Position numbers and translations under genes: made by a program
Shown here: positions 1 through 64,000 of the stretch, in pieces
Numbering within the stretch: position 1 is the first letter of the stretch
Layout: every line of letters begins with the position of its first letter
Notes under the pieces: model-generated
Databases searched by the model: none
Told to the model about the DNA's origin: nothing
The model's input: the letters and a program-made list of their open reading frames with translations, nothing else
Assembly (NCBI RefSeq): GCF_000312045.1
Contig: NZ_HE978634.1
Location: 1,027,281-1,091,280, forward strand
Direction of reading: 5' to 3'
Source of the DNA: Noviherbaspirillum massiliense JC206
GTDB lineage: Bacteria > Pseudomonadota > Gammaproteobacteria > Burkholderiales > Burkholderiaceae_D
Length of the DNA: 64,000 nucleotides

Positions 1-32
1 GTAAGCACGCAGTTCCGACAGAGACATCGGGG

Positions 33-67
33 AAAGGCCGGCGCAGCGAGAAGCTGTGCCGGCCTTT
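33..67 (+). terminator. Strong hairpin, possible terminator of a gene left of the window
   Basis: Two 15-nt arms (33-47 and 53-67) pair with one G-T mismatch around a 5-nt loop. The 3' arm ends in TTT, but the following sequence is only weakly T-rich. It probably ends a transcript entering from the left edge. The rest of 1-158 shows no convincing gene. Confidence 0.4.
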
Positions 68-158
68 ATGCTTTCCGTGGACTCTCCAGCTCCGCGCCCG
101 ACCCGTGGCGTCGCCTTCCCCATGTCCTGCTGCCTGCGTCTCCGTCCTCGCTGCAGCG

Positions 159-617
159 CTATATCTCGAACTCGATCCGGACGCAGGCAATGCGATTCAT
201 GCCCAGCACATCGGCTTCATGCAGGGTCGCGTGCTGGGTGATGATGTATTTCTGCGGGGATCTCGGGTCGCGGTTGGGATAGATGTTCAGGTAGAGCTCT
301 TCCTTTGGAGGAGCATTTTCCAGGAACACGGGGCCGTTTTCGGATAGGCGCCCATCGAGGGTAAAGACGGTAATGGTGTCATTGTCGCCGATATACGCGT
401 GTACCTTGTAGATCGGGTGGCGCGCCCGGGTAGTAAGGATCTCGACCGGCTGCTTGCTGGTAATGGTGCGTATCGGCAAGCTGAAATCCAGCGTATCGGG
501 GTTGGGAGGTTCCGGCGGCGGTGCGGATTCAGCCTGCACGGGAGGCGTATGTTCCAATTCCGGTTCCTGAGGTGTTTGCGGCTTGCGGCGATTTCTCTGA
601 AAAATTCCCATATTCAT
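159..617 (-). CDS. Hypothetical protein with proline-rich N-terminus
   Basis: A 152-aa protein I cannot assign to a family. The first 45 residues are basic and then Pro/Glu-rich, which suggests a flexible region. Residues from about 46 onward look like a compact beta-rich domain (LDFSLPIRTI, YIGDNDTITVFTLDG, ending CVRIEFEI). There is no signal peptide or membrane segment. The start could be the ATG at 617 or the one at 611; neither has a clear ribosome-binding site. It is transcribed divergently from the DUF4148 gene, across a 288-bp gap with no other gene. Confidence 0.65.
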   Translation of the reverse strand: MNMGIFQRNRRKPQTPQEPELEHTPPVQAESAPPPEPPNPDTLDFSLPIRTITSKQPVEILTTRARHPIYKVHAYIGDNDTITVFTLDGRLSENGPVFLENAPPKEELYLNIYPNRDPRSPQKYIITQHATLHEADVLGMNRIACVRIEFEI

Positions 618-905
618 TTCTATGCTGCGCGCCTAGATGGTCACGACGACTCCCGCAGCAATATTCGTACCTTCCGGAAGAACCTCGGAAGACGCTCGTA
701 GTTCTCGGTGCGCGTCAATCATTTCAACTTTGGGAACAAATCATTGCAAATAGTTCCATTTTTTTCTGAATGAGCAATATATAAACTGCACTTCATCGGT
801 GAGGCCACAAATCTTTCTAGCCATTCATTGAAGCAGGCTCCAGCGGCAGCAGGACAAGCCGGCGTGAGCCAGGACCATGTGCCTGTATTTCGATCGGAGA
901 AAAAA

Positions 906-1190
906 ATGAACACCAAACAATTGCTCGCTGCTGCCTTGCTTGTCGCCACCGGTTCCGCTTTTGCCCAGCAGCCTGAATATGTTGCGCCCGACGCGACGTT
1001 CGTATCGACCAAGACGCGCGCCGAAGTTAAGACCGAATTGGAACTGGCCCGGACAGAAGGTGTATATGTGGCCGGAGGGGAGCAATACCCTGGGCAGTTC
1101 GCCCTTGTGGCGAAGTCGAATCGTGGTCGTGCCGACAGACTGGAGTCAGCGCGCAACTCGCAGTCCACATCCAAGGTTGCTGGCAGCTGA
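906..1190 (+). CDS. DUF4148-type small secreted protein
   Basis: A 94-aa exported protein. Residues 1-20 form a signal peptide (MNTKQLLAAALLVATGSAFA, probable cleavage after AFA). The mature part contains the TKTRAEVKTELELARTEG stretch and a GGEQYPG segment typical of DUF4148 proteins, which are abundant in Burkholderiales and have no known function. The ATG at 906 is preceded by GGAGA. The frame is open upstream to 828 but lacks a leader-like start there. A clear terminator follows at 1211, so the gene is probably monocistronic. Periplasmic location is inferred. Confidence 0.85.
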   Translation: MNTKQLLAAALLVATGSAFAQQPEYVAPDATFVSTKTRAEVKTELELARTEGVYVAGGEQYPGQFALVAKSNRGRADRLESARNSQSTSKVAGS

Positions 1191-1210
1191 GACGGATACA
1201 GTCAAACGAA

Positions 1211-1243
1211 ACGCCACCGCGAAAGCGGTGGCGTTTTTATTTT
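1211..1243 (+). terminator. Rho-independent terminator of the DUF4148 gene
   Basis: A perfect 10-bp stem (1211-1220 with 1225-1234) closes a GAAA tetraloop and is followed by a T-rich tract. It lies 20 bp after the stop codon of the DUF4148 gene. Confidence 0.9.
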
Positions 1244-1501
1244 GGTCTGCGCTGCGGCAATAAAGCGTGTTCGGGATCGAATGCCAGTCCGGGTTGTCCC
1301 AAGGCTGCCGATACAAAAATATTTTGGTTTGGACGGCCAGAACCCGAATTGCAGTCAGTCATTGGTTCTTTCGAATTGATGCAAGCCCGTCTTCACTTCG
1401 CCTTTCATCGGCTTTGCATCTCTGACGGAATCCTCATGACTGCCGACTAATCACGAAGCTCCTGTGCGACAGGCAGGGGCACGTTTTTGCGAGGGCCGAA
1501 C

Positions 1502-1705
1502 ATGCATGCATATATAGTCAAGACTCCCGACGGCTTCGTCTATCCCTTTGCCGGCGATGCATCACTCACCGACAATGAAAAGCAGGCGTGGCATTTCCTG
1601 AGCACCGACGAGGCGCGGGATACTGCCGAAAAACTTGGCTACTACGACGATCGCTTCGAGATTCTTGCGGTCGAGGTCGAAGAGGGAAAACTGAACCGGC
1701 AATAA
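1502..1705 (+). CDS. Small conserved hypothetical protein
   Basis: A 67-aa acidic protein (MHAYIVKTPDGFVYPFAG... ending EVEEGKLNRQ) with no signal peptide or membrane segment. The ATG at 1502 is preferred over an in-frame TTG at 1487 because it has a GAGGG purine stretch about 7 nt upstream. The composition suits a small cytoplasmic protein. I do not recognise the family. The 267 bp before it (1235-1501) hold no gene that I can see. Confidence 0.6.
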   Translation: MHAYIVKTPDGFVYPFAGDASLTDNEKQAWHFLSTDEARDTAEKLGYYDDRFEILAVEVEEGKLNRQ

Positions 1706-1794
1706 GTGCAGTCAGCTTATGGAAGCGGGGCGAGCCTTGTATGGAGGCGAGCTGGCCCGGGTCTTGATCGAGCCAGCGTTGGATCAAGCGCTGT

Positions 1795-2571
1795 TCAGCC
1801 CAGGGTGTTCATCCATCCCAGGCCTTCGAGCGTACCCTTGGCCGGGCGGTATTCGCAGCCGATCCAGCCCGTATAGCCTATCTGGTCCAGCAACCGGAAC
1901 ACGTAGGCGTAATTGATTTCTCCTGTATCCGGTTCATTGCGTTCCGGCACGCCGGCAACCTGGATATGACCGATCTGCGGCAGGTACTGGCGCAGCTTCA
2001 TTGCAAGATCGCCTTCCATGATCTGTGCATGGTAGAGATCCATTTGCACTTTGAGGTTGGGCGCACCGACTTCTTCGCGGATCGCATGTGCCTGTGCCTG
2101 CGTATTCAGGAAATAGCCCGGCATGTCGCGGGTATTGATCGGCTCGATCAATACCGTGAGGGCGTGTTGCGCGGCTTCGGCGCAGGCGAATTTCAGGTTC
2201 TCGACGTAAGTGGCGCGATAGCGCGCAGCGTCGGCTCCCGGTGGCATCAGCCCGGCCATTGCGTGCAGACGCGGCGTGCCGAGAGCTTTTGCGTATTCAA
2301 TCGCCTTGGCTACGCCGCTCCGGAATTCCGCCTCCCGGCCGGGAAGGGAGGCTATTCCACGTTCGCCCGCGGCCCAGTCTCCCGGCGGCATGTTGAACAG
2401 GACGTTGTCCAGCCGATTGGCTCGCAATTGTTCTGCAATTTCGCCTGTAGGAAATTCATACGGAAAGAGAAATTCGACGGCCTTGAAGCCGGCCTGCGCA
2501 GCGGCCTGGAAGCGCTGCAGGAAGGGAACTTCGTTGAACATCAGGCTGAGGTTGGCGGCAAATTTCGGCAT
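1795..2571 (-). CDS. hyi: Hydroxypyruvate isomerase family protein (TIM-barrel sugar isomerase)
   Basis: A 258-aa protein of the Hyi/OtnI family within the xylose isomerase-like TIM-barrel superfamily. Hyi interconverts hydroxypyruvate and tartronate semialdehyde in glyoxylate metabolism. OtnI relatives isomerise 2-oxo-tetronates, so the true substrate is open. Family features seen are the N-terminal [35 protein letters not shown] (metal-binding Glu), [13 protein letters not shown] (Asp/His), [14 protein letters not shown] and the final GCEYRP glutamate. The length is normal. The start at 2571 is preferred over 2577 because AAAGG then sits 6 nt upstream. No gcl or glxR neighbour is present. 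Confidence 0.85.
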
Positions 2572-2683
2572 GGGCATCCTTTAACAATATGCACGGAATT
2601 ATAGGCCAAGGACATCGCTGCTTCAGGCCTGGGTTCTGCAAATTGCGCTGCCGGTCCATGCGAGGTGGGGGTGGATGCTGGCG

Positions 2684-4648
2684 CTATGCAGCCCGCCGGC
2701 CGCGCCGCTTGCGCAGAGCCATGTTCTGCGCCTGCAGAATGGCGTCCACCCGCTCGGAGGCCTCGCGTGCCAGCTCCTGTGCCAGTTCGACGCTGGGAAA
2801 ATATTCCGGGCAGCGATAGCCGAGCCATGCATATGCGGAATACAGGCGGCACGCGTCCTCCACCTCCTGCAGGTTATGGCGGTAGGTTTCTTTCGGATCA
2901 CGATGCAGGGTGCAGACCTTTCGCTTAGCCAGGGCATGCGCCCAGTCCTGCCAGGCCATGTGCAGCGCGGGCACCTTGGAAGAAATCGGCACTAGCGAGA
3001 GCGTGAATTTGTCCGCTATCGAAAGCGGCAGAGTGTCCAGCCAGAGCGCGCGGTCGGACTGCTCTTCGGTAATGCGCGGGAAGAAGAAGCCATCCGGGAC
3101 GTCGATGTTGTGCACGAATCGCTTGAACAGTTTGCTCAGGGATTGTTCTCCCGTTACTGCCGCAATCCGATGCAGTTGTTCCAGGGTTGGCGCGACCGAA
3201 AATCCGGAAGGCGGCACCGGCGGGATTTTTTCCTTCAGTAGCGAGCGCATGATGTAATGGGTTTCTTCGTCAAAGCCGGCAACGAAGCCTTCCTCATGCA
3301 CGCCGAAGCGGCCGGCGCGACCGGCGATCTGTTTTGCAAGCGCGGCCGGTATCTCTTCCTCTTCGTAACCGTTGTACTTGACGCTGGTGGTCATCACGAC
3401 CCGCTCGATCGGCAGGTTCAAGCCCATTGCGATCGCATCGGTGCCAACCACGATGTCAGCCGCCCCCTCGCGAAAGCGCGCCGCCTGCGCACGCCGCACC
3501 TCCGGCGACAGGTTGCCGTACACCGTCGCCACCGAGAATCCGCTCTCCGTGATCATGTCGCGCCACATGAGCACCTCGCGGCGCGAGAAGGCAATGACCG
3601 CATCACCGCGGCGCAGGTTGCGGAGCTTGCGTACCGGTGCCGGCTCCATGGACAGCGGCCCCTTGCGTTTCATGACATGCACTTCGATCGGGCATTCCAG
3701 CCGTTCCGCAAGCGCTTCGACCGCGCGCCGCGCCTCGAGCGCGCCGACCAGGTAGACCACGTTGGCGGGCGCGCCGCACACCGCAGCAGTCCAGGCCGCG
3801 CCACGATCGCGGTCCCCCAGCATCTGGATTTCATCGATGACTGCGACATCGACCCGGGTGCGGGTGTCGAGCATTTCAACTGTACTGGCGACATGCGTTG
3901 CGCCTTCCACGATCCGGCGTTCTTCCCCCGTCACGAGGCTGACCTTGATTTCCCGGCCGCCCGGTCTGGCATTCTGCAGGCGCTCATAGTTTTCCAGCGC
4001 CAGCAGGCGCAGCGGCGCAAGATAGATGCCGGTTTTCGCCTTTGCCAGCGCTTCCATTGCCTGATGCGTCTTGCCGGAATTGGTCGGTCCCAGCAGGGCA
4101 ATGAAGCGGCGTGGCAGGCGATAGGCCATTTCGAAGGAGGCCGGATATTCTGCCAGGTTGATGCTTTCCCTCGTGAGCGCGGCATGCCGTTCTTCCTGCT
4201 GCCGTTCGATTGCATGCGTGAGGCGTTGTTCGATGCGTTCGAATACGTACTCAGCCGGCTCCGAAGATTCCGGGGCCGACAGCGCCAGCAGAAACATCAT
4301 GGGATCGAGCCCGGCATCTTCTGCCCGCGCACAGATGTCTGCCGCGAATGCGGTCACCATCCGATGCAGCTCCTCCTTCGCGTCGGCGCTGGCGCGCTGG
4401 GCCACGAGCTGTAGCTGTTCCTCCGCCCCCATCTTGCGCCACTTGCTGGGTTTGGCCAGGACGCCCTCGCGGGGGACGAGCTCATATGACAGCTGCAAGC
4501 CATTGACCTCGGCCATGCCGGAGAAGCGCAGCAGGACCCGGCCTTCCAGCTTGGCCAGCTCTGCGCCGAGGTCTTTAGCAAGCGCCTCCGGTGTCAAGGG
4601 CTCAGCGGTATCGGGAATGTCGCCGGGTGGAGGAGGAGACACTGTCAT
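2684..4648 (-). CDS. SUV3-like ATP-dependent RNA helicase (DExH/DEIQ-type)
   Basis: A 654-aa superfamily 2 helicase resembling mitochondrial SUV3/SUPV3L1. Seen in order are Walker A GPTNSGKT (about 187-194), a STVEMLD motif (about 255-261), Walker B as DEIQ (about 272-275), motif V VVGTDAIAMGLNLP, motif VI QIAGRAGRFG, and a C-terminal region with SUV3-like character. Residues 1-180 are an extra N-terminal region (Pro-rich start, then helical) that I cannot name. In mitochondria SUV3 unwinds RNA for PNPase; a similar RNA-decay role here is inference. The gene stands alone, about 110 bp from hyi. The start lacks an obvious ribosome-binding site. The 207 bp upstream (4649-4855) hold no other gene. 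Confidence 0.85.
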   Translation of the reverse strand: MTVSPPPPGDIPDTAEPLTPEALAKDLGAELAKLEGRVLLRFSGMAEVNGLQLSYELVPREGVLAKPSKWRKMGAEEQLQLVAQRASADAKEELHRMVTAFAADICARAEDAGLDPMMFLLALSAPESSEPAEYVFERIEQRLTHAIERQQEERHAALTRESINLAEYPASFEMAYRLPRRFIALLGPTNSGKTHQAMEALAKAKTGIYLAPLRLLALENYERLQNARPGGREIKVSLVTGEERRIVEGATHVASTVEMLDTRTRVDVAVIDEIQMLGDRDRGAAWTAAVCGAPANVVYLVGALEARRAVEALAERLECPIEVHVMKRKGPLSMEPAPVRKLRNLRRGDAVIAFSRREVLMWRDMITESGFSVATVYGNLSPEVRRAQAARFREGAADIVVGTDAIAMGLNLPIERVVMTTSVKYNGYEEEEIPAALAKQIAGRAGRFGVHEEGFVAGFDEETHYIMRSLLKEKIPPVPPSGFSVAPTLEQLHRIAAVTGEQSLSKLFKRFVHNIDVPDGFFFPRITEEQSDRALWLDTLPLSIADKFTLSLVPISSKVPALHMAWQDWAHALAKRKVCTLHRDPKETYRHNLQEVEDACRLYSAYAWLGYRCPEYFPSVELAQELAREASERVDAILQAQNMALRKRRGRRAA

Positions 4649-4855
4649 GCGGATGGATAAGATCGGGAAACACGGATTGGGACTGCATTTGTCGCAGCCA
4701 GTTCATCCAGCCGGGACGCTGCCCGAATGCGCTTTTCAATCGATTGACTCGGCCAGGCACGATTGCCTGGCAGCCATGTCATCACGCTTGTTTTCGGTCC
4801 TGCGAGTTACCCGGAATTTCCCGCCGCTCATTTCGGTGCGGTGGAGGGATAGTTT

Positions 4856-5083
4856 TCAGTATCTGGCCTTGGACAGAATGACCAGCCAGCGCCTGAACAG
4901 CAGGATCTCCAGATGGCCGGGCTGGAGTCCGGCGCTGCATTCGATGACCGGGTTGACCCAGTAATACCGTTTGCGGAAGTCGCGGCAGATGAAGATTTCC
5001 CGGTTGCCGAGCCGGATGGCAAAGGAATCCGGAGCGTATTGCAAGCCGAACTGGCTGTCGAAGGAATTATGAATGTGTGCCAT
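4856..5083 (-). CDS. Small protein of unknown function, predicted SOS-regulated
   Basis: A 75-aa basic, aromatic-rich protein (MAHIHNSFDSQFGLQYAPDS..., CRDFRKRYYWVNP, LLFRRWLVILSKARY). I recognise no domain. The ATG at 5083 has a good ribosome-binding site (AAGGGAGA). Its promoter region holds a near-consensus LexA box 53 bp upstream, so DNA-damage induction is predicted. It is divergent from the HAD-like gene at 5287, which has its own LexA box. The function is unknown; a DNA-repair or stress role is inferred only from the regulation. Confidence 0.65.
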   Translation of the reverse strand: MAHIHNSFDSQFGLQYAPDSFAIRLGNREIFICRDFRKRYYWVNPVIECSAGLQPGHLEILLFRRWLVILSKARY

Positions 5084-5135
5084 GGTTTTTATTCTCCCTT
5101 TCTTAAAAATTCATCGGGATTTACTTTAGCACAAC

Positions 5136-5155
5136 TACTGTATAAAAAAACAGTA
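5136..5155 (-). promoter_or_regulatory. LexA (SOS) box upstream of the 75-aa gene
   Basis: TACTGTATAAAAAAACAGTA has the CTGT-N8-ACAG form used by LexA in gamma- and betaproteobacteria, with the flanking TA/TA also conserved. On the minus strand a TTGAAA (5166-5161) and TACAGT (5142-5137) with an 18-bp spacer could form a promoter, so LexA would occupy spacer and -10. Confidence 0.85.
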
Positions 5156-5196
5156 AAAATTTTCAACTCGTGGCAGAAATGGCACCAAACTCAAGG

Positions 5197-5225
5197 TTGA
5201 CTACTGTATATGAATACAGTAATTT
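5197..5225 (+). promoter_or_regulatory. Sigma70 promoter with embedded LexA box, upstream of the HAD-like gene
   Basis: A TTGACT -35 (5197-5202) and TAATTT -10 (5220-5225) are separated by 17 bp. The spacer is almost entirely a second LexA box, TACTGTATATGAATACAGTA (5202-5221), again CTGT-N8-ACAG. Occupancy by LexA would block RNA polymerase directly. The box lies 66 bp before the ATG at 5287. Confidence 0.88.
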
Positions 5226-5286
5226 GTCCAGCATTATTTACTGTACGGTTTCATGGCCCAGCCACCGGGACCTGCGAACAAGACAT

Positions 5287-5742
5287 ATGCGTGTCATTTT
5301 TCTGGAATTCGACGGCGTGCTCCATCCGGCCAGCGCTGCATCGCGATTTGTTCCGGCCCGGCCGCTCAAGCGTGCGGTGCAGCAGGCCTGGCTGTTTCGC
5401 TGGGCCTGGATACTCGATGAACTGCTGGAAGCCCATGCGGATGTCGGCATCGTCGTCCATTCGAACTGGCGCATGCTGGCTGCGGACGAGGAGTTGCAAA
5501 GCTTTCTGGGTCCGCTCGGCCGCCGTTTCCTTGGCAGCACGCCGCGCGGGTCGAAATGGGAGGGTGTTTCGCATGTCGTGCAGCACAATCAATTGCGCCA
5601 TTACCGGATCCTCGATCACGCGCCCCAGGCGTTTCCCGCTGGATTGCCGGAACTTATCGCCTGCGATCCGGAAATGGGATTGCGGGCTTTCGGAGTAAGG
5701 CAGCAACTGCAAAGCTGGTTGGATATGTGCCAGCATGCATAG
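5287..5742 (+). CDS. HAD-like domain protein, predicted SOS-regulated, with altered motif I
   Basis: A 151-aa protein of the HAD-domain type seen in small predicted phosphatases and Swiss-Army-Knife RNA-repair proteins. Motif I reads FLEFDGVLHP (residues 5-14): the usual nucleophilic Asp is Glu7, while Asp9 is kept. A motif II-like Ser is present in VVHSNWRM, and ACDPEMGL may supply later acidic residues. Catalysis by the normal aspartyl-phosphate route is therefore doubtful. The ATG at 5287 is the only start giving a family-like N-terminus. It is controlled by the promoter/LexA box at 5197-5225 and is divergent from the 75-aa gene. Confidence 0.8.
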   Translation: MRVIFLEFDGVLHPASAASRFVPARPLKRAVQQAWLFRWAWILDELLEAHADVGIVVHSNWRMLAADEELQSFLGPLGRRFLGSTPRGSKWEGVSHVVQHNQLRHYRILDHAPQAFPAGLPELIACDPEMGLRAFGVRQQLQSWLDMCQHA

Positions 5743-5839
5743 GAGATCTTGCGTGGTGAATTTCCATGACGGCTTTGCATTTGTCGGTGGCGATGCCTAC
5801 CATGATCTGACAATGCCGATGACAGAGGGCTATGAAGCC

Positions 5840-6370
5840 ATGAGCATGAAAAGCGCAGTCCGGGATTTTTTATCGGGGATGGGAGTGGACAGCCGGGGAC
5901 GCAGGCTGGACACCATACTTGCCTGGTCCGACGATGCGCTCGAACTGCGTCATGACTTCATCCAATGGCTCTTTCCACTGGAACAGGCGAGCCGCTTCAA
6001 CCCGGGCGCGCCGGTGCTGGCTCCCGCAGATTTCGCCGAACTTGGCAGGGATGAGGGCGTTGTTGCCGGGCTGCGGGCAGCGTTCCGGCGCATGCTGGCT
6101 TTCTATGGTCTCACCTTGCGCGGACCGGAAGTCGTGAAGGCGGAGAATTGGGCTGTACGCAGCGCAAACTGGGCATGGTCGCCAACCCACAACGACTTGC
6201 GCATCACGCGGATATTGCATTCGCTGGCCTTGTTCGGGCTCCATTCGGAGGCGGCGGCCTTGCTGCGCTTTGTCGAAACCTTGTTCAGCGAAACATCCCT
6301 GCAGCAAGGCCGGGCAGAGGCATTGAGGTATTGGCGCGATGCCCTGAAGCCCGAGGCTTTCAGTCAATAA
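5840..6370 (+). CDS. Opioid growth factor receptor (OGFr) conserved-region protein
   Basis: A 176-aa protein matching the OGFr N-terminal conserved region, named after a vertebrate receptor but found in scattered bacteria. Diagnostic segments are LDTILAWSDDALELRHDFIQ, WLFPLEQASRFNPGAPVL and, later, SPTHNDLRITRILHSLALFG. No signal peptide or membrane segment is seen. The start at 5840 follows an AGAGGG ribosome-binding site at about 9 nt. An in-frame upstream extension to 5735 is probably untranslated. The biochemical role in bacteria is unknown. It lies 97 bp after the HAD-like gene with no terminator between, so co-transcription, and SOS control, is possible. Confidence 0.8.
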   Translation: MSMKSAVRDFLSGMGVDSRGRRLDTILAWSDDALELRHDFIQWLFPLEQASRFNPGAPVLAPADFAELGRDEGVVAGLRAAFRRMLAFYGLTLRGPEVVKAENWAVRSANWAWSPTHNDLRITRILHSLALFGLHSEAAALLRFVETLFSETSLQQGRAEALRYWRDALKPEAFSQ

Positions 6371-6389
6371 AAGCAATCCTTTACATCGA

Positions 6390-6710
6390 CTACATTGTCC
6401 GCACGAGTGCAATCCCGGCAGCGACCACTGCTACCACCGCTGCGGCCAGCGAAATCATTTTCTGCCGCCTGAGTTCCTGTTCGAGCTGGCCGAACCGGGC
6501 ATCGATCTTTTGCGCGATTTCGGCAATCGCCGCGCCCTGTTTCGTCGCAACCTCCTGCAACTCGAGCACATCCTTGTTAAGAATTTCCAGGACTTGCTGT
6601 TCGCTGGAAACTTTCAGGTCCTTGTCCTTGCGCGACTTGAAGACACCCCTGACCAGATCGATCAAATGTGGCGTCAGCAGGGATACGGTTTCTGGCGTGA
6701 TCACTGGCAT
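6390..6710 (-). CDS. Small coiled-coil protein with C-terminal membrane anchor
   Basis: A 106-aa protein. Residues 1-30 are amphipathic (TPETVSLLTPHLIDLVRGVF), followed by a coiled-coil-like heptad region (about 36-85) and one transmembrane helix near the C-terminus (MISLAAAVVAVVAAGIALV). This topology places the bulk in the cytoplasm with a tail anchor. AAGGAAA lies about 7 nt before the ATG. It is convergent with the OGFr gene. I do not recognise the family. Confidence 0.65.
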   Translation of the reverse strand: MPVITPETVSLLTPHLIDLVRGVFKSRKDKDLKVSSEQQVLEILNKDVLELQEVATKQGAAIAEIAQKIDARFGQLEQELRRQKMISLAAAVVAVVAAGIALVRTM

Positions 6711-6900
6711 CGTGTTTCCTTCGGTGGGAATCGGTATGAGCCGGGTTTTCTGTCGTTGGTATTACAGCATACGCGCGAAACCAGCATCTCTTCCATGAAG
6801 CAGCTCAGTGGCGCCTGCCGCGAGGGGCCTGCGTTTCACAATCCGGGTAGCGATACGCTCGCCTGAAGCCTTCTGGCAGGTGAGGAAATGGCCTGCATTC

Positions 6901-7209
6901 CTAGTGGGTCCGCTGGTACGCCGCCCGGATCATTACTAGGGCTTCCGGCAAAGCCTTGTGCCTTTTGAGATCGGCGGGCTCATCCACCTTCGGTACATAA
7001 CCCCAGCGCGAGGAGCGCATCATGCGGATATATTTGCGGTCGAGGTCGCCAGCCTGTTCCAAGGTTGCCAGCGCTTCGCTCTCGATTTCATGAACCAGTT
7101 GCCAGGTAAGCACTTTCCCGTCCGTACGGTGGCGTTCCACGATTGAATTCACTGCAAGATTCAGTCTTTCCTTTACGGCAATCAGCTTGTGACCTTCAAA
7201 TCCCTTCAT
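6901..7209 (-). CDS. Conserved hypothetical protein
   Basis: A 102-aa basic, mostly helical protein (MKGFEGHKLIAVKERLNLAV... MIRAAYQRTH) without signal peptide or membrane segments. The start at 7209 has a GAGAGAGA purine tract about 9 nt upstream. Family and function are not recognised. It stands alone: the DUF2237 gene begins more than 100 bp upstream on the same strand. Confidence 0.6.
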   Translation of the reverse strand: MKGFEGHKLIAVKERLNLAVNSIVERHRTDGKVLTWQLVHEIESEALATLEQAGDLDRKYIRMMRSSRWGYVPKVDEPADLKRHKALPEALVMIRAAYQRTH

Positions 7210-7318
7210 TTACAAGTCTCTCTCAACAAGCAAAAACTGGATGAAGATACAGTATCGGGAGGGGACATGAAATGGAGAACTTTTAATTCCGGGAGAAATT
7301 TTCGCCTTGTCCGGGAGT

Positions 7319-7711
7319 TCAATGCCGGTGGCTGAATCTCTGCAGCACGTCAAGCCGGATGATGTCCAGGGCGCTTTCATGCGTGCTTTCAAGAACAACA
7401 CGCGGCGCGACGCCAGCCTGTAGGGCTTCCGCCCAGCGCAGGGCGCACAGGCACCACTGGTCGCCCGGCTTCAGTCCGGGGAAACCCCATTCCGGCATGG
7501 GCGTGATCAGGTCATTGCCCCGGCTGAGACTGAACTCTAGGAATTCCTCGCTCATTATTGCGCAAATGACATGGGTGCCGACATCATCCGCGTTCGTCTT
7601 GCAGCAACCGTCACGGAAGTAGCCGGTCAGCGGCTCGAAGGAGCAGGGAACCAGGGGCTGGCCAAACACGTTTCTGGCAGGCGGAGGAGCAGGTTGCATC
7701 GTCATGGTCAT
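7319..7711 (-). CDS. DUF2237 family protein
   Basis: A 130-aa protein with the conserved DUF2237 pattern: NVFGQPLVPCS, TGYFRDGCCKTNADDVGTHV, CAIMSEEFLEFSLSRGNDL, PEWGFPGLKPGDQWCLCALRW and the C-terminal LESTHESALDIIRLDVLQRF. The several conserved Cys/Trp/Asp residues suggest a binding or enzymatic site of unknown nature. It lies 18 bp after the yihY-type gene and probably forms an operon with it. Three closely spaced ATGs at the N-terminus leave the exact start open. Confidence 0.9.
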   Translation of the reverse strand: MTMTMQPAPPPARNVFGQPLVPCSFEPLTGYFRDGCCKTNADDVGTHVICAIMSEEFLEFSLSRGNDLITPMPEWGFPGLKPGDQWCLCALRWAEALQAGVAPRVVLESTHESALDIIRLDVLQRFSHRH

Positions 7712-7729
7712 GAACAGGTTTGCATGGCC

Positions 7730-8614
7730 TCACTTGCGTTCCGGGGGAATCTCCTTTTCGCCCGGTTCCTTTCCCTTGGGCGAAGAATGTTCGATCACAG
7801 CATTGACTTCCGCCCCGAACAGCAGCACGGCGGATGAAATGAAGAAGTACAGCAGCAGCACGATGATCGTGCCTATGCTGCCGTAGGTGGCGCTGTAGTC
7901 GGAGAAATTGCGCACGTAGTAGTTGAACGCGAGCGAACCGGCGATCCACACCAGCACCGCGACGACCGATCCCGGGGTAATGAAGCGGAATTGCTGTTCG
8001 ACGTCGGGGGCAACATAGTAGATGAGCGCCACCGCAAGGCAGAGCAGGAACAGGGCGAAGGGCCAGCGCAGCCATGCCCACAGGGTTGCAAACAGCTGTT
8101 CCATGCCCAGCTGGCTGGTGAGCCAGTGTATCGCTTCCGGACCGACCGACATCAGCAGGCCGGCAACGACCAGCATGCCGGCGATGCCGATGGTGTACAG
8201 CACCGAGAGCGGATACAGCTTCCATGCCGGCCGGCCTTCCTTCACGTCGTAGGCAACATTCAGAGCATGCATGATGGCCCGGATGCCCCCCGATGCGGAC
8301 CATATCGCCACGATGGCGCCCACGGAGAGCAGTCCGCCCTGGGGTTGCTTGAGTTCGCTGATCGCACGATTCACCCCGGTCATCGCTTCCTGCGGCAGCA
8401 CAAGCTGGGCACGCTGCCGCAGCCATTCGAAGAAGGACGACATGTCCAGCATACCCAGCAGCGCAATGAGGAAAATGATGAAAGGGAACAGGGCGAAGAG
8501 AGCCTGATACGCCAGCGCAGACGCATAGGTCGTCATGTCATCGTCAGCAAAGTCCGACACCGATTTTTTAAGGAGCGCAAAGGCGCTCATTCCGCGTAGC
8601 CCTGGTATCCGCAT
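7730..8614 (-). CDS. YihY/BrkB family inner-membrane protein
   Basis: A 294-aa polytopic membrane protein of the YihY (formerly misnamed RNase BN) family. Seen are the N-terminal SDFADDDMTTYASALAYQAL, FALFPFIIFLIALLG, SVGAIVAIWSASGGIRAIMHALN and the LYFFISSAVLLFGAEVNAVIE segment, with about six hydrophobic helices and a charged C-terminal tail. The molecular function is not established; an envelope role is usual for the family. The start at 8614 is preferred over 8665 because AAAGGAG lies about 12 nt upstream. It is followed closely by the DUF2237 gene. Confidence 0.9.
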   Translation of the reverse strand: MRIPGLRGMSAFALLKKSVSDFADDDMTTYASALAYQALFALFPFIIFLIALLGMLDMSSFFEWLRQRAQLVLPQEAMTGVNRAISELKQPQGGLLSVGAIVAIWSASGGIRAIMHALNVAYDVKEGRPAWKLYPLSVLYTIGIAGMLVVAGLLMSVGPEAIHWLTSQLGMEQLFATLWAWLRWPFALFLLCLAVALIYYVAPDVEQQFRFITPGSVVAVLVWIAGSLAFNYYVRNFSDYSATYGSIGTIIVLLLYFFISSAVLLFGAEVNAVIEHSSPKGKEPGEKEIPPERK

Positions 8615-8777
8615 GGTTGACCAATTCTCCTTTGTGAATGCGCAAGGCAGGAACATCTCCGGCATCCACCGCCTTGCCGCGCATGCAGGTGCCGGCAGAT
8701 GTCATCTGCCGGACGCTTGTGCAAGCGGCGTGCGCTGCCCGAAGGCTTCCCGGCGCGCGCCGACAAAGTCTCCAGGC

Positions 8778-9359
8778 TCAGGCGTGGCGGCCGAAGGTGC
8801 GCCTTGCGAAATAGGTGCCGGCCAGCACTGCGCCTGCCGCCACCAGCATGGAAGTGGTCGGGAAGCCGCGCACGGTATTGACTGCAATCTCGCCCGCATG
8901 CGGCGCAACAAGCTGCAATCTGCGCTTGGTCATCTGCGCGCCGAGTTCGCCGAGACGGTCCGCCAGCAGGCGCTCGGCGGCGGGCAGCAGGGTGGTTTCT
9001 TCATCGGCCACGTGATGGATGACCACGCGCATCAATTCCATGAACGTCTGGTCATACTCCGAATCGGTCGGTTCCATGGAACGGAGTTTCGCGATCAGCT
9101 GGCGCATTTCATTGTGCTCGGGCACGCTCTTGTCCAGCACCGGCGTATCGGCGCCGACGTCGCGCATCGCGGGATAAAAAATTTCTTCTTCAAGTTCCGC
9201 ATGGATTTCGAGGGCGAGGCAAGCCGTGTTGACGAGCGCCTGCTTGGTTTGCGGGCTGGAATCCATCTCGTATTGATGGAAGGTGGTCAGGACATGCGTG
9301 TGATCCATGCGGATCATGTTGGTGATTGACGGGGAAAGCTTGTCCGTGAGGGAACCCAT
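8778..9359 (-). CDS. Hemerythrin HHE-domain protein with C-terminal membrane helix
   Basis: A 193-aa protein. Residues about 15-150 form a four-helix hemerythrin-like domain with metal-binding candidates in MDHTHVLTTFHQYE, HAELEEEIFYPAM, VPEHNEMRQLI and HHVADEETTLLP. Such domains bind a di-iron centre and sense or carry O2 or NO. A short hydrophobic helix near the C-terminus (TSMLVAAGAVLAGTYFA) probably anchors it to the membrane. The start at 9359 has an ideal GGAGG site; the frame stays open upstream to 9602, but that stretch is not protein-like. No redox partner gene is adjacent. Confidence 0.88.
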   Translation of the reverse strand: MGSLTDKLSPSITNMIRMDHTHVLTTFHQYEMDSSPQTKQALVNTACLALEIHAELEEEIFYPAMRDVGADTPVLDKSVPEHNEMRQLIAKLRSMEPTDSEYDQTFMELMRVVIHHVADEETTLLPAAERLLADRLGELGAQMTKRRLQLVAPHAGEIAVNTVRGFPTTSMLVAAGAVLAGTYFARRTFGRHA

Positions 9360-9517
9360 GATGGAACCTCCAATAATGTTGACGTGGCGGGAGCGGTCAG
9401 GGTGGAAGCAAGCGACATGCCCGGCCGTTCGCGAGCAGGCACTTTGTGGATATGGAAGGGAAGTGGCACGAGGGTGCGCCGTGCCGGGGAATGCGGAGTG
9501 CTTCGGGAAAATTCGCT

Positions 9518-10153
9518 CTAATAATCGTAGCCGAGCATCAGGCCGCCACCCCAGTCCGAACCTCCATACGAGCCTTTCGACACATAGGTTTGTGCCTTCC
9601 ATGACTTGTCGAGCTTGTGCACATAGGACGCGGACAGTTCGCGCTGAGTAAAGTTGGTATGCGGGTATTTTTCGCGGAAACCGAAAGCAACGCCGGCGTC
9701 TGCGCTATTCAGCCTGGGTACGGCAGCCGGCGCGCCATTCAGCATGCTGGTCATCGGACTGGCCTCAGCACTGTCCGCATAACCGGAACCGGACAGCACG
9801 CCTTGCCGGTTGTAGTGCTTGTAAATTTCCGCGTGGGCGCTGTAATCATTTCTCGCCGTGACCGATCCCCTGTCATTGATTCCGGGCCGTGGCCCCATAT
9901 CGAAGCCATACAGGAAACGCTGATCCTTGAATGCGTTGTAGGTCACCTTGTTCCGAGGCCTCTTCTTGGAAAAAGGCTTTGGCTTTCCGGTTTTTGCCCG
10001 ATCACCGGCCTTGTTTGTATTCATCGCGTGCCGGCCGGCGCGAGTGGACTTGGCAGCGTCTGGCTTGTGCAGCTTGCCGGTATCAGCGGCAAGTGCGGGA
10101 TTCGCAAGAATGCCGCCAGCAATGAGAGCGAGAAAAAGGTGCCTGAATAACAT
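9518..10153 (-). CDS. Secreted hypothetical protein, basic N-terminal half
   Basis: A 211-aa protein starting with a signal peptide (MLFRHLFLALIAGGILANPALAA). The next 60 residues are Lys/Arg/Thr-rich and probably disordered. The C-terminal half contains AGVAFGFREKYP, ELSASYVHKL and the terminal WGGGLMLGYDY, which resembles the end of a small outer-membrane beta-strand protein, although it is too short for a full barrel. I cannot name a family. The open frame extends upstream to 10369, but the signal peptide fixes the start at 10153. Confidence 0.65.
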   Translation of the reverse strand: MLFRHLFLALIAGGILANPALAADTGKLHKPDAAKSTRAGRHAMNTNKAGDRAKTGKPKPFSKKRPRNKVTYNAFKDQRFLYGFDMGPRPGINDRGSVTARNDYSAHAEIYKHYNRQGVLSGSGYADSAEASPMTSMLNGAPAAVPRLNSADAGVAFGFREKYPHTNFTQRELSASYVHKLDKSWKAQTYVSKGSYGGSDWGGGLMLGYDY

Positions 10154-10534
10154 TACTCGTCTCCAGGGAAATTCCTGCCTGCCAAATGAAGGATGCGCAA
10201 TAGAGAAGTGGCAATGTAGATGATGTTTGTTGTCATTGGTGTAAGGAAAGGTAACAGCTGCGGCAACCCTAGAAAAATGGCCGATGGTTGTTGTGAAGTC
10301 GCACTTTCCATTGCATCGGAAGCAACAGCCGGCGTGAACCGGCGTCCATGTACTTTCACCAAAGCCCAAGGCGATTTCTTCCCCGTCAACATTCCCGGCG
10401 GTTTTTGAACTGCACGATTTTTGATTTCAGTGAATATCCATGTTCGTATTCCATTCGGCCCGAGCAGGCTTGTTGCAGAATGAATGCAAGGCTGCTGAGC
10501 CAGCCGAATTGATTGTCAGCATCGGGAGGAACCC
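10154..10534. other. Divergent intergenic region, no gene seen
   Basis: This 381-bp stretch lies between the secreted protein gene (minus) and the small membrane protein gene (plus) and must hold both promoters. No hairpin with a T-run, tRNA or protein-like frame is evident. Confidence 0.6.
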
Positions 10535-10759
10535 ATGGATGTCCTGGAACACTCGGTCTTGTTTGTTCTGGCAGGCTTTGCGGCTTTCGGACATTTGACA
10601 GAGCGACGCAGCAATATCCTGACGCTCCTCGTTCTCGTGCTGCCCAGCTTCGGCGTGTACTGGCTGGGCCCTTGGGCCTTGCTGACGTATGTGGTCGGGT
10701 ATGTGATGGGCATGGGCTTGTTCGTTTCCCATTCTGCCAAGGACAAGGACCTCCATTAG
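10535..10759 (+). CDS. Small integral membrane protein
   Basis: A 74-aa protein that is almost entirely hydrophobic, with two to three helices (VLFVLAGFAAFGHL, ILTLLVLVLPSFGVYWLGPW, ALLTYVVGYVMGMGLFV) and a short charged tail. The ATG at 10535 has a strong GGGAGG ribosome-binding site. No family is recognised. The stop is about 190 bp before the next gene, with no evident terminator. Confidence 0.7.
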   Translation: MDVLEHSVLFVLAGFAAFGHLTERRSNILTLLVLVLPSFGVYWLGPWALLTYVVGYVMGMGLFVSHSAKDKDLH

Positions 10760-10946
10760 TTCCTTGCGTCTGGTGCCGGAGGTTAGCCCGGCGTCAGCTG
10801 GCAGTTCCGATAGAAGGAAGAATCGAAAAGAAACGTGGGAGGAAAGTGGATGGCATTCACAACGCGGCACGCGGGCTGCCCCGGCATTCCAGCCGGAAGC
10901 CATAGGCTTCTGATCCCATCCGTTATTCCGGGCGGCTGACCACGTG

Positions 10947-12962
10947 ATGGCCCGGCCTCTCTTTGCCGCCACCGTTTTTTCCGGTGCGTTTCTTCTTTTC
11001 CTGGTGCAACCGCTGATTTCGCGGCAGCTCTTGCCATGGTTCGGCGGCTCGGCGGCCGTATGGGCAACCTGCCTGGTGTTTTTTCAGGTCGTGCTGCTGG
11101 CCGGCTATGCCTACTCCGACTGGATTGCCCGGCACCTCAGGCCGCGCCATCAGGCAGGCGTGCATCTGGCTTTGCTGGCAATCAGTCTCATCAATCTGTC
11201 GGTGATCGCCGATCCATCCTGGAAGCCGAAGGGTGGGGAAGATCCGTCACTCTGGATCCTGTATCTGCTGGTCGCCACGATCGGCCTGCCGTACTTTCTC
11301 TTGTCGACCACTGGTCCCTTGGTCCAGTCGTGGGTGGCCCGCACCCTCACCGGATCGCAGGTCTACCGCTTCTTTGCGCTGTCGAACCTCGCATCGCTGA
11401 TCGCCCTGATCTGCTATCCCTTCCTCATCGAGCCGCATGCCTCCATCGCGCTGCAAGCCCGGGCCTGGACTGCCCTCTACCTGTTCTTCGTGCTGGCGTG
11501 CGCGGCGTCTGCGCTGTTCTTCATGCGCCATGCATTGCCGGCGGCCGCTCATGCGAAGAAAGAAGAATCGGACAAAGATGTGAAACCCGGTCTTCGCAGC
11601 CATGTCTTGTGGCTGGCGCTGTCCGCCATGGGGACCTGGCTCTTGCTGGCCACCACCAATCACATCACCCAGAATATCGCCGCGGTTCCATTCCTCTGGC
11701 TGCTGCCTCTCACCATCTATCTGCTGACCTTCATTCTCTGTTTCGAAAGTGACCGCTGGTATGCCCGTTCGCGTCTCCTGCTCCCGACGGCGCTGATGCT
11801 CGTCGTGTGCGCCTACGGCTTGCAGCATCGCCATCTGGGCTTCGAGATACGGATCGCGGTTCCTCTCTACGCGGCCGGCCTGTTCCTGTTCTGCATGTTC
11901 CTGCATGGAGAGCTTGCCGGTATGCGGCCTGCGCCGCGACACCTGACCCGGTTTTACCTGATGGTTTCCCTGGGCGGCGCCCTCGGCGGGATTGCCGTCG
12001 GCCTCGTCGCTCCGCGCATTCTGCCTGCCTATTACGAGCTGGGCATCGGCTTCGTCATCCTCGCCCTGCTGGCGGCCTGCCTCTTCCCGGGCAGATTGTT
12101 GCCTGTCGGAGCGGGTGTTCTCGCGGTGCTTTGCGCCTACTTCCTCTCGGTCCAGGTATCGAATGATTCCCGGCAGGCGCGGCGCATGGAGCGCAGCTTT
12201 TACGGCAGCCTGCGGACGGTCGATACCCGACACGCGAATCCGGAGAAAGACGTGCGCGAGCTTTTCAACGGATCCATTCGGCACGGAGAGCAATACCTCG
12301 ACCCGAAGCGCCGTTCCGAACCCACCACTTACTATGGGCGCACATCCGGGATCGGCCTCGCCATTGCCTGCACCCGGACGCAAGGGAGAAAGCTGGGAGT
12401 GATCGGCCTGGGCGCCGGCACGCTTGCCGCATACGGCCGCGCCGGCGACGTCTACCGCTTCTATGAAATCAACCCGCAGGTGATCGACATCGCCAGGAGC
12501 GAATTCAGCTTCCTGCGAGACAGCCGGGCGCGGGTAGACATCGTGCAGGGAGATGCGCGCCTCGCGCTGGAAAGCGAGGCGCCGCAGCGCTTCGACGTGC
12601 TGGCGATCGACGCCTTCTCCGGCGACTCGATTCCCATCCACCTGATTACCCGGGAAGCCATGGACGTCTACCTGCGCCACCTTGCGTCGCAGGGCATCCT
12701 CGCCTTCCACGTCACCAACCGCTTCCTGGAGCTGGCGCCGGTTGTGGCGAACCTGGCTAAGGAGCGCGGCTTGCATGCCGTCCTGATCGAGGATGAAGGG
12801 GAGGGTACGACATCGCACTCGACCGACTGGGTGCTGGTGGCGCGGGACAAGAACGTCCTGGAGCAAGGGCCCATCGCGGACGCGGCAAGTCCGATCGAGC
12901 CGATCGAGGGGCTGGGCATCTGGACGGATGACTTCAACAACCTGTTCGACGTGCTGAAATAA
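10947..12962 (+). CDS. Fused transporter-like/spermidine synthase-like membrane protein
   Basis: A 671-aa protein. Roughly the first 420 residues form many transmembrane helices (starting LFAATVFSGAFLLFLVQPLI), as in 'fused MFS/spermidine synthase' proteins. The C-terminal 230 residues form a Rossmann methyltransferase-like domain with VIGLGAGTLAAYG (about 485-497), YEINPQVIDIAR and VLAIDAFSGDSIP, as in spermidine synthases. Polyamine synthesis is not proven for such fusions; a membrane-linked aminopropyl- or methyltransferase role is possible. The start may be this ATG or the GTG at 10944. Downstream to 13182 no gene is seen. Confidence 0.88.
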   Translation: MARPLFAATVFSGAFLLFLVQPLISRQLLPWFGGSAAVWATCLVFFQVVLLAGYAYSDWIARHLRPRHQAGVHLALLAISLINLSVIADPSWKPKGGEDPSLWILYLLVATIGLPYFLLSTTGPLVQSWVARTLTGSQVYRFFALSNLASLIALICYPFLIEPHASIALQARAWTALYLFFVLACAASALFFMRHALPAAAHAKKEESDKDVKPGLRSHVLWLALSAMGTWLLLATTNHITQNIAAVPFLWLLPLTIYLLTFILCFESDRWYARSRLLLPTALMLVVCAYGLQHRHLGFEIRIAVPLYAAGLFLFCMFLHGELAGMRPAPRHLTRFYLMVSLGGALGGIAVGLVAPRILPAYYELGIGFVILALLAACLFPGRLLPVGAGVLAVLCAYFLSVQVSNDSRQARRMERSFYGSLRTVDTRHANPEKDVRELFNGSIRHGEQYLDPKRRSEPTTYYGRTSGIGLAIACTRTQGRKLGVIGLGAGTLAAYGRAGDVYRFYEINPQVIDIARSEFSFLRDSRARVDIVQGDARLALESEAPQRFDVLAIDAFSGDSIPIHLITREAMDVYLRHLASQGILAFHVTNRFLELAPVVANLAKERGLHAVLIEDEGEGTTSHSTDWVLVARDKNVLEQGPIADAASPIEPIEGLGIWTDDFNNLFDVLK

Positions 12963-13182
12963 GCCGGATCCGTCTTCCGCGGCGCCCGGGCGCGGGAAGC
13001 CGCCGGCATAGGACTGTCAGGTGCTCGTGGCGAAAAAACAAAAAATTCTGCCGCCCCACGGCGCCGACGCGTTCAAATGATTGCTTTCCTTGCAGGTATC
13101 CGTATATTCCGCAATGTTGCGTCGATTTCAATGTATGATTCCGGCGCGATACTTCAGGGTGAAGCGGGATACAAAAACGATC

Positions 13183-14130
13183 ATGGCGAACAGATTCGAA
13201 GGCCCCGGCGGAAAAGAGCAATTGGCGGAAGCACTCCTGCAGCAGTTCATTGTGGGGTCGGATGAAAACCTGGCGGCCCGGATGGCGCAAAAGTGCATCG
13301 TGGCGGAGCACCCGGCCGGAACGGAAATCATCAAGCAGGGCGATTACGGCAACGAGCTGTTCATGATCCTCGAAGGCAGCGTCAGCATCGTGGCGCACGG
13401 CCGGGAAATCGCAAAGCGGACCGCCAGCCAGCACATCGGGGAAATGGCCCTGATTTCACCGAATTCGCGTCGCTCCGCTTCGGTTCTCGCGATCGACGAC
13501 ACCATCACCGCCACCATCACCGAACCCGATTTCACCAAGCTGGCCGAAAAAAAGCCGGCACTGTGGCGGCTTCTCGCCGGAGAGCTCGGCGAGCGCATCG
13601 GCAAGCATAACGAATACGAGGCCCAGCTCGAATTCGCTGCCAATCATGATGCCCTGACCTGGCTGCCGAACCGCAAACTGTTCACCGAGCGCCTGGGCGA
13701 CGCCATCCGTCACGCCCGGCAGGCGGGCGAAGAGTGCGCCGTACTGTACCTGGACCTCGACAAGTTCAAGCCGGTCAACGACACCTTTGGCCATCCGGTG
13801 GGTGACCAGCTTCTCAAGCAAGTCTCCGACCGCCTTCGTCACTGCGTGGACAAGCACACTACCGTTGCCCGCTTCGGCGGCGATGAATTCGCGGTTCTGC
13901 TTCCCGGTGCCGACGTCCGCCAGAATGCGAAGGAGCTTGCGGACAGGCTGGTCAGCGAGCTGCGCCGCCCCTTCCGTATCGATCCCATCTATGTTTCGAT
14001 CTCCGCAAGCGTCGGCATCGCCTTCTACCCGCAGGACGGAGAAGACATCAAGACGCTCATGCAGCATGCCGACACTGCCTTGTACGACGCGAAACGGGCA
14101 GCGGGAAACTTTCCCACGGCGTCCGCATGA
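13183..14130 (+). CDS. Cyclic nucleotide-binding diguanylate cyclase
   Basis: A 315-aa cytoplasmic protein. An N-terminal CRP-type cNMP-binding domain (about 25-140) has the GDYGNELFMILEGSVSI and HIGEMALISPNSRRSASV phosphate-binding-cassette pattern. The C-terminal GGDEF domain (about 155-312) has LTWLPNRKLF, DLDKFKPVND and an intact GGDEF at 232-236. No RxxD inhibitory site precedes GGDEF, so product inhibition through the I-site is unlikely. It probably makes c-di-GMP from GTP in response to a ligand in the cNMP pocket. The start at 13183 is inferred from protein character; the frame is open upstream to 13081 and the ribosome-binding site is weak. It opens a signalling block with the next two genes. 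Confidence 0.85.
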   Translation: MANRFEGPGGKEQLAEALLQQFIVGSDENLAARMAQKCIVAEHPAGTEIIKQGDYGNELFMILEGSVSIVAHGREIAKRTASQHIGEMALISPNSRRSASVLAIDDTITATITEPDFTKLAEKKPALWRLLAGELGERIGKHNEYEAQLEFAANHDALTWLPNRKLFTERLGDAIRHARQAGEECAVLYLDLDKFKPVNDTFGHPVGDQLLKQVSDRLRHCVDKHTTVARFGGDEFAVLLPGADVRQNAKELADRLVSELRRPFRIDPIYVSISASVGIAFYPQDGEDIKTLMQHADTALYDAKRAAGNFPTASA

Positions 14131-14307
14131 GCCACGCATGAATGCCGGTTGCTCGCCTGTCGAGAGTTGGTATTTCCGTCGAAACTTCGTATATTGGCAG
14201 GCGGAATATTTCCGGAAAGGATGATGCCGATGGCATCATGTGCAAGGCCAGGCACGGCAATGCCAGTCCGGAAGCGGTCGCAAGCTGAGGGAAACAAGGA
14301 GATGCAG

Positions 14308-14829
14308 ATGAATCGAGGCCAGGCGGGAAGCAGTTTTCAATCCCTGGGAGCAGGAATGACATCCAAGCAGGACATGTGTGAAATGATTGCGGCCACGCAG
14401 CTGTTTGCGGATGCATCCTGGAACGACGTCGAGGCCTTCTCCAAATATGTCCAGTGCTTCGTGACACCCGCCGGCACGGTCATCTTCAAGGAAGGCGATG
14501 CCGGCAACTTCCTGTGCCTGCTGGTCAAGGGCGAAGTCGATATCTTCAAGGAAGACCATGCCGGCAAGGCGCAGCGGATCGCCTCGGTGTCCAAAGGAAA
14601 AACCATAGGCGAGATGTCGATCATCGACAGCGAACCGCGCTCGGCAACCTGCATCGCCTTTACAGACAGCGTGGTGCTGATGCTGACCAAGGATAATTTC
14701 GCACGCATCATCAAGGAGCGGCCGGGACTGGCCGTCTTCATCCTTTCGAAACTGGCGAAACTGATGAGTCAGCGCCTGCGCGGCATGAGCGGACAGCTCG
14801 TGGAGCATCTCGGGCGGGAAGCCGGCTGA
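14308..14829 (+). CDS. Stand-alone cyclic nucleotide-binding domain protein
   Basis: A 173-aa protein consisting of one CRP/PKA-type cNMP-binding domain: FVTPAGTVIFKEGDAGNFLC, LLVKGEVDIFKED, KTIGEMSIIDSEPRSATCIA, then a C-terminal helix region (SKLAKLMSQRLRGM). There is no DNA-binding HTH or other output domain, so it may act through protein contacts. ATG 14308 is chosen because AAGGAG lies 6 nt upstream; an ATG at 14302 would abut it. It follows the cNMP-GGDEF gene in the same orientation, suggesting related signalling. Confidence 0.85.
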   Translation: MNRGQAGSSFQSLGAGMTSKQDMCEMIAATQLFADASWNDVEAFSKYVQCFVTPAGTVIFKEGDAGNFLCLLVKGEVDIFKEDHAGKAQRIASVSKGKTIGEMSIIDSEPRSATCIAFTDSVVLMLTKDNFARIIKERPGLAVFILSKLAKLMSQRLRGMSGQLVEHLGREAG

Positions 14830-15306
14830 GCGAAATTCGTTCGCACCGGGAATCTTCCACCTCCTTCTCCTTGCGCGCGGCGAGAACGATCGCCGCGCAA
14901 TCGGCACTTCCATCCCCAAGCCCGGTTCATCGGCCGGATCCACGATATTGCCGCCTCTGCTCGGGCAGCTCCGACATGGGCCACCACTTTCAGCAATGCG
15001 GCAGAGGCTGCAATTGCCACCGGCAATAAGGTTTCGCCGGAAGCCGGAGTGTCAGCCGGTACGGGATGTGCTTCATCCGATGGTTGGGCATGATCTGAGG
15101 CACAGCTTTCATCGCGATTCATCTGCCCCGTCCTTGTGCTACCGTGCCCAGGAGGAAAAAACAAGAACATTTCGAGACAGGCTTTTTCCCGGATGATTGC
15201 CATCGGCCGGTGTGGCTTTTCATCGTCGCCGCTTTTTATGACCACATGAGAAATGAACGTTGTTCAAACTTTAAGTTCTTAGTCAAAAAGGTGATCCGAT
15301 CAGATC
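14830..15306. other. Intergenic region before the GGDEF-EAL gene, no confident gene
   Basis: These 477 bp separate the cNMP-binding gene from the large signalling gene. A minus-strand open frame crosses the region and runs into the preceding gene, but its composition is not protein-like. The A/T-rich end (about 15225-15300) is the likely promoter of the next gene. Confidence 0.5.
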
Positions 15307-18300
15307 ATGGGCAATCCTGGCTTCAGCGAGCAAAACCGGCTCGATGTCCTGCAGTCCTTTCACATACTCGATACGCCACCTGAGGCGATTTTCGATCGTC
15401 TCGTGGAATTGGCTTCGCGCATCTGCGAAACGCCAATCGCGAGCATTTCGCTGATTGACAAACACCGGCAATGGTTCAAATCCAAGATCGGCCTCGATTT
15501 GCAGGAAACTGATCGCGAAATCGCATTTTGCCGATTCACCATACTTGGCATGGATCCGTTCATCGTGCACGACGCGAGAAAGGATCCGCGCTTTCACGAT
15601 AATCCGCTGGTGACGGGAAAGCCCGGCCTAGTCTTTTATGCCGGAGTGCCGCTGATTTCGCCGCAAGGCTTTGCCATCGGCACGCTGGCGGTGATGGACT
15701 ATGTACCTCGGACTCTGACCGATGCGCAACTTGCGGTCCTGAAAATGCTTGCCGAACAGGTGATGATGCATATCGAACTGCGCCGCCAGCGCGCGCAGCT
15801 GGAATCGCTGGCGACGGAACGCGACCGCATCAATTCCGCACTGGTTCGCAAGACCGAACACCTCACCAAGGCGCAGCAGCTTGCGCATCTCGGTAGTTGG
15901 GAGTTCAGAAGCCGAGGCAGGCAACTCACCTGGTCTCCTGAGATCACCCGCATTTTCGGAATAACCGATGAGAATTTTCCACGGACAGTCGAAGCCTTCC
16001 TGACCATAGTGCACCCCGATGACCGGCCACGGATGGAAGCGACGAGCCGGGAGGCCAAGGAGGGAAGAAAGCCTTTCGACGCCGAATATCGGATCGTGCG
16101 GCCGGATGGGGAAATACGCCATATCCATGCGCTGGCCGAACGATATCCGGATGACGGCGAGCAAGGGCAATACATACTGGCAGGCACGGTGCAGGACATC
16201 ACAGTGCGGCGCAAGACCGAACAGCAGATGCACCTGCTGAAAACCTGCGTTGCACAATTGAACGACATTGTGATGATCACCGAAGCCGAACCGATCGAGG
16301 AGCCCGGACCGCGGATTGTCTTCGTTAATGATGCCTTCCAGCGCATTACCGGATACAGCCCCGAAGAAGTATTGGGCAGGTCGCCGCGCTTCCTGCAAGG
16401 GCCCAACACCCAGCGCGGAGAGCTCGAACGCGTGCGTGCGGCGCTTGAAAAGAAAGAGCCGGTCCTGGTCGAAGTGATCAACTATGCCAAGGACGGACGG
16501 GAGTTCTGGTCGGAAATCAGCATCTTCCCGGTGGCGCAGTCTTCAGACCACTTCACCCATTTCGTCGCGATACAGCGCGATGTCACCGACCGAAAAAAGC
16601 GCATGCAGGATCTGGCGTACACCACGCGGGCGCTGCAGATGCTGACGCGTTGCAATGAAGCAATGATGAAGATGGAGAGCGAGCCGGAACTCCTGGTGCA
16701 GATCTGCCGGGTCGCCGTGGACATAGGCGGTTATCGCATGGCCTGGGTAGGGTATGCACATGACGACGCAAGGCGCAGCATCGAGCCGGTTGCCCATGCC
16801 GGGGCAGGCGAAGAAAGGAATTACCTGGCTAATGTGGAATTCAGCTGGTCGGAAGATGATCCTGCCGGATGCGGCCCGGCAGGACGCTGCATTCGCAGCG
16901 GCAAGCCGATCGTGGTGGTGGATGTAGGAACCGATCCCGGTTTCCGTCCCTGGCTGCCCGCGGCACGGCGCTACGGCTTCAATGGCGTGATCGTGCTGCC
17001 CTTGCGCGAAAAGAACACTACGTTCGGATTGCTGAGCCTGCATATGCAAGACGTGCGACCAGTGCGGGAGGATGAGATCCTGCTCTTGCAGGAACTGGCG
17101 GACAACCTGGCTTTCGGCATCAGCAGCCTGCGTACTAAGGAAGAACAGCGGAGATTCGAATCGGCGGTAGTGAAGGTGGCTGCCGGCGTGTCCGCAAGCT
17201 CCGGAGGTGAATTTTTCGAGCGGCTTGTTTGCAACATGCTTGCCGCACTTGGAGCGGATGCCGGTTTCGTGGCCCGCTTTGTTCCGGAAAGTCCGGGGAA
17301 GGTGCGCACCATCTGCGCCGTGATCGACCGCGAGACGGTGCAAAACTTCGACTGCCCCGTAGAGGATTCACCGTGCGGGAGCCTTTCGGCGACCGTCGAC
17401 TGTGTCGTGCGCGATCATGGCGCCGAGCTGTTTCCCGAGTGCCCGCAACTGGCCGCGATTGGTGCCCATGCTTATGTCGGGCGGCGCCTCGACAGTTCCG
17501 GCGGTGAGCCGCTGGGCATCCTGTTTGTCCTGTTCCGCGGGCCGCTCCGGCAGACCGAGCTGGTGATGTCCACTCTGCAGATTTTTGCGGCGCGCGCAGC
17601 GGCCGAGCTGGAGCGCCAGGAAGCCGATGCACGCATACGCGACCAGGCCTCGCTGCTCGACAAGGCGAAAGATGCGATTTTCGTATGCGGCATCGACTTT
17701 CGCATCACGTACTGGAACAAGGGGGCGGAGCGCCTTTACGGATGGACGGCTGAAGAAGCATTGGGCAAGACCAAGCTGGAGCTGATGTACGACGAGTCTT
17801 CCGAGCTCGCCCACGCAACTGCCATGGTCCTGCGTCAAGAGGAATGGCGCGGCGAAAACAGGCAGCGGCGCAAGGATGGCAGCCCGGTGGTGGTGGAGAC
17901 CCATTGGACACTGGTGCGGGATGAGGAGGGAAAGCCGCAGTCGATCCTGGCAATCAATACCGATATTACCCAGCGCAAGGAAGCCGAGCGCGAGATCGAG
18001 CGCCTTGCCTTTTATGATTCACTGACCCGGCTGCCCAATCGTCGTCTCCTGCTCGATCGGCTTGAGCATGCGCTGGCTACCAGTGGCCGCAGCGGGCATT
18101 CCGGCGCGCTGCTGTTCATCGACCTCGACAATTTCAAGACCTTGAACGACACCCTGGGCCATGACAAGGGCGACCTGTTGCTGAAGCAGGTGGCGCGCAG
18201 GCTCGAGGGCTGCGTACGCAAAAGCAATACTGTCGCCCGCCTCGGCGGGGATGAATTCGTCATCATGCTGGAAGACTTGAGCGCGCATCCGCAGGAAGCT

Positions 18301-19281
18301 GCCGCCCAGGCGGAAATCGTCGGTGAAAAGGTTCTTGCCGCATTCATCCCGACTTTTCCGCTCGATAGCGTCGAGCACCACAGTTCTCCCAGCATAGGCA
18401 TTGCCTTGTTTGGCGGGCGGTCGGATACCGTCGATGAATTGCTCAAGCGCGCGGACCTTGCGATGTACCAGGCCAAGGCGGCAGGGCGGAATGCCATCCG
18501 CTTCTTCGACCCGGAAATGCAGAACGTGGTGAGTGCGCGCCTGTCGCTCGAGGCAGATTTCCGGCATGGTCTGCAGCGTCAGGAATTCCTGCTGCATTAC
18601 CAGGCGCAGACCGACGGCAATGGTCACGTCAAGGGTGTCGAGGCGCTGGTGCGCTGGAAGCATTCGGTGCGCGGTATGGTATCTCCCGCCGCTTTCATCC
18701 CGCTGGCGGAGGAAACGGGACTGATCACCAGCCTGGGAAAATGGGTGCTGGAGACGGCTTGCGCGCAGGTGGCAGCCTGGGCAGCGAGACCGGAGACTTC
18801 GCACCTGAGCGTGGCCGTCAATGTCAGTGCCCGCCAGTTCCATCACCCGAAGTTCGTGGATCAGGTGCTCGACGTGCTGGAATACACCGGCGCCGATCCG
18901 CGGCATCTCAAGCTCGAGATCACCGAGAGCATGCTGGTGAAAAACATGGAAGACACCATCGCCAAGATGGCCGCGCTCAAGGCCAAGGGCGTGGGCTTTT
19001 CCCTGGACGATTTCGGCACCGGCTATTCCTCGCTCACCTACCTCAAGCGCCTGCCGCTGGACCAGCTGAAGATAGACCAGTCCTTCGTGCGGGATGTGCT
19101 GGTCGATGCCAACGATGCCGCCATCGCCCGCACCATCGTCGCCCTCGGGCAGATCCTTGGGCTGGAAGTCATCGCGGAAGGCGTCGAGACCGAGGACCAG
19201 CGCGATTTCCTGGCGCAGCATGGATGCCACGCCTATCAGGGCTATCTGTTCAGCCCGCCACTGCCGGCGGAACAGTTCTGA
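15307..19281 (+). CDS. Multi-sensor GAF/PAS diguanylate cyclase-phosphodiesterase (GGDEF-EAL)
   Basis: A 1324-aa soluble protein for c-di-GMP turnover. Order of domains: GAF (about 15-160), PAS/PAC (about 190-305), PAS/PAC (about 310-430), GAF (about 455-610), a further GAF-like region (about 615-775), PAS (about 780-900), GGDEF (motif intact at 980-984) and EAL (motif at 1112-1114). The EAL domain keeps NVSARQF, LEITES, DDFGTGYSS, KIDQSF and EGVET, so phosphodiesterase activity is expected; YQA replaces the usual YQP. No RxxD I-site precedes GGDEF. There are no membrane helices, so it senses cytoplasmic signals. ATG 15307 has an AAAGGTG site about 13 nt upstream. Confidence 0.92.
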   Translation: MGNPGFSEQNRLDVLQSFHILDTPPEAIFDRLVELASRICETPIASISLIDKHRQWFKSKIGLDLQETDREIAFCRFTILGMDPFIVHDARKDPRFHDNPLVTGKPGLVFYAGVPLISPQGFAIGTLAVMDYVPRTLTDAQLAVLKMLAEQVMMHIELRRQRAQLESLATERDRINSALVRKTEHLTKAQQLAHLGSWEFRSRGRQLTWSPEITRIFGITDENFPRTVEAFLTIVHPDDRPRMEATSREAKEGRKPFDAEYRIVRPDGEIRHIHALAERYPDDGEQGQYILAGTVQDITVRRKTEQQMHLLKTCVAQLNDIVMITEAEPIEEPGPRIVFVNDAFQRITGYSPEEVLGRSPRFLQGPNTQRGELERVRAALEKKEPVLVEVINYAKDGREFWSEISIFPVAQSSDHFTHFVAIQRDVTDRKKRMQDLAYTTRALQMLTRCNEAMMKMESEPELLVQICRVAVDIGGYRMAWVGYAHDDARRSIEPVAHAGAGEERNYLANVEFSWSEDDPAGCGPAGRCIRSGKPIVVVDVGTDPGFRPWLPAARRYGFNGVIVLPLREKNTTFGLLSLHMQDVRPVREDEILLLQELADNLAFGISSLRTKEEQRRFESAVVKVAAGVSASSGGEFFERLVCNMLAALGADAGFVARFVPESPGKVRTICAVIDRETVQNFDCPVEDSPCGSLSATVDCVVRDHGAELFPECPQLAAIGAHAYVGRRLDSSGGEPLGILFVLFRGPLRQTELVMSTLQIFAARAAAELERQEADARIRDQASLLDKAKDAIFVCGIDFRITYWNKGAERLYGWTAEEALGKTKLELMYDESSELAHATAMVLRQEEWRGENRQRRKDGSPVVVETHWTLVRDEEGKPQSILAINTDITQRKEAEREIERLAFYDSLTRLPNRRLLLDRLEHALATSGRSGHSGALLFIDLDNFKTLNDTLGHDKGDLLLKQVARRLEGCVRKSNTVARLGGDEFVIMLEDLSAHPQEAAAQAEIVGEKVLAAFIPTFPLDSVEHHSSPSIGIALFGGRSDTVDELLKRADLAMYQAKAAGRNAIRFFDPEMQNVVSARLSLEADFRHGLQRQEFLLHYQAQTDGNGHVKGVEALVRWKHSVRGMVSPAAFIPLAEETGLITSLGKWVLETACAQVAAWAARPETSHLSVAVNVSARQFHHPKFVDQVLDVLEYTGADPRHLKLEITESMLVKNMEDTIAKMAALKAKGVGFSLDDFGTGYSSLTYLKRLPLDQLKIDQSFVRDVLVDANDAAIARTIVALGQILGLEVIAEGVETEDQRDFLAQHGCHAYQGYLFSPPLPAEQF

Positions 19282-19394
19282 AAGCGATTTTCCTGATCAA
19301 GGAATTTTTCCCTGCCTGTTCTCGCATGCCCTTTTACAGGCAATGCCCTGGAACACCGGCTGCGCAAATTTGACTAAGCCGAAGGAGGTGACGT

Positions 19395-19772
19395 ATGGCT
19401 GGCAGCAACTGGTTCGAGCGGGGAGAGGTCTTTTCATCCATCCGGAATTTTTGGCGTCTGGCAATTCCGCTCTGGCACTTTCGCGATGCGAGCCGGGGAA
19501 CCCTGGAGCAGCGCATGGCCAATTACCGCTACAACCGCTCCCAGCGCAAGATCCTGCCCTTTTATGTCATGAAGTGGATAGGCATTGCCACCTGCCTGCT
19601 GCTGATGATGCAGGTCTTGTCCGAGATGATGCTGCTGACGGCCGCTGGCAGCGCCAATCATTTATGCGCGACCCTGGCCTGCATGAGCGCCGGCATCGGC
19701 TTCGCCTTCGCCTGCGTGGTGGTCGCCGTTCTTTTCGCCAGCTACCTCTTCCTCACCTATATCAAGCGCTGA
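19395..19772 (+). CDS. Small membrane protein of unknown function
   Basis: A 125-aa protein. About 50 N-terminal residues are amphipathic and charged (RDASRGTLEQRMANYRYNRSQRK), followed by two transmembrane helices (WIGIATCLLLMMQVLSEMML and IGFAFACVVVAVLFASYLFL). The start is well fixed by a full Shine-Dalgarno AAGGAGGTGA at 19380-19389, suggesting strong translation. It lies 113 bp after the GGDEF-EAL gene and may be co-transcribed. Family not recognised. Confidence 0.7.
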   Translation: MAGSNWFERGEVFSSIRNFWRLAIPLWHFRDASRGTLEQRMANYRYNRSQRKILPFYVMKWIGIATCLLLMMQVLSEMMLLTAAGSANHLCATLACMSAGIGFAFACVVVAVLFASYLFLTYIKR

Positions 19773-19797
19773 GAGGGGGCGAGCAGCGGCTTCCGGA

Positions 19798-20691
19798 TCA
19801 CGATGCCCTGCCGGGCGCCCATCCGAACAAATCGCGGAAAGCCCGCCGGTATGCGGAAGCGCCCACGCGCATGCTGTTGTTGTGCGTGCCTCCGGGTACC
19901 AGCAGCAGGCGCTTTCGCTCGGGCGCAGCCATATACAGCGCTTCGCTGAAGCGCGAAGGCACATAGCGGTCATCGGTGCCATGCACGATCAGGACCGGCA
20001 TGTTCACCCTGGCGATCTTCGTGAGCGAATCGAATTTTTGCGACAGCAGCAGCTGTGCCGGCAGCCAGGGATAGCTCAGCGATTTTGCGATATCGGCCAG
20101 CGTGGTGAACGAGGATTCGACGATCAGGCCACGCGCCGGTGCCGGCATGCCTGCCTGTCGTCCTGCACTGAGGCTGGCGGCAAGATCGACGGCGATCGCG
20201 CCGCCCAGCGAGTGGCCGTAGATATAGCGCCGGGCCGGATCGGGCTGCAGCTGTGTCAGCTTTTCCCAGGCTGCGCGCGCATCTTCATACACCGTCTTTT
20301 CTGAAGGCAGGCCGCCGTCGCTCCGGCCGAAGCCGCGGTAGTCGATCGCCAGCACGGAAAAGCCGAAATCATGCAATTGCTCGATCCGGAAGGTCTGGCC
20401 GGTGAGGTTCCAGCGCGCGCCATGCAGATAGAGCAGGGCCGGTGCCTTCGGATTGGCGGCAGGCCACCACCAGGCATGAATATGCTGCGCCTTCCCATCC
20501 GTTTTGACTGGAAGGTCCGATTCCACCACGCCGTCGGGCAAGCCGCTGTACCAGCTTGCCGTGCCTTCGGCCACGCGGAAGGTGAGTTCGCGTTCTTTCT
20601 GTTCCAGCTGGCTGCAACCGGCTGCCACCAGCACTGACACCATGCCGATACCGGCAATGATGCGCAATCCGGCGCGGCGCAGCCGCACCAT
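19798..20691 (-). CDS. Alpha/beta hydrolase lipoprotein
   Basis: A 297-aa predicted lipoprotein. A signal sequence with lipobox VAAGC near residue 26 precedes an alpha/beta hydrolase domain: LYLHGARWNLTGQ (oxyanion region), AIDYRGFGRSDG, the nucleophile elbow GHSLGGA, LIVHGTDDRYVP (acid Asp) and a C-terminal GGTHNN (His). The catalytic triad looks complete; the substrate (ester or peptide) is unknown. ATG 20691 gives a normal signal peptide; ATG 20721 is also possible. It is convergent with the membrane protein at 19395, with a 25-bp gap. Confidence 0.85.
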   Translation of the reverse strand: MVRLRRAGLRIIAGIGMVSVLVAAGCSQLEQKERELTFRVAEGTASWYSGLPDGVVESDLPVKTDGKAQHIHAWWWPAANPKAPALLYLHGARWNLTGQTFRIEQLHDFGFSVLAIDYRGFGRSDGGLPSEKTVYEDARAAWEKLTQLQPDPARRYIYGHSLGGAIAVDLAASLSAGRQAGMPAPARGLIVESSFTTLADIAKSLSYPWLPAQLLLSQKFDSLTKIARVNMPVLIVHGTDDRYVPSRFSEALYMAAPERKRLLLVPGGTHNNSMRVGASAYRRAFRDLFGWAPGRAS

Positions 20692-20932
20692 CCAGGAAAA
20701 CCTGAGAGCTTGATCAAACATGTTCAAAGGGAATGACAACAGAAGTGACTGGCGTGGCAACAAATGCTGCACGCCGGAACTATGACAGGCAAATCAGGCG
20801 GAAAATTTCGTACGACGCAAGAAAATCAGTGCGTCCCGAGAACGACTGCAGAGCATTGCTGGCGAGGAAGAAACGTTTGGCGAGGAATTGATCCCTGTCA
20901 TGCCAAAAACAGGAGAATTGCCATTCGGGCTA

Positions 20933-20960
20933 TTGCCCTTGGGCAGATGCTCCGTATAAT
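20933..20960 (+). promoter_or_regulatory. Sigma70-type promoter for the 49-aa membrane protein
   Basis: TTGCCC (20933-20938) and a perfect TATAAT (20955-20960) are spaced 16 bp apart, 41 bp before the ATG at 21002. No other gene on this strand could use it. Confidence 0.65.
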
Positions 20961-21001
20961 GAGCTTTCGCAATAGATTGCCTAATCTCAAAAGGGAGCCA
21001 C

Positions 21002-21151
21002 ATGAAAAAGGCCTTATCCCCTTCAGCCGTGCTGGAGCCGAAAAAGCCGGTTGCCTTCAACTACAACAAGTTGCATGCCACTCTCTGCATCCTGGCTTCC
21101 TCGGCAGTCAGCATCAGCCTGATCGTCTGGCTCGTCAAAACCCTCTTCTGA
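21002..21151 (+). CDS. 49-aa single-pass membrane microprotein
   Basis: A short reading frame with a strong AAAGGGAG ribosome-binding site and a good upstream promoter. Translation begins MKKALSPSAVLEPKKPVAFN; the C-terminal half is one hydrophobic helix (LCILASSAVSISLIVWLV) ending KTLF. The basic N-terminus suggests it stays in the cytoplasm, with the helix in the inner membrane. No family is recognised. It is convergent with the J-domain gene. The 310 bp upstream (20692-21001) hold only promoter sequence. Confidence 0.65.
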   Translation: MKKALSPSAVLEPKKPVAFNYNKLHATLCILASSAVSISLIVWLVKTLF

Positions 21152-21197
21152 ATGCCCTGCGTCCGTCAGGACAGCTTGTTGCAGCACCGTCGAGATC

Positions 21198-21623
21198 TCA
21201 CACTTTCCTGAACAGGCTGCGGGAAAAATGCCCAAGCAGCATCCGCAATTTCTGAAAGAATTTCACTGGTTTCAGGGCAGGCTGCCGGCTTGATCGGCGG
21301 CGGCCGGAACCGGAGCGACGACGCACATCCTGGGCTTTTTTTTCCGTTGTGCCACCTGCGGGCCTTGAAGATTTTCTTTCCGTTGCCGCTTCCTGCGCCT
21401 CCGCCCTGGCTATCCATTCATCATGCTCCTGGCGCTTGACTGGGTCGGAAAGTACTTCATAAGCCGAATTGATGATCTGGATGATCCTGATTGCATCCGC
21501 GCTGTTGGGGTTGCGGTCCGGATGATACTTCTGCGATAGCGTCTTGTAAGCCGCACGGATGACTTCAGGGGGAGCATTGCGCGCGACCTTGAGGTTGTCA
21601 TAGTGTGTATGGATGCGCGCCAT
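21198..21623 (-). CDS. J-domain (DnaJ-like) protein
   Basis: A 141-aa protein. Residues about 6-70 are a J domain with the HPD triad in KYHPDRNPN and the IIQIINSAYEVLSDPVKR helix, which should stimulate an Hsp70 (DnaK) partner. The remainder is Lys/Arg/Ser-rich (RRRSGSGRRRSSRQP), possibly for RNA, DNA or membrane contact. There is no Gly/Phe or zinc-finger region, so it is not DnaJ itself. It stands alone. The start at 21623 matches the usual domain start. Confidence 0.88.
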   Translation of the reverse strand: MARIHTHYDNLKVARNAPPEVIRAAYKTLSQKYHPDRNPNSADAIRIIQIINSAYEVLSDPVKRQEHDEWIARAEAQEAATERKSSRPAGGTTEKKAQDVRRRSGSGRRRSSRQPALKPVKFFQKLRMLLGHFSRSLFRKV

Positions 21624-22035
21624 CAGTCTAAACCCGAGAGGGAATATTAATCAGTAATCGTATTGAAACTTCAGCCGGAAACGCGAAGGTTTCAAGCCGT
21701 TTCTCCACCGCTTTTTTGTTGTATGCAACTGCACGCCAATAGTAAATGGGTTGAATGCAAAATCTACTGCTATATATCAACTAAGCAGGCAAATCTTGTG
21801 AATTGACTGATTAAAAGCCTGCATTTGCAGGCTTTTTGATCCGGGCAAGTACTTCTCTTGCAAAGACCCAATAATCCAGGCCCTGAGAAATTCGGACTGG
21901 AAGCCGGCTTGTCGCTGCCGCTCGGAAAGGACATTGCCGGCCAGAATGAGTACGGGTGCAGGAAGACGAAGCAGCGCTCATCCTGATGCCAGTCGTCTTC
22001 GTCCCGCCTGCATGTGAGCGCGTTTCTATGTCGGA
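21624..22035. other. AT-rich intergenic region with an orphan terminator
   Basis: These 412 bp lie between the J-domain gene and the first HTH gene. No protein-like frame is visible. The stretch 21700-21800 is markedly AT-rich compared with its surroundings, and a terminator-like hairpin sits at 21813-21836 (separate entry). Confidence 0.5.
21813..21836 (+). terminator. Orphan rho-independent terminator; possible end of a small RNA
   Basis: AAAAGCCTGC and GCAGGCTTTTT flank an ATTT loop, giving a T-rich 3' end on the plus strand (and A-rich 5' side, so it may work both ways). No plus-strand gene lies upstream for more than 600 bp. A weak promoter-like pair TTGAAT (21751-21756) and TATATC (21773-21778) could start an RNA of about 50 nt. 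Confidence 0.5.
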
Positions 22036-22383
22036 TCAGTGCATCGAGCTCGGCTGCTGTTGCTGCTGTTGCTGAGACGAGGCCATATTCTGATCCATGG
22101 GTTTTGGTTTCCCTTGGGCATCGCTCAGGCGGTACTTGGTCCGCCGGTCGCCCATCAGGTCACGCAACTCCCGGATATTCATGCCGGAGACTTCATGCAT
22201 GCGGATCAGCAGTGAAGCTCCCACAGGAAGCCGCCTGTGCCGGATTTTGCTGATGACAGGCGGCGCAACTTCCAGGGCGCGGGATAGCGCTGCGTCGTTT
22301 TTCAGGCTCATTTTTTGAAGCAGAGTGTCAAGCAGGCGATTGGGATCATAGGTTTCCTGCCCTACTAATGCGTGTTCGGCCAT
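22036..22383 (-). CDS. HTH-type regulator, copy A (paralogue of the gene at 24895)
   Basis: A 115-aa protein with a helix-turn-helix of the Cro/C1 type: LKNDAALSRALEVAPPVISK followed by IRHRRLPVGASLLIRMHEVS. The end carries a polyglutamine run of seven after a Ser pair. The family is common in Burkholderiales, but its targets are unknown. It is very similar to the gene at 24895-25212: the shared core contains identical runs of 16 and 23 residues. ATG 22383 has a TTGGAG ribosome-binding site. The 269 bp upstream hold its promoter and no further gene. Confidence 0.8.
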   Translation of the reverse strand: MAEHALVGQETYDPNRLLDTLLQKMSLKNDAALSRALEVAPPVISKIRHRRLPVGASLLIRMHEVSGMNIRELRDLMGDRRTKYRLSDAQGKPKPMDQNMASSQQQQQQQPSSMH

Positions 22384-22652
22384 GATTTCATCTCCAATGG
22401 TTGATTGTTAGGGACAAGCGTGTAACAAATGACATCTTGTCGACGATTAAATTCCCGACATGACATAAATTTTGCCAACCGCTGGACGCAAACAGTTTGC
22501 CGAAACCAATTGAGCAAGTGCATGAAAGAAGTTGCGGCCGGGGTGAAAGCCTGTATCCCACCGCGTAAAAAGCTGGAATGAGCCGATGCGCTTTCAAGGG
22601 CTCAAGACTTGAAGAACAATAGGGGAGATGGCGGCAAGCGCCGCCTGCCGTT

Positions 22653-22901
22653 TCAGCCGAAGGGGTTGTTCACCCGGTCGGTTGGCGCCAAGGGCACCTG
22701 ATCGGGTAACTTTTCCGACTGCATCACCTGCAGTACATCATCGATCAGTGCCTTCAATTCCTGCGCCAGCTGCAATCCCGCCTTGTCCCGGGTGATTTGC
22801 AGGGAGCCATACAGGGAAATGCGGTCCACCCGGTTTTCAACCGTCAGATCGCCGATGGCGGCGGAGTCTTCCTCATTCTCGAAAGGCTTGATTACAGACA
22901 T
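22653..22901 (-). CDS. Small conserved protein, operon partner of the nuclease gene
   Basis: An 82-aa acidic protein (MSVIKPFENEEDSAAIGDLT, VENRVDRISLYGSLQITRDK, then a helical ALIDDVLQVMQSE region). No signal peptide is present, so it is probably cytoplasmic. It begins 4 bp after the stop of the upstream nuclease gene, implying one mRNA. Possible roles such as nuclease regulation or immunity are speculative, since the nuclease is exported and this protein is not. Confidence 0.7.
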   Translation of the reverse strand: MSVIKPFENEEDSAAIGDLTVENRVDRISLYGSLQITRDKAGLQLAQELKALIDDVLQVMQSEKLPDQVPLAPTDRVNNPFG

Positions 22902-22905
22902 GGCC

Positions 22906-23727
22906 TTACCTCGTGGATGTGTTCGGTTCGGATGGCGCAGTGCGCGGCTTCCTGAAATTGCGGGGCGTCGGGGTCGGCAATTCCATCTTTGCTTCTTTCA
23001 CTTCGGGCGGCAGCTTCGGAAAAACATTGATGCCGATCCGTGTTTCCAGCTCCGCGATGGACAGAGTTTCATATTCCATGCCCGGCGCATTTGCCGTGAA
23101 GTAGGCCGCAGCCTGCTGCCGCGAGGGAATGTAGATTGCCTTGAATATGGAAGTGGGGACCAGAACCCGACCATTCAGGCGCTCCAGCGACGTGCCTTCG
23201 AAAATCGGGCCGGTGACGACATAAAGTTCTCCTTCACGGCGCGCAAGATTGCGTGTGGCTTCTTCCATGCCTTCCCACAGGACCTGGTTCTTGTTCGGAT
23301 TCTGCGGAATCATGTTTGCCAGCGAAAAGCTCTCGTACTGGGCGCTCTCGGTAGGCATGTCGCCAGATGGGCTCATATGGCCGCGGTCGTAGCCGGAGCG
23401 AACATAGTCCCGCAATTCGGCGCGATCATTGGCAGGCAGCTTCTCTTCCGCATGGAAAGTATTCTTGCGCTTTAGTCCCCGCGCCTGTTCGACGCTCGCC
23501 GCGGTCAGGTGTTCAGCAGACCATAGCGGGGTGCGTGACACGCCGCTGTGCAGCACCCCATAGGCTTCGAAGCACAGCATCGCCGTCCTGGTTTCCAGCT
23601 TTTCATTGACGATGACAGGTGCTTGTCCCTGCGCGAAATGCTCGGAGCAGGTAGGCGTCTGCTTGCATGCGGCAAGCAGGGTGAGCAATGCGATGCCAAA
23701 TAGAGTGCGTAGAGTGCGCAGGCTCAT
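22906..23727 (-). CDS. DNA/RNA non-specific endonuclease, lipoprotein form
   Basis: A 273-aa protein of the beta-beta-alpha-metal (NucA/NUC1) endonuclease family. The key motif YDRGHMSPSGDMP supplies the catalytic His, and SLANMIPQNPNKNQVLW carries the metal-binding Asn. An N-terminal signal with lipobox LLAAC predicts a lipid-anchored, periplasmic or outer-membrane enzyme that hydrolyses DNA and RNA with Mg2+. The C-terminal 35 residues are Pro/Lys-rich. ATG 23727 fits the signal sequence. It is co-transcribed with the 82-aa gene downstream. Confidence 0.9.
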   Translation of the reverse strand: MSLRTLRTLFGIALLTLLAACKQTPTCSEHFAQGQAPVIVNEKLETRTAMLCFEAYGVLHSGVSRTPLWSAEHLTAASVEQARGLKRKNTFHAEEKLPANDRAELRDYVRSGYDRGHMSPSGDMPTESAQYESFSLANMIPQNPNKNQVLWEGMEEATRNLARREGELYVVTGPIFEGTSLERLNGRVLVPTSIFKAIYIPSRQQAAAYFTANAPGMEYETLSIAELETRIGINVFPKLPPEVKEAKMELPTPTPRNFRKPRTAPSEPNTSTR

Positions 23728-23839
23728 GTCAGATTCAGGATCTTTCTGGGGCGGTAAATATTTGTAACGGTGGTCTTGTCTCTGGAAGCGGGTTGCTATA
23801 TTGATTATGCGTCTCTTGATTCTCTAAGGTTGAGATTTG

Positions 23840-23870
23840 GCCCGCGACCACATGGTTCGCGGGCTTTTTT
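23840..23870 (+). terminator. Orphan terminator 1 in the 23.7-24.1 kb gap
   Basis: GCCCGCGA (23840-23847) pairs with TCGCGGGC (23857-23864), with further CCA/TGG pairing inside, and is followed by TTTTTT. The only nearby upstream gene is on the opposite strand, so the transcript it ends is unknown; a start between about 23740 and 23810 would give a small RNA. Confidence 0.65.
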
Positions 23871-24060
23871 ATTTGCAAGCATGCTTTGCGCCAGCGCGCC
23901 TCTGTGCAGCAACCTGTCTTCCAGACTAAATAATGCACGGAGTAGAAAGATGCTGCACGGAAAGTTACGCAGCTTCACATGTTGCGGCATATCAATGGAA
24001 AATTGAAGGCCAAGCCTAGAATGAAAACCATCCCTCAAGGATGGTTGTTATCAGCCTTTC

Positions 24061-24092
24061 GCCCGCCGGCAAAACCGGCGGGCTTTTGTTTT
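24061..24092 (+). terminator. Orphan terminator 2, preceded by a second hairpin
   Basis: GCCCGCCGG (24061-24069) and CCGGCGGGC (24075-24083) close a CAAAA loop and are followed by TTTTGTTTT. Some 20 nt upstream a second stem, AACCATCC/GGATGGTT around CTCAA (about 24027-24047), precedes it. Two stacked hairpins ending in a T-run are typical of a bacterial small RNA 3' end. Confidence 0.7.
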
Positions 24093-24599
24093 GGCATAGA
24101 TGGGTATCTCGTATCCGGTTGCTCAGGACTTTTCGGAATGACTGCCACCTGCCGTACTTCTGATTCAGTTGCAGGAGGGGCGGAAGATCCAAGACGTTCC
24201 GGTAAGTGAATTGCCGGCGTGTTTCGTGCGCCAGCTTCCGCTGCCGGAAGGCAGGAATAAAGGCGCAGCTCATGGCGAAACGGAAGAACGTCAAAACGGG
24301 CCTAAAGAAAAATCGCGGCGACATCGACTTTTGCCTCAGGTTCCCGATGTTGATCTTGCTCAACTCGAAAAAACCATTGCAGATCAAAGTTTTACGTATG
24401 CTTATTCTTGGTTGTCCACAGTTTTGAGCACAACAGGCGGGACGGGTAAAGCGCAGTTTTGCAGCTTGCCTGGATTGATTGGGACGCTTGAAGGAAAGGT
24501 GACAAAGGGCAGGGGCGTGGAAGGAATGCGCGGACCCGCAGATCTCAAGGAACGTCAGATAGTCATGGGTCCGAAGTCCGGCCTTATTCATGCACGCGC

Positions 24600-24641
24600 C
24601 TGCAAACAAAAACCGCTTATCCCGTAAGAGGATAAGCGGTT
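24600..24641 (-). terminator. Minus-strand terminator, probably of the second HTH gene
   Basis: A 12-bp stem (24611-24622 with 24630-24641, AACCGCTTATCC/GGATAAGCGGTT) is followed on the minus strand by TTTTTGTTT. It lies about 250 bp downstream of the HTH gene ending at 24895, leaving an unusually long 3' untranslated region. Confidence 0.75.
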
Positions 24642-24894
24642 AGCTGTTCATGCAATGCACGTTGCGGATGCCATCTTGCAGTGCAGCGATGTGCACGGCG
24701 AGCGCAGATCTGGCAGACGCTGTAGCCAGTGACCTGGTTCAGCTTTTCATTGCTTCACTCGAACGCTCTTGCCAGCAGTTCGCGGAATCGGGCTGAACAA
24801 TGCCCGACACAGTGGCTGGCAGCATGACTGCATCCAGCCGTTCATCCGCAGCCAATCCTGATGGAGCGCCAAGAACTTCAGAAAACCAGGCGGC

Positions 24895-25212
24895 CTACGC
24901 AGCTGCCTGCCCATTCGATGATGAAGTGTCCTTGGGCTTGAACTGCTTGTCGCTGATGCGGAATTTGGTGCGGCGGTCGCCCATCAGCTCGCGCAAATCC
25001 TTGATGCTCAGCTCCGAAACTTCATGCATGCGGATCAGCAGGGACGCGCCTACCGGCAGCCTGCGATGACGGATCTTGCTGATCAGCGGAGGAGCCACTT
25101 CAAGGGCACGTGACAATGCTGCATCGTTCTTGAGGTTCAGCTTTTTAATTAATGATTCCAACAGATTGTTTGGATCATACCGAAACTGTTCGGTCTGTTT
25201 TGTCTCGTTCAT
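24895..25212 (-). CDS. HTH-type regulator, copy B (paralogue of the gene at 22036)
   Basis: A 105-aa protein with the same Cro/C1-like helix-turn-helix as the gene at 22036 (LKNDAALSRALEVAPPLISK, then IRHRRLPVGASLLIRMHEVS, DLRELMGDRRTKFRIS). Only the ends differ: copy B has a polar SSSNGQAAA tail in place of polyglutamine. ATG 25212 is chosen (AGAGG upstream); a GTG at 25224 is in frame. The upstream 155 bp are AT-rich and likely hold its promoter. Possibly a transcriptional or phase-type regulator; targets unknown. Confidence 0.8.
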   Translation of the reverse strand: MNETKQTEQFRYDPNNLLESLIKKLNLKNDAALSRALEVAPPLISKIRHRRLPVGASLLIRMHEVSELSIKDLRELMGDRRTKFRISDKQFKPKDTSSSNGQAAA

Positions 25213-25380
25213 CTGGCCTCTCACCCTTTTGTTGTTGCGATCTGACTCTATTGTGTCAAAACGAATAGATGCGATTTTGATAATTCTCAGTGATATTTAT
25301 TTCTATGGCTTATAAGAGAAAGCCATGGTCCCGAACAGCAGGACTGCGCCGACCCAAGGATCGCATCGGGTACTGAAGGC

Positions 25381-25635
25381 TCATACGAAATAAGCGGCAC
25401 CGAGTATCAGCGGCGCGCCCCCGACGCCGGCAACGACAAGACGACGGGCGACGCTGTGAATCTGGTCTTCGAAAGACCAATAAATCTCCATGAAGTCCTG
25501 CTGGCTGCCCTTCAACCGGCGCAGATGCGCCAGCGCGTTTTTGGAAACCAGGCATTCACGATCGGTAAAACCGACTTCCACGGTGAAAAATACGCCTTCA
25601 TCTTCAAGCCGGGGTTCCGCTGCAGTCTTGATCAT
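25381..25635 (-). CDS. DUF1488-like protein
   Basis: An 84-aa protein whose core GVFFTVEVGFTDRECLVSKN (beta strands) and ALAHLRRL helix resemble DUF1488, a small family of unknown function common in proteobacteria. The C-terminus is hydrophobic (LVVAGVGGAPLILGAAYFV). The N-terminus has several clustered ATGs; 25635 is favoured because an AGG lies 6 nt upstream, but 25641 or 25659 are possible. It stands alone. Confidence 0.55.
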   Translation of the reverse strand: MIKTAAEPRLEDEGVFFTVEVGFTDRECLVSKNALAHLRRLKGSQQDFMEIYWSFEDQIHSVARRLVVAGVGGAPLILGAAYFV

Positions 25636-25816
25636 CGTCATCCTCATCATTAAAACCATCGCCCAAGCCGGGATGAGGCGATGGTAATGAGAGGGTTCTC
25701 ATGAAGTATTGACAAGCGTCAACCTTGTGCTGTCTGCGCCCTTTAGCCAACAAGGGGGAACCCGGACTGGCCGGGAAAGTCCGTTCGCATCTGGCGCGGG
25801 CGCGGGCGGCGCCGCT

Positions 25817-26044
25817 TCACAAACCGGGGGCGCGATACAGGGTGAGCTGCCACTCCAGGTTCAGTTCGTCATGGCGCAGGATGTAGGTGGCGCCGTCATC
25901 GGCGCGGATCTTGAAGTAGCTGTGGTCGCGGGCAATCCAGCGGTCGCAAATTTCCAACACCGAGAAGCGGCGGCCACCGAGCAGGAAGCTGCGCGGTTCG
26001 ATATCGCCATGCAGGCCGGTCCCGCTTTCGACGCTCAGGTTCAT
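25817..26044 (-). CDS. Small conserved hypothetical protein
   Basis: A 75-aa protein with a compact beta-rich pattern: FLLGGRRFSVLEICDRWIAR, DHSYFKIRADDGATYILRHD, EWQLTLYRAPG. It resembles short Burkholderiales proteins that may bind a ligand or nucleic acid, but I cannot name it. Its ATG overlaps the stop of the upstream gene in an ATGA arrangement, implying translational coupling. There is no signal peptide. Confidence 0.65.
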   Translation of the reverse strand: MNLSVESGTGLHGDIEPRSFLLGGRRFSVLEICDRWIARDHSYFKIRADDGATYILRHDELNLEWQLTLYRAPGL

Positions 26045-26277
26045 TGATTCGCTTCAGAGAAAATCAGGTGCAGCCATTCTTCCTCCCGCAACCAGGCCTT
26101 GCATGCATCGGGGGACGGGCTGAGAGGACCAAGCACGGTCCATGCCCTTGCCTCTGTGACGAAGCGCATGGCCGCGCTCGTCATCGAGCGCCGATCTCCC
26201 GATGAAAAGAAGTTGCGGACGCCAATGAAGAAGGGCATGCGAATTGCTTGGCATGCGGCCAGGCTGATGTTCGTCAA
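26041..26277 (-). CDS. Small hypothetical protein, coupled to the next gene
   Basis: A 78-aa protein (MTNISLAACQAIRMPFFIGV, then GDRRSMTSAAMRFVTEARAW and PDACKAWLREEEWLHLIFSEANQ) of unknown family. It overlaps the following gene by 4 bp, which supports it as a real coding frame. The start at 26277 has no strong ribosome-binding site; a start further in is possible. Confidence 0.5.
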   Translation of the reverse strand: MTNISLAACQAIRMPFFIGVRNFFSSGDRRSMTSAAMRFVTEARAWTVLGPLSPSPDACKAWLREEEWLHLIFSEANQ

Positions 26278-26421
26278 CGACGGTCGCGCGCTTTTGCGGC
26301 GTAGTATGGGTCCGACGACTTTTTTATCCGGCGCTTCAATGCGTCCTGGTTGCGACTATACTTTTCTGAGCGCTGTCGCGAGCTTACATTGGAATTGATC
26401 CTTATTCTGGGTAGATGAATC

Positions 26422-26622
26422 ATGGATGATGCAAAGCATATCGACAATCGTTTTGAAATGAATGCGCTTGCAGCGCAGCAAGCCGCAGCCAGCATGGCCG
26501 CTTTGAAACCGAAAGGTTCCTGCTGGTACTGCAATCAGCCTCTCGACAATGTCCGGCGCTTTTGCAGCAAGGCCTGCGCCGACGACTACCGCACTGAAGA
26601 AGAAGTATTCAAGTCATTCTGA
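26422..26622 (+). CDS. Small zinc-ribbon protein
   Basis: A 66-aa protein. The C-terminal half carries a four-cysteine treble-clef/zinc-ribbon signature, CWYCNQPLDNVRRFCSKACADDY (Cys pairs CxxC and CxxxC), which should bind Zn2+. The N-terminal half is Ala/Gln-rich and helical. Similar mini-proteins are common in Burkholderiales and have no known role. ATG 26422 has weak upstream purines. A terminator-like hairpin follows the stop. Confidence 0.75.
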   Translation: MDDAKHIDNRFEMNALAAQQAAASMAALKPKGSCWYCNQPLDNVRRFCSKACADDYRTEEEVFKSF

Positions 26623-26625
26623 ACC

Positions 26626-26665
26626 GGCCCGGTGCAGACGGCGCCGGGCCTTCCCCGTTTTGTTT
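26626..26665 (+). terminator. Probable terminator after the zinc-ribbon gene
   Basis: GGCCCGG (26626-26632) pairs with CCGGGCC (26644-26650), four bases after the stop codon. A T-rich tract (CGTTTTGTTTTC) follows after a short spacer, so termination may be imperfect. Confidence 0.5.
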
Positions 26666-26868
26666 TCTTGCGTGCGCGGGTAGTTGCTGCCCGCATGCGG
26701 GATCATGTCACCCTCATGAGGACAGCACGTTGGCTGGCGATCGAAGCATGAAAGCTTGACTCCCCGCAATGCTGCCCTGCCTGCCAGGACAAATTTTTGC
26801 GCGGGCATTGCTCCATAATTGAAGGCCGCCCTAACTGGGCCATCATCAAATACCTGCGAGGAGCAGAG

Positions 26869-27090
26869 ATGACGCCAGAAGAAATCGCCGCGGATATCAA
26901 TAGCAAAAACCGCCAGATGCTGTATGCGCGCAAGGACTATCAGAATTTGAGCCATCAGCAGGTGCTTGCACTGATGGATGCCGCCGCAATGCAGGGCTTT
27001 CGCATCGGGAGCAATATCGCCTTGTCGATGATGAAGGGAGCGATGCTGGTGCGGACCACGAAGAACATGGGTGCGAAAACAGGGATGTAA
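26869..27090 (+). CDS. Small hypothetical protein
   Basis: A 73-aa helical protein (MTPEEIAADINSKNRQMLYA, QVLALMDAAAMQGFRIGSN, MKGAMLVRTTKNMGAKTGM) without signal peptide or membrane segment. ATG 26869 has an AGGAG ribosome-binding site. Family not recognised. Flanked by unrelated small genes; promoter presumably in the 246 bp upstream. Confidence 0.65.
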   Translation: MTPEEIAADINSKNRQMLYARKDYQNLSHQQVLALMDAAAMQGFRIGSNIALSMMKGAMLVRTTKNMGAKTGM

Positions 27091-27242
27091 GCATGGGCGC
27101 AGCGCCCGGCCCGTTTTCATACTAAGAGAGTTGGAATGGACCAGCCCGGAAACATTCGATTACATTTCTTCTCTAGCCGTGTTGTCATTTCCATCGTTTA
27201 ATCTTCCGTCATTCATGACAAAAGGCAAACGGGGAGGGGGGA

Positions 27243-27566
27243 ATGAGAGGAATGCTGAAGATATGCACGGCCGTGCTGGGCCTGGTCGTGATGTCCTTTG
27301 CGGCGGCAGATGAATTCGAAGACTATGCGCAGGTAACCAAGGTGACGCCGCGCGTCGAAGAAGTGAACCAGCCTCAGCAGGAATGCCGCCTCAATACCGT
27401 CGCCGGGCATGCGATGCGCCAATGCCGCACGGTGGACCAGTGGCTGACAAGGGCCAATGGATATGCCGTGACTTACGAATACCACGGGCACAGCTACACA
27501 AGCGTCATTCCCTACGACCCGGGCAACAGATTGAGGATTCGCGTATCGATTTCTCCGGACATGTAG
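27243..27566 (+). CDS. Secreted protein related to the 17-kDa antigen C-terminal region
   Basis: A 107-aa exported protein. A signal peptide (about 1-22, MLKICTAVLGLVVMSFAAA) is followed by YAQVTKVTPRVEEVNQPQQEC and a C-terminal GYAVTYEYHGHSYTSVIPYDPGNRLRIRV. These flanks match outer-membrane glycine-zipper proteins of the Rickettsia 17-kDa antigen/SlyB-like group, but the central glycine zipper is absent. Two Cys residues could form a disulphide. A strong G-rich ribosome-binding site precedes ATG 27243; ATG 27252 is an alternative. Confidence 0.7.
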   Translation: MRGMLKICTAVLGLVVMSFAAADEFEDYAQVTKVTPRVEEVNQPQQECRLNTVAGHAMRQCRTVDQWLTRANGYAVTYEYHGHSYTSVIPYDPGNRLRIRVSISPDM

Positions 27567-27977
27567 CGCTGTCCGGGAGCACGTCCCCTCCAGGCCTTTC
27601 GCCCCATCGCTGCGCAGCAAAGCAAAGATCCATCCTTCCTTGTCCCCGTGATCCAGGCTATCTGCGGTCACATTCCCAAGCCACTTGGGCCTTCCACATG
27701 ATGCTCGTCGTGGCACGCGATTCTCTTCTTCGGCATTCCGCCCCGGATTCCATGAAACCCCGTTTTTGAACGTTTTCCTGCTCGCTCTGTCAGGAGCTAT
27801 TGCAAGGGATTAAGCAATTTTTTCTTCATGGCAGGAGGGATGTCTCCTTGCCCCGCATCAAACATGGCGTGCCGGGAGAGGAGCCAGAGACCTGTATCAA
27901 AAAGGAGGTTTGCCGGCAGGGTAGAGTGTCGTTGAGTTCTTGGGGCAAACCGATTTTCCCATCCAAGCTTCCTCGAT
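27567..27977. other. Intergenic region before the glycosidase pair
   Basis: These 411 bp contain no frame I consider coding. The end (about 27780-27977) is AT-richer and includes an AAAGGAGG stretch at about 27900 not positioned before a start codon. The promoter of the GH1-RmlD gene is probably here. Confidence 0.45.
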
Positions 27978-30182
27978 ATGAATTCAATCAACAACAATAC
28001 TTCCGACGTCTCCACGCAGCAGACACTAGAACTTTGGGGCGGCATCGAATGCACGGTCGTCCGCATACAGGATCAATACCGAAACCAGATCAAAGAAACA
28101 GGACATGCGGACCGCATGGAAGACCTGGACGCAATCGCCGCACTCGGGATCAAGACCTTGCGCTACCCGGTGCTGTGGGAAACGATCTCGCCCGATCACC
28201 CGGACCAGGCGGAATGGGGCTGGCATGACAAGCGGCTGGCGCGCCTGCGCGAGCTCGGCATTGCGCCGATTGCCGGCCTGGTCCACCATGGCAGCGGGCC
28301 GCGCTATACCAATCTGCTCGACCCGAATTTTCCGCAAATGCTGGCAAGGCATGCGGAGCGCGTCGCGCGCCGCTACCCGTGGATCGACATGTTCACGCCG
28401 GTCAACGAGCCTCTGACCACGGCGCGCTTCAGCGCGCTCTACGGGCACTGGTATCCGCATGCGCGCGATACGCTGACGATGCTGCGCGCACTCTACATCG
28501 AGTGCCGCGCGACGGCGCTGTCGATGGAAGCCATCCGCAAGGTCACGCCCCATGCCCGCCTGGTGCAGACCGAAGACCTGGGGAAGACGTTCAGCTTTCC
28601 CGACCTGAAGCATCAGGCCGATTACGAGAACGAGCGGCGCTGGCTCAGCTTCGACCTGCTGTGCGGCCGCATCGATGCGCGCCATCCCTGGTATGACACC
28701 TTCATCAAGGCCGGTATCGGCAAGTCGGAGCTCGCATTCTTCACCGAGCAACCCTGCGCCCCTGACATCATCGGGATCAACCACTATGTGACCAGCGAGC
28801 GCTTCCTCGACCGGCGCGCCCGCGAATATCCGCCGGAATTCTGGACCGATGCCGTGCCCTACGTGGATGTGCATGCAACCCGGGTGCCGTATGTGGAGGG
28901 CCTGACCGGACCGGAGGCGCGCCTGCGTGAAGTCTGGGAGCGCTACCGGTTGCCGATAGCGGTGACGGAAGCGCACCTCGGCGGCTCGCGTGACGACCAG
29001 CTGCGCTGGCTGAATCAGATCTGGAAGGCCGCCGTGAAGCTGAAGGGCGAAGGCGTCGACATCCGCGCGGTCACCATCTGGTCGATTTTCGGGTGCGTGG
29101 ACTGGAACTCGCTGCTGTTGCAGAACAGCGGCTTTTACGAGAGCGGCGTGTTTGATGTGCGAGGCGGGCAGCCCCGGCCCACGGCGCTGGCTCACGCCGC
29201 GGCATCACTGGCGAAGAACGGCGAGTTCGACCATCCGGTGCTGGATGGGCTGGGGTGGTGGCATCGGCCGGACCGCTATTTCCAGCGACCCAGCCAGGCC
29301 GTCGAGGCCCCGCAGATTATCCGGTCGGACCGCAGGCTGGTGATTACTGGTGCGCGCGGCACGCTGGGTCAGGCATTGTCGCGCATCTGTTCCGCACGCA
29401 GCCTGGAGCATGACTTGCTGTCCCGTGCCGAGATGGACATCGCGGACCAGGCATCGGTGGAAGCCGCGCTGATGAGACACCGGCCATGGGCAGTAATCAA
29501 TGCCGCCGGTTATGTGCGCGTGGCCGACGCCCATCGGGAGTCGGAGCGCTGCATGCGCGAGAATGCGATGGGGGCGGAAGTGCTGGCCAAGGCATGCGCC
29601 AAGCTCGGCATTCCTTATGTCACCTTTTCCTCGGACCTGGTATTCGATGGGAAGCTGGGGCGCGCCTATGTGGAAAGCGACAAGCTGTCCCCGCTATGCG
29701 TCTATGGAAACAGCAAGGCAGAAGCGGAGCGACGGGTGATGGCCGCCTTTCCCGATGCGCTGGTTGTGCGCACCAGCGCATTCTTCGGTCCGTGGGACCG
29801 CTACAACTTCGTGCATGCGATCCTGCGCGAACTGGCCGCGGGTCGTCGGGTGGAAGCAAGCGATGATGCGCATGTTTCGCCGACCTACGTACCGGACCTG
29901 GCCCATGCCGTCCTGGACCTGTTGATCGACAGGGCAAATGGCATCTGGCACCTTGCCAACCAGGGAGCGCTTTCCTGGTACGAGTTCGCGGAACGGGCAG
30001 CACGGGAAGCACGGCTGGATGCTTCCGCGCTGGTCAAGACGCATGGCGGCGGCAGGAGCATCACTGCCTTGTCAAGCGAGCGCGGCTTGCTCCTGCCCAC
30101 CTTCGGCAATGCCTTTGATCGCTATTTCCGGGAAAACACAATTGCCTGGGATGCCGATCCTGCAGAACGCGCAGTCGCTTAG
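27978..30182 (+). CDS. Glycoside hydrolase family 1 / RmlD-like reductase fusion
   Basis: A 734-aa two-domain protein. Residues about 15-430 form a GH1-like TIM barrel: LELWGGIECTVVR, the acid/base in TPVNEP (about 140-145) and the nucleophile in VTEAHLGG. The C-terminal part (about 452-725) is an RmlD-type sugar-nucleotide reductase with NAD(P)-binding GARGTLG and catalytic YGNSK (YxxxK). It could join glycan hydrolysis or transfer with making a deoxysugar; the real substrate is unknown. The GH1 motif is TEAH instead of the standard TENG. The ATG at 27978 lacks a strong ribosome-binding site. A GH2 gene follows after 142 bp. Confidence 0.9.
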   Translation: MNSINNNTSDVSTQQTLELWGGIECTVVRIQDQYRNQIKETGHADRMEDLDAIAALGIKTLRYPVLWETISPDHPDQAEWGWHDKRLARLRELGIAPIAGLVHHGSGPRYTNLLDPNFPQMLARHAERVARRYPWIDMFTPVNEPLTTARFSALYGHWYPHARDTLTMLRALYIECRATALSMEAIRKVTPHARLVQTEDLGKTFSFPDLKHQADYENERRWLSFDLLCGRIDARHPWYDTFIKAGIGKSELAFFTEQPCAPDIIGINHYVTSERFLDRRAREYPPEFWTDAVPYVDVHATRVPYVEGLTGPEARLREVWERYRLPIAVTEAHLGGSRDDQLRWLNQIWKAAVKLKGEGVDIRAVTIWSIFGCVDWNSLLLQNSGFYESGVFDVRGGQPRPTALAHAAASLAKNGEFDHPVLDGLGWWHRPDRYFQRPSQAVEAPQIIRSDRRLVITGARGTLGQALSRICSARSLEHDLLSRAEMDIADQASVEAALMRHRPWAVINAAGYVRVADAHRESERCMRENAMGAEVLAKACAKLGIPYVTFSSDLVFDGKLGRAYVESDKLSPLCVYGNSKAEAERRVMAAFPDALVVRTSAFFGPWDRYNFVHAILRELAAGRRVEASDDAHVSPTYVPDLAHAVLDLLIDRANGIWHLANQGALSWYEFAERAAREARLDASALVKTHGGGRSITALSSERGLLLPTFGNAFDRYFRENTIAWDADPAERAVA

Positions 30183-30324
30183 CCTTCCAAGACGACGTTT
30201 GTTTCGATGCACGGCCTGCGCCAACCCGGAACATTGGGGGCGCAGGCGCTACTTTGGCTTCCATCGGGAACGGGCTTGACTGCCGATAATCAAATCGGCA
30301 TGTCCATCGCTGCAAGGAAGAAGA

Positions 30325-32112
30325 ATGCCTGATACCGCTTACCCGCGACCGCAACTTGTGCGTGAACACTGGCAATCCCTTGATGGCCAGTGGAAGTTCA
30401 CCTTCGACAACGAGAACAGATACAGCCAGCCTCAAGATCCCATCCAGTGGACCCATGAAATCCGCGTCCCCTTTCCGCCGGAATCCGAAGCCAGCGGCAT
30501 CGGGGATCGTGGCTTCCACAGCCATTGCTGGTACCAGCGTGAATTCGACATTCGCCCTGAAGGCGGGCGAGTGCTTCTGCATTTCGGCGCTGTTGATTAC
30601 CGTGCATGGGTATGGGTGAACAGCCATCTGGTGGCCGAGCATGAAGGCGGGCATTCCTCCTTCCATGCCGACATCACCCATGCGCTGGGCGACGCCAGCC
30701 ATCATGTCCTGACGGTGCACGTCGAGGATGACCCATTGGACCTTGCCAAGCCGCGCGGCAAGCAGGACTGGCAACTGGAGCCGCATTCCATCTGGTATCC
30801 GCGCACCACCGGCATCTGGCAGACCGTCTGGCTGGAGCGCGTTTCGCACACTTATATCAGCAAGCTGCGCTGGACGCCGAATTTCGAGGGCTTTGAACTC
30901 GGCTATGAAGTCTTCGTCACGGGTGACCAGCGTGAAGATCTGACGGTGGATGTCAGGATCTGGCACGGAAACAAGGTGATCGCCGACGACCACTATCACA
31001 TCATCGGCGGCGAAGCCCATCGCAAGATCAGCCTTTCCGACCCCGGTATCGACGACTCGCGCAATGAATTGCTGTGGAGCCCTGAGCGCCCGACGCTCCT
31101 GGATGCGGAAATCATCCTGCGTCACAAGGATGAAGTGCTGGACAAGATACGCTCCTATACGGCATTGCGTTCTGTGAATATCAACCGTGACCGCTTCATG
31201 CTCAATGGCCGGCCCTATCATCTCAAGCTGGTGCTGGACCAGGGTTATTGGCCGGACACGCTGCTCGCCGCACCATCGGACGAAGCCTTGCGCAAGGATG
31301 TGGAGCTGGCCAAGGCGATGGGCTTCAACGGCGTGCGCAAGCATCAGAAGATTGAAAGCCAGCGCTACCTGTACTGGGCCGACAAGCTCGGCCTGCTGGT
31401 ATGGGAAGAGATGCCGTCCTCCTATCGCTTCACGCCGGAAGCCATCGGACGCATGGTGCGCGAATGGACCGAAGTGATCGAGCGCGACTACAGCCATCCC
31501 TGCATCATCGTCTGGGTGCCGTTCAACGAGTCCTGGGGCGTGCCGAACCTGACCGCAACGCAGGCGCATCGCAATGCGGTAGAAGCGCTGTACCACCTGA
31601 CGCGTACCCTGGATTCGACGCGGCCGGTAATCGGCAATGACGGCTGGGAAGCTTCCGCCACCGACCTGCTCGGCATCCATGACTACGATCCCGATCCGGA
31701 GCGGATTGCCGCGCGCTATGCGCCCTCGAATGTGCAGGACCTGTTCGACCGACGGCGTCCCGGCGGACGCATCCTGACGCTGGATGGTTACCCGCATCGC
31801 GGCCAGCCCATCATCCTGACCGAATTCGGCGGCATTGCCTACCGCAAGAAGCCGGAGAAGGGCGTCAAGGAAGTCTGGGGCTATTCCGAAGCCGACAGCG
31901 ACAAGGAATTCCAGGAAACCTACCGCCGGCTGCTGGAAGTCGTGAACGAAACCCAGATGTTCAGCGGCTTCTGCTATACCCAGTTCGCCGATACCTTCCA
32001 GGAAGCGAACGGCTTGCTGACTGCCGACCGCACACCGAAAATCCCGATCGAAAAAATTTCGGAAGCAACCCGCAATATCAAGCCGAACGCAAAGAGGTCG
32101 TACGGCATCTGA
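30325..32112 (+). CDS. Glycoside hydrolase family 2 enzyme
   Basis: A 595-aa cytoplasmic GH2 enzyme (beta-galactosidase/glucuronidase/mannosidase group). Seen are an N-terminal jelly-roll sugar-binding domain (about 10-185, SLDGQWKFTFD, CWYQREFDI, AVDYRAWVWVN), an immunoglobulin-like middle domain and a TIM barrel. The barrel has GFNGVRKHQK, the acid/base in WVPFNESWG and the nucleophile in ILTEFGGI. There is no signal peptide. AAGGAAGAAG precedes the ATG. Probably acts with the GH1-RmlD fusion just upstream on a common glycan; the precise sugar cannot be read from sequence. Confidence 0.9.
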   Translation: MPDTAYPRPQLVREHWQSLDGQWKFTFDNENRYSQPQDPIQWTHEIRVPFPPESEASGIGDRGFHSHCWYQREFDIRPEGGRVLLHFGAVDYRAWVWVNSHLVAEHEGGHSSFHADITHALGDASHHVLTVHVEDDPLDLAKPRGKQDWQLEPHSIWYPRTTGIWQTVWLERVSHTYISKLRWTPNFEGFELGYEVFVTGDQREDLTVDVRIWHGNKVIADDHYHIIGGEAHRKISLSDPGIDDSRNELLWSPERPTLLDAEIILRHKDEVLDKIRSYTALRSVNINRDRFMLNGRPYHLKLVLDQGYWPDTLLAAPSDEALRKDVELAKAMGFNGVRKHQKIESQRYLYWADKLGLLVWEEMPSSYRFTPEAIGRMVREWTEVIERDYSHPCIIVWVPFNESWGVPNLTATQAHRNAVEALYHLTRTLDSTRPVIGNDGWEASATDLLGIHDYDPDPERIAARYAPSNVQDLFDRRRPGGRILTLDGYPHRGQPIILTEFGGIAYRKKPEKGVKEVWGYSEADSDKEFQETYRRLLEVVNETQMFSGFCYTQFADTFQEANGLLTADRTPKIPIEKISEATRNIKPNAKRSYGI

Positions 32113-32136
32113 TTGGCATGCTGCCGGGCTTGCGGT

Positions 32137-32835
32137 TCAATCGTCCGCCTGACCGGCGCCGCAGCATTTCTTGTACTTCTTGCCGCTGCCGCATGGGCAG
32201 GGATCGTTGCGGCCGACCTTGGATTCGTCGCGCCGCACCGTGGCAACCGCGGATTTCCGGTGCGGCAGCCAGAACTTGTAGATGTGCGGAATCGCCGCTT
32301 CCAGTTCGATCGCGAGCTTGTGACGCTTGACCGGATCGTCGACCAGCGGCATTTCCTCTTCCTCGATCTCTTCGGCGCCAAGCAGGTAGACCGGTTCCAG
32401 TATGCCGGCGAGATCCGATGACCAGATCGGCTCCCATGCCAGTGCACGCAGGTTCATGCCTTCCCAGAATCCCCAGGCCCAGCCTTCGGCATCGATCAGC
32501 CTGCGGCCGTCGACTTCATGCTCGCAATACAGCGGCTCGTACTCCTTCGGCGCGACTTCGAACGTGATCGCCACTTCATTCATGAAGCGGCCGATCAGAC
32601 TGACGATGCGCTGCGCTTCCTTTTCCGACTTGAACTTCGGTCCTTCATCGGCATACGAGCCCCATACCCGCGGCAGCCATTCCGTCATCGGCACCACTTC
32701 CGGACCGATCGCCAGCGCGGTGAGGTAGCCATGCAGCGAATCCATCGTCATGCCGTCGTCCGCGCAGCGGTCGGATAGCAGAAACTGGTCGAGTTCGTCG
32801 AATTCCTTGTCGGATAGGGGTTGGTCAGGGTGCAT
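32137..32835 (-). CDS. UPF0149 (YecA-like) protein with SEC-C zinc motif
   Basis: A 232-aa cytoplasmic protein. The N-terminal UPF0149 domain shows [32 protein letters not shown] and [12 protein letters not shown]. The C-terminal SEC-C motif [19 protein letters not shown] should bind Zn2+, as at the end of SecA. It may interact with translation or the Sec system; the function is not established. ATG 32835 is the family-like start. It faces the SrkA-like gene, with a shared 133-bp promoter region. Confidence 0.9.
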
Positions 32836-32968
32836 GGGACTCGGGATGGAAAAAGGCGGTGAAAGATCCGTAGTGTAGCGCTTTGCCGGCGGAATCTGAT
32901 ACGAAACGGTGTGGCCATCATACGGGAACTTGCGGATGGCCGAGATGCCGGTCCCCACGTACAATGTG

Positions 32969-33961
32969 ATGATGAATACCGCAGCGCCTTCTTCATACGC
33001 CGCTCTCACTCCCGACACTGTCCTCAATGCCTTGGAAAGTGTCGGCTTGCATGGCGACGGCCGGTTTCTTGCTCTCAACAGCTATGAAAACCGGGTCTAT
33101 CAGATCGGCATGGAGCAGGGCCCGCCGGTGGTCGCCAAGTTTTACCGGCCACTGCGCTGGAGCGATGCGGCAATCCTGGAAGAACATGCCTTCGTGCACG
33201 AATTGGCGGAGCGCGAGATTCCGGTGGTGCCGCCGCTGGCATTGGCCGGTTCCACGCTGCATGAGTTCGAGGGATTCCGCTTTGCCGTGTTTCCCCGGCA
33301 TGGCGGGCGGGCACCGGAACTCGGCGACAGCACCACCTTGGAATGGATGGGGCGCTTCATCGGGCGCATTCACGTAATCGGGGCGATGCGCCCGTTTTCC
33401 GAACGGCCGACGCTTGACATCGCCAGCTTTGGTGAAGAGCCGCGCGACTATCTCCTCAAGCATGATTTTGTGCCGCCCGACCTGATCGATTCTTACCGAA
33501 GCACGGTTAACCACGCTCTGGAAGGCGTGCGGCGCTGCTATCAGCGCGCAGGGGAGGTTGCAGTATTGCGCCTGCATGGCGATTGCCATGGCGGCAATGT
33601 GCTGTGGACCGATGCGGGGCCGCATTTCGTCGATTTTGACGACAGCCGCATGGGACCGGCGGTGCAGGATCTGTGGATGCTGCTTTCGGGTGAACGGGCC
33701 GAGATGGTGCGCCAGCTGTCCGATCTGCTGGCGGGATACGAGGATTTCTGCGAATTCGATCCGCGTGAACTGTACCTGATTGAAGCGCTGCGCACCCTGC
33801 GCCTGATTCATTACTCGGCGTGGCTCGCCTTGCGCTGGGACGATCCTGCTTTTCCAGCAGCCTTTCCCTGGTTCAATACCCAACGTTACTGGCAGGACCG
33901 CATCCTGGAATTGCGCGAACAGATCGCGCTGATGGATGAGCCGCCGCTATGGCCGGTGTGA
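32969..33961 (+). CDS. srkA: SrkA/RdoA-like stress-response Ser/Thr protein kinase
   Basis: A 330-aa protein of the SrkA (YihE) family, structurally like choline/aminoglycoside kinases. It has [11 protein letters not shown] (nucleotide-binding loop), VVAKFYRP (Lys), [10 protein letters not shown], the catalytic loop [14 protein letters not shown] (HxD) and [12 protein letters not shown] (metal-binding Asp). In E. coli SrkA protects cells in stress and Cpx-related conditions. The start may be this ATG or the next one at 32972. Normal length. Divergent from the UPF0149 gene. Confidence 0.92.
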
Positions 33962-33974
33962 ACGCTCCTGCCAC

Positions 33975-34313
33975 TCACACTTTTTGTGCAGCGGCAGCAA
34001 GCTTGTCCAGCGTCTGGATAACCTTGTCCGGCTCCGGGTCGCTGTTGGCGATCAGTACCGCGCGCTCGAGTGCGGCATCGCGATTGTTTTTCCCGTAGAA
34101 CCCCAGCAGATAGTCGGCATTTTCCATTCCCGGGATGCCGCGATGATCATCCTTGCCGAGGCGCCGGACATACCATATCGAGTAGCCGTTCGCTTCTTCG
34201 CAGCAGTAAATCTCGATGGAATGGTAGGGTCCCAAAGGATGAACTTCCGGATCGGTATGCCAGATGATCTTGCGCCAGAGATGGCTCTTCTTGGATTCGG
34301 GTATGGAATTCAT
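33975..34313 (-). CDS. Conserved hypothetical protein
   Basis: A 112-aa cytoplasmic protein (MNSIPESKKSHLWRKIIWHT, YHSIEIYCCEEANGYSIWYV, RRLGKDDHRGIPGMENADYL, then a helical tail). I recognise no family. The start at 34313 is fixed by an excellent AAGGAGG ribosome-binding site; the open frame upstream to 34361 is not needed. It is convergent with srkA (13 bp between stops). Confidence 0.65.
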   Translation of the reverse strand: MNSIPESKKSHLWRKIIWHTDPEVHPLGPYHSIEIYCCEEANGYSIWYVRRLGKDDHRGIPGMENADYLLGFYGKNNRDAALERAVLIANSDPEPDKVIQTLDKLAAAAQKV

Positions 34314-34514
34314 CCATTCCTCCTTTTGTGCTGAGCAGATGCGTTGATTACGGCATGGCAAGCGAATTGTTTAGACTCGACGCAATTGCCATTCTTGCAG
34401 AGCGGTATTGCTTGCGCTTGATCGCTGGAACATCCTGTTACAAGGATTTCTTTCCAACTATAGCGAGGTGCACTGTTTTATTCTTTAATGTAGATAGGAC
34501 TTCGGGAGATTTTC

Positions 34515-34895
34515 ATGAACAAGCGCCTTGCCTTGCTTGCCGGGTTTGTCACCGGCTTTCTCATGCTGACCTGCGCAGCACCGGTCTGGGCGCATGGAAC
34601 GGTGCAATGGTCCGTCACGGCCGGCACACCGGGCTATTACTATGCTCCACCACCACCCAGGGTGTATTCACAGCCGCAGTTCATTTACGGCGCACCTCCC
34701 TCCGTCTATGCACCGCCACCTCCGGTGATCTACGTACAGCCGGCGCCAGTCTATCAGGATAGGTGGCCGGGTTATCGCGATCCCTATTATCCTGACCATT
34801 CCTGGCGCGAACGTGAATGGCGCGAGCGCCACTGGCGTGATGGCGACGGTCGCCGCGACGATCCGCACTGGAGAAATGGCGAGCAGCGGCGCTAG
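34515..34895 (+). CDS. Secreted Pro/Tyr-rich, Arg/Trp-rich small protein
   Basis: A 126-aa exported protein. A signal peptide (about 1-26, ending PVWA) is followed by a Pro/Tyr-rich repeat-like segment (YYYAPPPPRVYSQPQ, YGAPPSVYAPPPP) and a highly charged C-terminus (WREREWRERHWRDGDG). Comparable proteins in Burkholderiales are periplasmic or surface-exposed and of unknown role. A GGGAG site precedes the ATG. Low complexity limits any functional call. Confidence 0.7.
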   Translation: MNKRLALLAGFVTGFLMLTCAAPVWAHGTVQWSVTAGTPGYYYAPPPPRVYSQPQFIYGAPPSVYAPPPPVIYVQPAPVYQDRWPGYRDPYYPDHSWREREWRERHWRDGDGRRDDPHWRNGEQRR

Positions 34896-34907
34896 GCCGG
34901 AAGCGGC

Positions 34908-35702
34908 TCAGGCTGCGTCGATCATTTGCCGCAACTTTCCGCTGATGCGGGCATATTCGGTTTCAATCGCAGCCAGTCTTTGCGCGCACGCTGTGCCGGC
35001 CTCCCGCTTGGCCCACACTTCCAGCTCCCTGCACAACACGCATAAGGCGGTCGCGCCGATCGACGCGCTGCTGCCGCTGAATGCATGTGCGACTTTCGCC
35101 AGCGCTGCACGGTCGCCGGCGTCGGCCGCCTCGCGCAAGGCCGCGATGCGTTTCGGGCCATCGGCAAGATAAAGCTCCGCCAGTTCGACGAAATCATCCG
35201 GGAAGTCGGCCCGGAACGCTTCCAGTTCGTCTGCCGGCTGGCCAGGAGAGGAAGGGGCGACAGATAACAGCCAGCGCTCCAGCATGTCCTTCAGCGCGGG
35301 CAGCCGGACCGGCTTCGGCATCACATCATCCATGCCGCTGCGCAGGCATTCTTCATGTTCGCTGGGCAAGCCGAACGCCGTCATGGCGATGACGGGCGTG
35401 TGCCGGGGCGGCCTATCGATCGCACGGATTTGCCCGGTCGCCAGATAGCCATCGAGCTCCGGCATCTGGCAATCCATCAGGATCAGGTCGTACGCATGGG
35501 TGCGGTGCCTTGCCACGGCTTCCTTGCCGTCCCTTGCAGCATCTACGCGGCAGCCAAGCTTTTCCAGCATGCGTACCGCGATTTGCAGATTCACCGGATT
35601 GTCGTCCGCTACCAGGATGCGTTTGCCGGAAAGCGACACCGCTGTGCCGGCAGCGGCTTCTCCAAGCGAGGCCGGTTCTGCGTATTGTCTGTCCACGGAC
35701 AT
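34908..35702 (-). CDS. Receiver-Hpt signalling protein
   Basis: A 264-aa two-domain phosphorelay protein. A receiver domain (about 25-150) has ILVADDNPVN (acidic pair), LILMDCQMPELDG (phospho-Asp) and VIAMTAF and MPKPV (Thr and Lys). A C-terminal Hpt domain (about 170-260) has the phospho-His in KVAHAFSGSSASIGA. This is the tail of a BarA/ArcB-type hybrid kinase without the kinase part, so it must receive phosphate from a sensor encoded elsewhere. ATG 35702 or 35705. No partner gene is adjacent. Confidence 0.9.
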   Translation of the reverse strand: MSVDRQYAEPASLGEAAAGTAVSLSGKRILVADDNPVNLQIAVRMLEKLGCRVDAARDGKEAVARHRTHAYDLILMDCQMPELDGYLATGQIRAIDRPPRHTPVIAMTAFGLPSEHEECLRSGMDDVMPKPVRLPALKDMLERWLLSVAPSSPGQPADELEAFRADFPDDFVELAELYLADGPKRIAALREAADAGDRAALAKVAHAFSGSSASIGATALCVLCRELEVWAKREAGTACAQRLAAIETEYARISGKLRQMIDAA

Positions 35703-35973
35703 CATTGCCCCCTTGTCTGCTGGCGCACGGTTCTTTGCCGGACCGCCTGCGTGGTCGATTACATAACAGCAATATAGCGCAAGCCTGCCGTCCGGAGTCA
35801 AGCAATCCATCCCGGCTCCCAACGCATTTCGATGAATTGAACACAGTTTTTCCTTCTTATCCGCGGCTCGCTTGCAAAGCGCACGACGATAATTCAGCTT
35901 AAGAAAATCCGAACAATGCCGTTATCCACGGCCCGCCAACATCATCCGACAGCGGCAGCAGGGGAAGCAGGAA

Positions 35974-38900
35974 ATGAAATCACAGCATGCGATGAGCGAC
36001 GACCCGGTCCTGGAAGGCTTGGCCGCAGCAGACGCCATGGCCGAGGCCGGCTCGAAACCCGGGCAGGCAAAGCCCGCGCATGCCGGTATTGAATTGAAGG
36101 CGATACGCGAGGCGATCGCGCGCGTCGAAGCCGAAGCGAAGGCCACCGTTGCCGCTGAAAACCGCGCCTATGCCGAAGCCCGCGCCCGGGCGCTGGCGGA
36201 AGACCGGGCCCGCATCGACGCGGCCGCCGCGGCCGAGGCTTACCGCAATACGAAAGCGGTCGAGGAAGAGGTCCAGGCAAGCCGGGCTCGACTGGACGCG
36301 GAACGTGAAGCCCGCGCAGCCGCCGAAGCGCGGATTGAAGCGGCAAGGAAGGAAGCTGCCGAACTTCGTGCGCGTGCCGAGGCGGAAGAGCAAGCCAGAC
36401 AACTTGCGGAGCAAAGGGTCCAGGCCGAAGAGCAGGCCCGCAAGCGGGCTGCGGAACAGATCGCAAGCGAAAAGGAACTGGCGGCGCGTGCGCTCGCCAC
36501 TGCCGAAGCCCTTGCTCAGGAAAATGAAAAGGCGCGCCTGCTTGGCGCGGAACGGATCGCGGCAACCCGCGCTGCAGTCGAAGAAGCCGAGGCGCGTGCC
36601 CGTGCGGACGCTCGCATGGCGGAATTGGCGCGCGAGCGGGAAAAACTCGAAAGGGAAGCACGCCTGAAGGCGCAAATGCTTGCCCAGGCGCGCAATGAGG
36701 AATTGCAGCTCGCCCGCGAGCGCGAAATAGCCGAAACCCTTGCACTGCAATCCCTGCTCAGCCGCGTTCCTGCGGAAGTGCGCGCGCGGGAAGAGGCGCG
36801 CGCCCTCGCATTGACCGAGCAGGAGCAGGAGGCGGCGGCACGTGCCCGGGCCGACTCCGAACGCCAGGCGGCAGAAGCCTTGCAATTGCGCCTGCAGGCG
36901 GAACTCGAACTGAAGGAAGCGGCGGCCAAGCGCGGACACGTCGAAACGGTCGCGGCCGAGGCCGCGCAGGCAAGACGTCAAGCGGAGGAACAGATTCGCG
37001 CCGCTGCGGAAGCGCGGATCAGGACGGAACGCGAATTGCATGAGTTGGCGCTGGCCCGGGCCGAAGCCGAGTGGCGCGCCGAGGCCGAGGCGCGCGCACG
37101 CGCAGCGGAGGAAGCGCGTGCGGTGGAACAGGCCCGAGCCCGTGCCGAAACCGAGCAACAGGCGGCGCAAGTCATGAAGGCGCGCGGTGAGGAAGAGCAG
37201 CGCGCACGGGTGCTGGCAGAACAGCGGCTGGTTGCCGAAAAGGCTGCCGCCGAGAGCGCCGCAGCGCAGGCCGAGGCGGAACGGCAGACCTATGAAAAGG
37301 CTGCGGAACAGGCCGAATGGCAGCGCAGGAATGCGGAACTGGCGGAGCGCAAGGCGCGCGAAGCAATCGAGCTGGCCCGCGCCGAACGCGAACGCGCCGC
37401 AGCCGAAGAGCAGGCACTTGCAGCCATGCAGGAAAAACTGGCCGCAGAGCAGGCGGCCAGTGCCGAACTCAAGGCACGAGCAGCAGCCGAACAGGAGCAG
37501 GCGGATTTGCTGCGGATGCAGGAGCAGGCGGAGCAGGCCGCACGCGTGGCGAAGGAACAGGAATGCGCAGCCACGCAGCTGGCAGTCGAGCAGGCGTTGG
37601 AGCAAGCTGAAGCGCAGCGGCGTGCTGCCCAGGCGGCGACGCTGAAAGCCGCGGAAGCCGTCGAGCTGGCAAGGCTGGAACGCCAGAGGGCGCAAGCTGA
37701 AGAGCAGGCGCTCGCCGTGCTGCAACAGAAGGCGGAAGCCGAGCGGCAGCGCGCTGCGGCCGCACAGGCTGCGCTGGAGGCGGCCGAGGAAAAATTGGCG
37801 GCAGAACAGGCCGCCTGCACAGATGCTGAAGCCCGTGCACGTGCCGAGGAAGAACATGCTGCGGCGATGCAGGCGCGCAGGCAGGCCGAGCAGGAGGCGC
37901 GCGATGCCAGCGAAAGGAAAAGCGCTGCCGAGAAACAGGCACTGGAACAGGCCAGGCAGCACGCTGAACAGGAGCGTCAGGCCGCAGCGATGGCCGAGGC
38001 CCGGGCACGCGAAGCCACTGAACTGGCACGGCTGCAGCAGGAGCGCGCGGCGGAAGAACAGCGCGCATTGGAAGCGATTCAAAAGAAAAAGGCTGCGCAG
38101 CTCGCCGCCCGCAACTATGCGCAAGCCCGTGCCCATGCTGAACAGGAGCATGCACGGCTGGCCCAGGCTTGCGAGCAGGAAGAACGTGCTGCGCGCGAAG
38201 CGGCCGAAGCCAGGACCGCGGCAGAAAAGGACCGCCTGCAGAAGCTCTCGCGCATTGCCGAGCTGCAGCGCAAGCTGGCAGAAGCCGCGGCAGCCAAGGC
38301 CCATGATGTCGCCGAGCTGGCGCGCGCAGAGCATGAGCGCGTAGAGTCCGAGCAGCGCGAACTGTACGCAATCCAGGAAAAACTGCGGGCGGAGCGTGCT
38401 GCGCAAGACGCCAGCGAAGCTCGTGCGCGCGCCGAAAAGGAAGAAGCGAGCCGCTTGCAGCAACGCGAAATGGCAGAGCGCGCCGCGCGTGAGGCGAGCG
38501 AGGCGAGAGCGCTCGCCGAGCAGGAGCAACTGCAAAAGGCAGCCGAGCAGCTTGAACTGCAGACGCAGGCGGCCGAACTGGCGAAAGCCCGTGCGCATGA
38601 AGCCATTCGTCTTGCACAGGAAGAGCGCGAGCGTGCGGCGCTCGAGCAGCGGGCTTTCGAAGCCTTGCAGCAGCAAGTGAAAGTCGAACAGGAACGCAAG
38701 GCCGCGCAGCAGGCGACGCTGGATGCGATCGAGCAGAAGCTGGCGGCAGAAAAGGCTGCCTGCGCCGAGGCGGAAGAAAGCGAACGCATCGAGGCAAGGC
38801 AGGCACGCCTGAGGCAGGCACGCCAGCAACTCGAGCGCAAGACGCGCGAAGCCAATGACGCCAGGCTGGCAGCCGAGCGGCACCTGCTCGAAAAGGCGCG

Positions 38901-39678
38901 GGAACAGTCGGGCGCGCAGAAGAGGGCTGCCGATGCCGCCGAAGCGCGGGCCAGGGAAGCGATTGAACTGGCACGCATGGAATGCGAGCGCGCGAAGGCG
39001 GAACAGGATGCGCTGGAAGCGGTTCGGCAAAAAATACGCGAGGAAGAAAAGGCACGTATCGATGCCGAAGCGCGTGCCGCGGCCGAGCGTGAAGCAGCGG
39101 AACTTGCCGCAAGGCGCGCGCAAGTGGAACAGGAAGCGAAAGAAGCGGCACAAGCGCGCCTTTCTGCGGAGCGCAGGGCACTGACGGCTGCGCGCTGGCA
39201 GGCAAGAAAAGAGACGCGGGCTGGCAGCGCGGCGAAGACCTTGAGCGATCAGCTCGAACGCGCACGCGCCGAGGCGCAAGCGGCAGCGATGGAACTGCTG
39301 GAGCGCATGGAGCAGCAAAGCGGGGAAATCACGGACTGGCACGCCCGTGCGAAGGCCTTGCTGGACGAAGCTCCGGTACCGGTCGCCAAGCAGCCAGGCA
39401 GCAAGCGGCGCATGGCTGCATTGCTGGGCGGGGCCATGATGTTCGGTGGCGTGACAGCAGCCACTACTGCATGGATGATGCAGGGCGAGCGGCTTGCGAT
39501 ACCTGCGGCGCACGCGGCCAGCCTGGCTGCAACCGTTCCCGTCACTGCCGTGCCTGCAGGATTCCCGTCTGCTGCGGGCGGACAGCCCTCGCAACTGCAG
39601 ATGTCTTACGCACTTAGCGCTCCAGCCGATGTGCAGCTCGCGAGCCGCACGGTCCCGAATGCGGGAGAAGCGGAATAG
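35974..39678 (+). CDS. Giant Ala/Glu/Arg-rich coiled-coil protein with C-terminal membrane helix
   Basis: A 1234-aa protein. After about 40 residues, nearly everything to residue 1130 is charged, heptad-type alpha-helix rich in Ala, Glu, Arg and Gln (typical stretch AEEQARQLAEQRVQAEEQAR), with loosely repeated blocks around AREAIELAR. Residues about 1147-1170 form a single hydrophobic helix (MAALLGGAMMFGGVTAATTAW), followed by about 65 Ala/Pro-rich residues. With the coil in the cytoplasm and a membrane anchor, it could be a structural or scaffolding protein. A GCAGGAA site precedes the ATG. The long open frames on the other strand are by-products of its codon bias. Confidence 0.8.
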   Translation: MKSQHAMSDDPVLEGLAAADAMAEAGSKPGQAKPAHAGIELKAIREAIARVEAEAKATVAAENRAYAEARARALAEDRARIDAAAAAEAYRNTKAVEEEVQASRARLDAEREARAAAEARIEAARKEAAELRARAEAEEQARQLAEQRVQAEEQARKRAAEQIASEKELAARALATAEALAQENEKARLLGAERIAATRAAVEEAEARARADARMAELAREREKLEREARLKAQMLAQARNEELQLAREREIAETLALQSLLSRVPAEVRAREEARALALTEQEQEAAARARADSERQAAEALQLRLQAELELKEAAAKRGHVETVAAEAAQARRQAEEQIRAAAEARIRTERELHELALARAEAEWRAEAEARARAAEEARAVEQARARAETEQQAAQVMKARGEEEQRARVLAEQRLVAEKAAAESAAAQAEAERQTYEKAAEQAEWQRRNAELAERKAREAIELARAERERAAAEEQALAAMQEKLAAEQAASAELKARAAAEQEQADLLRMQEQAEQAARVAKEQECAATQLAVEQALEQAEAQRRAAQAATLKAAEAVELARLERQRAQAEEQALAVLQQKAEAERQRAAAAQAALEAAEEKLAAEQAACTDAEARARAEEEHAAAMQARRQAEQEARDASERKSAAEKQALEQARQHAEQERQAAAMAEARAREATELARLQQERAAEEQRALEAIQKKKAAQLAARNYAQARAHAEQEHARLAQACEQEERAAREAAEARTAAEKDRLQKLSRIAELQRKLAEAAAAKAHDVAELARAEHERVESEQRELYAIQEKLRAERAAQDASEARARAEKEEASRLQQREMAERAAREASEARALAEQEQLQKAAEQLELQTQAAELAKARAHEAIRLAQEERERAALEQRAFEALQQQVKVEQERKAAQQATLDAIEQKLAAEKAACAEAEESERIEARQARLRQARQQLERKTREANDARLAAERHLLEKAREQSGAQKRAADAAEARAREAIELARMECERAKAEQDALEAVRQKIREEEKARIDAEARAAAEREAAELAARRAQVEQEAKEAAQARLSAERRALTAARWQARKETRAGSAAKTLSDQLERARAEAQAAAMELLERMEQQSGEITDWHARAKALLDEAPVPVAKQPGSKRRMAALLGGAMMFGGVTAATTAWMMQGERLAIPAAHAASLAATVPVTAVPAGFPSAAGGQPSQLQMSYALSAPADVQLASRTVPNAGEAE

Positions 39679-39989
39679 CCGTTTCGGGCGGCCGCACGCG
39701 TCTGGCTATGCGAGGCGTCGCGCATTTTTTGCCACGTATTCCAGTCATTTGTCGGATTGGTAAGTGCGCTGCCTCCAAATGGCGTATTTAACTTAGTCCG
39801 TATAGAATGCTCGGGTTTGCGGCCAGCGGGACAGGAAGGGCACCCAAGCTTTACCGCTGTCCTTGCAAAGACGGCAAACCGCCTGCGCATGCGCAACCAT
39901 TCATTGCAGCGTGCGTCAGCCGGAACAGATCGGGATCGGCGGCCGTATCGAATGCTTCATCCTGTCGCAATAAAATACGAGCGAAAATC
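39679..39989. other. Intergenic region with terminator and likely promoter
   Basis: These 311 bp hold a terminator-like hairpin at 39708 and a possible -10 TATAGAAT near 39800 for the TPR gene. No gene is seen. Confidence 0.45.
39708..39731 (+). terminator. Probable terminator of the coiled-coil gene
   Basis: ATGCG (39708-39712) and CGCAT (39721-39725) form a short stem, with extra pairing inside, followed by TTTTTT, 30 bp after the stop codon. The short stem makes efficiency uncertain. Confidence 0.5.
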
Positions 39990-41117
39990 ATGATATTCAC
40001 GTCACGTCCGACATTCCGCTTTCCGCTGCGTCCGATGACAGGCAAAGCCCTGGCGCTCGCCGGCCTGCTCGCTGCCCTGCATGCGGCGCCGGTCTTCGCT
40101 GACGAGGTGGGCGATGTCAACAAGCTGGTACGCGCCGGACAATATGCCGAAGCGCTGAGCAAAGCCGAAGCCTATCTTGGCAAGCACCCGCGCGACGCGC
40201 AAATGCGGTTTCTGAAAGGCGTCATCCTGACGGAGCAGAACCGCTCCGCCGAAGCGATCACGATCTTCAGCAAGCTCACCGAGGACTATCCGACGCTGCC
40301 CGAGCCTTACAACAATCTCGCGGTCCTGTATGCGGCCGCCGGTCAGTACGAAAAAGCGCGCACCGCGCTGGACGCTGCTATCCGCACCAATCCGGCCTAT
40401 GCCACTGCCTATGAAAACCTGGGCGATGTCCATGCCAAGCTGGCAAGCCAGGCCTATGACAAGGCCTTGCAGCTCGACTCCGGCAATTCCACTGCAAAGT
40501 CGAAGCTGACCCTGGTGCACACGCTGGTCGGCAGCATGGATGGCGGCAATGCGAAAGCCGCTGCCGCTACCGCTGCAGCCCCGGCGAGGTCGGCGCAGCA
40601 GGCGCAGACACCGGTGGCGCCATCTTCCCAAGGCAAGGTGGCGGCGATCGCGCCTGCACCGGCGTCGCCCAAGCCGGCTGCGGCAGCGCCTGCGGCGCCG
40701 GAGCGCCCGGCTGCAGTTGCAGTGGCAAAGCCGGAGCCGGTGCAGCCACAGCCAAAGGCCAAGCCGGAGTCCAACCCGGAACAGGATGACGTCCTGGCAG
40801 TCGTGCATGGCTGGGCCAAGGCCTGGAGTTCGCAGGACGTGAAGAGTTATCTTGCTTTCTACGGAAACGATTTCCAGACGCCGAAGGGGCTATCCCGCAA
40901 GGCTTGGGAACAGGAGCGCCGTGCGCGCATTGCGGGCAAGGACCGCATCAGCGTGAAAGTGGAATCGCCGCAGGTGACGTTCAAGGGCGACACGGCCACG
41001 GTGAGATTCCGTCAGGCGTATGTTTCCGACCGCCTGACTGCAAATACCCGCAAGACGCTGGTTCTCGCCAAGCAGGGAGGCAGGTGGAAGATCAAGCAGG
41101 AGCAAGCAGGCAGCTGA
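39990..41117 (+). CDS. TPR protein with C-terminal NTF2-like domain, partner of L,D-transpeptidase
   Basis: A 375-aa exported protein. A signal peptide (about 1-37, ending PVFA) is followed by TPR-like repeats (about 40-175, VRAGQYAEALSKAEAYLGKH, LPEPYNNLAVLYAAAGQYEK). An Ala/Pro-rich linker (about 185-270) leads to an NTF2-like domain (VVHGWAKAWSSQDVKSYLAF ... GRWKIKQEQ). The same kind of terminal domain ends the next gene. Start at 39990 fits the signal peptide; no strong ribosome-binding site. The stop overlaps the next start by one base (TGATG), so translation is coupled. Cell-wall-related periplasmic role inferred. Confidence 0.85.
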   Translation: MIFTSRPTFRFPLRPMTGKALALAGLLAALHAAPVFADEVGDVNKLVRAGQYAEALSKAEAYLGKHPRDAQMRFLKGVILTEQNRSAEAITIFSKLTEDYPTLPEPYNNLAVLYAAAGQYEKARTALDAAIRTNPAYATAYENLGDVHAKLASQAYDKALQLDSGNSTAKSKLTLVHTLVGSMDGGNAKAAAATAAAPARSAQQAQTPVAPSSQGKVAAIAPAPASPKPAAAAPAAPERPAAVAVAKPEPVQPQPKAKPESNPEQDDVLAVVHGWAKAWSSQDVKSYLAFYGNDFQTPKGLSRKAWEQERRARIAGKDRISVKVESPQVTFKGDTATVRFRQAYVSDRLTANTRKTLVLAKQGGRWKIKQEQAGS

Positions 41118-42367
41118 TGTCGCGTTTTCATTCATGTCTCGCCCCGGTACGCATAATCAGGCAGGCGCTGCTGCCGGGATTTTCCGCTTTGCTGATCGCT
41201 GCCGGCTGGGCACCAGTCCCCGCATCCTTTGCGAAAGATCAGCCGGCTTCCAGAGTCCAGCAAAAGCCTGATCCCGAAACACTCCTGATCGAGGTGTACA
41301 AGGCGCTTGGCGCCAATCAGTTGCGCATTGCACAGGCAAAGGCAGATGCCCTGGTCGAGGCTTATCCGAATTTCCGGCTGGGGCACCTGATCCGTGGCGA
41401 CCTGCTGATGATGCATACGCGGCCCGTGACGGCCCTTGGTGCGGCGGCTGGTGCTCCGGAGGACAAGCTCAGGGACTTGCGCGACGAAGCGATGGTGCGG
41501 CTGAGGTCCCTTCGCGAAAGGCCGAGCCCGGACCGGGTGCCTCGTCCGGTGTTGCAGCTGCGCGAAGACCAGAAGCATGTCCTGGTCGTGGATGCGAAGC
41601 GTTCCCGCCTGTATGTGTACGAAAACCAGGGCGGCCAGCTCAAATTTCTCACCGACTATTACGTCAGCCAGGGCAAGCTCGGCATCCACAAGGTGAAGGA
41701 GGGCGACCAGCGGACGCCGGTCGGCGTGTATTACATTACCAGCCGGCTGTCGGGCGCACGCCTGCCGGATTTCTACGGCTCAGGCGCCTTGCCGATCAAT
41801 TACCCGAATGAATGGGACAAGCTGCACGGACGCAGCGGTTCGGGCATCTGGCTGCATGGCACGCCTTCGGACAATTTCAGCCGTCCGCCGCTGTCTTCCG
41901 ATGGCTGCGTCGTGCTGACCAATCCGGATTTGCACAAGCTGAGCGAGTCGGTCGAGATCGGCAAGACGCCGGTGGTGATCAGCGAGCAGGTGGAATTCGT
42001 CGATCAGGCGCAATGGAACAAGGAGCGTGAGCTCGCGGCAGGCCTCGTGGATGGCTGGCGCCGCGCAATCGAAAGCGCCGACCTGACGAAACTGATGTCG
42101 ATGTACTCGCGCCAGTTCCGTTCCGAACGCGGTGAAGACCTGTCTACATGGTTCGCCAGGCATCAGCAGTTTGCCGGCGCTCCGAAGAACGTCTCGCTTA
42201 CACTGAGAGAGATGACATCCTTCTTCTACCCGGGTAGCGACAACCTCATTGTCAGCACCTTCACCCAGGATGCGGTCATCGGCAAGGTGAAAAGCTCGGT
42301 GCGCAAGCGCCAGTATTGGGCGAAGGAAGGCGCCCAGTGGAAGATCGTCTACGAAGCAATCATCTAA
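41117..42367 (+). CDS. YkuD-type L,D-transpeptidase with NTF2-like C-terminal domain
   Basis: A 416-aa exported enzyme. A signal peptide (about 1-40) precedes a helical region. The YkuD catalytic domain (about 155-290) has HVLVVDAKRSRLYVYE, KEGDQRTPVGVYYIT and the active site WLHGTP...LSSDGCVVLTN with the nucleophilic Cys and upstream His. It should cross-link peptidoglycan or attach proteins to it. The C-terminal about 110 residues form an NTF2-like domain resembling the one ending the previous gene, as in Cds6-type L,D-transpeptidases. It is translationally coupled to that gene. Confidence 0.93.
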   Translation: MSRFHSCLAPVRIIRQALLPGFSALLIAAGWAPVPASFAKDQPASRVQQKPDPETLLIEVYKALGANQLRIAQAKADALVEAYPNFRLGHLIRGDLLMMHTRPVTALGAAAGAPEDKLRDLRDEAMVRLRSLRERPSPDRVPRPVLQLREDQKHVLVVDAKRSRLYVYENQGGQLKFLTDYYVSQGKLGIHKVKEGDQRTPVGVYYITSRLSGARLPDFYGSGALPINYPNEWDKLHGRSGSGIWLHGTPSDNFSRPPLSSDGCVVLTNPDLHKLSESVEIGKTPVVISEQVEFVDQAQWNKERELAAGLVDGWRRAIESADLTKLMSMYSRQFRSERGEDLSTWFARHQQFAGAPKNVSLTLREMTSFFYPGSDNLIVSTFTQDAVIGKVKSSVRKRQYWAKEGAQWKIVYEAII

Positions 42368-42736
42368 CCCGCACAGTGTGCCATCGCTGCGCGGGCACTC
42401 CCGAATTCCCCGGTTCTTTCCATTCATGTTTGCCGCCAGGCGGCAAATTCCTTAATGCAGAGCAAAACCGCCGACGGAAAGCATGACGTCGATCAAGCAT
42501 GCATTGATTTCTGTCCGATCTCGCTGCAAAGCTTGGTGTAAGGAACATATCCTTTCCAGATTGGTCACAGCTGTGAAGCGCCTGACAACATGTTCCTGGC
42601 CTTGCACATCCTTGTCGTACCGCCAGCGCCGCTGTGTCTTGCTTGTCGGGAATCGCGTTGCTCATGTTGTCAGACGCGTTTCGTCTGCTTCAACTCCGTG
42701 TGATGTTCATTCTGTCGCCAGGACGGCCTATCCAAT
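42368..42736. other. Intergenic region, no gene seen
   Basis: These 369 bp between the L,D-transpeptidase and the zinc-ribbon membrane protein show no convincing frame or hairpin with a T-run. Confidence 0.5.
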
Positions 42737-44218
42737 ATGCAGTGCCGATATTGTGGGATTGAGAACTCCAGCTCGGCGCGCGCGTGCGCATCGTGCAATC
42801 GCTCCTTGCCCGTGCCCAGTTTGCAGAACAGGGGGCATGGAACGGAGCATGCGGGCAATCGCCGGGCCCATCACTCCCTGTCCGGATTTCATGTGAAGTC
42901 CGGCACTGAGTCGCGTGCCGGAAGGCATGCAGCAACCCAACGAACCTCGCTCGATTCGGCTCCGCATGCAGCAGGGGCGGAAGCGGCAGGGGTGCAGTCA
43001 AAAGGCGAGCGCGCGCCTTCGGTATCGTCCCGGACATCCAATCCCTCTGGCGTGCAGGCTGCTTCTTCCCCGTTGTCTGCGCCGGCTTCTCCGTCGCTCT
43101 CCCGGTCTGATGCCTCTGTCAGTGGCAGTGGAGCCGGTGGCGCATTGAAGCCGGCAGCACATGCATCCTTCAGTGCATTTCCAAGAGAGCCCGTCCAGCA
43201 GCATCGCGATGCTGCTGGGCCAACCGGTCCGGTTCCGAATGCAGTCGGGCCGGCATTCTCGGAAACGAGACCGTTTCCTGCACCTGACCCGCACGGACGC
43301 CAGGAGCCATCGTTTGTGCGATCGCCCCTGGCGGGATTGGGCGACCTCGCCTCGCTCTACGAGACGAAGCCGCGTTCCGCGAGAAGAGGCATTCGGCTTG
43401 CAATGATGCTGTGCATTTTCCTGGTTGGTGTTGCTGCCGGCTTGTCCGCATTGTGGTGGATCGATCGCGGCAATCTGCAAAGGCTGTTCGTCAACGTGCC
43501 GCCCGTGCGGATATTCGGAGAAGCGCGGACCGCTGCCGCTGCCCATGAAAGCAGGCAGGCTGACGCGCAGGCGCCGGCCCGGGTACCGGCAATCAGTCGG
43601 GATGAACTGCCTTATGACGGGAATCCTCCGGAATACCAGCAGGCCCCATTGGCGCCGAGCACCAGTGTTGCGGTCAGGACCGTGCCGCAGGAGCCGGTTG
43701 TTGCAGCCGAGCCAGCAAGATCCTCCGGCAGCAGCGCCGACGAGGAGAGCAGCAGCGAGCAAGCGAGCATCGGGACACAGGACTCAGGCAAGGAGGTGCA
43801 GCAAGCGGCAGAGAACGCACCCGATCGTCATGCGGCTGATTCCTCGGCTCCGTCCCGTACGGTGGCAAGAAAAGCCGCCAAACCATCGCACAAACACCGC
43901 GCACAGACAAAGGCTGCGAAGGATACGGAAATCAGTCGCATCAGGCAGCAGGCAGCGGACGAACTCAAGAAAAAGAGTGATGGTCCGAACCCGGCAGGGG
44001 CGCCGGCATCGCAAACCAGCCGTTCGCAAGCTGGCTCGATCGGGAAGGAAGCGAATGCCCGGACGGTTTCACCCCAGGGCAGTGCAAGCGTGGTACTGGC
44101 CCGGTGCGAGCGTGCCTCCAATATCATCCTTCGTGAGAAATGTAAGTGGGAAATCTGCAGCGGGAAGTGGGGGAAGAACGGATGCCCTTCCTATCAGACG
44201 ACCACCACGATGCAATGA
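42737..44218 (+). CDS. Zinc-ribbon, single-pass membrane protein with Cys-rich C-terminus
   Basis: A 493-aa protein. The N-terminus is a zinc ribbon MQCRYCGIENSSSARACASC (CxxC...CxxC). A long Ser/Ala/Pro-rich disordered region (about 30-215) leads to one transmembrane helix (about 222-244, LAMMLCIFLVGVAAGLSALW). After another disordered region (about 250-455) comes a small C-terminal module, CERASNIILREKCKWEIC followed by GKWGKNGCPSY, with four cysteines. Cytoplasmic Zn domain and periplasmic Cys module are likely. Family and role unknown. Confidence 0.7.
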   Translation: MQCRYCGIENSSSARACASCNRSLPVPSLQNRGHGTEHAGNRRAHHSLSGFHVKSGTESRAGRHAATQRTSLDSAPHAAGAEAAGVQSKGERAPSVSSRTSNPSGVQAASSPLSAPASPSLSRSDASVSGSGAGGALKPAAHASFSAFPREPVQQHRDAAGPTGPVPNAVGPAFSETRPFPAPDPHGRQEPSFVRSPLAGLGDLASLYETKPRSARRGIRLAMMLCIFLVGVAAGLSALWWIDRGNLQRLFVNVPPVRIFGEARTAAAAHESRQADAQAPARVPAISRDELPYDGNPPEYQQAPLAPSTSVAVRTVPQEPVVAAEPARSSGSSADEESSSEQASIGTQDSGKEVQQAAENAPDRHAADSSAPSRTVARKAAKPSHKHRAQTKAAKDTEISRIRQQAADELKKKSDGPNPAGAPASQTSRSQAGSIGKEANARTVSPQGSASVVLARCERASNIILREKCKWEICSGKWGKNGCPSYQTTTTMQ

Positions 44219-44331
44219 TGCGTCGATGTCATTGTGGTCCGTTGCAAGATGTGGCACGGCAGTCTGATTCAATTCCGTCTGCCGTGCAGTGAAGGCTGAA
44301 AATCGACCTACTTTTCCAAAGGACATTCAGC

Positions 44332-44817
44332 ATGCAAACCATCCTTGGTTCCGTCAGGCAGGCACTGGTTTCGGGTACCGTTGCGGCAGCTACTACCAGC
44401 CTTGCGGCAGCGCTGGCTGGCAAGCGCGAGACCGGTTCATATGTAGCCCCTTTGAATGCAACCAGTCATATCATCTGGGGCGATCAAGAGGCAAGGCAGA
44501 ATGACACGTCATTCAAGTACACCCTGACGGGCGTCCTGCTTAACTATGGAGCAGGAATATTCTGGGCTGCATTCTATGAGAGATGGTTTGGCAGAGGCGG
44601 GCATCCGGATGCACAGCGCTCGCTGTCGAGGCCGCTGATCGGCGCGGCAGTCGTGACTGCCGGCGCCTATCTCACCGATTACTACCTAGTGCCGAAACGC
44701 TTCACCCCGGGCTACGAATTGCGCCTGTCAGGCAAATCGCTGCTGGCAATTTATGGAGCGCTGGCGTTAGGCCTTGCCATGCGTGATATGAGAGCAGACA
44801 TCAGGGCAGGCACCTGA
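44332..44817 (+). CDS. Integral membrane protein of unknown function
   Basis: A 161-aa protein with three to four predicted helices (VSGTVAAATTSLAAALAG, LTGVLLNYGAGIFWAAFYE, PLIGAAVVTAGAYLTDYYLV, LLAIYGALALGLAM). There is no signal peptide. The ATG at 44332 lacks a strong ribosome-binding site. Similar proteins occur in rhizobia and Burkholderiales; no role is known. It is followed, after about 90 bp, by the convergent tRNA-Lys terminator. Confidence 0.7.
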   Translation: MQTILGSVRQALVSGTVAAATTSLAAALAGKRETGSYVAPLNATSHIIWGDQEARQNDTSFKYTLTGVLLNYGAGIFWAAFYERWFGRGGHPDAQRSLSRPLIGAAVVTAGAYLTDYYLVPKRFTPGYELRLSGKSLLAIYGALALGLAMRDMRADIRAGT

Positions 44818-44904
44818 TGGGGCTCAGGTGCCGGCAAAGCTTATCAGACGATGCGCTTGGCGCTTGATGCAAAGCCACGACAAGTTCACGTACAGCCCAT
44901 AAAC

Positions 44905-44933
44905 AAAAAGCCCAGCTTGCGCTGGGCTTTTTG
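44905..44933 (-). terminator. Terminator of the tRNA-Lys transcript (bidirectional)
   Basis: AAAAAGCCCAGC and GCTGGGCTTTTT close a TTGC loop. T-runs exist in both directions, so it can end the minus-strand tRNA transcript and plus-strand readthrough from the membrane protein gene. Confidence 0.9.
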
Positions 44934-44941
44934 TGGTTGTC

Positions 44942-45017
44942 TGGTGGGTCGTGCAAGATTCGAACTTGCGACCAACGGATTAAAAGTCCGCTGCTCTACC
45001 GGCTGAGCTAACGACCC
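44942..45017 (-). tRNA. tRNA-Lys (anticodon UUU)
   Basis: A 76-nt tRNA including encoded CCA. The acceptor stem GGGTCGT pairs with ACGACCC, the D arm is GCTC/GAGC, the anticodon loop is CTTTTAA with TTT at 44984-44982, and the T arm has GTTCGAATC. It has its own promoter and terminator and lies directly downstream of cpoB. Confidence 0.97.
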
Positions 45018-45034
45018 GTCAACGAAAGAACAAG

Positions 45035-45064
45035 ATTATAAAGAGCTTTTAGGGATCCTGTCAA
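45035..45064 (-). promoter_or_regulatory. Consensus sigma70 promoter for tRNA-Lys
   Basis: On the minus strand TTGACA (45064-45059) and TATAAT (45040-45035) are both perfect and spaced 18 bp, ending 17 bp before the tRNA start. The tRNA is therefore transcribed independently of the Tol-Pal operon. Confidence 0.9.
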
Positions 45065-45071
45065 ATATGTT

Positions 45072-45101
45072 GATGCAAAAAATCGATTTATTTTTTGCAT
45101 C
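45072..45101. repeat. Perfect 12-bp inverted repeat between cpoB and tRNA-Lys
   Basis: GATGCAAAAAAT (45072-45083) and ATTTTTTGCATC (45090-45101) surround a 6-nt spacer. A second, GC-rich pair (GTCGTGGC 45104-45111 and GCCACGAC 45122-45129) lies next to it on the cpoB side. Together they may end the Tol-Pal mRNA or bind a regulator just upstream of the tRNA promoter. Confidence 0.7.
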
Positions 45102-45152
45102 CAGTCGTGGCTCATTGTCGGGCCACGACGTGGACACAAGAGGTACAACCAC

Positions 45153-45902
45153 TTACCGCAATGATGCCAGTCGCTCCTTGGCAGTTTGTGCCGCAGGCGA
45201 GTCGGGATATTGCGCTGCAAGAGTTTCCAGCGTCTTCTTCGCCGCCGGTTTGTCCTTCAACTCCAGGTAGCAGCTCGCGATGTTCAGCAGCGCATCTGCC
45301 GCCTTCGGACTATCCGGATAATTCTTGACGACTACCTGTTGAGCAGCAATCGCGTTACGGTAATCGCGCTGCGCATAATAGGTGTTGCCGAGCCAGTACT
45401 GGGCTGATGCCATCAGTCCAGACTGCGGATAGCGGCGCGTGAAGTCATAAAACGATGCGCCCGCGTTCTTGTAGTCACCTGCCTTGAAATAGGCAAGCGC
45501 TGCGTCATAGGCGCTTTGCTCGCCCGGCGCGATGCTTACTTCCTTGCCGTCGACGTTCACCTTCTGTGGCTCCACCTTGCGCAGGCGGGTGTCAAGGTCG
45601 GTATAGAAATCCTTCTGACGCCGCTGGACGTTGGCCAGCTCATTGGTCAGCACCTCGATCTCGCCACGCAGTTTCGCGATTTCCTGACGCAGCTGCTCGT
45701 TCTGATTGATAAGCTCGAGGTTGCTCGTCTTGTCCGATTTGACGTTGATCTCGCTCTGCATGTTGTCCAGCCGCTTGCGGATGTCGAGGATGGCCTGACG
45801 TGCCTCGTCATCCGCAAACAGGGCTGCATTCGCATGCAGAGGGGCGTAAGAAAAAGCGGCCATGAAGGCCGCAGCAATGGAACTCTTGAGAAGTCTGTTC
45901 AT
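45153..45902 (-). CDS. cpoB: Tol-Pal system protein CpoB (YbgF)
   Basis: A 249-aa periplasmic protein. The signal peptide (about 1-26, ending ANA) is followed by a coiled-coil trimerisation region (about 30-100, SNLELINQNEQLRQEIAKLR) and TPR repeats (about 128-245, YDAALAYFKAGDYKNAGASF, YWLGNTYYAQRDYRNAI). CpoB links Tol-Pal constriction with peptidoglycan synthesis by PBP1b at the septum. It starts 2 bp after the pal stop. Last gene of the Tol-Pal operon. Confidence 0.95.
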   Translation of the reverse strand: MNRLLKSSIAAAFMAAFSYAPLHANAALFADDEARQAILDIRKRLDNMQSEINVKSDKTSNLELINQNEQLRQEIAKLRGEIEVLTNELANVQRRQKDFYTDLDTRLRKVEPQKVNVDGKEVSIAPGEQSAYDAALAYFKAGDYKNAGASFYDFTRRYPQSGLMASAQYWLGNTYYAQRDYRNAIAAQQVVVKNYPDSPKAADALLNIASCYLELKDKPAAKKTLETLAAQYPDSPAAQTAKERLASLR

Positions 45903-45904
45903 GG

Positions 45905-46426
45905 TTATTGATAAACGATGTCAGCGCGGCGATTCTCGGCCCAGGAGGCTTCGTCGCTACCAGTCGCCTTCGGCTTTTCCTTTCCGAAGGAAACCGCTTC
46001 CATTTGGGTCTCGGCTACGCCAAGCGCGGAGAGCGACTTGCGTACGGCTTCGGCGCGCTTCTGGCCGAGAGCGAGGTTGTATTCGGCGCCGCCGCGTTCA
46101 TCGGTATTGCCCTGGATGACGATCTTGCGGCCCTTATTGGCAGCCAGATATTTTGCATGGGCTTGCACTACCGGCGCGAAGTCGTTCTTGACGACGTAGC
46201 TGTCGTAATCGAAGTAGACGCTGCGCTTGGCCAGCACGCCGTTCGGATCTTTCAGCGGATCGGTGGCGCCGGCATTGACGGTGCCGACGGTACGGGAATC
46301 GGTGTTGGTTTGTGCAGCGGGGGTACGGTCTTCGACTTTGGCTTTATCGTCGAGTGGAACCGACGAGCAGGCAGCCAGGAGGGCAGCGCTGGAAAGGATG
46401 AGGGCAAGAGTCGTGGTGGAACGCAT
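45905..46426 (-). CDS. pal: Peptidoglycan-associated lipoprotein Pal
   Basis: A 173-aa outer-membrane lipoprotein. The lipobox LLAAC lies near residue 20. The C-terminal OmpA-like domain (about 65-170) has YFDYDSYVVKND, IQGNTDERGGAEYNLALGQK, RAEAV and LSALGVAETQME, and binds the peptidoglycan peptide. It interacts with TolB and completes the Tol-Pal envelope machine. It follows tolB after 45 bp. Confidence 0.97.
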   Translation of the reverse strand: MRSTTTLALILSSAALLAACSSVPLDDKAKVEDRTPAAQTNTDSRTVGTVNAGATDPLKDPNGVLAKRSVYFDYDSYVVKNDFAPVVQAHAKYLAANKGRKIVIQGNTDERGGAEYNLALGQKRAEAVRKSLSALGVAETQMEAVSFGKEKPKATGSDEASWAENRRADIVYQ

Positions 46427-46471
46427 CAGTTTCTCCTAATTAGTGATGATGGTAAATGTTGCAAAGGCGAA

Positions 46472-47743
46472 TTATTTCATAAATGGGCCCCATGTGGGCT
46501 CCCGAATGTCGCCAGCCTGGGTCGTCAATGTGGTTTTTACGCGTCCGTCCACCGACACGACTGCAAGCGCGCCCCGGCGGCCGGACTCCGTGGCATACAG
46601 AATGTATCTGCTGTTCGGGGCAAAGCTCGGCGACTCGTCCCTGCCGCTATCGGTCAGACGCTGTTCCTGGCCGCTCGCCAGATCCAGTGCATAAAGCTGA
46701 AATCCTCCGTCGCGCCGCGAGATGTAGGCCAGGGTCTTCCCGTCGGGCGAGATGCGGGGGCTGATGTTGTAGCTGCCGCTGAAGGTCACGCGCTGGGGTT
46801 CGCCGCCGTTGACGCCCATCTTGTATATCTGCGGGCCGCCGCTGCGGTCACTGGTGAAATAAATGGCTTGCCCGTCCGGTGAAAATTGCGGCTCGGTGTC
46901 GATGCCATTGCTGTACGTCAGGCGGCGCAGGCCCGAGCCGTCGGCATTGGCGATGAAGATCTGGGTCAGCCCTTCACGCGACAGTGCCAGGGCGATCCTG
47001 CTGCCGTCGGGCGACCAGGCCGGCGCCGAGTTGCTGCCCTTGTAATTCGCAACTACGGTGCGCTGGCGGGTCGTCAGGTTCTGCACGAAGACCACCGGCT
47101 TCTTGTTCTCGAACGAGACATAGGCGAGTTTCGTACCATCGGGCGACCAGGCCGGGGAAATGATCGGCTCGGGCGAGCGCAGTGCCACTTGCACGCCCTC
47201 GCCATCGGAATCGGCGACTTCCAGACGATATTCGCGACCGATCTTCGTGACATAGGCGATGCGGGTCGCAAACGGGCCGCGCACGCCGAGCAGCTTCTCG
47301 TAGATGTCGTCGGAAATCTTGTGGGCGGCGAGCCGGACGCGGTCGGGACCGGCGGCCTGTCCAAAGCCGGACAACTGGGTCGACTTGAGCGGGTCCAGCA
47401 GCTTGTATCGCACGTCGTAGCGGCCGTCTGCGAGACGCTGCACGCTGCCCACGACCAGGGCATCCGCGCCGCGCGCCTTCCATTCATCGTAATTGACCGG
47501 CGTGGTTTCGGACATCACATTGCCGGTATCGATGATCTTGAAGTAGCCGCTGCGGGCCAGGTCGGCCTTGATGATCGCCGTCACCTGTTGCGGCGCGACC
47601 GATTCGTTGGCAAAGCCTGCAATGGCGATCGGGATCTGGTTCGCGCCGACGCCGGAAATTTCCACTCGCAACTGGGCATGGGCGAGGGCAGACATCATCA
47701 GTAGGACTGCTGCGATACTGCGTAGAAAAGTGGCTTTCATCAT
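46472..47743 (-). CDS. tolB: Tol-Pal periplasmic protein TolB
   Basis: A 423-aa periplasmic protein. A signal peptide (about 1-23, ending AHA) is followed by the N-terminal domain (about 25-165) and a six-bladed beta-propeller with repeated PAWSPDGTKLAYVS-type blades (ISPAWSPDG, APAWSPDG, PQFSPDG, ISPRISPDG). TolB binds Pal and, through its N-terminus, TolA. Normal length. It begins 3 bp after tolA. Confidence 0.97.
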   Translation of the reverse strand: MMKATFLRSIAAVLLMMSALAHAQLRVEISGVGANQIPIAIAGFANESVAPQQVTAIIKADLARSGYFKIIDTGNVMSETTPVNYDEWKARGADALVVGSVQRLADGRYDVRYKLLDPLKSTQLSGFGQAAGPDRVRLAAHKISDDIYEKLLGVRGPFATRIAYVTKIGREYRLEVADSDGEGVQVALRSPEPIISPAWSPDGTKLAYVSFENKKPVVFVQNLTTRQRTVVANYKGSNSAPAWSPDGSRIALALSREGLTQIFIANADGSGLRRLTYSNGIDTEPQFSPDGQAIYFTSDRSGGPQIYKMGVNGGEPQRVTFSGSYNISPRISPDGKTLAYISRRDGGFQLYALDLASGQEQRLTDSGRDESPSFAPNSRYILYATESGRRGALAVVSVDGRVKTTLTTQAGDIREPTWGPFMK

Positions 47744-47746
47744 GGC

Positions 47747-48670
47747 TTATTGGTCTTTCGGTTTTTGCGACACGGTGAGGCTCGACGGAACGGAACCGGA
47801 CTTATCGCGCGGGAAGGGTTGCGACTTTTCAATGGCTCGCAACACTGCATCGTCAAAGCCGGGCACGCCCGAGGATTTTAACTTGCGGGGAGTTCCTCTC
47901 AATGACCCGTCCGGCAGCAACTCGACGGTATATTCCACAGCCGGGTTGCCGCTCAGGTCTTCCGGGACATTGAATATGGTGTTCGATTTGATCTTGGCAG
48001 CGATACGGCCGACGTAGTTGGCATCGGCACGGCCACCCTGCGCCTGGTGTGCGTCGCCGGTACCGCCCAGGCCGGCAGTCATGCGCTTGAGGTTTTCCTC
48101 GCGCATTTTTGCCATCTGCTTCTCGTAGGCTTCCTCTTCCTGCCTGCGCTTGGCCTCAGCCAGGGCTTTCTTTTCCTTTTCAGCCTTTTCCTTTTTTGCC
48201 TGCTCTTCGGCTTCCTGCTTCTTGCGCTTGGCAATCTCTTCCTTCTCACGCTTCAGCTTTTCCTGGCGTGCCTCTTCTTCCTTCTGCTTCTGCTTGGCCA
48301 GGCGCTCAGCTTCCTCTTGCTCACGCTTTTTCTGTTCCAGCGCCTTGCGCTTCTTCTCCTGCTCGAGCGCGATATCCGGCTTCTGAACAGGCGGCTCGGT
48401 GACCGTCGGTTTCGGGATCTCCTTGACGGGCGGTTCCGGTTCGGGCTGCTTGGGCGGCTTGGGCGGCTGGGGTTCGGGGGTCGGCTGGGGAGCCGCCTCG
48501 CGCGGCTGCGGGCTCCAGACTTCCGCCTCAATCGTCATCGGCGTTTCATTCTGCCAGCGCACGCCGATCCACAGGAAAACCAGCAGAGCGACATGCACCA
48601 AGGTCGCCAGCAGGATTGCCCGCCAACGGCCTGGTTCCTTGGGAACGCGATAAAGAGTTGCGTCAGTCAT
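47747..48670 (-). CDS. tolA: Tol-Pal protein TolA (TonB-like)
   Basis: A 307-aa inner-membrane protein. An N-terminal helix (about 18-38, AILLATLVHVALLVFLWIGV) anchors it; then a Pro-rich region, a long Lys/Glu/Ala helix (about 100-200) and a C-terminal globular domain (about 220-305, YVGRIAAKIKSNTIF, PAVEYTVELLPDGSLRG) that contacts Pal/TolB. It transmits proton-motive-force energy from TolQR across the periplasm. It lies 22 bp after tolR. Confidence 0.95.
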   Translation of the reverse strand: MTDATLYRVPKEPGRWRAILLATLVHVALLVFLWIGVRWQNETPMTIEAEVWSPQPREAAPQPTPEPQPPKPPKQPEPEPPVKEIPKPTVTEPPVQKPDIALEQEKKRKALEQKKREQEEAERLAKQKQKEEEARQEKLKREKEEIAKRKKQEAEEQAKKEKAEKEKKALAEAKRRQEEEAYEKQMAKMREENLKRMTAGLGGTGDAHQAQGGRADANYVGRIAAKIKSNTIFNVPEDLSGNPAVEYTVELLPDGSLRGTPRKLKSSGVPGFDDAVLRAIEKSQPFPRDKSGSVPSSLTVSQKPKDQ

Positions 48671-48692
48671 AGAGTTCAGGCTTGCCTCTTAC

Positions 48693-49127
48693 CTATTGCT
48701 TGGTTGCCAGCCCCACACGCTCGATGCCGAGTTTTTTGGCTTCCGAAATCACCTGGATCACCTCGTCATACTTGATGTCCTTGTCCGCCGAAATCATCAG
48801 CGGCATCTCCGGATTGTCCTCGTGCAGGGCCTGCAGCTTTTGCACCAGAGCCTTGCGGCTGGCGGCAACCTCGTCTTTCGAATTGCTGCCCTTCTTGCCA
48901 TTGATGCGGATACTTGATGTGGTGTCGGGCTTCAGCGTGACCTGGATGTATTCGGTTGGCGGCAACGCCGACTTGGCAGCGGTCGGTACATTGATCATGC
49001 CGGGATTGGCCATCGGCGTCGCCACCATGAAGATCACCAGCAGCACCAGCATCACGTCGATATAGGGAACGACGTTGATCTCGGACTTGAACTTGCGGCC
49101 ACGTCCGCCGCGCATCGAGCTAGCCAT
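48693..49127 (-). CDS. tolR: Tol-Pal inner-membrane protein TolR
   Basis: A 144-aa ExbD/TolR protein. The N-terminal helix (about 17-38, INVVPYIDVMLVLLVIFMVA) contains the essential proton-path Asp in YIDVMLVLL. The remainder is a periplasmic domain (ISADKDIKYDEVIQVISEAK). Works with TolQ as the ion-driven motor. Its ATG overlaps the tolQ stop by one base. Confidence 0.96.
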   Translation of the reverse strand: MASSMRGGRGRKFKSEINVVPYIDVMLVLLVIFMVATPMANPGMINVPTAAKSALPPTEYIQVTLKPDTTSSIRINGKKGSNSKDEVAASRKALVQKLQALHEDNPEMPLMISADKDIKYDEVIQVISEAKKLGIERVGLATKQ

Positions 49128-49825
49128 CAGTGCGCCTGCCGCTGCAAGATATTGGAAAATTCTTCGATGAAGCTTTCAAAGCGTATTGCCAGCCGGTCGA
49201 TATCGTGCGAATACCGGTTGAAAGCAACCACAGCCGGGATCGCTGCAAACAGGCCGATTGCCGTCGCCACCAGCGCTTCCGCGATGCCGGGTGCCACGGA
49301 CGCCAGTGTGGCCTGCTGCACATTGGCCAGGCCGCGGAAGGCGTTCATGATACCCCACACGGTACCGAACAGGCCCACATACGGCGAGACCGAGCCTACG
49401 GAGGCAAGGAAGGCGAGATGCGATTCGAGCGCATCCATTTCGCGCTGATAGGCAGCCCGCATGGCGCGACGGGCCCCGTCGATCATGCTGGCAGGGTCGC
49501 CTCCGCCCTTGCCTGCAAACGAGGCCTTGGCCTTGATGAATTCGCTCATGCCGGATTCGAAAATCCGTTCCAGGGCTCCGCTGCTGTTGTTGTGACGGCG
49601 ATTCGAGGTTGCGTCCTCGTACAAGGCATTCAGATTGCCACCGGACCAGAAGGTGCGCTCGAATTCCTCCGTCTGCACGCGCGCGCTGCGGATCGCGAAC
49701 ATTTTGCGGAAGATATAGGTCCAGCTCATGATCGACACCAGCATAAGCAGCGCCATGACGAGCTTGACCAGCAGGGAAGCGTTGGAGATAAGGGCGAGAA
49801 ACGAAAGATCTTGTGTGACGGTCAT
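49127..49825 (-). CDS. tolQ: Tol-Pal inner-membrane protein TolQ
   Basis: A 232-aa ExbB/TolQ/MotA-type protein with three transmembrane helices (about 13-35, 140-160, 175-197) and the conserved LFGTVWGIMNAFRGLA and PGIAEALVATAIGLFAAIPA. It forms the stator pentamer around TolR. Translation of tolR is coupled by a one-base overlap. It lies 79 bp after ybgC; tolQ may have an extra promoter in this gap. Confidence 0.97.
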   Translation of the reverse strand: MTVTQDLSFLALISNASLLVKLVMALLMLVSIMSWTYIFRKMFAIRSARVQTEEFERTFWSGGNLNALYEDATSNRRHNNSSGALERIFESGMSEFIKAKASFAGKGGGDPASMIDGARRAMRAAYQREMDALESHLAFLASVGSVSPYVGLFGTVWGIMNAFRGLANVQQATLASVAPGIAEALVATAIGLFAAIPAVVAFNRYSHDIDRLAIRFESFIEEFSNILQRQAH

Positions 49826-49904
49826 GAAATGTCTTCTTATGCTGCTGAAGGGCAGAATTGTATCTGCAAAGAACGCTTATGAAAGCCTTTAATGCATGAC
49901 GGCC

Positions 49905-50336
49905 TTATGCAGACGGCTTGTCACGCGTTTTTATGCTTGCCAATACGGCATCCGGCATCGGGCTGGGACGGAAGTGCACACTGTCCACGCAGCCGACCTT
50001 GATCCGGCCGCTGGCGAGCAGTTGCGCTTCCGTTCCGTTGACGCGCCACGCCTCCTGAAAAAAGTGCACCGAAGCACGTCCGAGCTTTTCGACCACGACG
50101 GAAAGTTTCAGTTCATCATCTAATTTCGCCGGAGCATGATAATCGACGGCGGTGCTCTTCACGACGAACATAACCTGGTGCGACTGCACTAAAGCCTGCT
50201 GGCTGATGCCTGCCGCGCGCAGCCACTCGGTGCGCGCGCGTTCGAAAAACTTCAGATAGTTCGCGTAAAAAACGACTCCGCCAGTGTCAGTGTCCTCGTA
50301 ATAGACGCGCACCGGCCAGATGAAATCAGCCTGCAT
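49905..50336 (-). CDS. ybgC: Tol-Pal-associated acyl-CoA thioesterase YbgC
   Basis: A 143-aa hotdog-fold thioesterase. The motif YYEDTDTGGVVFYANYLKFF carries the catalytic Asp, and RARTEW follows. YbgC hydrolyses acyl-CoA/ACP thioesters and is regularly the first gene of the tol-pal cluster. The stop is 79 bp before tolQ; the ATG is 3 bp after the SDR gene stop. Confidence 0.96.
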   Translation of the reverse strand: MQADFIWPVRVYYEDTDTGGVVFYANYLKFFERARTEWLRAAGISQQALVQSHQVMFVVKSTAVDYHAPAKLDDELKLSVVVEKLGRASVHFFQEAWRVNGTEAQLLASGRIKVGCVDSVHFRPSPMPDAVLASIKTRDKPSA

Positions 50337-50339
50337 GCC

Positions 50340-51086
50340 CTAGATGTTCCGCTTGATCGTGAATGGCGAAAAGCCCTGGCAGGTAGGCATCATCTCGATG
50401 TAGTTGATGTTCACATGCGGAGGCAGGGTGGCGATCCAGTACGCGGCTTCCGCAATATCGCTAGCCGTCAGCGGCACCGTGCCTTCATAGACTTTCGCCG
50501 CGGCGGCATCGTCCTTCAGGCGCACGTTCGAAAATTCCGTGCCGCCGCAGAGGCCCGGCGCGATATTGGTTGCACGCACGCCGGTGCCAACCAGGTCGGC
50601 CCGCAGGTTCAGGGTGAACTGGTCGACGAAGGCCTTGGTCGCGCCATAGACATTGCCGCCCGGGTAGGGATAGGCGCCGGCAACCGAACCGATATTGATT
50701 ACCATGCCGGAGCCACGCGCCACCATGGCGGGCAGGATCGAATGGGTCATCGTCACCAGGCCCTTGCAGTTGGTGTCGATCATGGTTTCCCACTCCTCGA
50801 GCGAGGCCTTGTGCGCCGGTTCGATCCCGAGTGCAAGGCCGGCATTGTTGATCAGGACATCGATGTTCCGCCAATCCGCCGGCAGGGCGGCAAGCGCCTG
50901 CTGGATCGATGCCTTGTCGCTGACATCCATGGCGACCGGCAGCAGCGACCCGCCCAGTTCTGCCGCCAGTGCATCCAGCCGCTCCTTGCGGCGGCCGGCA
51001 GCGATCACCCTGTGACCATGCCTGATGAATTTGCGGGCCATTTCGGTGCCGAAGCCTGAGGTCGCACCTGTGACGAGGACGAGCAT
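50340..51086 (-). CDS. ydfG: YdfG-like short-chain dehydrogenase/reductase
   Basis: A 248-aa SDR oxidoreductase. Seen are NADP-binding TGATSGFG (about 6-13), NNAGLALG, the catalytic Ser in INIGSVAGAYPYPGG and YGATK (YxxxK), and a C-terminus like E. coli YdfG, which reduces malonic semialdehyde and oxidises 3-hydroxy acids and L-allo-threonine. ATG 51086 follows an AAGGAAGG site. It is only 3 bp from ybgC and thus appears to head the Tol-Pal operon here. Confidence 0.88.
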   Translation of the reverse strand: MLVLVTGATSGFGTEMARKFIRHGHRVIAAGRRKERLDALAAELGGSLLPVAMDVSDKASIQQALAALPADWRNIDVLINNAGLALGIEPAHKASLEEWETMIDTNCKGLVTMTHSILPAMVARGSGMVINIGSVAGAYPYPGGNVYGATKAFVDQFTLNLRADLVGTGVRATNIAPGLCGGTEFSNVRLKDDAAAAKVYEGTVPLTASDIAEAAYWIATLPPHVNINYIEMMPTCQGFSPFTIKRNI

Positions 51087-51181
51087 GAACCTTCCTTTTC
51101 TCGGTATATTTGCCAGAAGCCAAAATTGTAGCCGAAAGGCGTTGCGCCCCGCACCCTTGCGCCTGCCGCCGGGGACCAATC

Positions 51182-51210
51182 TTGCTGAAAACGGCCCGCT
51201 ATCTTACAAT
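51182..51210 (+). promoter_or_regulatory. Sigma70 promoter of glyA
   Basis: TTGCTG (51182-51187) and TACAAT (51205-51210) with a 17-bp spacer lie just before the riboswitch. Transcription would start near 51217, immediately upstream of the aptamer's first stem. Confidence 0.75.
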
Positions 51211-51224
51211 TTGCTACCATTTTG

Positions 51225-51347
51225 TCTCACGTAACTGGCGACAGCCGGGCACCGATGCCGGCACAAGGTGGACACCCACCGGGGAACGTGAGATTTCAAT
51301 AGCCGTTCGCCTGGGCAGCCCAAATGGAATGCACGACTGAGGCTGCC
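51225..51347 (+). promoter_or_regulatory. ZTP/ZMP (pfl) riboswitch upstream of glyA
   Basis: The aptamer features match the pfl/ZTP class. P1 is TCTCACGT (51225-51232) with ACGTGAGA (51286-51293). Inside are AACTGGCG, the hairpin GGTGG/CCACC and GGGGA. The 3' conserved pseudoknot strand CGCCTGGGCA is at 51308-51317. An expression platform is visible: GGCAGCC (51314-51320), which overlaps the pseudoknot strand, can instead pair with GGCTGCC (51341-51347). No T-run follows, so control may be at translation or Rho level. The ligand ZMP/ZTP signals lack of 10-formyl-THF, consistent with a one-carbon gene downstream. Confidence 0.9.
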
Positions 51348-51413
51348 TCTCATCTTCCTGGCCTCATTCGATTTCGGCAAACCCTTTTGCACATTCAATC
51401 GATTGGAGTTTTC

Positions 51414-52658
51414 ATGTTCACGAAAGACCATACCATTGCCAAAGTCGATCCCGAGCTTTGGTCTGCGATCCAGCAGGAAAACAAGCGCCAGCAGGATCAC
51501 ATCGAACTGATCGCTTCCGAGAATTACACTTCGCCGGCAGTGATGGAGGCCCAGGGCTCGCAACTGACCAACAAGTATGCGGAAGGCTATCCCGGCAAGC
51601 GCTATTACGGCGGCTGCGAGTACGTCGACATCGCCGAGACGCTGGCGATCAACCGCCTGAAGGAGTTGTTCGGTGCGGAGGCCGCCAATGTGCAGCCGAA
51701 TTCCGGCTCCCAGGCCAACCAGGGCGTGTTCTTCGCCATGCTCAAGCCGGGCGATACCATCATGGGGATGTCGCTGGCCGAAGGCGGCCACCTGACCCAC
51801 GGCATGTCGCTCAACATGTCCGGCAAGTGGTTCAACGTCGTGTCCTACGGCCTGAACGACAAGGAAGAAATCGACTATGACGCGATGGAGCGCCTGGCAC
51901 GCGAGAAGAAGCCGAAGCTGATCATCGCCGGCGCATCTGCCTACTCCCTGCGCATCGACTTCGAGCGCTTTGCCCGCATTGCGAAAGAGGTCGGCGCCTA
52001 TTTCATGGTCGACATGGCCCACTATGCCGGCCTGATCGCTGCCGGCGTCTACCCGAACCCGGTGCCGCATGCCGACTTCGTGACCTCGACCACGCACAAG
52101 TCCCTGCGCGGTCCGCGCGGCGGCGTGATCCTGATGAAGGCCGAGCACGAGAAGGCGATCAATTCGGCGATCTTCCCCGGTATCCAGGGCGGCCCGCTGA
52201 TGCATGTCATCGCGGGCAAAGCGGTTGCCTTCAAGGAGGCGCTGACGCCGGAATTCAAGGCTTACCAGCAGCAGGTGGTCAAGAACGCCGACGCGCTGGC
52301 CAAGGCTTTGATCGCCCGTGGTCTGCGCATCGTATCCGGTCGCACCGAGTCGCACGTGATGCTGGTCGACCTGCGCGCCAAGAAGATCACCGGCAAGGAA
52401 GCGGAAGCCATCCTTGGATCAGCGCACATCACCTGCAACAAGAACGCGATTCCGAACGATCCGGAAAAGCCCTTCGTCACTTCCGGCATCCGTCTCGGCA
52501 GCCCGGCAATGACGACGCGCGGCTTCAAGGAAGCGGAAGCCACCAAAGTGGGCAATCTGATTGCCGACGTGCTCGACAATCCGCATGACCCGGCCACGAT
52601 CGAGCGGGTGAAGGCGGAGGTCCGGAAGCTGACCGAAGCTTTCCCGGTCTACGCCTGA
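51414..52658 (+). CDS. glyA: Serine hydroxymethyltransferase
   Basis: A 414-aa PLP enzyme converting serine and THF to glycine and 5,10-methylene-THF. Signatures are [43 protein letters not shown], the PLP lysine in [14 protein letters not shown], and [12 protein letters not shown]. Length is standard. ATG 51414 has a TTGGAG site; frames open upstream overlap the riboswitch. Expression is predicted to depend on the ZTP riboswitch, linking one-carbon status to production. nrdR follows. Confidence 0.98.
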
Positions 52659-52967
52659 GTCTCTGCAAGCCATGCACATGGGGCGGCCACATGCGGTCGT
52701 GCCATGTGCGAAAGCTGAAATACAAAACCTGTATTGCCCCGTTTGTGGAATTTCCGTAACACCATATTTATGGGATTGATCCTCGCAATCCCCTTTATTT
52801 ACAAGGCATTGCGGTTTTTTCGCCTGTATGACGCGCAAGGTGTCACACAGTGCGCGGCTTGATATTTTTTTAACGCGGCAACAGAATTCGCCGATCAATA
52901 ATTTGATGAAGCCGTGCGCCGCAAGCGGCACTATGCAGGACCAGTCTCAAGGATCACCTACATCGCC
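52659..52967. other. Intergenic region between glyA and nrdR
   Basis: These 309 bp begin with a long hairpin (GCACATGG/CCATGTGC arms near 52675 and 52710) lacking a T-run, followed by AT-rich DNA (about 52720-52890) likely to hold the nrdR promoter. No gene is seen. Confidence 0.5.
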
Positions 52968-53438
52968 ATGAAATGCCCCTTCTGCCATCACGAAGATACA
53001 CAGGTTCTGGACACGCGCGTGTCGGAAGAAGGGGATGCGATTCGCCGCCGCCGCCGCTGCATCCATTGCGACAAGCGGTTCACCACCTACGAGCGCATCG
53101 AACTGATGATGCCTGTCATCGTAAAAAAGAATGGCAGCCGCGCGGAGTTCGACCCGGCAAAGCTGCGGGCCAGCCTTATGCTTGCCCTGCGCAAGCGGCC
53201 GGTTTCGGCGGAGGCCGTGGACGAGGCCATACATCGCATCGAAGAAAAACTGCTGTCGAGCGGGGCCCGTGAAGTCGTGTCCGGCCAGATCGGGGAACTG
53301 GTCATGCGGGAATTGAAGCGCCTCGACAAGATCGCGTATATCCGGTTCGCATCCGTCTACAAGAGTTTCGAGGACGTCGCCGAATTTCAGGATGCTATCG
53401 CGGAAGTTCGCCAGGAACGCAAATCCACCAGACAGTGA
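52968..53438 (+). CDS. nrdR: Transcriptional repressor NrdR
   Basis: A 156-aa repressor of ribonucleotide reductase genes. An N-terminal zinc ribbon ([17 protein letters not shown], then CIHCDKRF) binds DNA. The ATP-cone domain (about 46-140, [20 protein letters not shown]) senses ATP/dATP. The start at 52968 is the universal family start. The glyA-nrdR order is conserved in proteobacteria. Confidence 0.98.
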
Positions 53439-53591
53439 ATTGATGCATTGATGCCGCATTGGGAGGCAGCTTTCGTGCGGCTTGAATGTTGCAATAATGG
53501 CAATAAAGGCGAGCGTTGGAGACATCAAGGGAGGCATGCCACGCCCGGAGCAGGCAGTCCGGCATGCAAGAAGAGCAGGGGAGCAATTGCA

Positions 53592-54167
53592 ATGAAAACG
53601 CGGAGAGAAAACGGAATTTCGCTGCTGGAGGTGCTGGTCTCGATTTTCGTGCTGTCTTTTGGCGTCATCGGGGCCGTCGGCATGCAATTGACGGCGATGC
53701 GTACCGCGCAGGAGTCTGCATTTCATACCGCCGCATTGCAGCTGGCTACCGAGATGGCTGAAAAGATGCGGGCGAATACCGAACAGATGAAACTCGGCGA
53801 CGAAGAGAACCCCTTTATCGCTGTGGATTACGCGCCGACCGGGGAAGCCGAGCCGGGCGTCCCGGGCAAGCTCTGCTACTCGACGCACTGCGACAGTGCC
53901 GAGCTTGCGGATTTCGACATCTATGAATGGAAAAAGCGCATCAATGCTCTGCTGCCGCACAGCCGCGCACGCATTTGCCGTGACGCTGCATGGGATGCAG
54001 CGCAAGCCCAGCTCACATGGGCTTGCCATCCTGGCAGCGGCAACTCGGGACCGTATGTCATCAAGCTCGGCTGGCGCATGAAAGATCCGGACGGCCGTTT
54101 TGGTGCGGGTGCAGACAAGGACTTTCCGCCTGCCGTAGCCGTCATTGTCGAACCTTACTTCCAATGA
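53592..54167 (+). CDS. pilV: Type IV pilus modification protein PilV
   Basis: A 191-aa minor pilin. The type III signal MKTRRENG precedes the pilin helix ISLLEVLVSIFVLSFGVIGA with Glu5, to be cut after Gly by PilD. C-terminal part has conserved cysteines (CYSTHC, CRDA, CHPG). It belongs to the minor-pilin complex that primes pilus assembly. ATG 53592 gives a normal leader. The stop overlaps the pilW start (ATGA). Confidence 0.92.
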   Translation: MKTRRENGISLLEVLVSIFVLSFGVIGAVGMQLTAMRTAQESAFHTAALQLATEMAEKMRANTEQMKLGDEENPFIAVDYAPTGEAEPGVPGKLCYSTHCDSAELADFDIYEWKKRINALLPHSRARICRDAAWDAAQAQLTWACHPGSGNSGPYVIKLGWRMKDPDGRFGAGADKDFPPAVAVIVEPYFQ

Positions 54168-55177
54168 ACAGTGAGCGTCGGACAAGCAGATGGCAGCCGA
54201 GGGGATCGGTCCTTGGACGCGAGAGCGGTGTGACGCTGGTCGAACTCATGATTTCCATCACCCTGGGGCTGCTGGTGGTGCTGGCGACCACGGCGCTGCT
54301 TTTATCCGCCAAGTCAGGCTATCTCGCGCAGGAGGATGGCATCCGTATCCAGGAAAGCGGGCGTTATGCAATTGAAGTCCTGACGCGGGCGATACGGCAG
54401 GCCGCATATGAAAACTGGGACGGCCAGACAGCTCCCGTCCTCGCCACGGAAGACCTGAGCGCCTACATCATCGGGCTTGACGCTGCCAGCCTCAAAAGCA
54501 CTACGCCCGGCATCGAATCCGCGCTTGCCAAATCCGTCAATGGCAGCGATGTGCTGGCCGTACGGTTTTTCGGTTCGGGTGCCGGCCCGAGCGGCGACGG
54601 GACCATGATCAACTGTGCCGGCTACAGCGTCCCTGCGGTGATTTCGCAAGACAGAGCAGAGGATGACAGGGGCTGGAGCATTTTCTACGTTGCAGAGGAC
54701 GCCAGCGGCGAGCCGGAACTCTATTGCAAGTACAAGGGCAGCAGCAGCTGGTCTTCCCAGGCCATCGTGCGCGGCGTCGAATCCTTTCAGGTGCTGTACG
54801 GGATCGATGCCGATGGCGACGGCTTGCCGGAGCGCTTCCTGAATGCCGTGTCTCTTCATGCACTTGATGACGCACTTGTGCTCGATGGCCCGAATGCAGC
54901 GGCGAGAGCTATCGACGGAAATCGGAAAACAAACTGGACGAAAGTGGTGGCGGTCAGGATCACTCTCCTGATACGCGGCGCGGAGGCAGCGCGCACCGAT
55001 GTGCTCGACAAGGACTATGACCTGTTCGGCAAGGACTATTCGGATGCGCACGCAGGCTCGGACATCGGCACAAGAATCAGCGAACTGCGTTTGCCTAAGG
55101 CGACGAGAAACAGGATCCGCAAGATTTTTGCAACCAGCATCCTTCTGCGCAACCGCCCGGTGGGGAGTCCTGCATGA
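54164..55177 (+). CDS. pilW: Type IV pilus assembly protein PilW
   Basis: A 337-aa minor pilin. The prepilin site SG|VTLVELMISITLGLLVVLAT, with Glu5, follows a 22-residue leader. The large C-terminal domain has a typical PilW region (ESGRYAIEVLTRAIRQAAYE, DVLAVRFFGSG). It assembles with PilV, PilX and PilE at the pilus tip. Overlaps pilV and pilX by 4 bp each, so translation is coupled. Confidence 0.92.
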   Translation: MNSERRTSRWQPRGSVLGRESGVTLVELMISITLGLLVVLATTALLLSAKSGYLAQEDGIRIQESGRYAIEVLTRAIRQAAYENWDGQTAPVLATEDLSAYIIGLDAASLKSTTPGIESALAKSVNGSDVLAVRFFGSGAGPSGDGTMINCAGYSVPAVISQDRAEDDRGWSIFYVAEDASGEPELYCKYKGSSSWSSQAIVRGVESFQVLYGIDADGDGLPERFLNAVSLHALDDALVLDGPNAAARAIDGNRKTNWTKVVAVRITLLIRGAEAARTDVLDKDYDLFGKDYSDAHAGSDIGTRISELRLPKATRNRIRKIFATSILLRNRPVGSPA

Positions 55178-55827
55178 CGACCACATGCTGCTGCCAACTG
55201 ACACCAGGCGGCCAACGCGGGCAGCGGATGCATCACCGGCAAGGCGGCATCTCGCTGGTTGTTTGCCTGGTGATGCTGCTGGCGACGCTCCTGCTCGGGG
55301 TCTCGGCTGCACAAATTGCCCTGCAGGGAGAGAAGGCGGCACGTGGCGACCGGGACTACCAAATTGCGCTGCAGGCCGCTGAAGCCGGGCTGATGGATGC
55401 GGAACTGGACATCGAGAATTCCCCAGATCCTTCGATTTCCCGCAGCGCGCTGTTTGCCGGCGGCGGCGCGGAGGGATTCATCGCAGGCTGTGGTGCCGGT
55501 CTTGCGAATCCGCACCTCGGCCTTTGCAGTCAGCCGGCTGAAGGCATGCCTCCGGCATGGACCAGCATCGACTTCCTCGACGAATCGGCCAATGCGAGGT
55601 CTGTTCCCTATGGCCGTTTCACCGGACAGTCTTTCCAGGCCGGTCAGGGACCGCTTCCTGCCAAGGTCCCACGCTATGTCATCGAGCTGATGCCCTACAA
55701 CAGGGCTGGGGAAGATGCGACCAAGGGCGGCCGGACTTACTTGTATCGCATTACTTCGATGGGGTTCGGAATGCGCGACACGACACAGGTGGTTTTGCAG
55801 ACGGTCTACAGAAAGGAAGACAGATGA
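55174..55827 (+). CDS. pilX: Type IV pilus assembly protein PilX
   Basis: A 217-aa minor pilin. A prepilin-like site GG|ISLVVCLVMLLATLLLGV lacks the Glu at position 5, as is usual in PilX. The conserved AARGDRDYQIALQAAEAGLMDA follows. It is probably the adaptor connecting PilY1 to the minor pilins. ATGA overlaps link it to pilW and pilY1. An in-frame ATG at 55228 would also give a leader. Confidence 0.9.
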   Translation: MTTTCCCQLTPGGQRGQRMHHRQGGISLVVCLVMLLATLLLGVSAAQIALQGEKAARGDRDYQIALQAAEAGLMDAELDIENSPDPSISRSALFAGGGAEGFIAGCGAGLANPHLGLCSQPAEGMPPAWTSIDFLDESANARSVPYGRFTGQSFQAGQGPLPAKVPRYVIELMPYNRAGEDATKGGRTYLYRITSMGFGMRDTTQVVLQTVYRKEDR

Positions 55828-58800
55828 GCGGGATAACGCGGGTACGGGATTTCGGATTGCGGACAGCGCTTCTGCTCGTCCTCATGGCATGCCTGCCTTC
55901 GGCCTGGTCCGGCCTTCCTCCGGTGCAAATCGCCCGCAGCCCGCTCCTTGCGGGACAGGACAAGCCGCGTCCGAATCTGCTGCTGAGTCTGTCGATCGAA
56001 TTTCCCGCAGTCGCTGCCGCCTATCGCGGCGAGCACGGCACTTATGACCGGACCTTCGAATATCCGGGGTATTTCAATCCGCTCAAATGCTATGCCTACA
56101 ACGGCGGCAACCGCAACCTGACCGACGATGGCTACTTCTTCATCGCCAAGAATGCCGATACGGTTCACGAATGTGGCGGCGATACCTTCAGCGGCAACTT
56201 CATGAATTGGGCGGCATCCTCCATGCTCGACATGCTGCGCTATGCCTTGACAGGGGGCGACAGGGTGATCGATACGGCTGATACCACGATCTTGCAGCGC
56301 GCCGTGCTGAAGGGCGGGGATAGCGACAATTTTTATGCGCATCGCACGTATTTCCCGCGCCGCGTGGTCATTGCCGGCGGCGATGTCAGCGCGCCCGGCA
56401 GAGTGACGCCATTCAATGTAAAGACGCTGTACGTCGTCTCCTGCCGCAACCGGATCCTGTTCAGCGACAGCAGCAGCGGCCTGGCAGGCGACAACGGGAA
56501 CGACAGCCGGGAAGCGGACGGCTTTTGCACCGCAAGCTATGACGGCAAGGGCAAACCGGGGCCGGAAGCCCTGGACAAGAAACTCGGCGAATACCTGGTA
56601 CGGGTGAAGGTATGCGACAGCAAGGAAGGCTCGGCGAGGACCGACCTTTGCCAGAAATACGGAAGCAACTACAAGCCGGTCGGTGAAATCCAGCGCAGGT
56701 CCGATCGCCTGCGAATGGCTGTCATGAGTTATGTACTGGACGGTTCCCCGAATCGCTATGGCGGCGTTTTAAGATCGCCGATGAAATATCTCGGTCCGAC
56801 GGCACCCGACCTCTCCGGCCTGACCGAACGCGGGAATGAACGGGCCGAATGGGATCCCGTCACCGGCATCCTGTACAGCAACCCGGATGATCCGGCGGCG
56901 CGCAACAGCCGGTCCGCCAATAGCGGCCTGATCAATTACATCAACAAGTTTGGCCGGTCCGGGAATTACAAGACCTATGATCCTCTGAGCGAACTGTACT
57001 ACGAGGGCATCCGCTACCTGCAAGGCTTGCCGCCCACGCCGGAAGCCACGGCCGGCGTGAGCGAGGTGATGAGGGACGGATTTCCCGTCATCGCCAGCTG
57101 GACCGACCCGGTCATCGCCGCATGCCAGAAGAATTACCTGCTGGCGATTGCCGACGCCAACACTTACTGGGACCGCTACCTTCCCGGGAATGAGGGTACG
57201 TGGTATGGAGACGGCGGCGATGCATATGACGCGGCGCGGAGAATAGACACGGGCATTGCCGGAAGAACACCGGCGCTGGATGTGCGGGCATGGACACGGA
57301 AGGTTGGCGAGATGGAAATGGCGGCCCGTGCCGATTACCCTGCATCCATGGCAGGCTTCAGGCTGAATGCGCTCGATGCGATGGAAGCCGGGGCAAACCG
57401 GCATGGAAGCTATTACATTGCCGGCCTGGCGCATTGGGCATATGCGAACGATATCCGGCTCGACAAGCCTGGGCGTGTGACCACCCTGGCCGTCGATATC
57501 GATGAAGGCGGCAACGGTCTGCTCGACGGCAGTACCCGTCTCCCGGGGCCGCGCGACAGCCAGCTGTATCTTGCGGCAAAGTACGGAGGCCCGGCGGGAA
57601 GGGAAACCGTTCCCAATCCTTTTTTCACTCAGTCCACCGGGGGTTCTTCCGCAGGTCGTCGCAAGCCGGCACCGGTAGGCGCTGAGGGCATCTATCCCGC
57701 CAATTACTTCCTCGCCAGCCAGCCCGGCGCAATGATCCGTTCACTGCGCAAGGCATTCGCCCGCAGCGGAAGCATGACAGGCACGCTATCCGCCGCTGCA
57801 TTGTCGGCGCCCAGGCTTTCCGCCGGCGGCGAATATCTTTACCAGGCTGAGTTCGACCCCATGACCTGGAGCGGAAGCCTCACGAAGCTGGCGCTGTCGC
57901 CGGACGACAATGGTTCCGTGAAGGTGGATAGTGCCGCTGAATGGGATGCAGGCGAAATACTGACCGGAACGGGCGGCAAGCCGGGCTTCCCCAGGCCGGA
58001 TGAACGGAAGATCTACACCTCCAGGACCGAGGCTGGCAAGACGCTGGCGACGGTGGCTTTCGAGTGGGACAAGCTGACCAACAGCCAGAAGGCGGCGCTC
58101 AATCTTTCCCCGGTGGAGAATATGAACGACGGCTTGGGCGAGAAGAGGCTGGAATACCTGCGCGGGCACCGCGAACTCGAAATCGGCCAGGCTTCCGGCA
58201 TCTTCCGCATGCGCGAGCGATTGCTCGGCGATATCGTCAACAGCAACCCGCTATATGTCGGCGCCCCTGCGCGGAACATGCAGGGCAGCGGGTACCAGCA
58301 ATTCCTGAACGAATACAGGAATCGCCCCCGCACAATTTACGTCGGGTCGAACGACGGCATGCTGCACGCGTTCAGTGCGGCGGACGGGACGGAATTGTTT
58401 GCGTATGTGCCGAATGCGCTGTTCAAGCACCTGAACCAGCTGACACATCCCGCATATGCACACCGCTCGTACGTGGATGGGCAACTCGCCGCGTCCGAAG
58501 CCCTCGTGCGGGGAGACTGGAAGACGGTTCTTGCGGGGGGAATGGGCGCAGGCGCGCAAGGTGTGTTCGCGCTGGATGTGAGCGACCCGTCCGATTTCGC
58601 TGGAGGGTCGGGAGCACTTTGGGAATTCACGGATGCGGATGATCCCGACATGGGCAACCTAATCGGAGCGCCGGCAATCGGCAAGTTCCTGCTCAAGATC
58701 GTCAATGGCGTGCCGGAGTACGGGTATTTCGTCGTGGTACCGAGTGGCGTGAACAATCATGTGGATGACGGCGCCGGCAGGTTCAATACGGATGCTGCAG

Positions 58801-59801
58801 GCGCATTGTTCCTGCTCTCGCTCGACAAGCCGCCATCCGCCAAATGGCAGCAGGGAGTCAATTACTTCAAGTTCAGGGCGCCGAGTCAGGATCCCTCGCT
58901 GCCGAATGGGCTCGCGCCGCCTGCGCTGGTGGTCGGCGCTGACGATGCGGTGCATTACGCCTATGCCGGCGACTTGCAAGGCAATTTGTGGCGCTTCGAC
59001 TTTTCCGGATCGGCGCCATGGTCGAAAGCACTTGCAAGCAAGAGTCCCGTGTTTGTCGCGAAGGACGGGCGCGGCATGCGCCAGCCGATCACCATGCAGC
59101 CGAAAGTCATGTTCGCGCCAGGCAAGGGGTATGTGGTCCTGTTCGGCACCGGCAAATTCATCGAGGAGAGCGACTTGTCGCCCTCGGGGTTCAGCCAGCA
59201 ATCCTTTTATGCAATTTACGATACGACAGAGAGCAAATACAGCATTGCCGGGCGTGACCAGCTGGTAGCGCGCAAAACCGAGAAAACTACCGGCGACGGG
59301 CTCAGGATCACGGGCGATCTGTTTTCGTACGGCGCGGCCGAGGGCCAGAAGCGCGGCTGGTATCTGGATTTTCCGGATGCGGGATCGTCCGGCGAACGAA
59401 GCGTGACGCCGCCGATACTTGCCGACGGCAGCCTGCTGTTCAACAGCCTGATTCCCCCGGGCGGGATGTGTTCGCCGGGTGGCGGCCGGTCTTACATGCT
59501 GGACAGCCTGACAGGCTTTGCCTTGGGAGGAAATTCGACGGGATACCTGTCGCAGGCCGGAATGCTGAAGCCCCCTACGAAAATCGCAACAGCCACCGAA
59601 ACCGGCGACCGGAACCCGGTCGGCAGAAAAGTGGCGAGGAGAAGATATACCGTCATCAATTTCGGCAGCGATGAAGAAGTGAAGCCAGGCGTTGCTCCCG
59701 CTAGCCAGATAATCAGAGAATCCCTCGTGCCGGCGGGGCGGCTCAGTTGGCGGGAAATACTGAACTGGAAGGAGCTGCGCGATGCGTTCAACAAGAAGTA
59801 A
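55824..59801 (+). CDS. pilY1: Type IV pilus tip-associated protein PilY1
   Basis: A 1325-aa exported protein. After a signal peptide (about 1-29) the N-terminal region begins with PNLLLSLSIEFPAVAAAYRG. The C-terminal beta-propeller domain (from about 800) includes YVGSNDGMLHAFSAADGTEL, FAYVPNALFKHLNQL and a possible Ca-binding loop near DDGAGRFNTDAAG. PilY1 supports pilus extension and adhesion. The classical vWA MIDAS (DxSxS) is absent at the N-terminus. The ATG 55824 overlaps the pilX stop. A frame open upstream is not used. Confidence 0.93.
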   Translation: MSGITRVRDFGLRTALLLVLMACLPSAWSGLPPVQIARSPLLAGQDKPRPNLLLSLSIEFPAVAAAYRGEHGTYDRTFEYPGYFNPLKCYAYNGGNRNLTDDGYFFIAKNADTVHECGGDTFSGNFMNWAASSMLDMLRYALTGGDRVIDTADTTILQRAVLKGGDSDNFYAHRTYFPRRVVIAGGDVSAPGRVTPFNVKTLYVVSCRNRILFSDSSSGLAGDNGNDSREADGFCTASYDGKGKPGPEALDKKLGEYLVRVKVCDSKEGSARTDLCQKYGSNYKPVGEIQRRSDRLRMAVMSYVLDGSPNRYGGVLRSPMKYLGPTAPDLSGLTERGNERAEWDPVTGILYSNPDDPAARNSRSANSGLINYINKFGRSGNYKTYDPLSELYYEGIRYLQGLPPTPEATAGVSEVMRDGFPVIASWTDPVIAACQKNYLLAIADANTYWDRYLPGNEGTWYGDGGDAYDAARRIDTGIAGRTPALDVRAWTRKVGEMEMAARADYPASMAGFRLNALDAMEAGANRHGSYYIAGLAHWAYANDIRLDKPGRVTTLAVDIDEGGNGLLDGSTRLPGPRDSQLYLAAKYGGPAGRETVPNPFFTQSTGGSSAGRRKPAPVGAEGIYPANYFLASQPGAMIRSLRKAFARSGSMTGTLSAAALSAPRLSAGGEYLYQAEFDPMTWSGSLTKLALSPDDNGSVKVDSAAEWDAGEILTGTGGKPGFPRPDERKIYTSRTEAGKTLATVAFEWDKLTNSQKAALNLSPVENMNDGLGEKRLEYLRGHRELEIGQASGIFRMRERLLGDIVNSNPLYVGAPARNMQGSGYQQFLNEYRNRPRTIYVGSNDGMLHAFSAADGTELFAYVPNALFKHLNQLTHPAYAHRSYVDGQLAASEALVRGDWKTVLAGGMGAGAQGVFALDVSDPSDFAGGSGALWEFTDADDPDMGNLIGAPAIGKFLLKIVNGVPEYGYFVVVPSGVNNHVDDGAGRFNTDAAGALFLLSLDKPPSAKWQQGVNYFKFRAPSQDPSLPNGLAPPALVVGADDAVHYAYAGDLQGNLWRFDFSGSAPWSKALASKSPVFVAKDGRGMRQPITMQPKVMFAPGKGYVVLFGTGKFIEESDLSPSGFSQQSFYAIYDTTESKYSIAGRDQLVARKTEKTTGDGLRITGDLFSYGAAEGQKRGWYLDFPDAGSSGERSVTPPILADGSLLFNSLIPPGGMCSPGGGRSYMLDSLTGFALGGNSTGYLSQAGMLKPPTKIATATETGDRNPVGRKVARRRYTVINFGSDEEVKPGVAPASQIIRESLVPAGRLSWREILNWKELRDAFNKK

Positions 59802-60267
59802 AGGAATCCGCTTGGCTACTGCATATGAGCGGACACGCGGCTTCACATTCGTTGAAATCCTCGTCGTCGCGGTCGTTGTGGCAATACTGACGACGATGGC
59901 CTATCCATCCTATCAGGAAGCGGTGCGCAAAAGCCGGCGCGCAGAAGGAAAGGCGGCCTTGATGCAAGTGATGCAGCAACAGGAGCGCTATTACTCCCTG
60001 CATAACAGCTACATCGCTTTCAGTTCCGGCTCGACCGGCGGGGATGAAAAAAGATTCAAGTGGTACTCAGGCGAGAGCCCGGCGAGGAGCGCCTACGAGA
60101 TCCGCGCTGCGGCTTGCAAGGACGAATCCATCCGTGATTGCGTCCTGCTGATCGCGGAGCCCGGCACCAGCGCCGTCAATCCAGGCCACAAGGACGCGGC
60201 CTGCGGCAGCCTGACGCTGAGCAGCACGGGCGAAAAGGGTGCCGATGGACCGGATTGCTGGAACTGA
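59782..60267 (+). CDS. pilE: Type IV minor pilin PilE-like
   Basis: A 161-aa pilin. Prepilin cleavage site RG|FTFVEILVVAVVVAILTTMA (Glu5 present) is followed by YPSYQEAVRKSRRAEGKAAL, typical of PilE. The C-terminal disulphide region has four Cys (ACKDE, DCVLL, AACGS, DCWN). The start lies 20 bp inside pilY1. A minor rather than major pilin is likely, because it is within the minor-pilin operon. Confidence 0.9.
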   Translation: MRSTRSKGIRLATAYERTRGFTFVEILVVAVVVAILTTMAYPSYQEAVRKSRRAEGKAALMQVMQQQERYYSLHNSYIAFSSGSTGGDEKRFKWYSGESPARSAYEIRAAACKDESIRDCVLLIAEPGTSAVNPGHKDAACGSLTLSSTGEKGADGPDCWN

Positions 60268-60268
60268 A

Positions 60269-60823
60269 ATGCGAACGAGAAACGCCTTTTTTGCGCTGAC
60301 ACGCTCTGGCGGATTTTCCATGGTCGAATTGATGGCAGTGATAGCTGTCGGCGTAATCCTGCTCGGAATCGGCATCCCGAGCTTTTATGCGCTGATCCAA
60401 AGGCAAAGGATCACAACTGCGGTCAACGATTTCTTTGTTGCAATCAACCTTGCCCGTTCGGAAGCCATCCGTCGTGGCACCCGGGTCGACCTCGTGCCGG
60501 CAGGTGACGGCAGGGACTGGGCGAAGGGCTGGCTGGTATTCGTCGACGAAAATGGCAACCAGAGGCCGGAAGCAGGTGAGGAAATCATTTTCATGCATGG
60601 CCCGGTTCCCAGCGGGATTTCGGTCCAGGCGAATTTCACCGATTCGACAGTACAATATCTCGCCTATACCGGCTCAGGACGCACACGCACCAATGCCAGC
60701 AGCCAGGCGCCTCAATCGGGCACCCTGACCTTTCTTACGGATGGACAGGTCCGGCAGATCAAGCTCAACTTCCTTGGCCGTGCGCGCGTATGCAATCCCG
60801 CCGTCGATAAAAATACCTGCTGA
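60269..60823 (+). CDS. fimT: FimT/GspH-type minor pseudopilin
   Basis: A 184-aa minor pilin. Prepilin site GG|FSMVELMAVIAVGVILLGIG (Glu5) precedes IPSFYALIQRQRITTAVNDF and NLARSEAIRRG, the FimT/GspH pattern. FimT is a DNA-uptake and priming minor pilin. ATG 60269 begins one base after the pilE stop; GTG 60239 is an in-frame alternative. It ends the pilus operon; ribD starts 10 bp later. Confidence 0.88.
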   Translation: MRTRNAFFALTRSGGFSMVELMAVIAVGVILLGIGIPSFYALIQRQRITTAVNDFFVAINLARSEAIRRGTRVDLVPAGDGRDWAKGWLVFVDENGNQRPEAGEEIIFMHGPVPSGISVQANFTDSTVQYLAYTGSGRTRTNASSQAPQSGTLTFLTDGQVRQIKLNFLGRARVCNPAVDKNTC

Positions 60824-60833
60824 CGCCTTTCGA

Positions 60834-61982
60834 ATGAAAGCCGCTTCTGCGGCAAGGCAGGCGTCACCGTCAACCAGCACAAAGAAGCTCGTGGAAAATT
60901 TCAGCGACCTGCAAGGTATCCGCCGCGCTCTGGAACTTGCGTCCAACTGCATGTTCACCACCGCGCCCAATCCGCGCGTGGGATGCGTGATCGTCAAAGA
61001 AAACCGGATCATCGGTGAAGGTTATACTCAGCCGCCGGGGCAGGCGCACGCCGAAGTGCAAGCCTTGAACGATGCGGCCAGCCGGGGTTTCGATGTGCGC
61101 GGCGCCACAGTGTATGTGACGCTGGAGCCATGCAGCCATTACGGCCGCACGCCGCCCTGTGCCGATGCGCTGATCCGTGCCGGCGTGGGCAGGGTCGTGG
61201 CCGCGATCGGCGATCCGAATCCGCTGGTGGCCGGGCAGGGGCTGTCGAAGCTGGCGCAGGCTGGAATAGAAGTGACATGCGGCGTGATGGAGGAGGAAGC
61301 GCGCGAGATGAACATCGGCTTCCTGTCCCGCATGCAGCGCGGCAAGCCCTGGGTGCGGATGAAGGTTGCGGCCAGCCTCGATGGCAAGACTGCCCTGCAC
61401 GACGGGCGCAGCCAGTGGATCACGTCTCCTGAGGCGCGCAATGACGGTCACTGGTGGCGCGCGCGTGCCTGTGCCATCCTCACCGGCATAGGCACCGTCA
61501 AGGAAGACGATCCGCAGCTGAATGTGCGGGCCATCGACACGCCGCGCCAGCCGCAACGCATCGTCATCGACAGCCGCCTCGAGATCAGCCCGGATGCCCG
61601 GGTGCTGGAAGGCGGCGGAACATGGGTAGTCGCGGCCCGTCCCGATCCGGAAAAGGAAGCGCAATTGCGTGACCGCGGTGTGGAAGTATTCATGCTGCCG
61701 AACGCGCATGGCAAGGTCGACCTGCCGGCCCTGATGCTGGAACTCGGCAAGCGCCAGATCAACGAACTCCATGTCGAGGCAGGAGCGAAGCTCAATGGTT
61801 CGCTGATCCGGGAAGGATGCGTGGACGAACTGCTGGTCTATCTCGCGCCCAGTCTGCTGGGAGAGGCACGCGGCATGTTCGAATTGCCGGCGCTCGATGC
61901 GCTGGAGGAAAAGCGCTTGCTGAAATTTCACGAAGTCAGGCAAATCGGCCCGGATTTGCGTATCCTTGCCCGTTTCATTTAA
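60834..61982 (+). CDS. ribD: Riboflavin biosynthesis protein RibD
   Basis: A 382-aa bifunctional deaminase/reductase in riboflavin synthesis. The deaminase domain (about 20-165) has the Zn site GQAHAEVQAL and PCSHYGRTPPCADALI. The reductase domain (about 165-380) has VRMKVAASLDGKTAL and LHVEAGAKLNGSL. It acts after GTP cyclohydrolase II. ATG 60834 is used; GTG 60891, nearer the conserved core, is possible. ribE follows after 17 bp. Confidence 0.96.
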   Translation: MKAASAARQASPSTSTKKLVENFSDLQGIRRALELASNCMFTTAPNPRVGCVIVKENRIIGEGYTQPPGQAHAEVQALNDAASRGFDVRGATVYVTLEPCSHYGRTPPCADALIRAGVGRVVAAIGDPNPLVAGQGLSKLAQAGIEVTCGVMEEEAREMNIGFLSRMQRGKPWVRMKVAASLDGKTALHDGRSQWITSPEARNDGHWWRARACAILTGIGTVKEDDPQLNVRAIDTPRQPQRIVIDSRLEISPDARVLEGGGTWVVAARPDPEKEAQLRDRGVEVFMLPNAHGKVDLPALMLELGKRQINELHVEAGAKLNGSLIREGCVDELLVYLAPSLLGEARGMFELPALDALEEKRLLKFHEVRQIGPDLRILARFI

Positions 61983-61999
61983 TTCAGGTTGGTCCAGTC

Positions 62000-62629
62000 A
62001 TGTTTACCGGTATCGTTGCCGCCGTCGGCAAAATCACTTCCATTACTCCCCTCGGCCAGGATGCAGACGCCGGCGTCCGGCTGACTGTCGATGCCGGTGG
62101 TCTGGCTATGGTCGATGTCATGATCGGCGATTCGATTGCGCTCAACGGTGCCTGCATGACGGTAGTCACCAAGACCGACAAGGGTTTTACCGTCGACGTG
62201 TCGCGCGAGAGCCTGAACCGTACCACTGGTCTGGATGCATTGGGAGAGGTAAATCTGGAAAAGGCCCTCACCCTCTCCGACAGGCTGGGCGGGCACCTGG
62301 TCTCCGGTCATGTCGACGGGCTCGGTACCGTGCGCAGCTTTGAGCCCGTGGGCGAATCGCGGGAGCTCGTGATCGCAGCACCACGCGACCTGGCAAGATA
62401 CCTCGCCTACAAGGGCTCGATCGTCGTGAACGGCGTTTCGCTGACGGTGAACCGGGTAAGCGATAGCGCCGATGCTTGCGAATTCTCCATCAACCTGATT
62501 CCCCACACCATCGAAGTCACCACGCTCAAGCATCTCAAGCCGGGTGCCATGGTCAACCTGGAAATCGACCTGATTGCGCGTTATGTCGAGCGCATGCTGT
62601 CCTTGTCCCAGTCGAACGGCAATTCCTGA
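62000..62629 (+). CDS. ribE: Riboflavin synthase alpha subunit
   Basis: A 209-aa lumazine dismutase with two tandem lumazine-binding repeats: N-terminal MFTGIVAAVGKI, LNGACMTVV (about 50-58), then LVSGHVDGLGTV and VNGVSLTV (about 148-155). It converts 6,7-dimethyl-8-ribityllumazine to riboflavin. The MFTGI start is conserved. Just after ribD in the same operon. No FMN riboswitch is evident upstream of the pair. Confidence 0.97.
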   Translation: MFTGIVAAVGKITSITPLGQDADAGVRLTVDAGGLAMVDVMIGDSIALNGACMTVVTKTDKGFTVDVSRESLNRTTGLDALGEVNLEKALTLSDRLGGHLVSGHVDGLGTVRSFEPVGESRELVIAAPRDLARYLAYKGSIVVNGVSLTVNRVSDSADACEFSINLIPHTIEVTTLKHLKPGAMVNLEIDLIARYVERMLSLSQSNGNS

Positions 62630-62858
62630 AAGCCGGCAGGCGGCGTAAGCCCGCCGGAGTCGAATCAGCATTCTCCAAAGTTGCTCGAAGAGCAGGCACA
62701 CCTGTATTTCAATAGGGTTGCCTATGCTAAAATCCGCCGGCCTTGCCGCCGCTTGAGTTCGTCCTGGCTGGCCAGGGCGAATTTCCGGTTGCCGGCAGTA
62801 CAGTGCAGGCCGGCAGGCGTTCATCCTCGATCAGGCAGCTCATTCCAAGAGACCTCAT

Positions 62859-64000
62859 ATGCACTACGGCACTCCCAGGCGCGTTGCCATCGTCGGCGCC
62901 AACCGCATTCCCTTCGCACGCTCCAACACCGCCTATGCGGATTTGAGCAACATGACCATGCTGACCGATACCCTGCGCGGCCTGGTGCAGAAATACAATC
63001 TGCAAGGGGAGTTGCTGGGCGAAGTGGCTGGCGGCGCGGTCATGAAGCATGCGCGTGACTGGAACCTGGTACGGGAAGCGGCTCTCGGCAGCGGCTTGCA
63101 TCCCAACACGCCGGCCTACGATATTCAGCAAGCCTGTGGTACCGGCCTGGAAGCGGCGATCCTGGTGGCGAACAAGATCGCGCTCGGCCAGATCGAGGTG
63201 GGCATTGCCTGTGGCACCGACACGACGTCAGATGCGCCGATCGCTGTTAATCCTGGCCTGCAGCGCGGCCTGATGAAAGTGAATGCGGCCCGCAGCAATG
63301 GCGACAAGTTCAAAGCCTCCCTCGGCCTGCTCAAGCCCGCTCACCTGATCCCCGAGCTTCCCCGGAACGCCGAGCCGCGTACCGGAAAGTCGATGGGCCA
63401 GCATGCGCAGATCACCGCCAATCGCTACGGCATCACGCGCGAAGAGCAGGACCAGCTTGCGCTCGCCAGCCATCTGAATCTCGCCAAGGCTTATGAGGAA
63501 GGCTTCTTCGATGACCTGGTAATGCCTTACCACGGCCTCAAGCGCGACAACAACCTGCGCCCAGATTCCTCTCTCGAAAAGATGGGCAAGCTTGCTCCCG
63601 CCTTTGATCGCAATGGCGGCACGATCACCGCGGCCAATTCCTCGCCGCTTACCGATGGCGCTTCCGCCGTGCTGCTCGCATCGGAAGAGTGGGCGCGGAA
63701 GAAGGGATTGCCCATCCTCGCCTACATGACCGCCGGCGAAGTTGCTGCGGTCGACTTCATCGACGAACGCGAAGGCTTGCTGATGGCAGGCGCTTACGCC
63801 ATTCCGCGCATGCTGCGCAAGCGCGGCCTGTCGCTTCAGGATTTCGACTTTTACGAAATCCACGAAGCCTTCGCATCCGTCGTGCTATGCACCATGGCGG
63901 CCTGGGAGTCGCCCGAGTTCTGCCGCGAAAAGCTTGGTATTGAGCAGCCTCTCGGCAGCATCGACCGCAGCCGGCTCAACGTCAAGGGCAGCTCGATCGC
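62859..64000 (+). CDS. Thiolase (acetyl-CoA C-acyltransferase), cut by window end
   Basis: The first 380 residues of a thiolase. The nucleophilic Cys is in QQACGTGLEAA (about 91) and the His in YEIHEAFA (about 333); NSSPLTDGASA is also conserved. It forms or cleaves beta-ketoacyl-CoA. Compared with standard thiolases it resembles FadI-type or long acetyl-CoA acetyltransferases of betaproteobacteria. ATG 62859 follows CCTCAT without a strong ribosome-binding site. The remaining C-terminus, with the second Cys, lies beyond 64000. Confidence 0.92.
   Translation, partial: MHYGTPRRVAIVGANRIPFARSNTAYADLSNMTMLTDTLRGLVQKYNLQGELLGEVAGGAVMKHARDWNLVREAALGSGLHPNTPAYDIQQACGTGLEAAILVANKIALGQIEVGIACGTDTTSDAPIAVNPGLQRGLMKVNAARSNGDKFKASLGLLKPAHLIPELPRNAEPRTGKSMGQHAQITANRYGITREEQDQLALASHLNLAKAYEEGFFDDLVMPYHGLKRDNNLRPDSSLEKMGKLAPAFDRNGGTITAANSSPLTDGASAVLLASEEWARKKGLPILAYMTAGEVAAVDFIDEREGLLMAGAYAIPRMLRKRGLSLQDFDFYEIHEAFASVVLCTMAAWESPEFCREKLGIEQPLGSIDRSRLNVKGSSI

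Follow-up and report, generated by a model that had tools for sequence, protein, structure and literature searches.

DNA damage lifts SOS repression through the RecA-promoted self-cleavage of LexA. The known small division inhibitors under SOS control are mostly membrane proteins, and SidA is one of the lineage-specific examples. SosA and YneA are two further lineage-specific SOS division inhibitors described in the literature, and an abstract terms such a protein a "small, membrane bound inhibitor". For the alpha- and beta-Proteobacteria, the accessible text of one comparative study (PMC3323433) names a LexA core of lexA, recA, dinB and/or polB, uvrA and imuA-imuB-dnaE2, and describes regulation of splB by LexA in both classes. 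The same text lists two hypothetical proteins, HypA and HypB, as predicted to be LexA-controlled in beta-Proteobacteria; by its account hypA has no homologue outside the multi-chromosome beta-Proteobacteria, and hypB is exclusive to Burkholderia. The study treats Burkholderia, Ralstonia, Cupriavidus and Variovorax.

The window, by which is meant the whole 64-kb stretch of DNA that was analysed, carries a pair of LexA-type boxes between divergent genes. The open reading frames lie as the original prediction had claimed: a 75-amino-acid protein, here called p75, is encoded at 4856-5083 on the minus strand, and the plus strand encodes a 151-amino-acid HAD_SAK_2-family protein (P0001; 5287-5742) followed by a protein with an OGFr_N domain (P0002; 5735-6370). 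Judged from the sequence and its conservation, the region from 5084 to 5286 very probably comprises two independent LexA-controlled units that stand back to back. The p75 and HAD genes had been called genes not known as SOS genes, and this description holds within the open-access literature searched: no SOS role was found for either, and neither p75 nor any SOS-controlled HAD_SAK protein was the subject of a paper found there. Both fall outside the LexA core as named in the accessible text of PMC3323433, and the carriers of p75 are genera of the Oxalobacteraceae rather than the four genera treated there. The distribution stated for hypA and hypB does not fit p75, which was found only in its own family. 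The lack of a literature record and this mismatch in distribution lead us to class p75 and HAD as predicted new members of the known LexA regulon, and p75 could even represent an SOS effector of a new kind.

Both boxes are real and lie at 5136-5155 (box 1) and 5202-5221 (box 2), where they had been placed. The bare core, CTGT-N8-ACAG, occurs exactly twice in the window (5138-5153 and 5204-5219) against an expectation of 0.57 from shuffled sequence, but two occurrences were reached in 9 of 100 shuffles, so that the core by itself is weak evidence. A stricter pattern with TA flanks and an AT-rich core, the E. coli-type LexA consensus TACTGTATATATATACAGTA, gave two matches in the window with at most three mismatches and none in 100 shuffles, which puts the agreement far beyond chance. 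Across the whole genome the bare core is not enriched, with 30 sites compared to 31 for the reversed pattern. It is therefore the genes beside the sites, not the core, that convince. The 16-base core of box 1, CTGTATAAAAAAACAG, agrees letter for letter with the core of the box that this genome has at recA. Nine sites with an AT-rich centre were chosen by eye outside the window and their gene families assigned by Pfam and NCBIfam; six of them lie at lexA, recA, imuA, a PA0069-type radical-SAM gene and two integrase genes. The window shares its operator with lexA, recA, imuA and the PA0069-type gene of this genome, and so with the beta-proteobacterial LexA regulon. That the boxes are chance occurrences, or the site of a repressor other than LexA, is barely credible: the missing genome-wide enrichment of the core (30 versus 31) is what could be said for it, whereas the identity with the recA box, the retention of boxes before orthologues and the presence of a CTGATT variant also at recA in three of six Undibacterium genomes, described below, all speak against it.

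On contig C2 of this genome, the box at 476938 lies 13 bp before the gene of a PA0069-family radical-SAM protein (L023:1262-2425). This gene may be the splB of PMC3323433, and a box at this position fits the SOS control of splB described for beta-Proteobacteria in the accessible text. An integron integrase identified by NCBIfam (L016:963-1997, contig C1) has a LexA-type box at 982, at or near the start of the open reading frame, and a second integrase with a phage-integrase Pfam match (L022:1954-2721, contig C2) has one at 272638, likewise at or near its start. The remaining three of the nine AT-rich sites lie near short or unclear open reading frames on C1 (L017, L018 and L021, at 634752, 1137998 and 2769948), two of which gave no match in a Pfam scan; these could be further SOS genes. 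Three other core sites that were inspected in the genome have no recognised gene beside them.

An exact box lies within 250 bp upstream of 86 of 95 p75 copies from sampled family genomes, whereas the reversed-pattern control was found before none; when up to two mismatches to the 20-mer are allowed as well, the counts are 92 of 95 and 1 of 95. The original prediction had staked itself on boxes being conserved at orthologous loci, and at p75 they are. Background windows contained an exact box in 8 of 1568 cases and the control pattern in 2 of 1568. In a second set, the best 80 of 186 named relatives, 65 have an exact box and none the control. The p75 sequences are related, with 73 distinct 110-bp upstream regions among these 80 loci, so the box counts are not independent. 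Box conservation at imuA served as a yardstick: counted from 250 bp upstream to 30 bp inside the gene, nearly the same span as for p75, 29 of the 30 best-scoring imuA loci carry an exact box and none the control. The p75 operator is therefore conserved about as consistently as that of imuA, and control of p75 by LexA, as predicted from these sequences, is strongly supported.

Nine of the 95 copies lack an exact box within 250 bp, and three of these have none even at two mismatches: L050, where an exact box stands at -327; L313, which has an internal TAG; and L328, a distant second copy. L313 lies in a 1.7-Mb genome (G102:C35:3316-3516), and its interrupted p75 without a LexA box looks as if gene and operator were decaying together. 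Among the 15 non-exact loci of the best 80, 13 have CTGA-N8-ACAG, a variant found mainly in Undibacterium and in metagenome-assembled genomes (MAGs), while L136 has other single mismatches and L187 has nothing. All six genomes of the genus Undibacterium that were compared (L204-L225, L256-L261) have the CTGA-type box before p75, and the LexA box at p75 in this genus tends to the asymmetric form CTGATT-N6-ACAG. The recA gene of the same six genomes has CTGATT in three and the ordinary CTGT in three; the variant is thus not peculiar to p75, yet it has not replaced the ordinary recA box throughout. The flanked pattern did not exceed its reversed control in every one of these six genomes.

The p75 promoters also share an element downstream of the box. 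In 85 of 92 p75 promoters the box is followed, no more than 22 nt on, by the extended -10 motif TGnTAnnnT, compared to 4.5 expected from letter shuffles, and in 70 of the 85 the motif lies at exactly 6 nt; the other 3 of the 95 promoters were excluded since they have no CTG[TA]-N8-ACAG box or no room after it. The window belongs to the 70, with the extended -10 TGCTAAAGT at 5123-5131 on the minus strand, and box 1 lies in the -35 region. The conserved extended -10 behind the box suggests an extended -10 promoter whose -35 region would be covered by bound LexA. A promoter scan had proposed TTGAAA/TACAGT instead (two sites listed versus 1.1 expected), but this pair was not adopted, since it is the extended -10 behind the box that is conserved. 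Two exact boxes are present in 31 of the 95 promoters, and 25 of the 31 spacings are 19 bp. The pair in the window, 66 bp apart, is among the 31, but its second box belongs to HAD.

The p75 gene is coding. In comparison with eight relatives (592 codons), differences per site at codon positions 1, 2 and 3 are 0.31, 0.11 and 0.51, with third positions the most variable, a start codon and a purine-rich stretch like a Shine-Dalgarno sequence recur across the loci inspected, and 24 columns are invariant among 20 aligned members. In the window, the ribosome-binding site read from the sequence is AGGGAG at 5094-5099 on the minus strand. Orthologues are present in 91 of 145 sampled family genomes and in 23 of 44 genera, in 95 copies, as four genomes have a second one. 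These second, more distant copies (G014, G054, G096 and G112) all belong to genus g15, and three of the four have an exact box. In samples from the order and the class, p75 had no significant match outside the family. All nine matches in a draw of 300 genomes from the order fall within the same family, and a draw of 274 genomes from the class gave only chance-level matches besides the genome of the window itself. A class-wide profile search with E values up to 1 found a best other match at 0.005, with many matches short or broken by stops, and these were judged to be chance. Among the best 80 of 186 relatives, for which record titles were taken, the genus names are Janthinobacterium, Duganella, Massilia, Rugamonas, Pseudoduganella, Undibacterium, Herbaspirillum, Noviherbaspirillum and Herminiimonas, all of which we take to be Oxalobacteraceae; the rest of the 80 are isolates or MAGs labelled at family or broader level, two of them as "Burkholderiaceae bacterium".

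Searches against described families and structures gave nothing that would assign p75 a function. NCBIfam, PHROGs and PADLOC contained no match, and Pfam nothing significant; a lone Pfam line, at E 0.14, came from one member among 20. A profile search of PDB returned only two antibody-derived chains at E of about 2. The AlphaFold model is all-beta but of low confidence (mean pLDDT 57.5), and a Foldseek search with it gave nothing below E 0.49, a list discarded as meaningless. An origin in phages or plasmids was also considered for p75, which had no match in either, and Rfam contained no RNA element matching positions 4500-6600. The calculated mass is 8.9 kDa and the pI 9.5; a GRAVY of -0.07 indicates a protein that is not hydrophobic overall, and the product is probably cytoplasmic. 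Our best guess, and the reading favoured from the sequence, is that p75 is a soluble SOS effector, associated either with a damage checkpoint or with the mutasome. The two readings are about equally likely, and each taken singly is possible but on the unlikely side.

As a checkpoint protein, p75 would be a functional analogue of SulA that is produced only once damage has occurred and halts septation until LexA recovers. It resembles SulA, SosA, YneA and SidA in being small, lineage-specific and, by prediction, SOS-controlled. The small size of p75, the tight predicted LexA control, often with two boxes 19 bp apart, and the precedent of SosA and YneA as lineage-specific inhibitors are consistent with this reading. 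So is the apparent absence of a true SulA from the family. The SulA model matched in 17 of 141 family genomes, but all eight of the matches that were checked are ImuA homologues, one of them also by NCBIfam. An anti-correlation between SulA and p75 had been considered and was dropped for this reason. Seventeen genomes keep p75 although no imuA was detected in them, which points in the same direction. On the other side, p75 differs from SulA in having no Pfam or NCBIfam match to it, none of the 20 aligned members matched the SulA profile (PF03846) at E values up to 1, there is no structural match, and the known small inhibitors are mostly membrane proteins, whereas p75 is not hydrophobic overall.

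The alternative, of comparable weight, would make p75 an accessory of RecA or of the translesion synthesis that ImuA-ImuB-DnaE2 carries out after damage. The neighbourhood of p75 provides part of the evidence. In 10 loci inspected, neighbours vary between genera, with Undibacterium and some MAGs as exceptions. Of the best 80 of 186 loci, 12 have imuA next to p75 in divergent orientation; these comprise 8 of the 15 loci with Undibacterium in their title, and 4 MAGs. In 11 of the 12, imuA lies within about 400 bp of p75; in L121 it is about 1.7 kb away. NCBIfam identified ImuA in the genome of the window and in two of these imuA-p75 loci. Both genes are present in 70 of 141 genomes, p75 only in 17, imuA only in 32 and neither in 22, a co-occurrence that is weak (Fisher p 0.011, uncorrected for kinship); G141-G144, which all bear p75, do not belong to this draw of 141 genomes and were left out, hence 87 p75-bearing genomes of 141. 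The basic character of p75 also fits a role of this kind. However, the adjacency is restricted to one genus and MAGs and is absent from 68 of the best 80 loci, and imuA is present in 32 of the 54 genomes without p75. No imuA was detected in 17 of the 87 genomes that bear p75, which counts against an obligate role in the mutasome.

In the window, p75 adjoins a different gene, for a Suv3-type DEXQ-box RNA helicase with PF22527 and SUV3 C-terminal domains (2684-4648). This helicase was not beside p75 in the 10 p75 neighbourhoods examined.

On the other side of the boxes, P0001 matches HAD_SAK_2 (PF18143) at E 5.4e-17 over residues 3-133, nearly its full length, with 62.9 bits compared to a curated cut-off of 27.5. 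One of the boxes had been predicted to lie within a promoter spacer, and box 2 fits the 17-nt gap between TTGACT (-35; 5197-5202, plus strand) and TAATTT (-10; 5220-5225, plus strand; a weak match to consensus), both read from the sequence. The pair is missing from the output of the mechanical promoter scan, which gave two other sites versus 1.1 expected. Four of the five other boxed HAD genes (L060 and L062-L064, not L061) have TTGACA at the corresponding place before the box, and in these four TATTTT or TACCTT takes the place of the -10. A family search found 52 matching places in 44 genomes, of which 30 were taken for the box count and 22 lie outside it. Six of the 30 have a box, and these are all six with at least 60% identity, the window's own included; every box is within 107 bp of the gene. 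Box 2 stands 83 bp before HAD in the window, where box 1, at 149 bp, belongs to p75, and the boxes of the five other close homologues stand at 51-107 bp. The other 24, more distant homologues have no box within 400 bp. From this distribution, HAD is a separate and rarer predicted SOS gene whose box is conserved only in a close clade.

Members of this clade differ from their relatives at a catalytic position. The nucleophile of catalytic HAD phosphatases is the first aspartate of the DxD motif. In the window protein the first aspartate of motif I is replaced by glutamate (FLEFDGVLHP). Fifteen chosen sequences (the ten closest, one second copy and four distant ones) were aligned: all six predicted LexA-controlled members, the window's included, have glutamate at the nucleophile position, whereas the nine unboxed relatives have aspartate in seven, glutamate in one and glycine in one. 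Three distant HAD proteins from the order have aspartate, and none of the three is boxed. No phage record matched HAD, though the virus-protein family phrog_1818 did (E 1.4e-13); the plasmid relatives of HAD (69 records) are all below 60% identity.

P0002 matches OGFr_N (PF04664) at E 1.1e-24, with 87.6 bits against a curated cut-off of 22. Its open reading frame overlaps that of HAD and it has no LexA box of its own; the likely start is a GTG at 5753 or 5756, after AGGAG at 5741-5745 and 10-13 nt past the HAD stop. The overlap and a start behind AGGAG make read-through from HAD into OGFr likely, and the two genes are probably co-transcribed, so that OGFr looks like a passenger on transcripts that start at the HAD promoter. 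Among 141 family genomes a single one, that of the window, has an OGFr_N domain, so the protein of the window is isolated within its family and its link to SOS is at most local read-through. Six distant relatives are on plasmids of other groups, three of them annotated as opioid growth factor receptor-related, and P0002 matches phrog_38436 (E 1.1e-9). The phrog_1818 match of HAD and the phrog_38436 match of OGFr, both to families without an assigned function, make a mobile past possible, and OGFr may be a recent arrival. The open-access literature searched contained no link between OGFr_N proteins and LexA.

The arrangement in the window had been taken for a single DNA-damage module of p75, HAD and OGFr, and this part of the original prediction does not stand. 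The three genes are contiguous here and the HAD and OGFr frames overlap, as a functional module would have it. In the five other genomes with a boxed HAD, however, p75 is on another contig (four genomes) or 2.3 Mb away (G015), each gene having its own box, and about 7 kb around HAD contains neither p75 nor OGFr. The unlinked orthologues, together with the presence of OGFr in one family genome of 141, make a single module very unlikely, and it is rejected in favour of the two back-to-back units. In these two units, LexA bound to box 1 would cover the -35 region upstream of the extended -10 and keep p75 off, and LexA bound to box 2 would occupy the stretch between the -35 and the -10 of HAD and keep HAD off, probably with OGFr behind it. 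Self-cleavage of LexA upon DNA damage would release both promoters, and p75, HAD and OGFr would be induced. Once made, p75 may act on the division or the replication machinery, as a substitute for SulA or as an accessory of ImuA-ImuB-DnaE2. HAD would be another SOS gene, less widespread than p75, which has become the neighbour of p75 in this genome.

Finally, the separate boxes of p75 and HAD illustrate clearly how two predicted SOS genes were brought adjacent while each kept its own operator. The p75 operator is conserved like that of imuA and the gene is present in 91 of 145 genomes, yet no Pfam, NCBIfam or PHROGs model describes the family. Such a distribution suggests that p75 is a standard but unnamed part of the damage response of this family, whose members live in soil and water, and p75 is a strong candidate for a missing SOS effector of these bacteria. 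A tentative reading, to which we give slightly less than even weight, is that p75 founds a new family. It would be a LexA-locked SOS effector, widespread in the Oxalobacteraceae and without a homologue detected elsewhere, and it would take on damage checkpoint or mutasome control, tasks performed by unrelated proteins in other bacteria, while the adjoining SOS-controlled HAD, with glutamate for aspartate, would perhaps be a binder and not a phosphatase.
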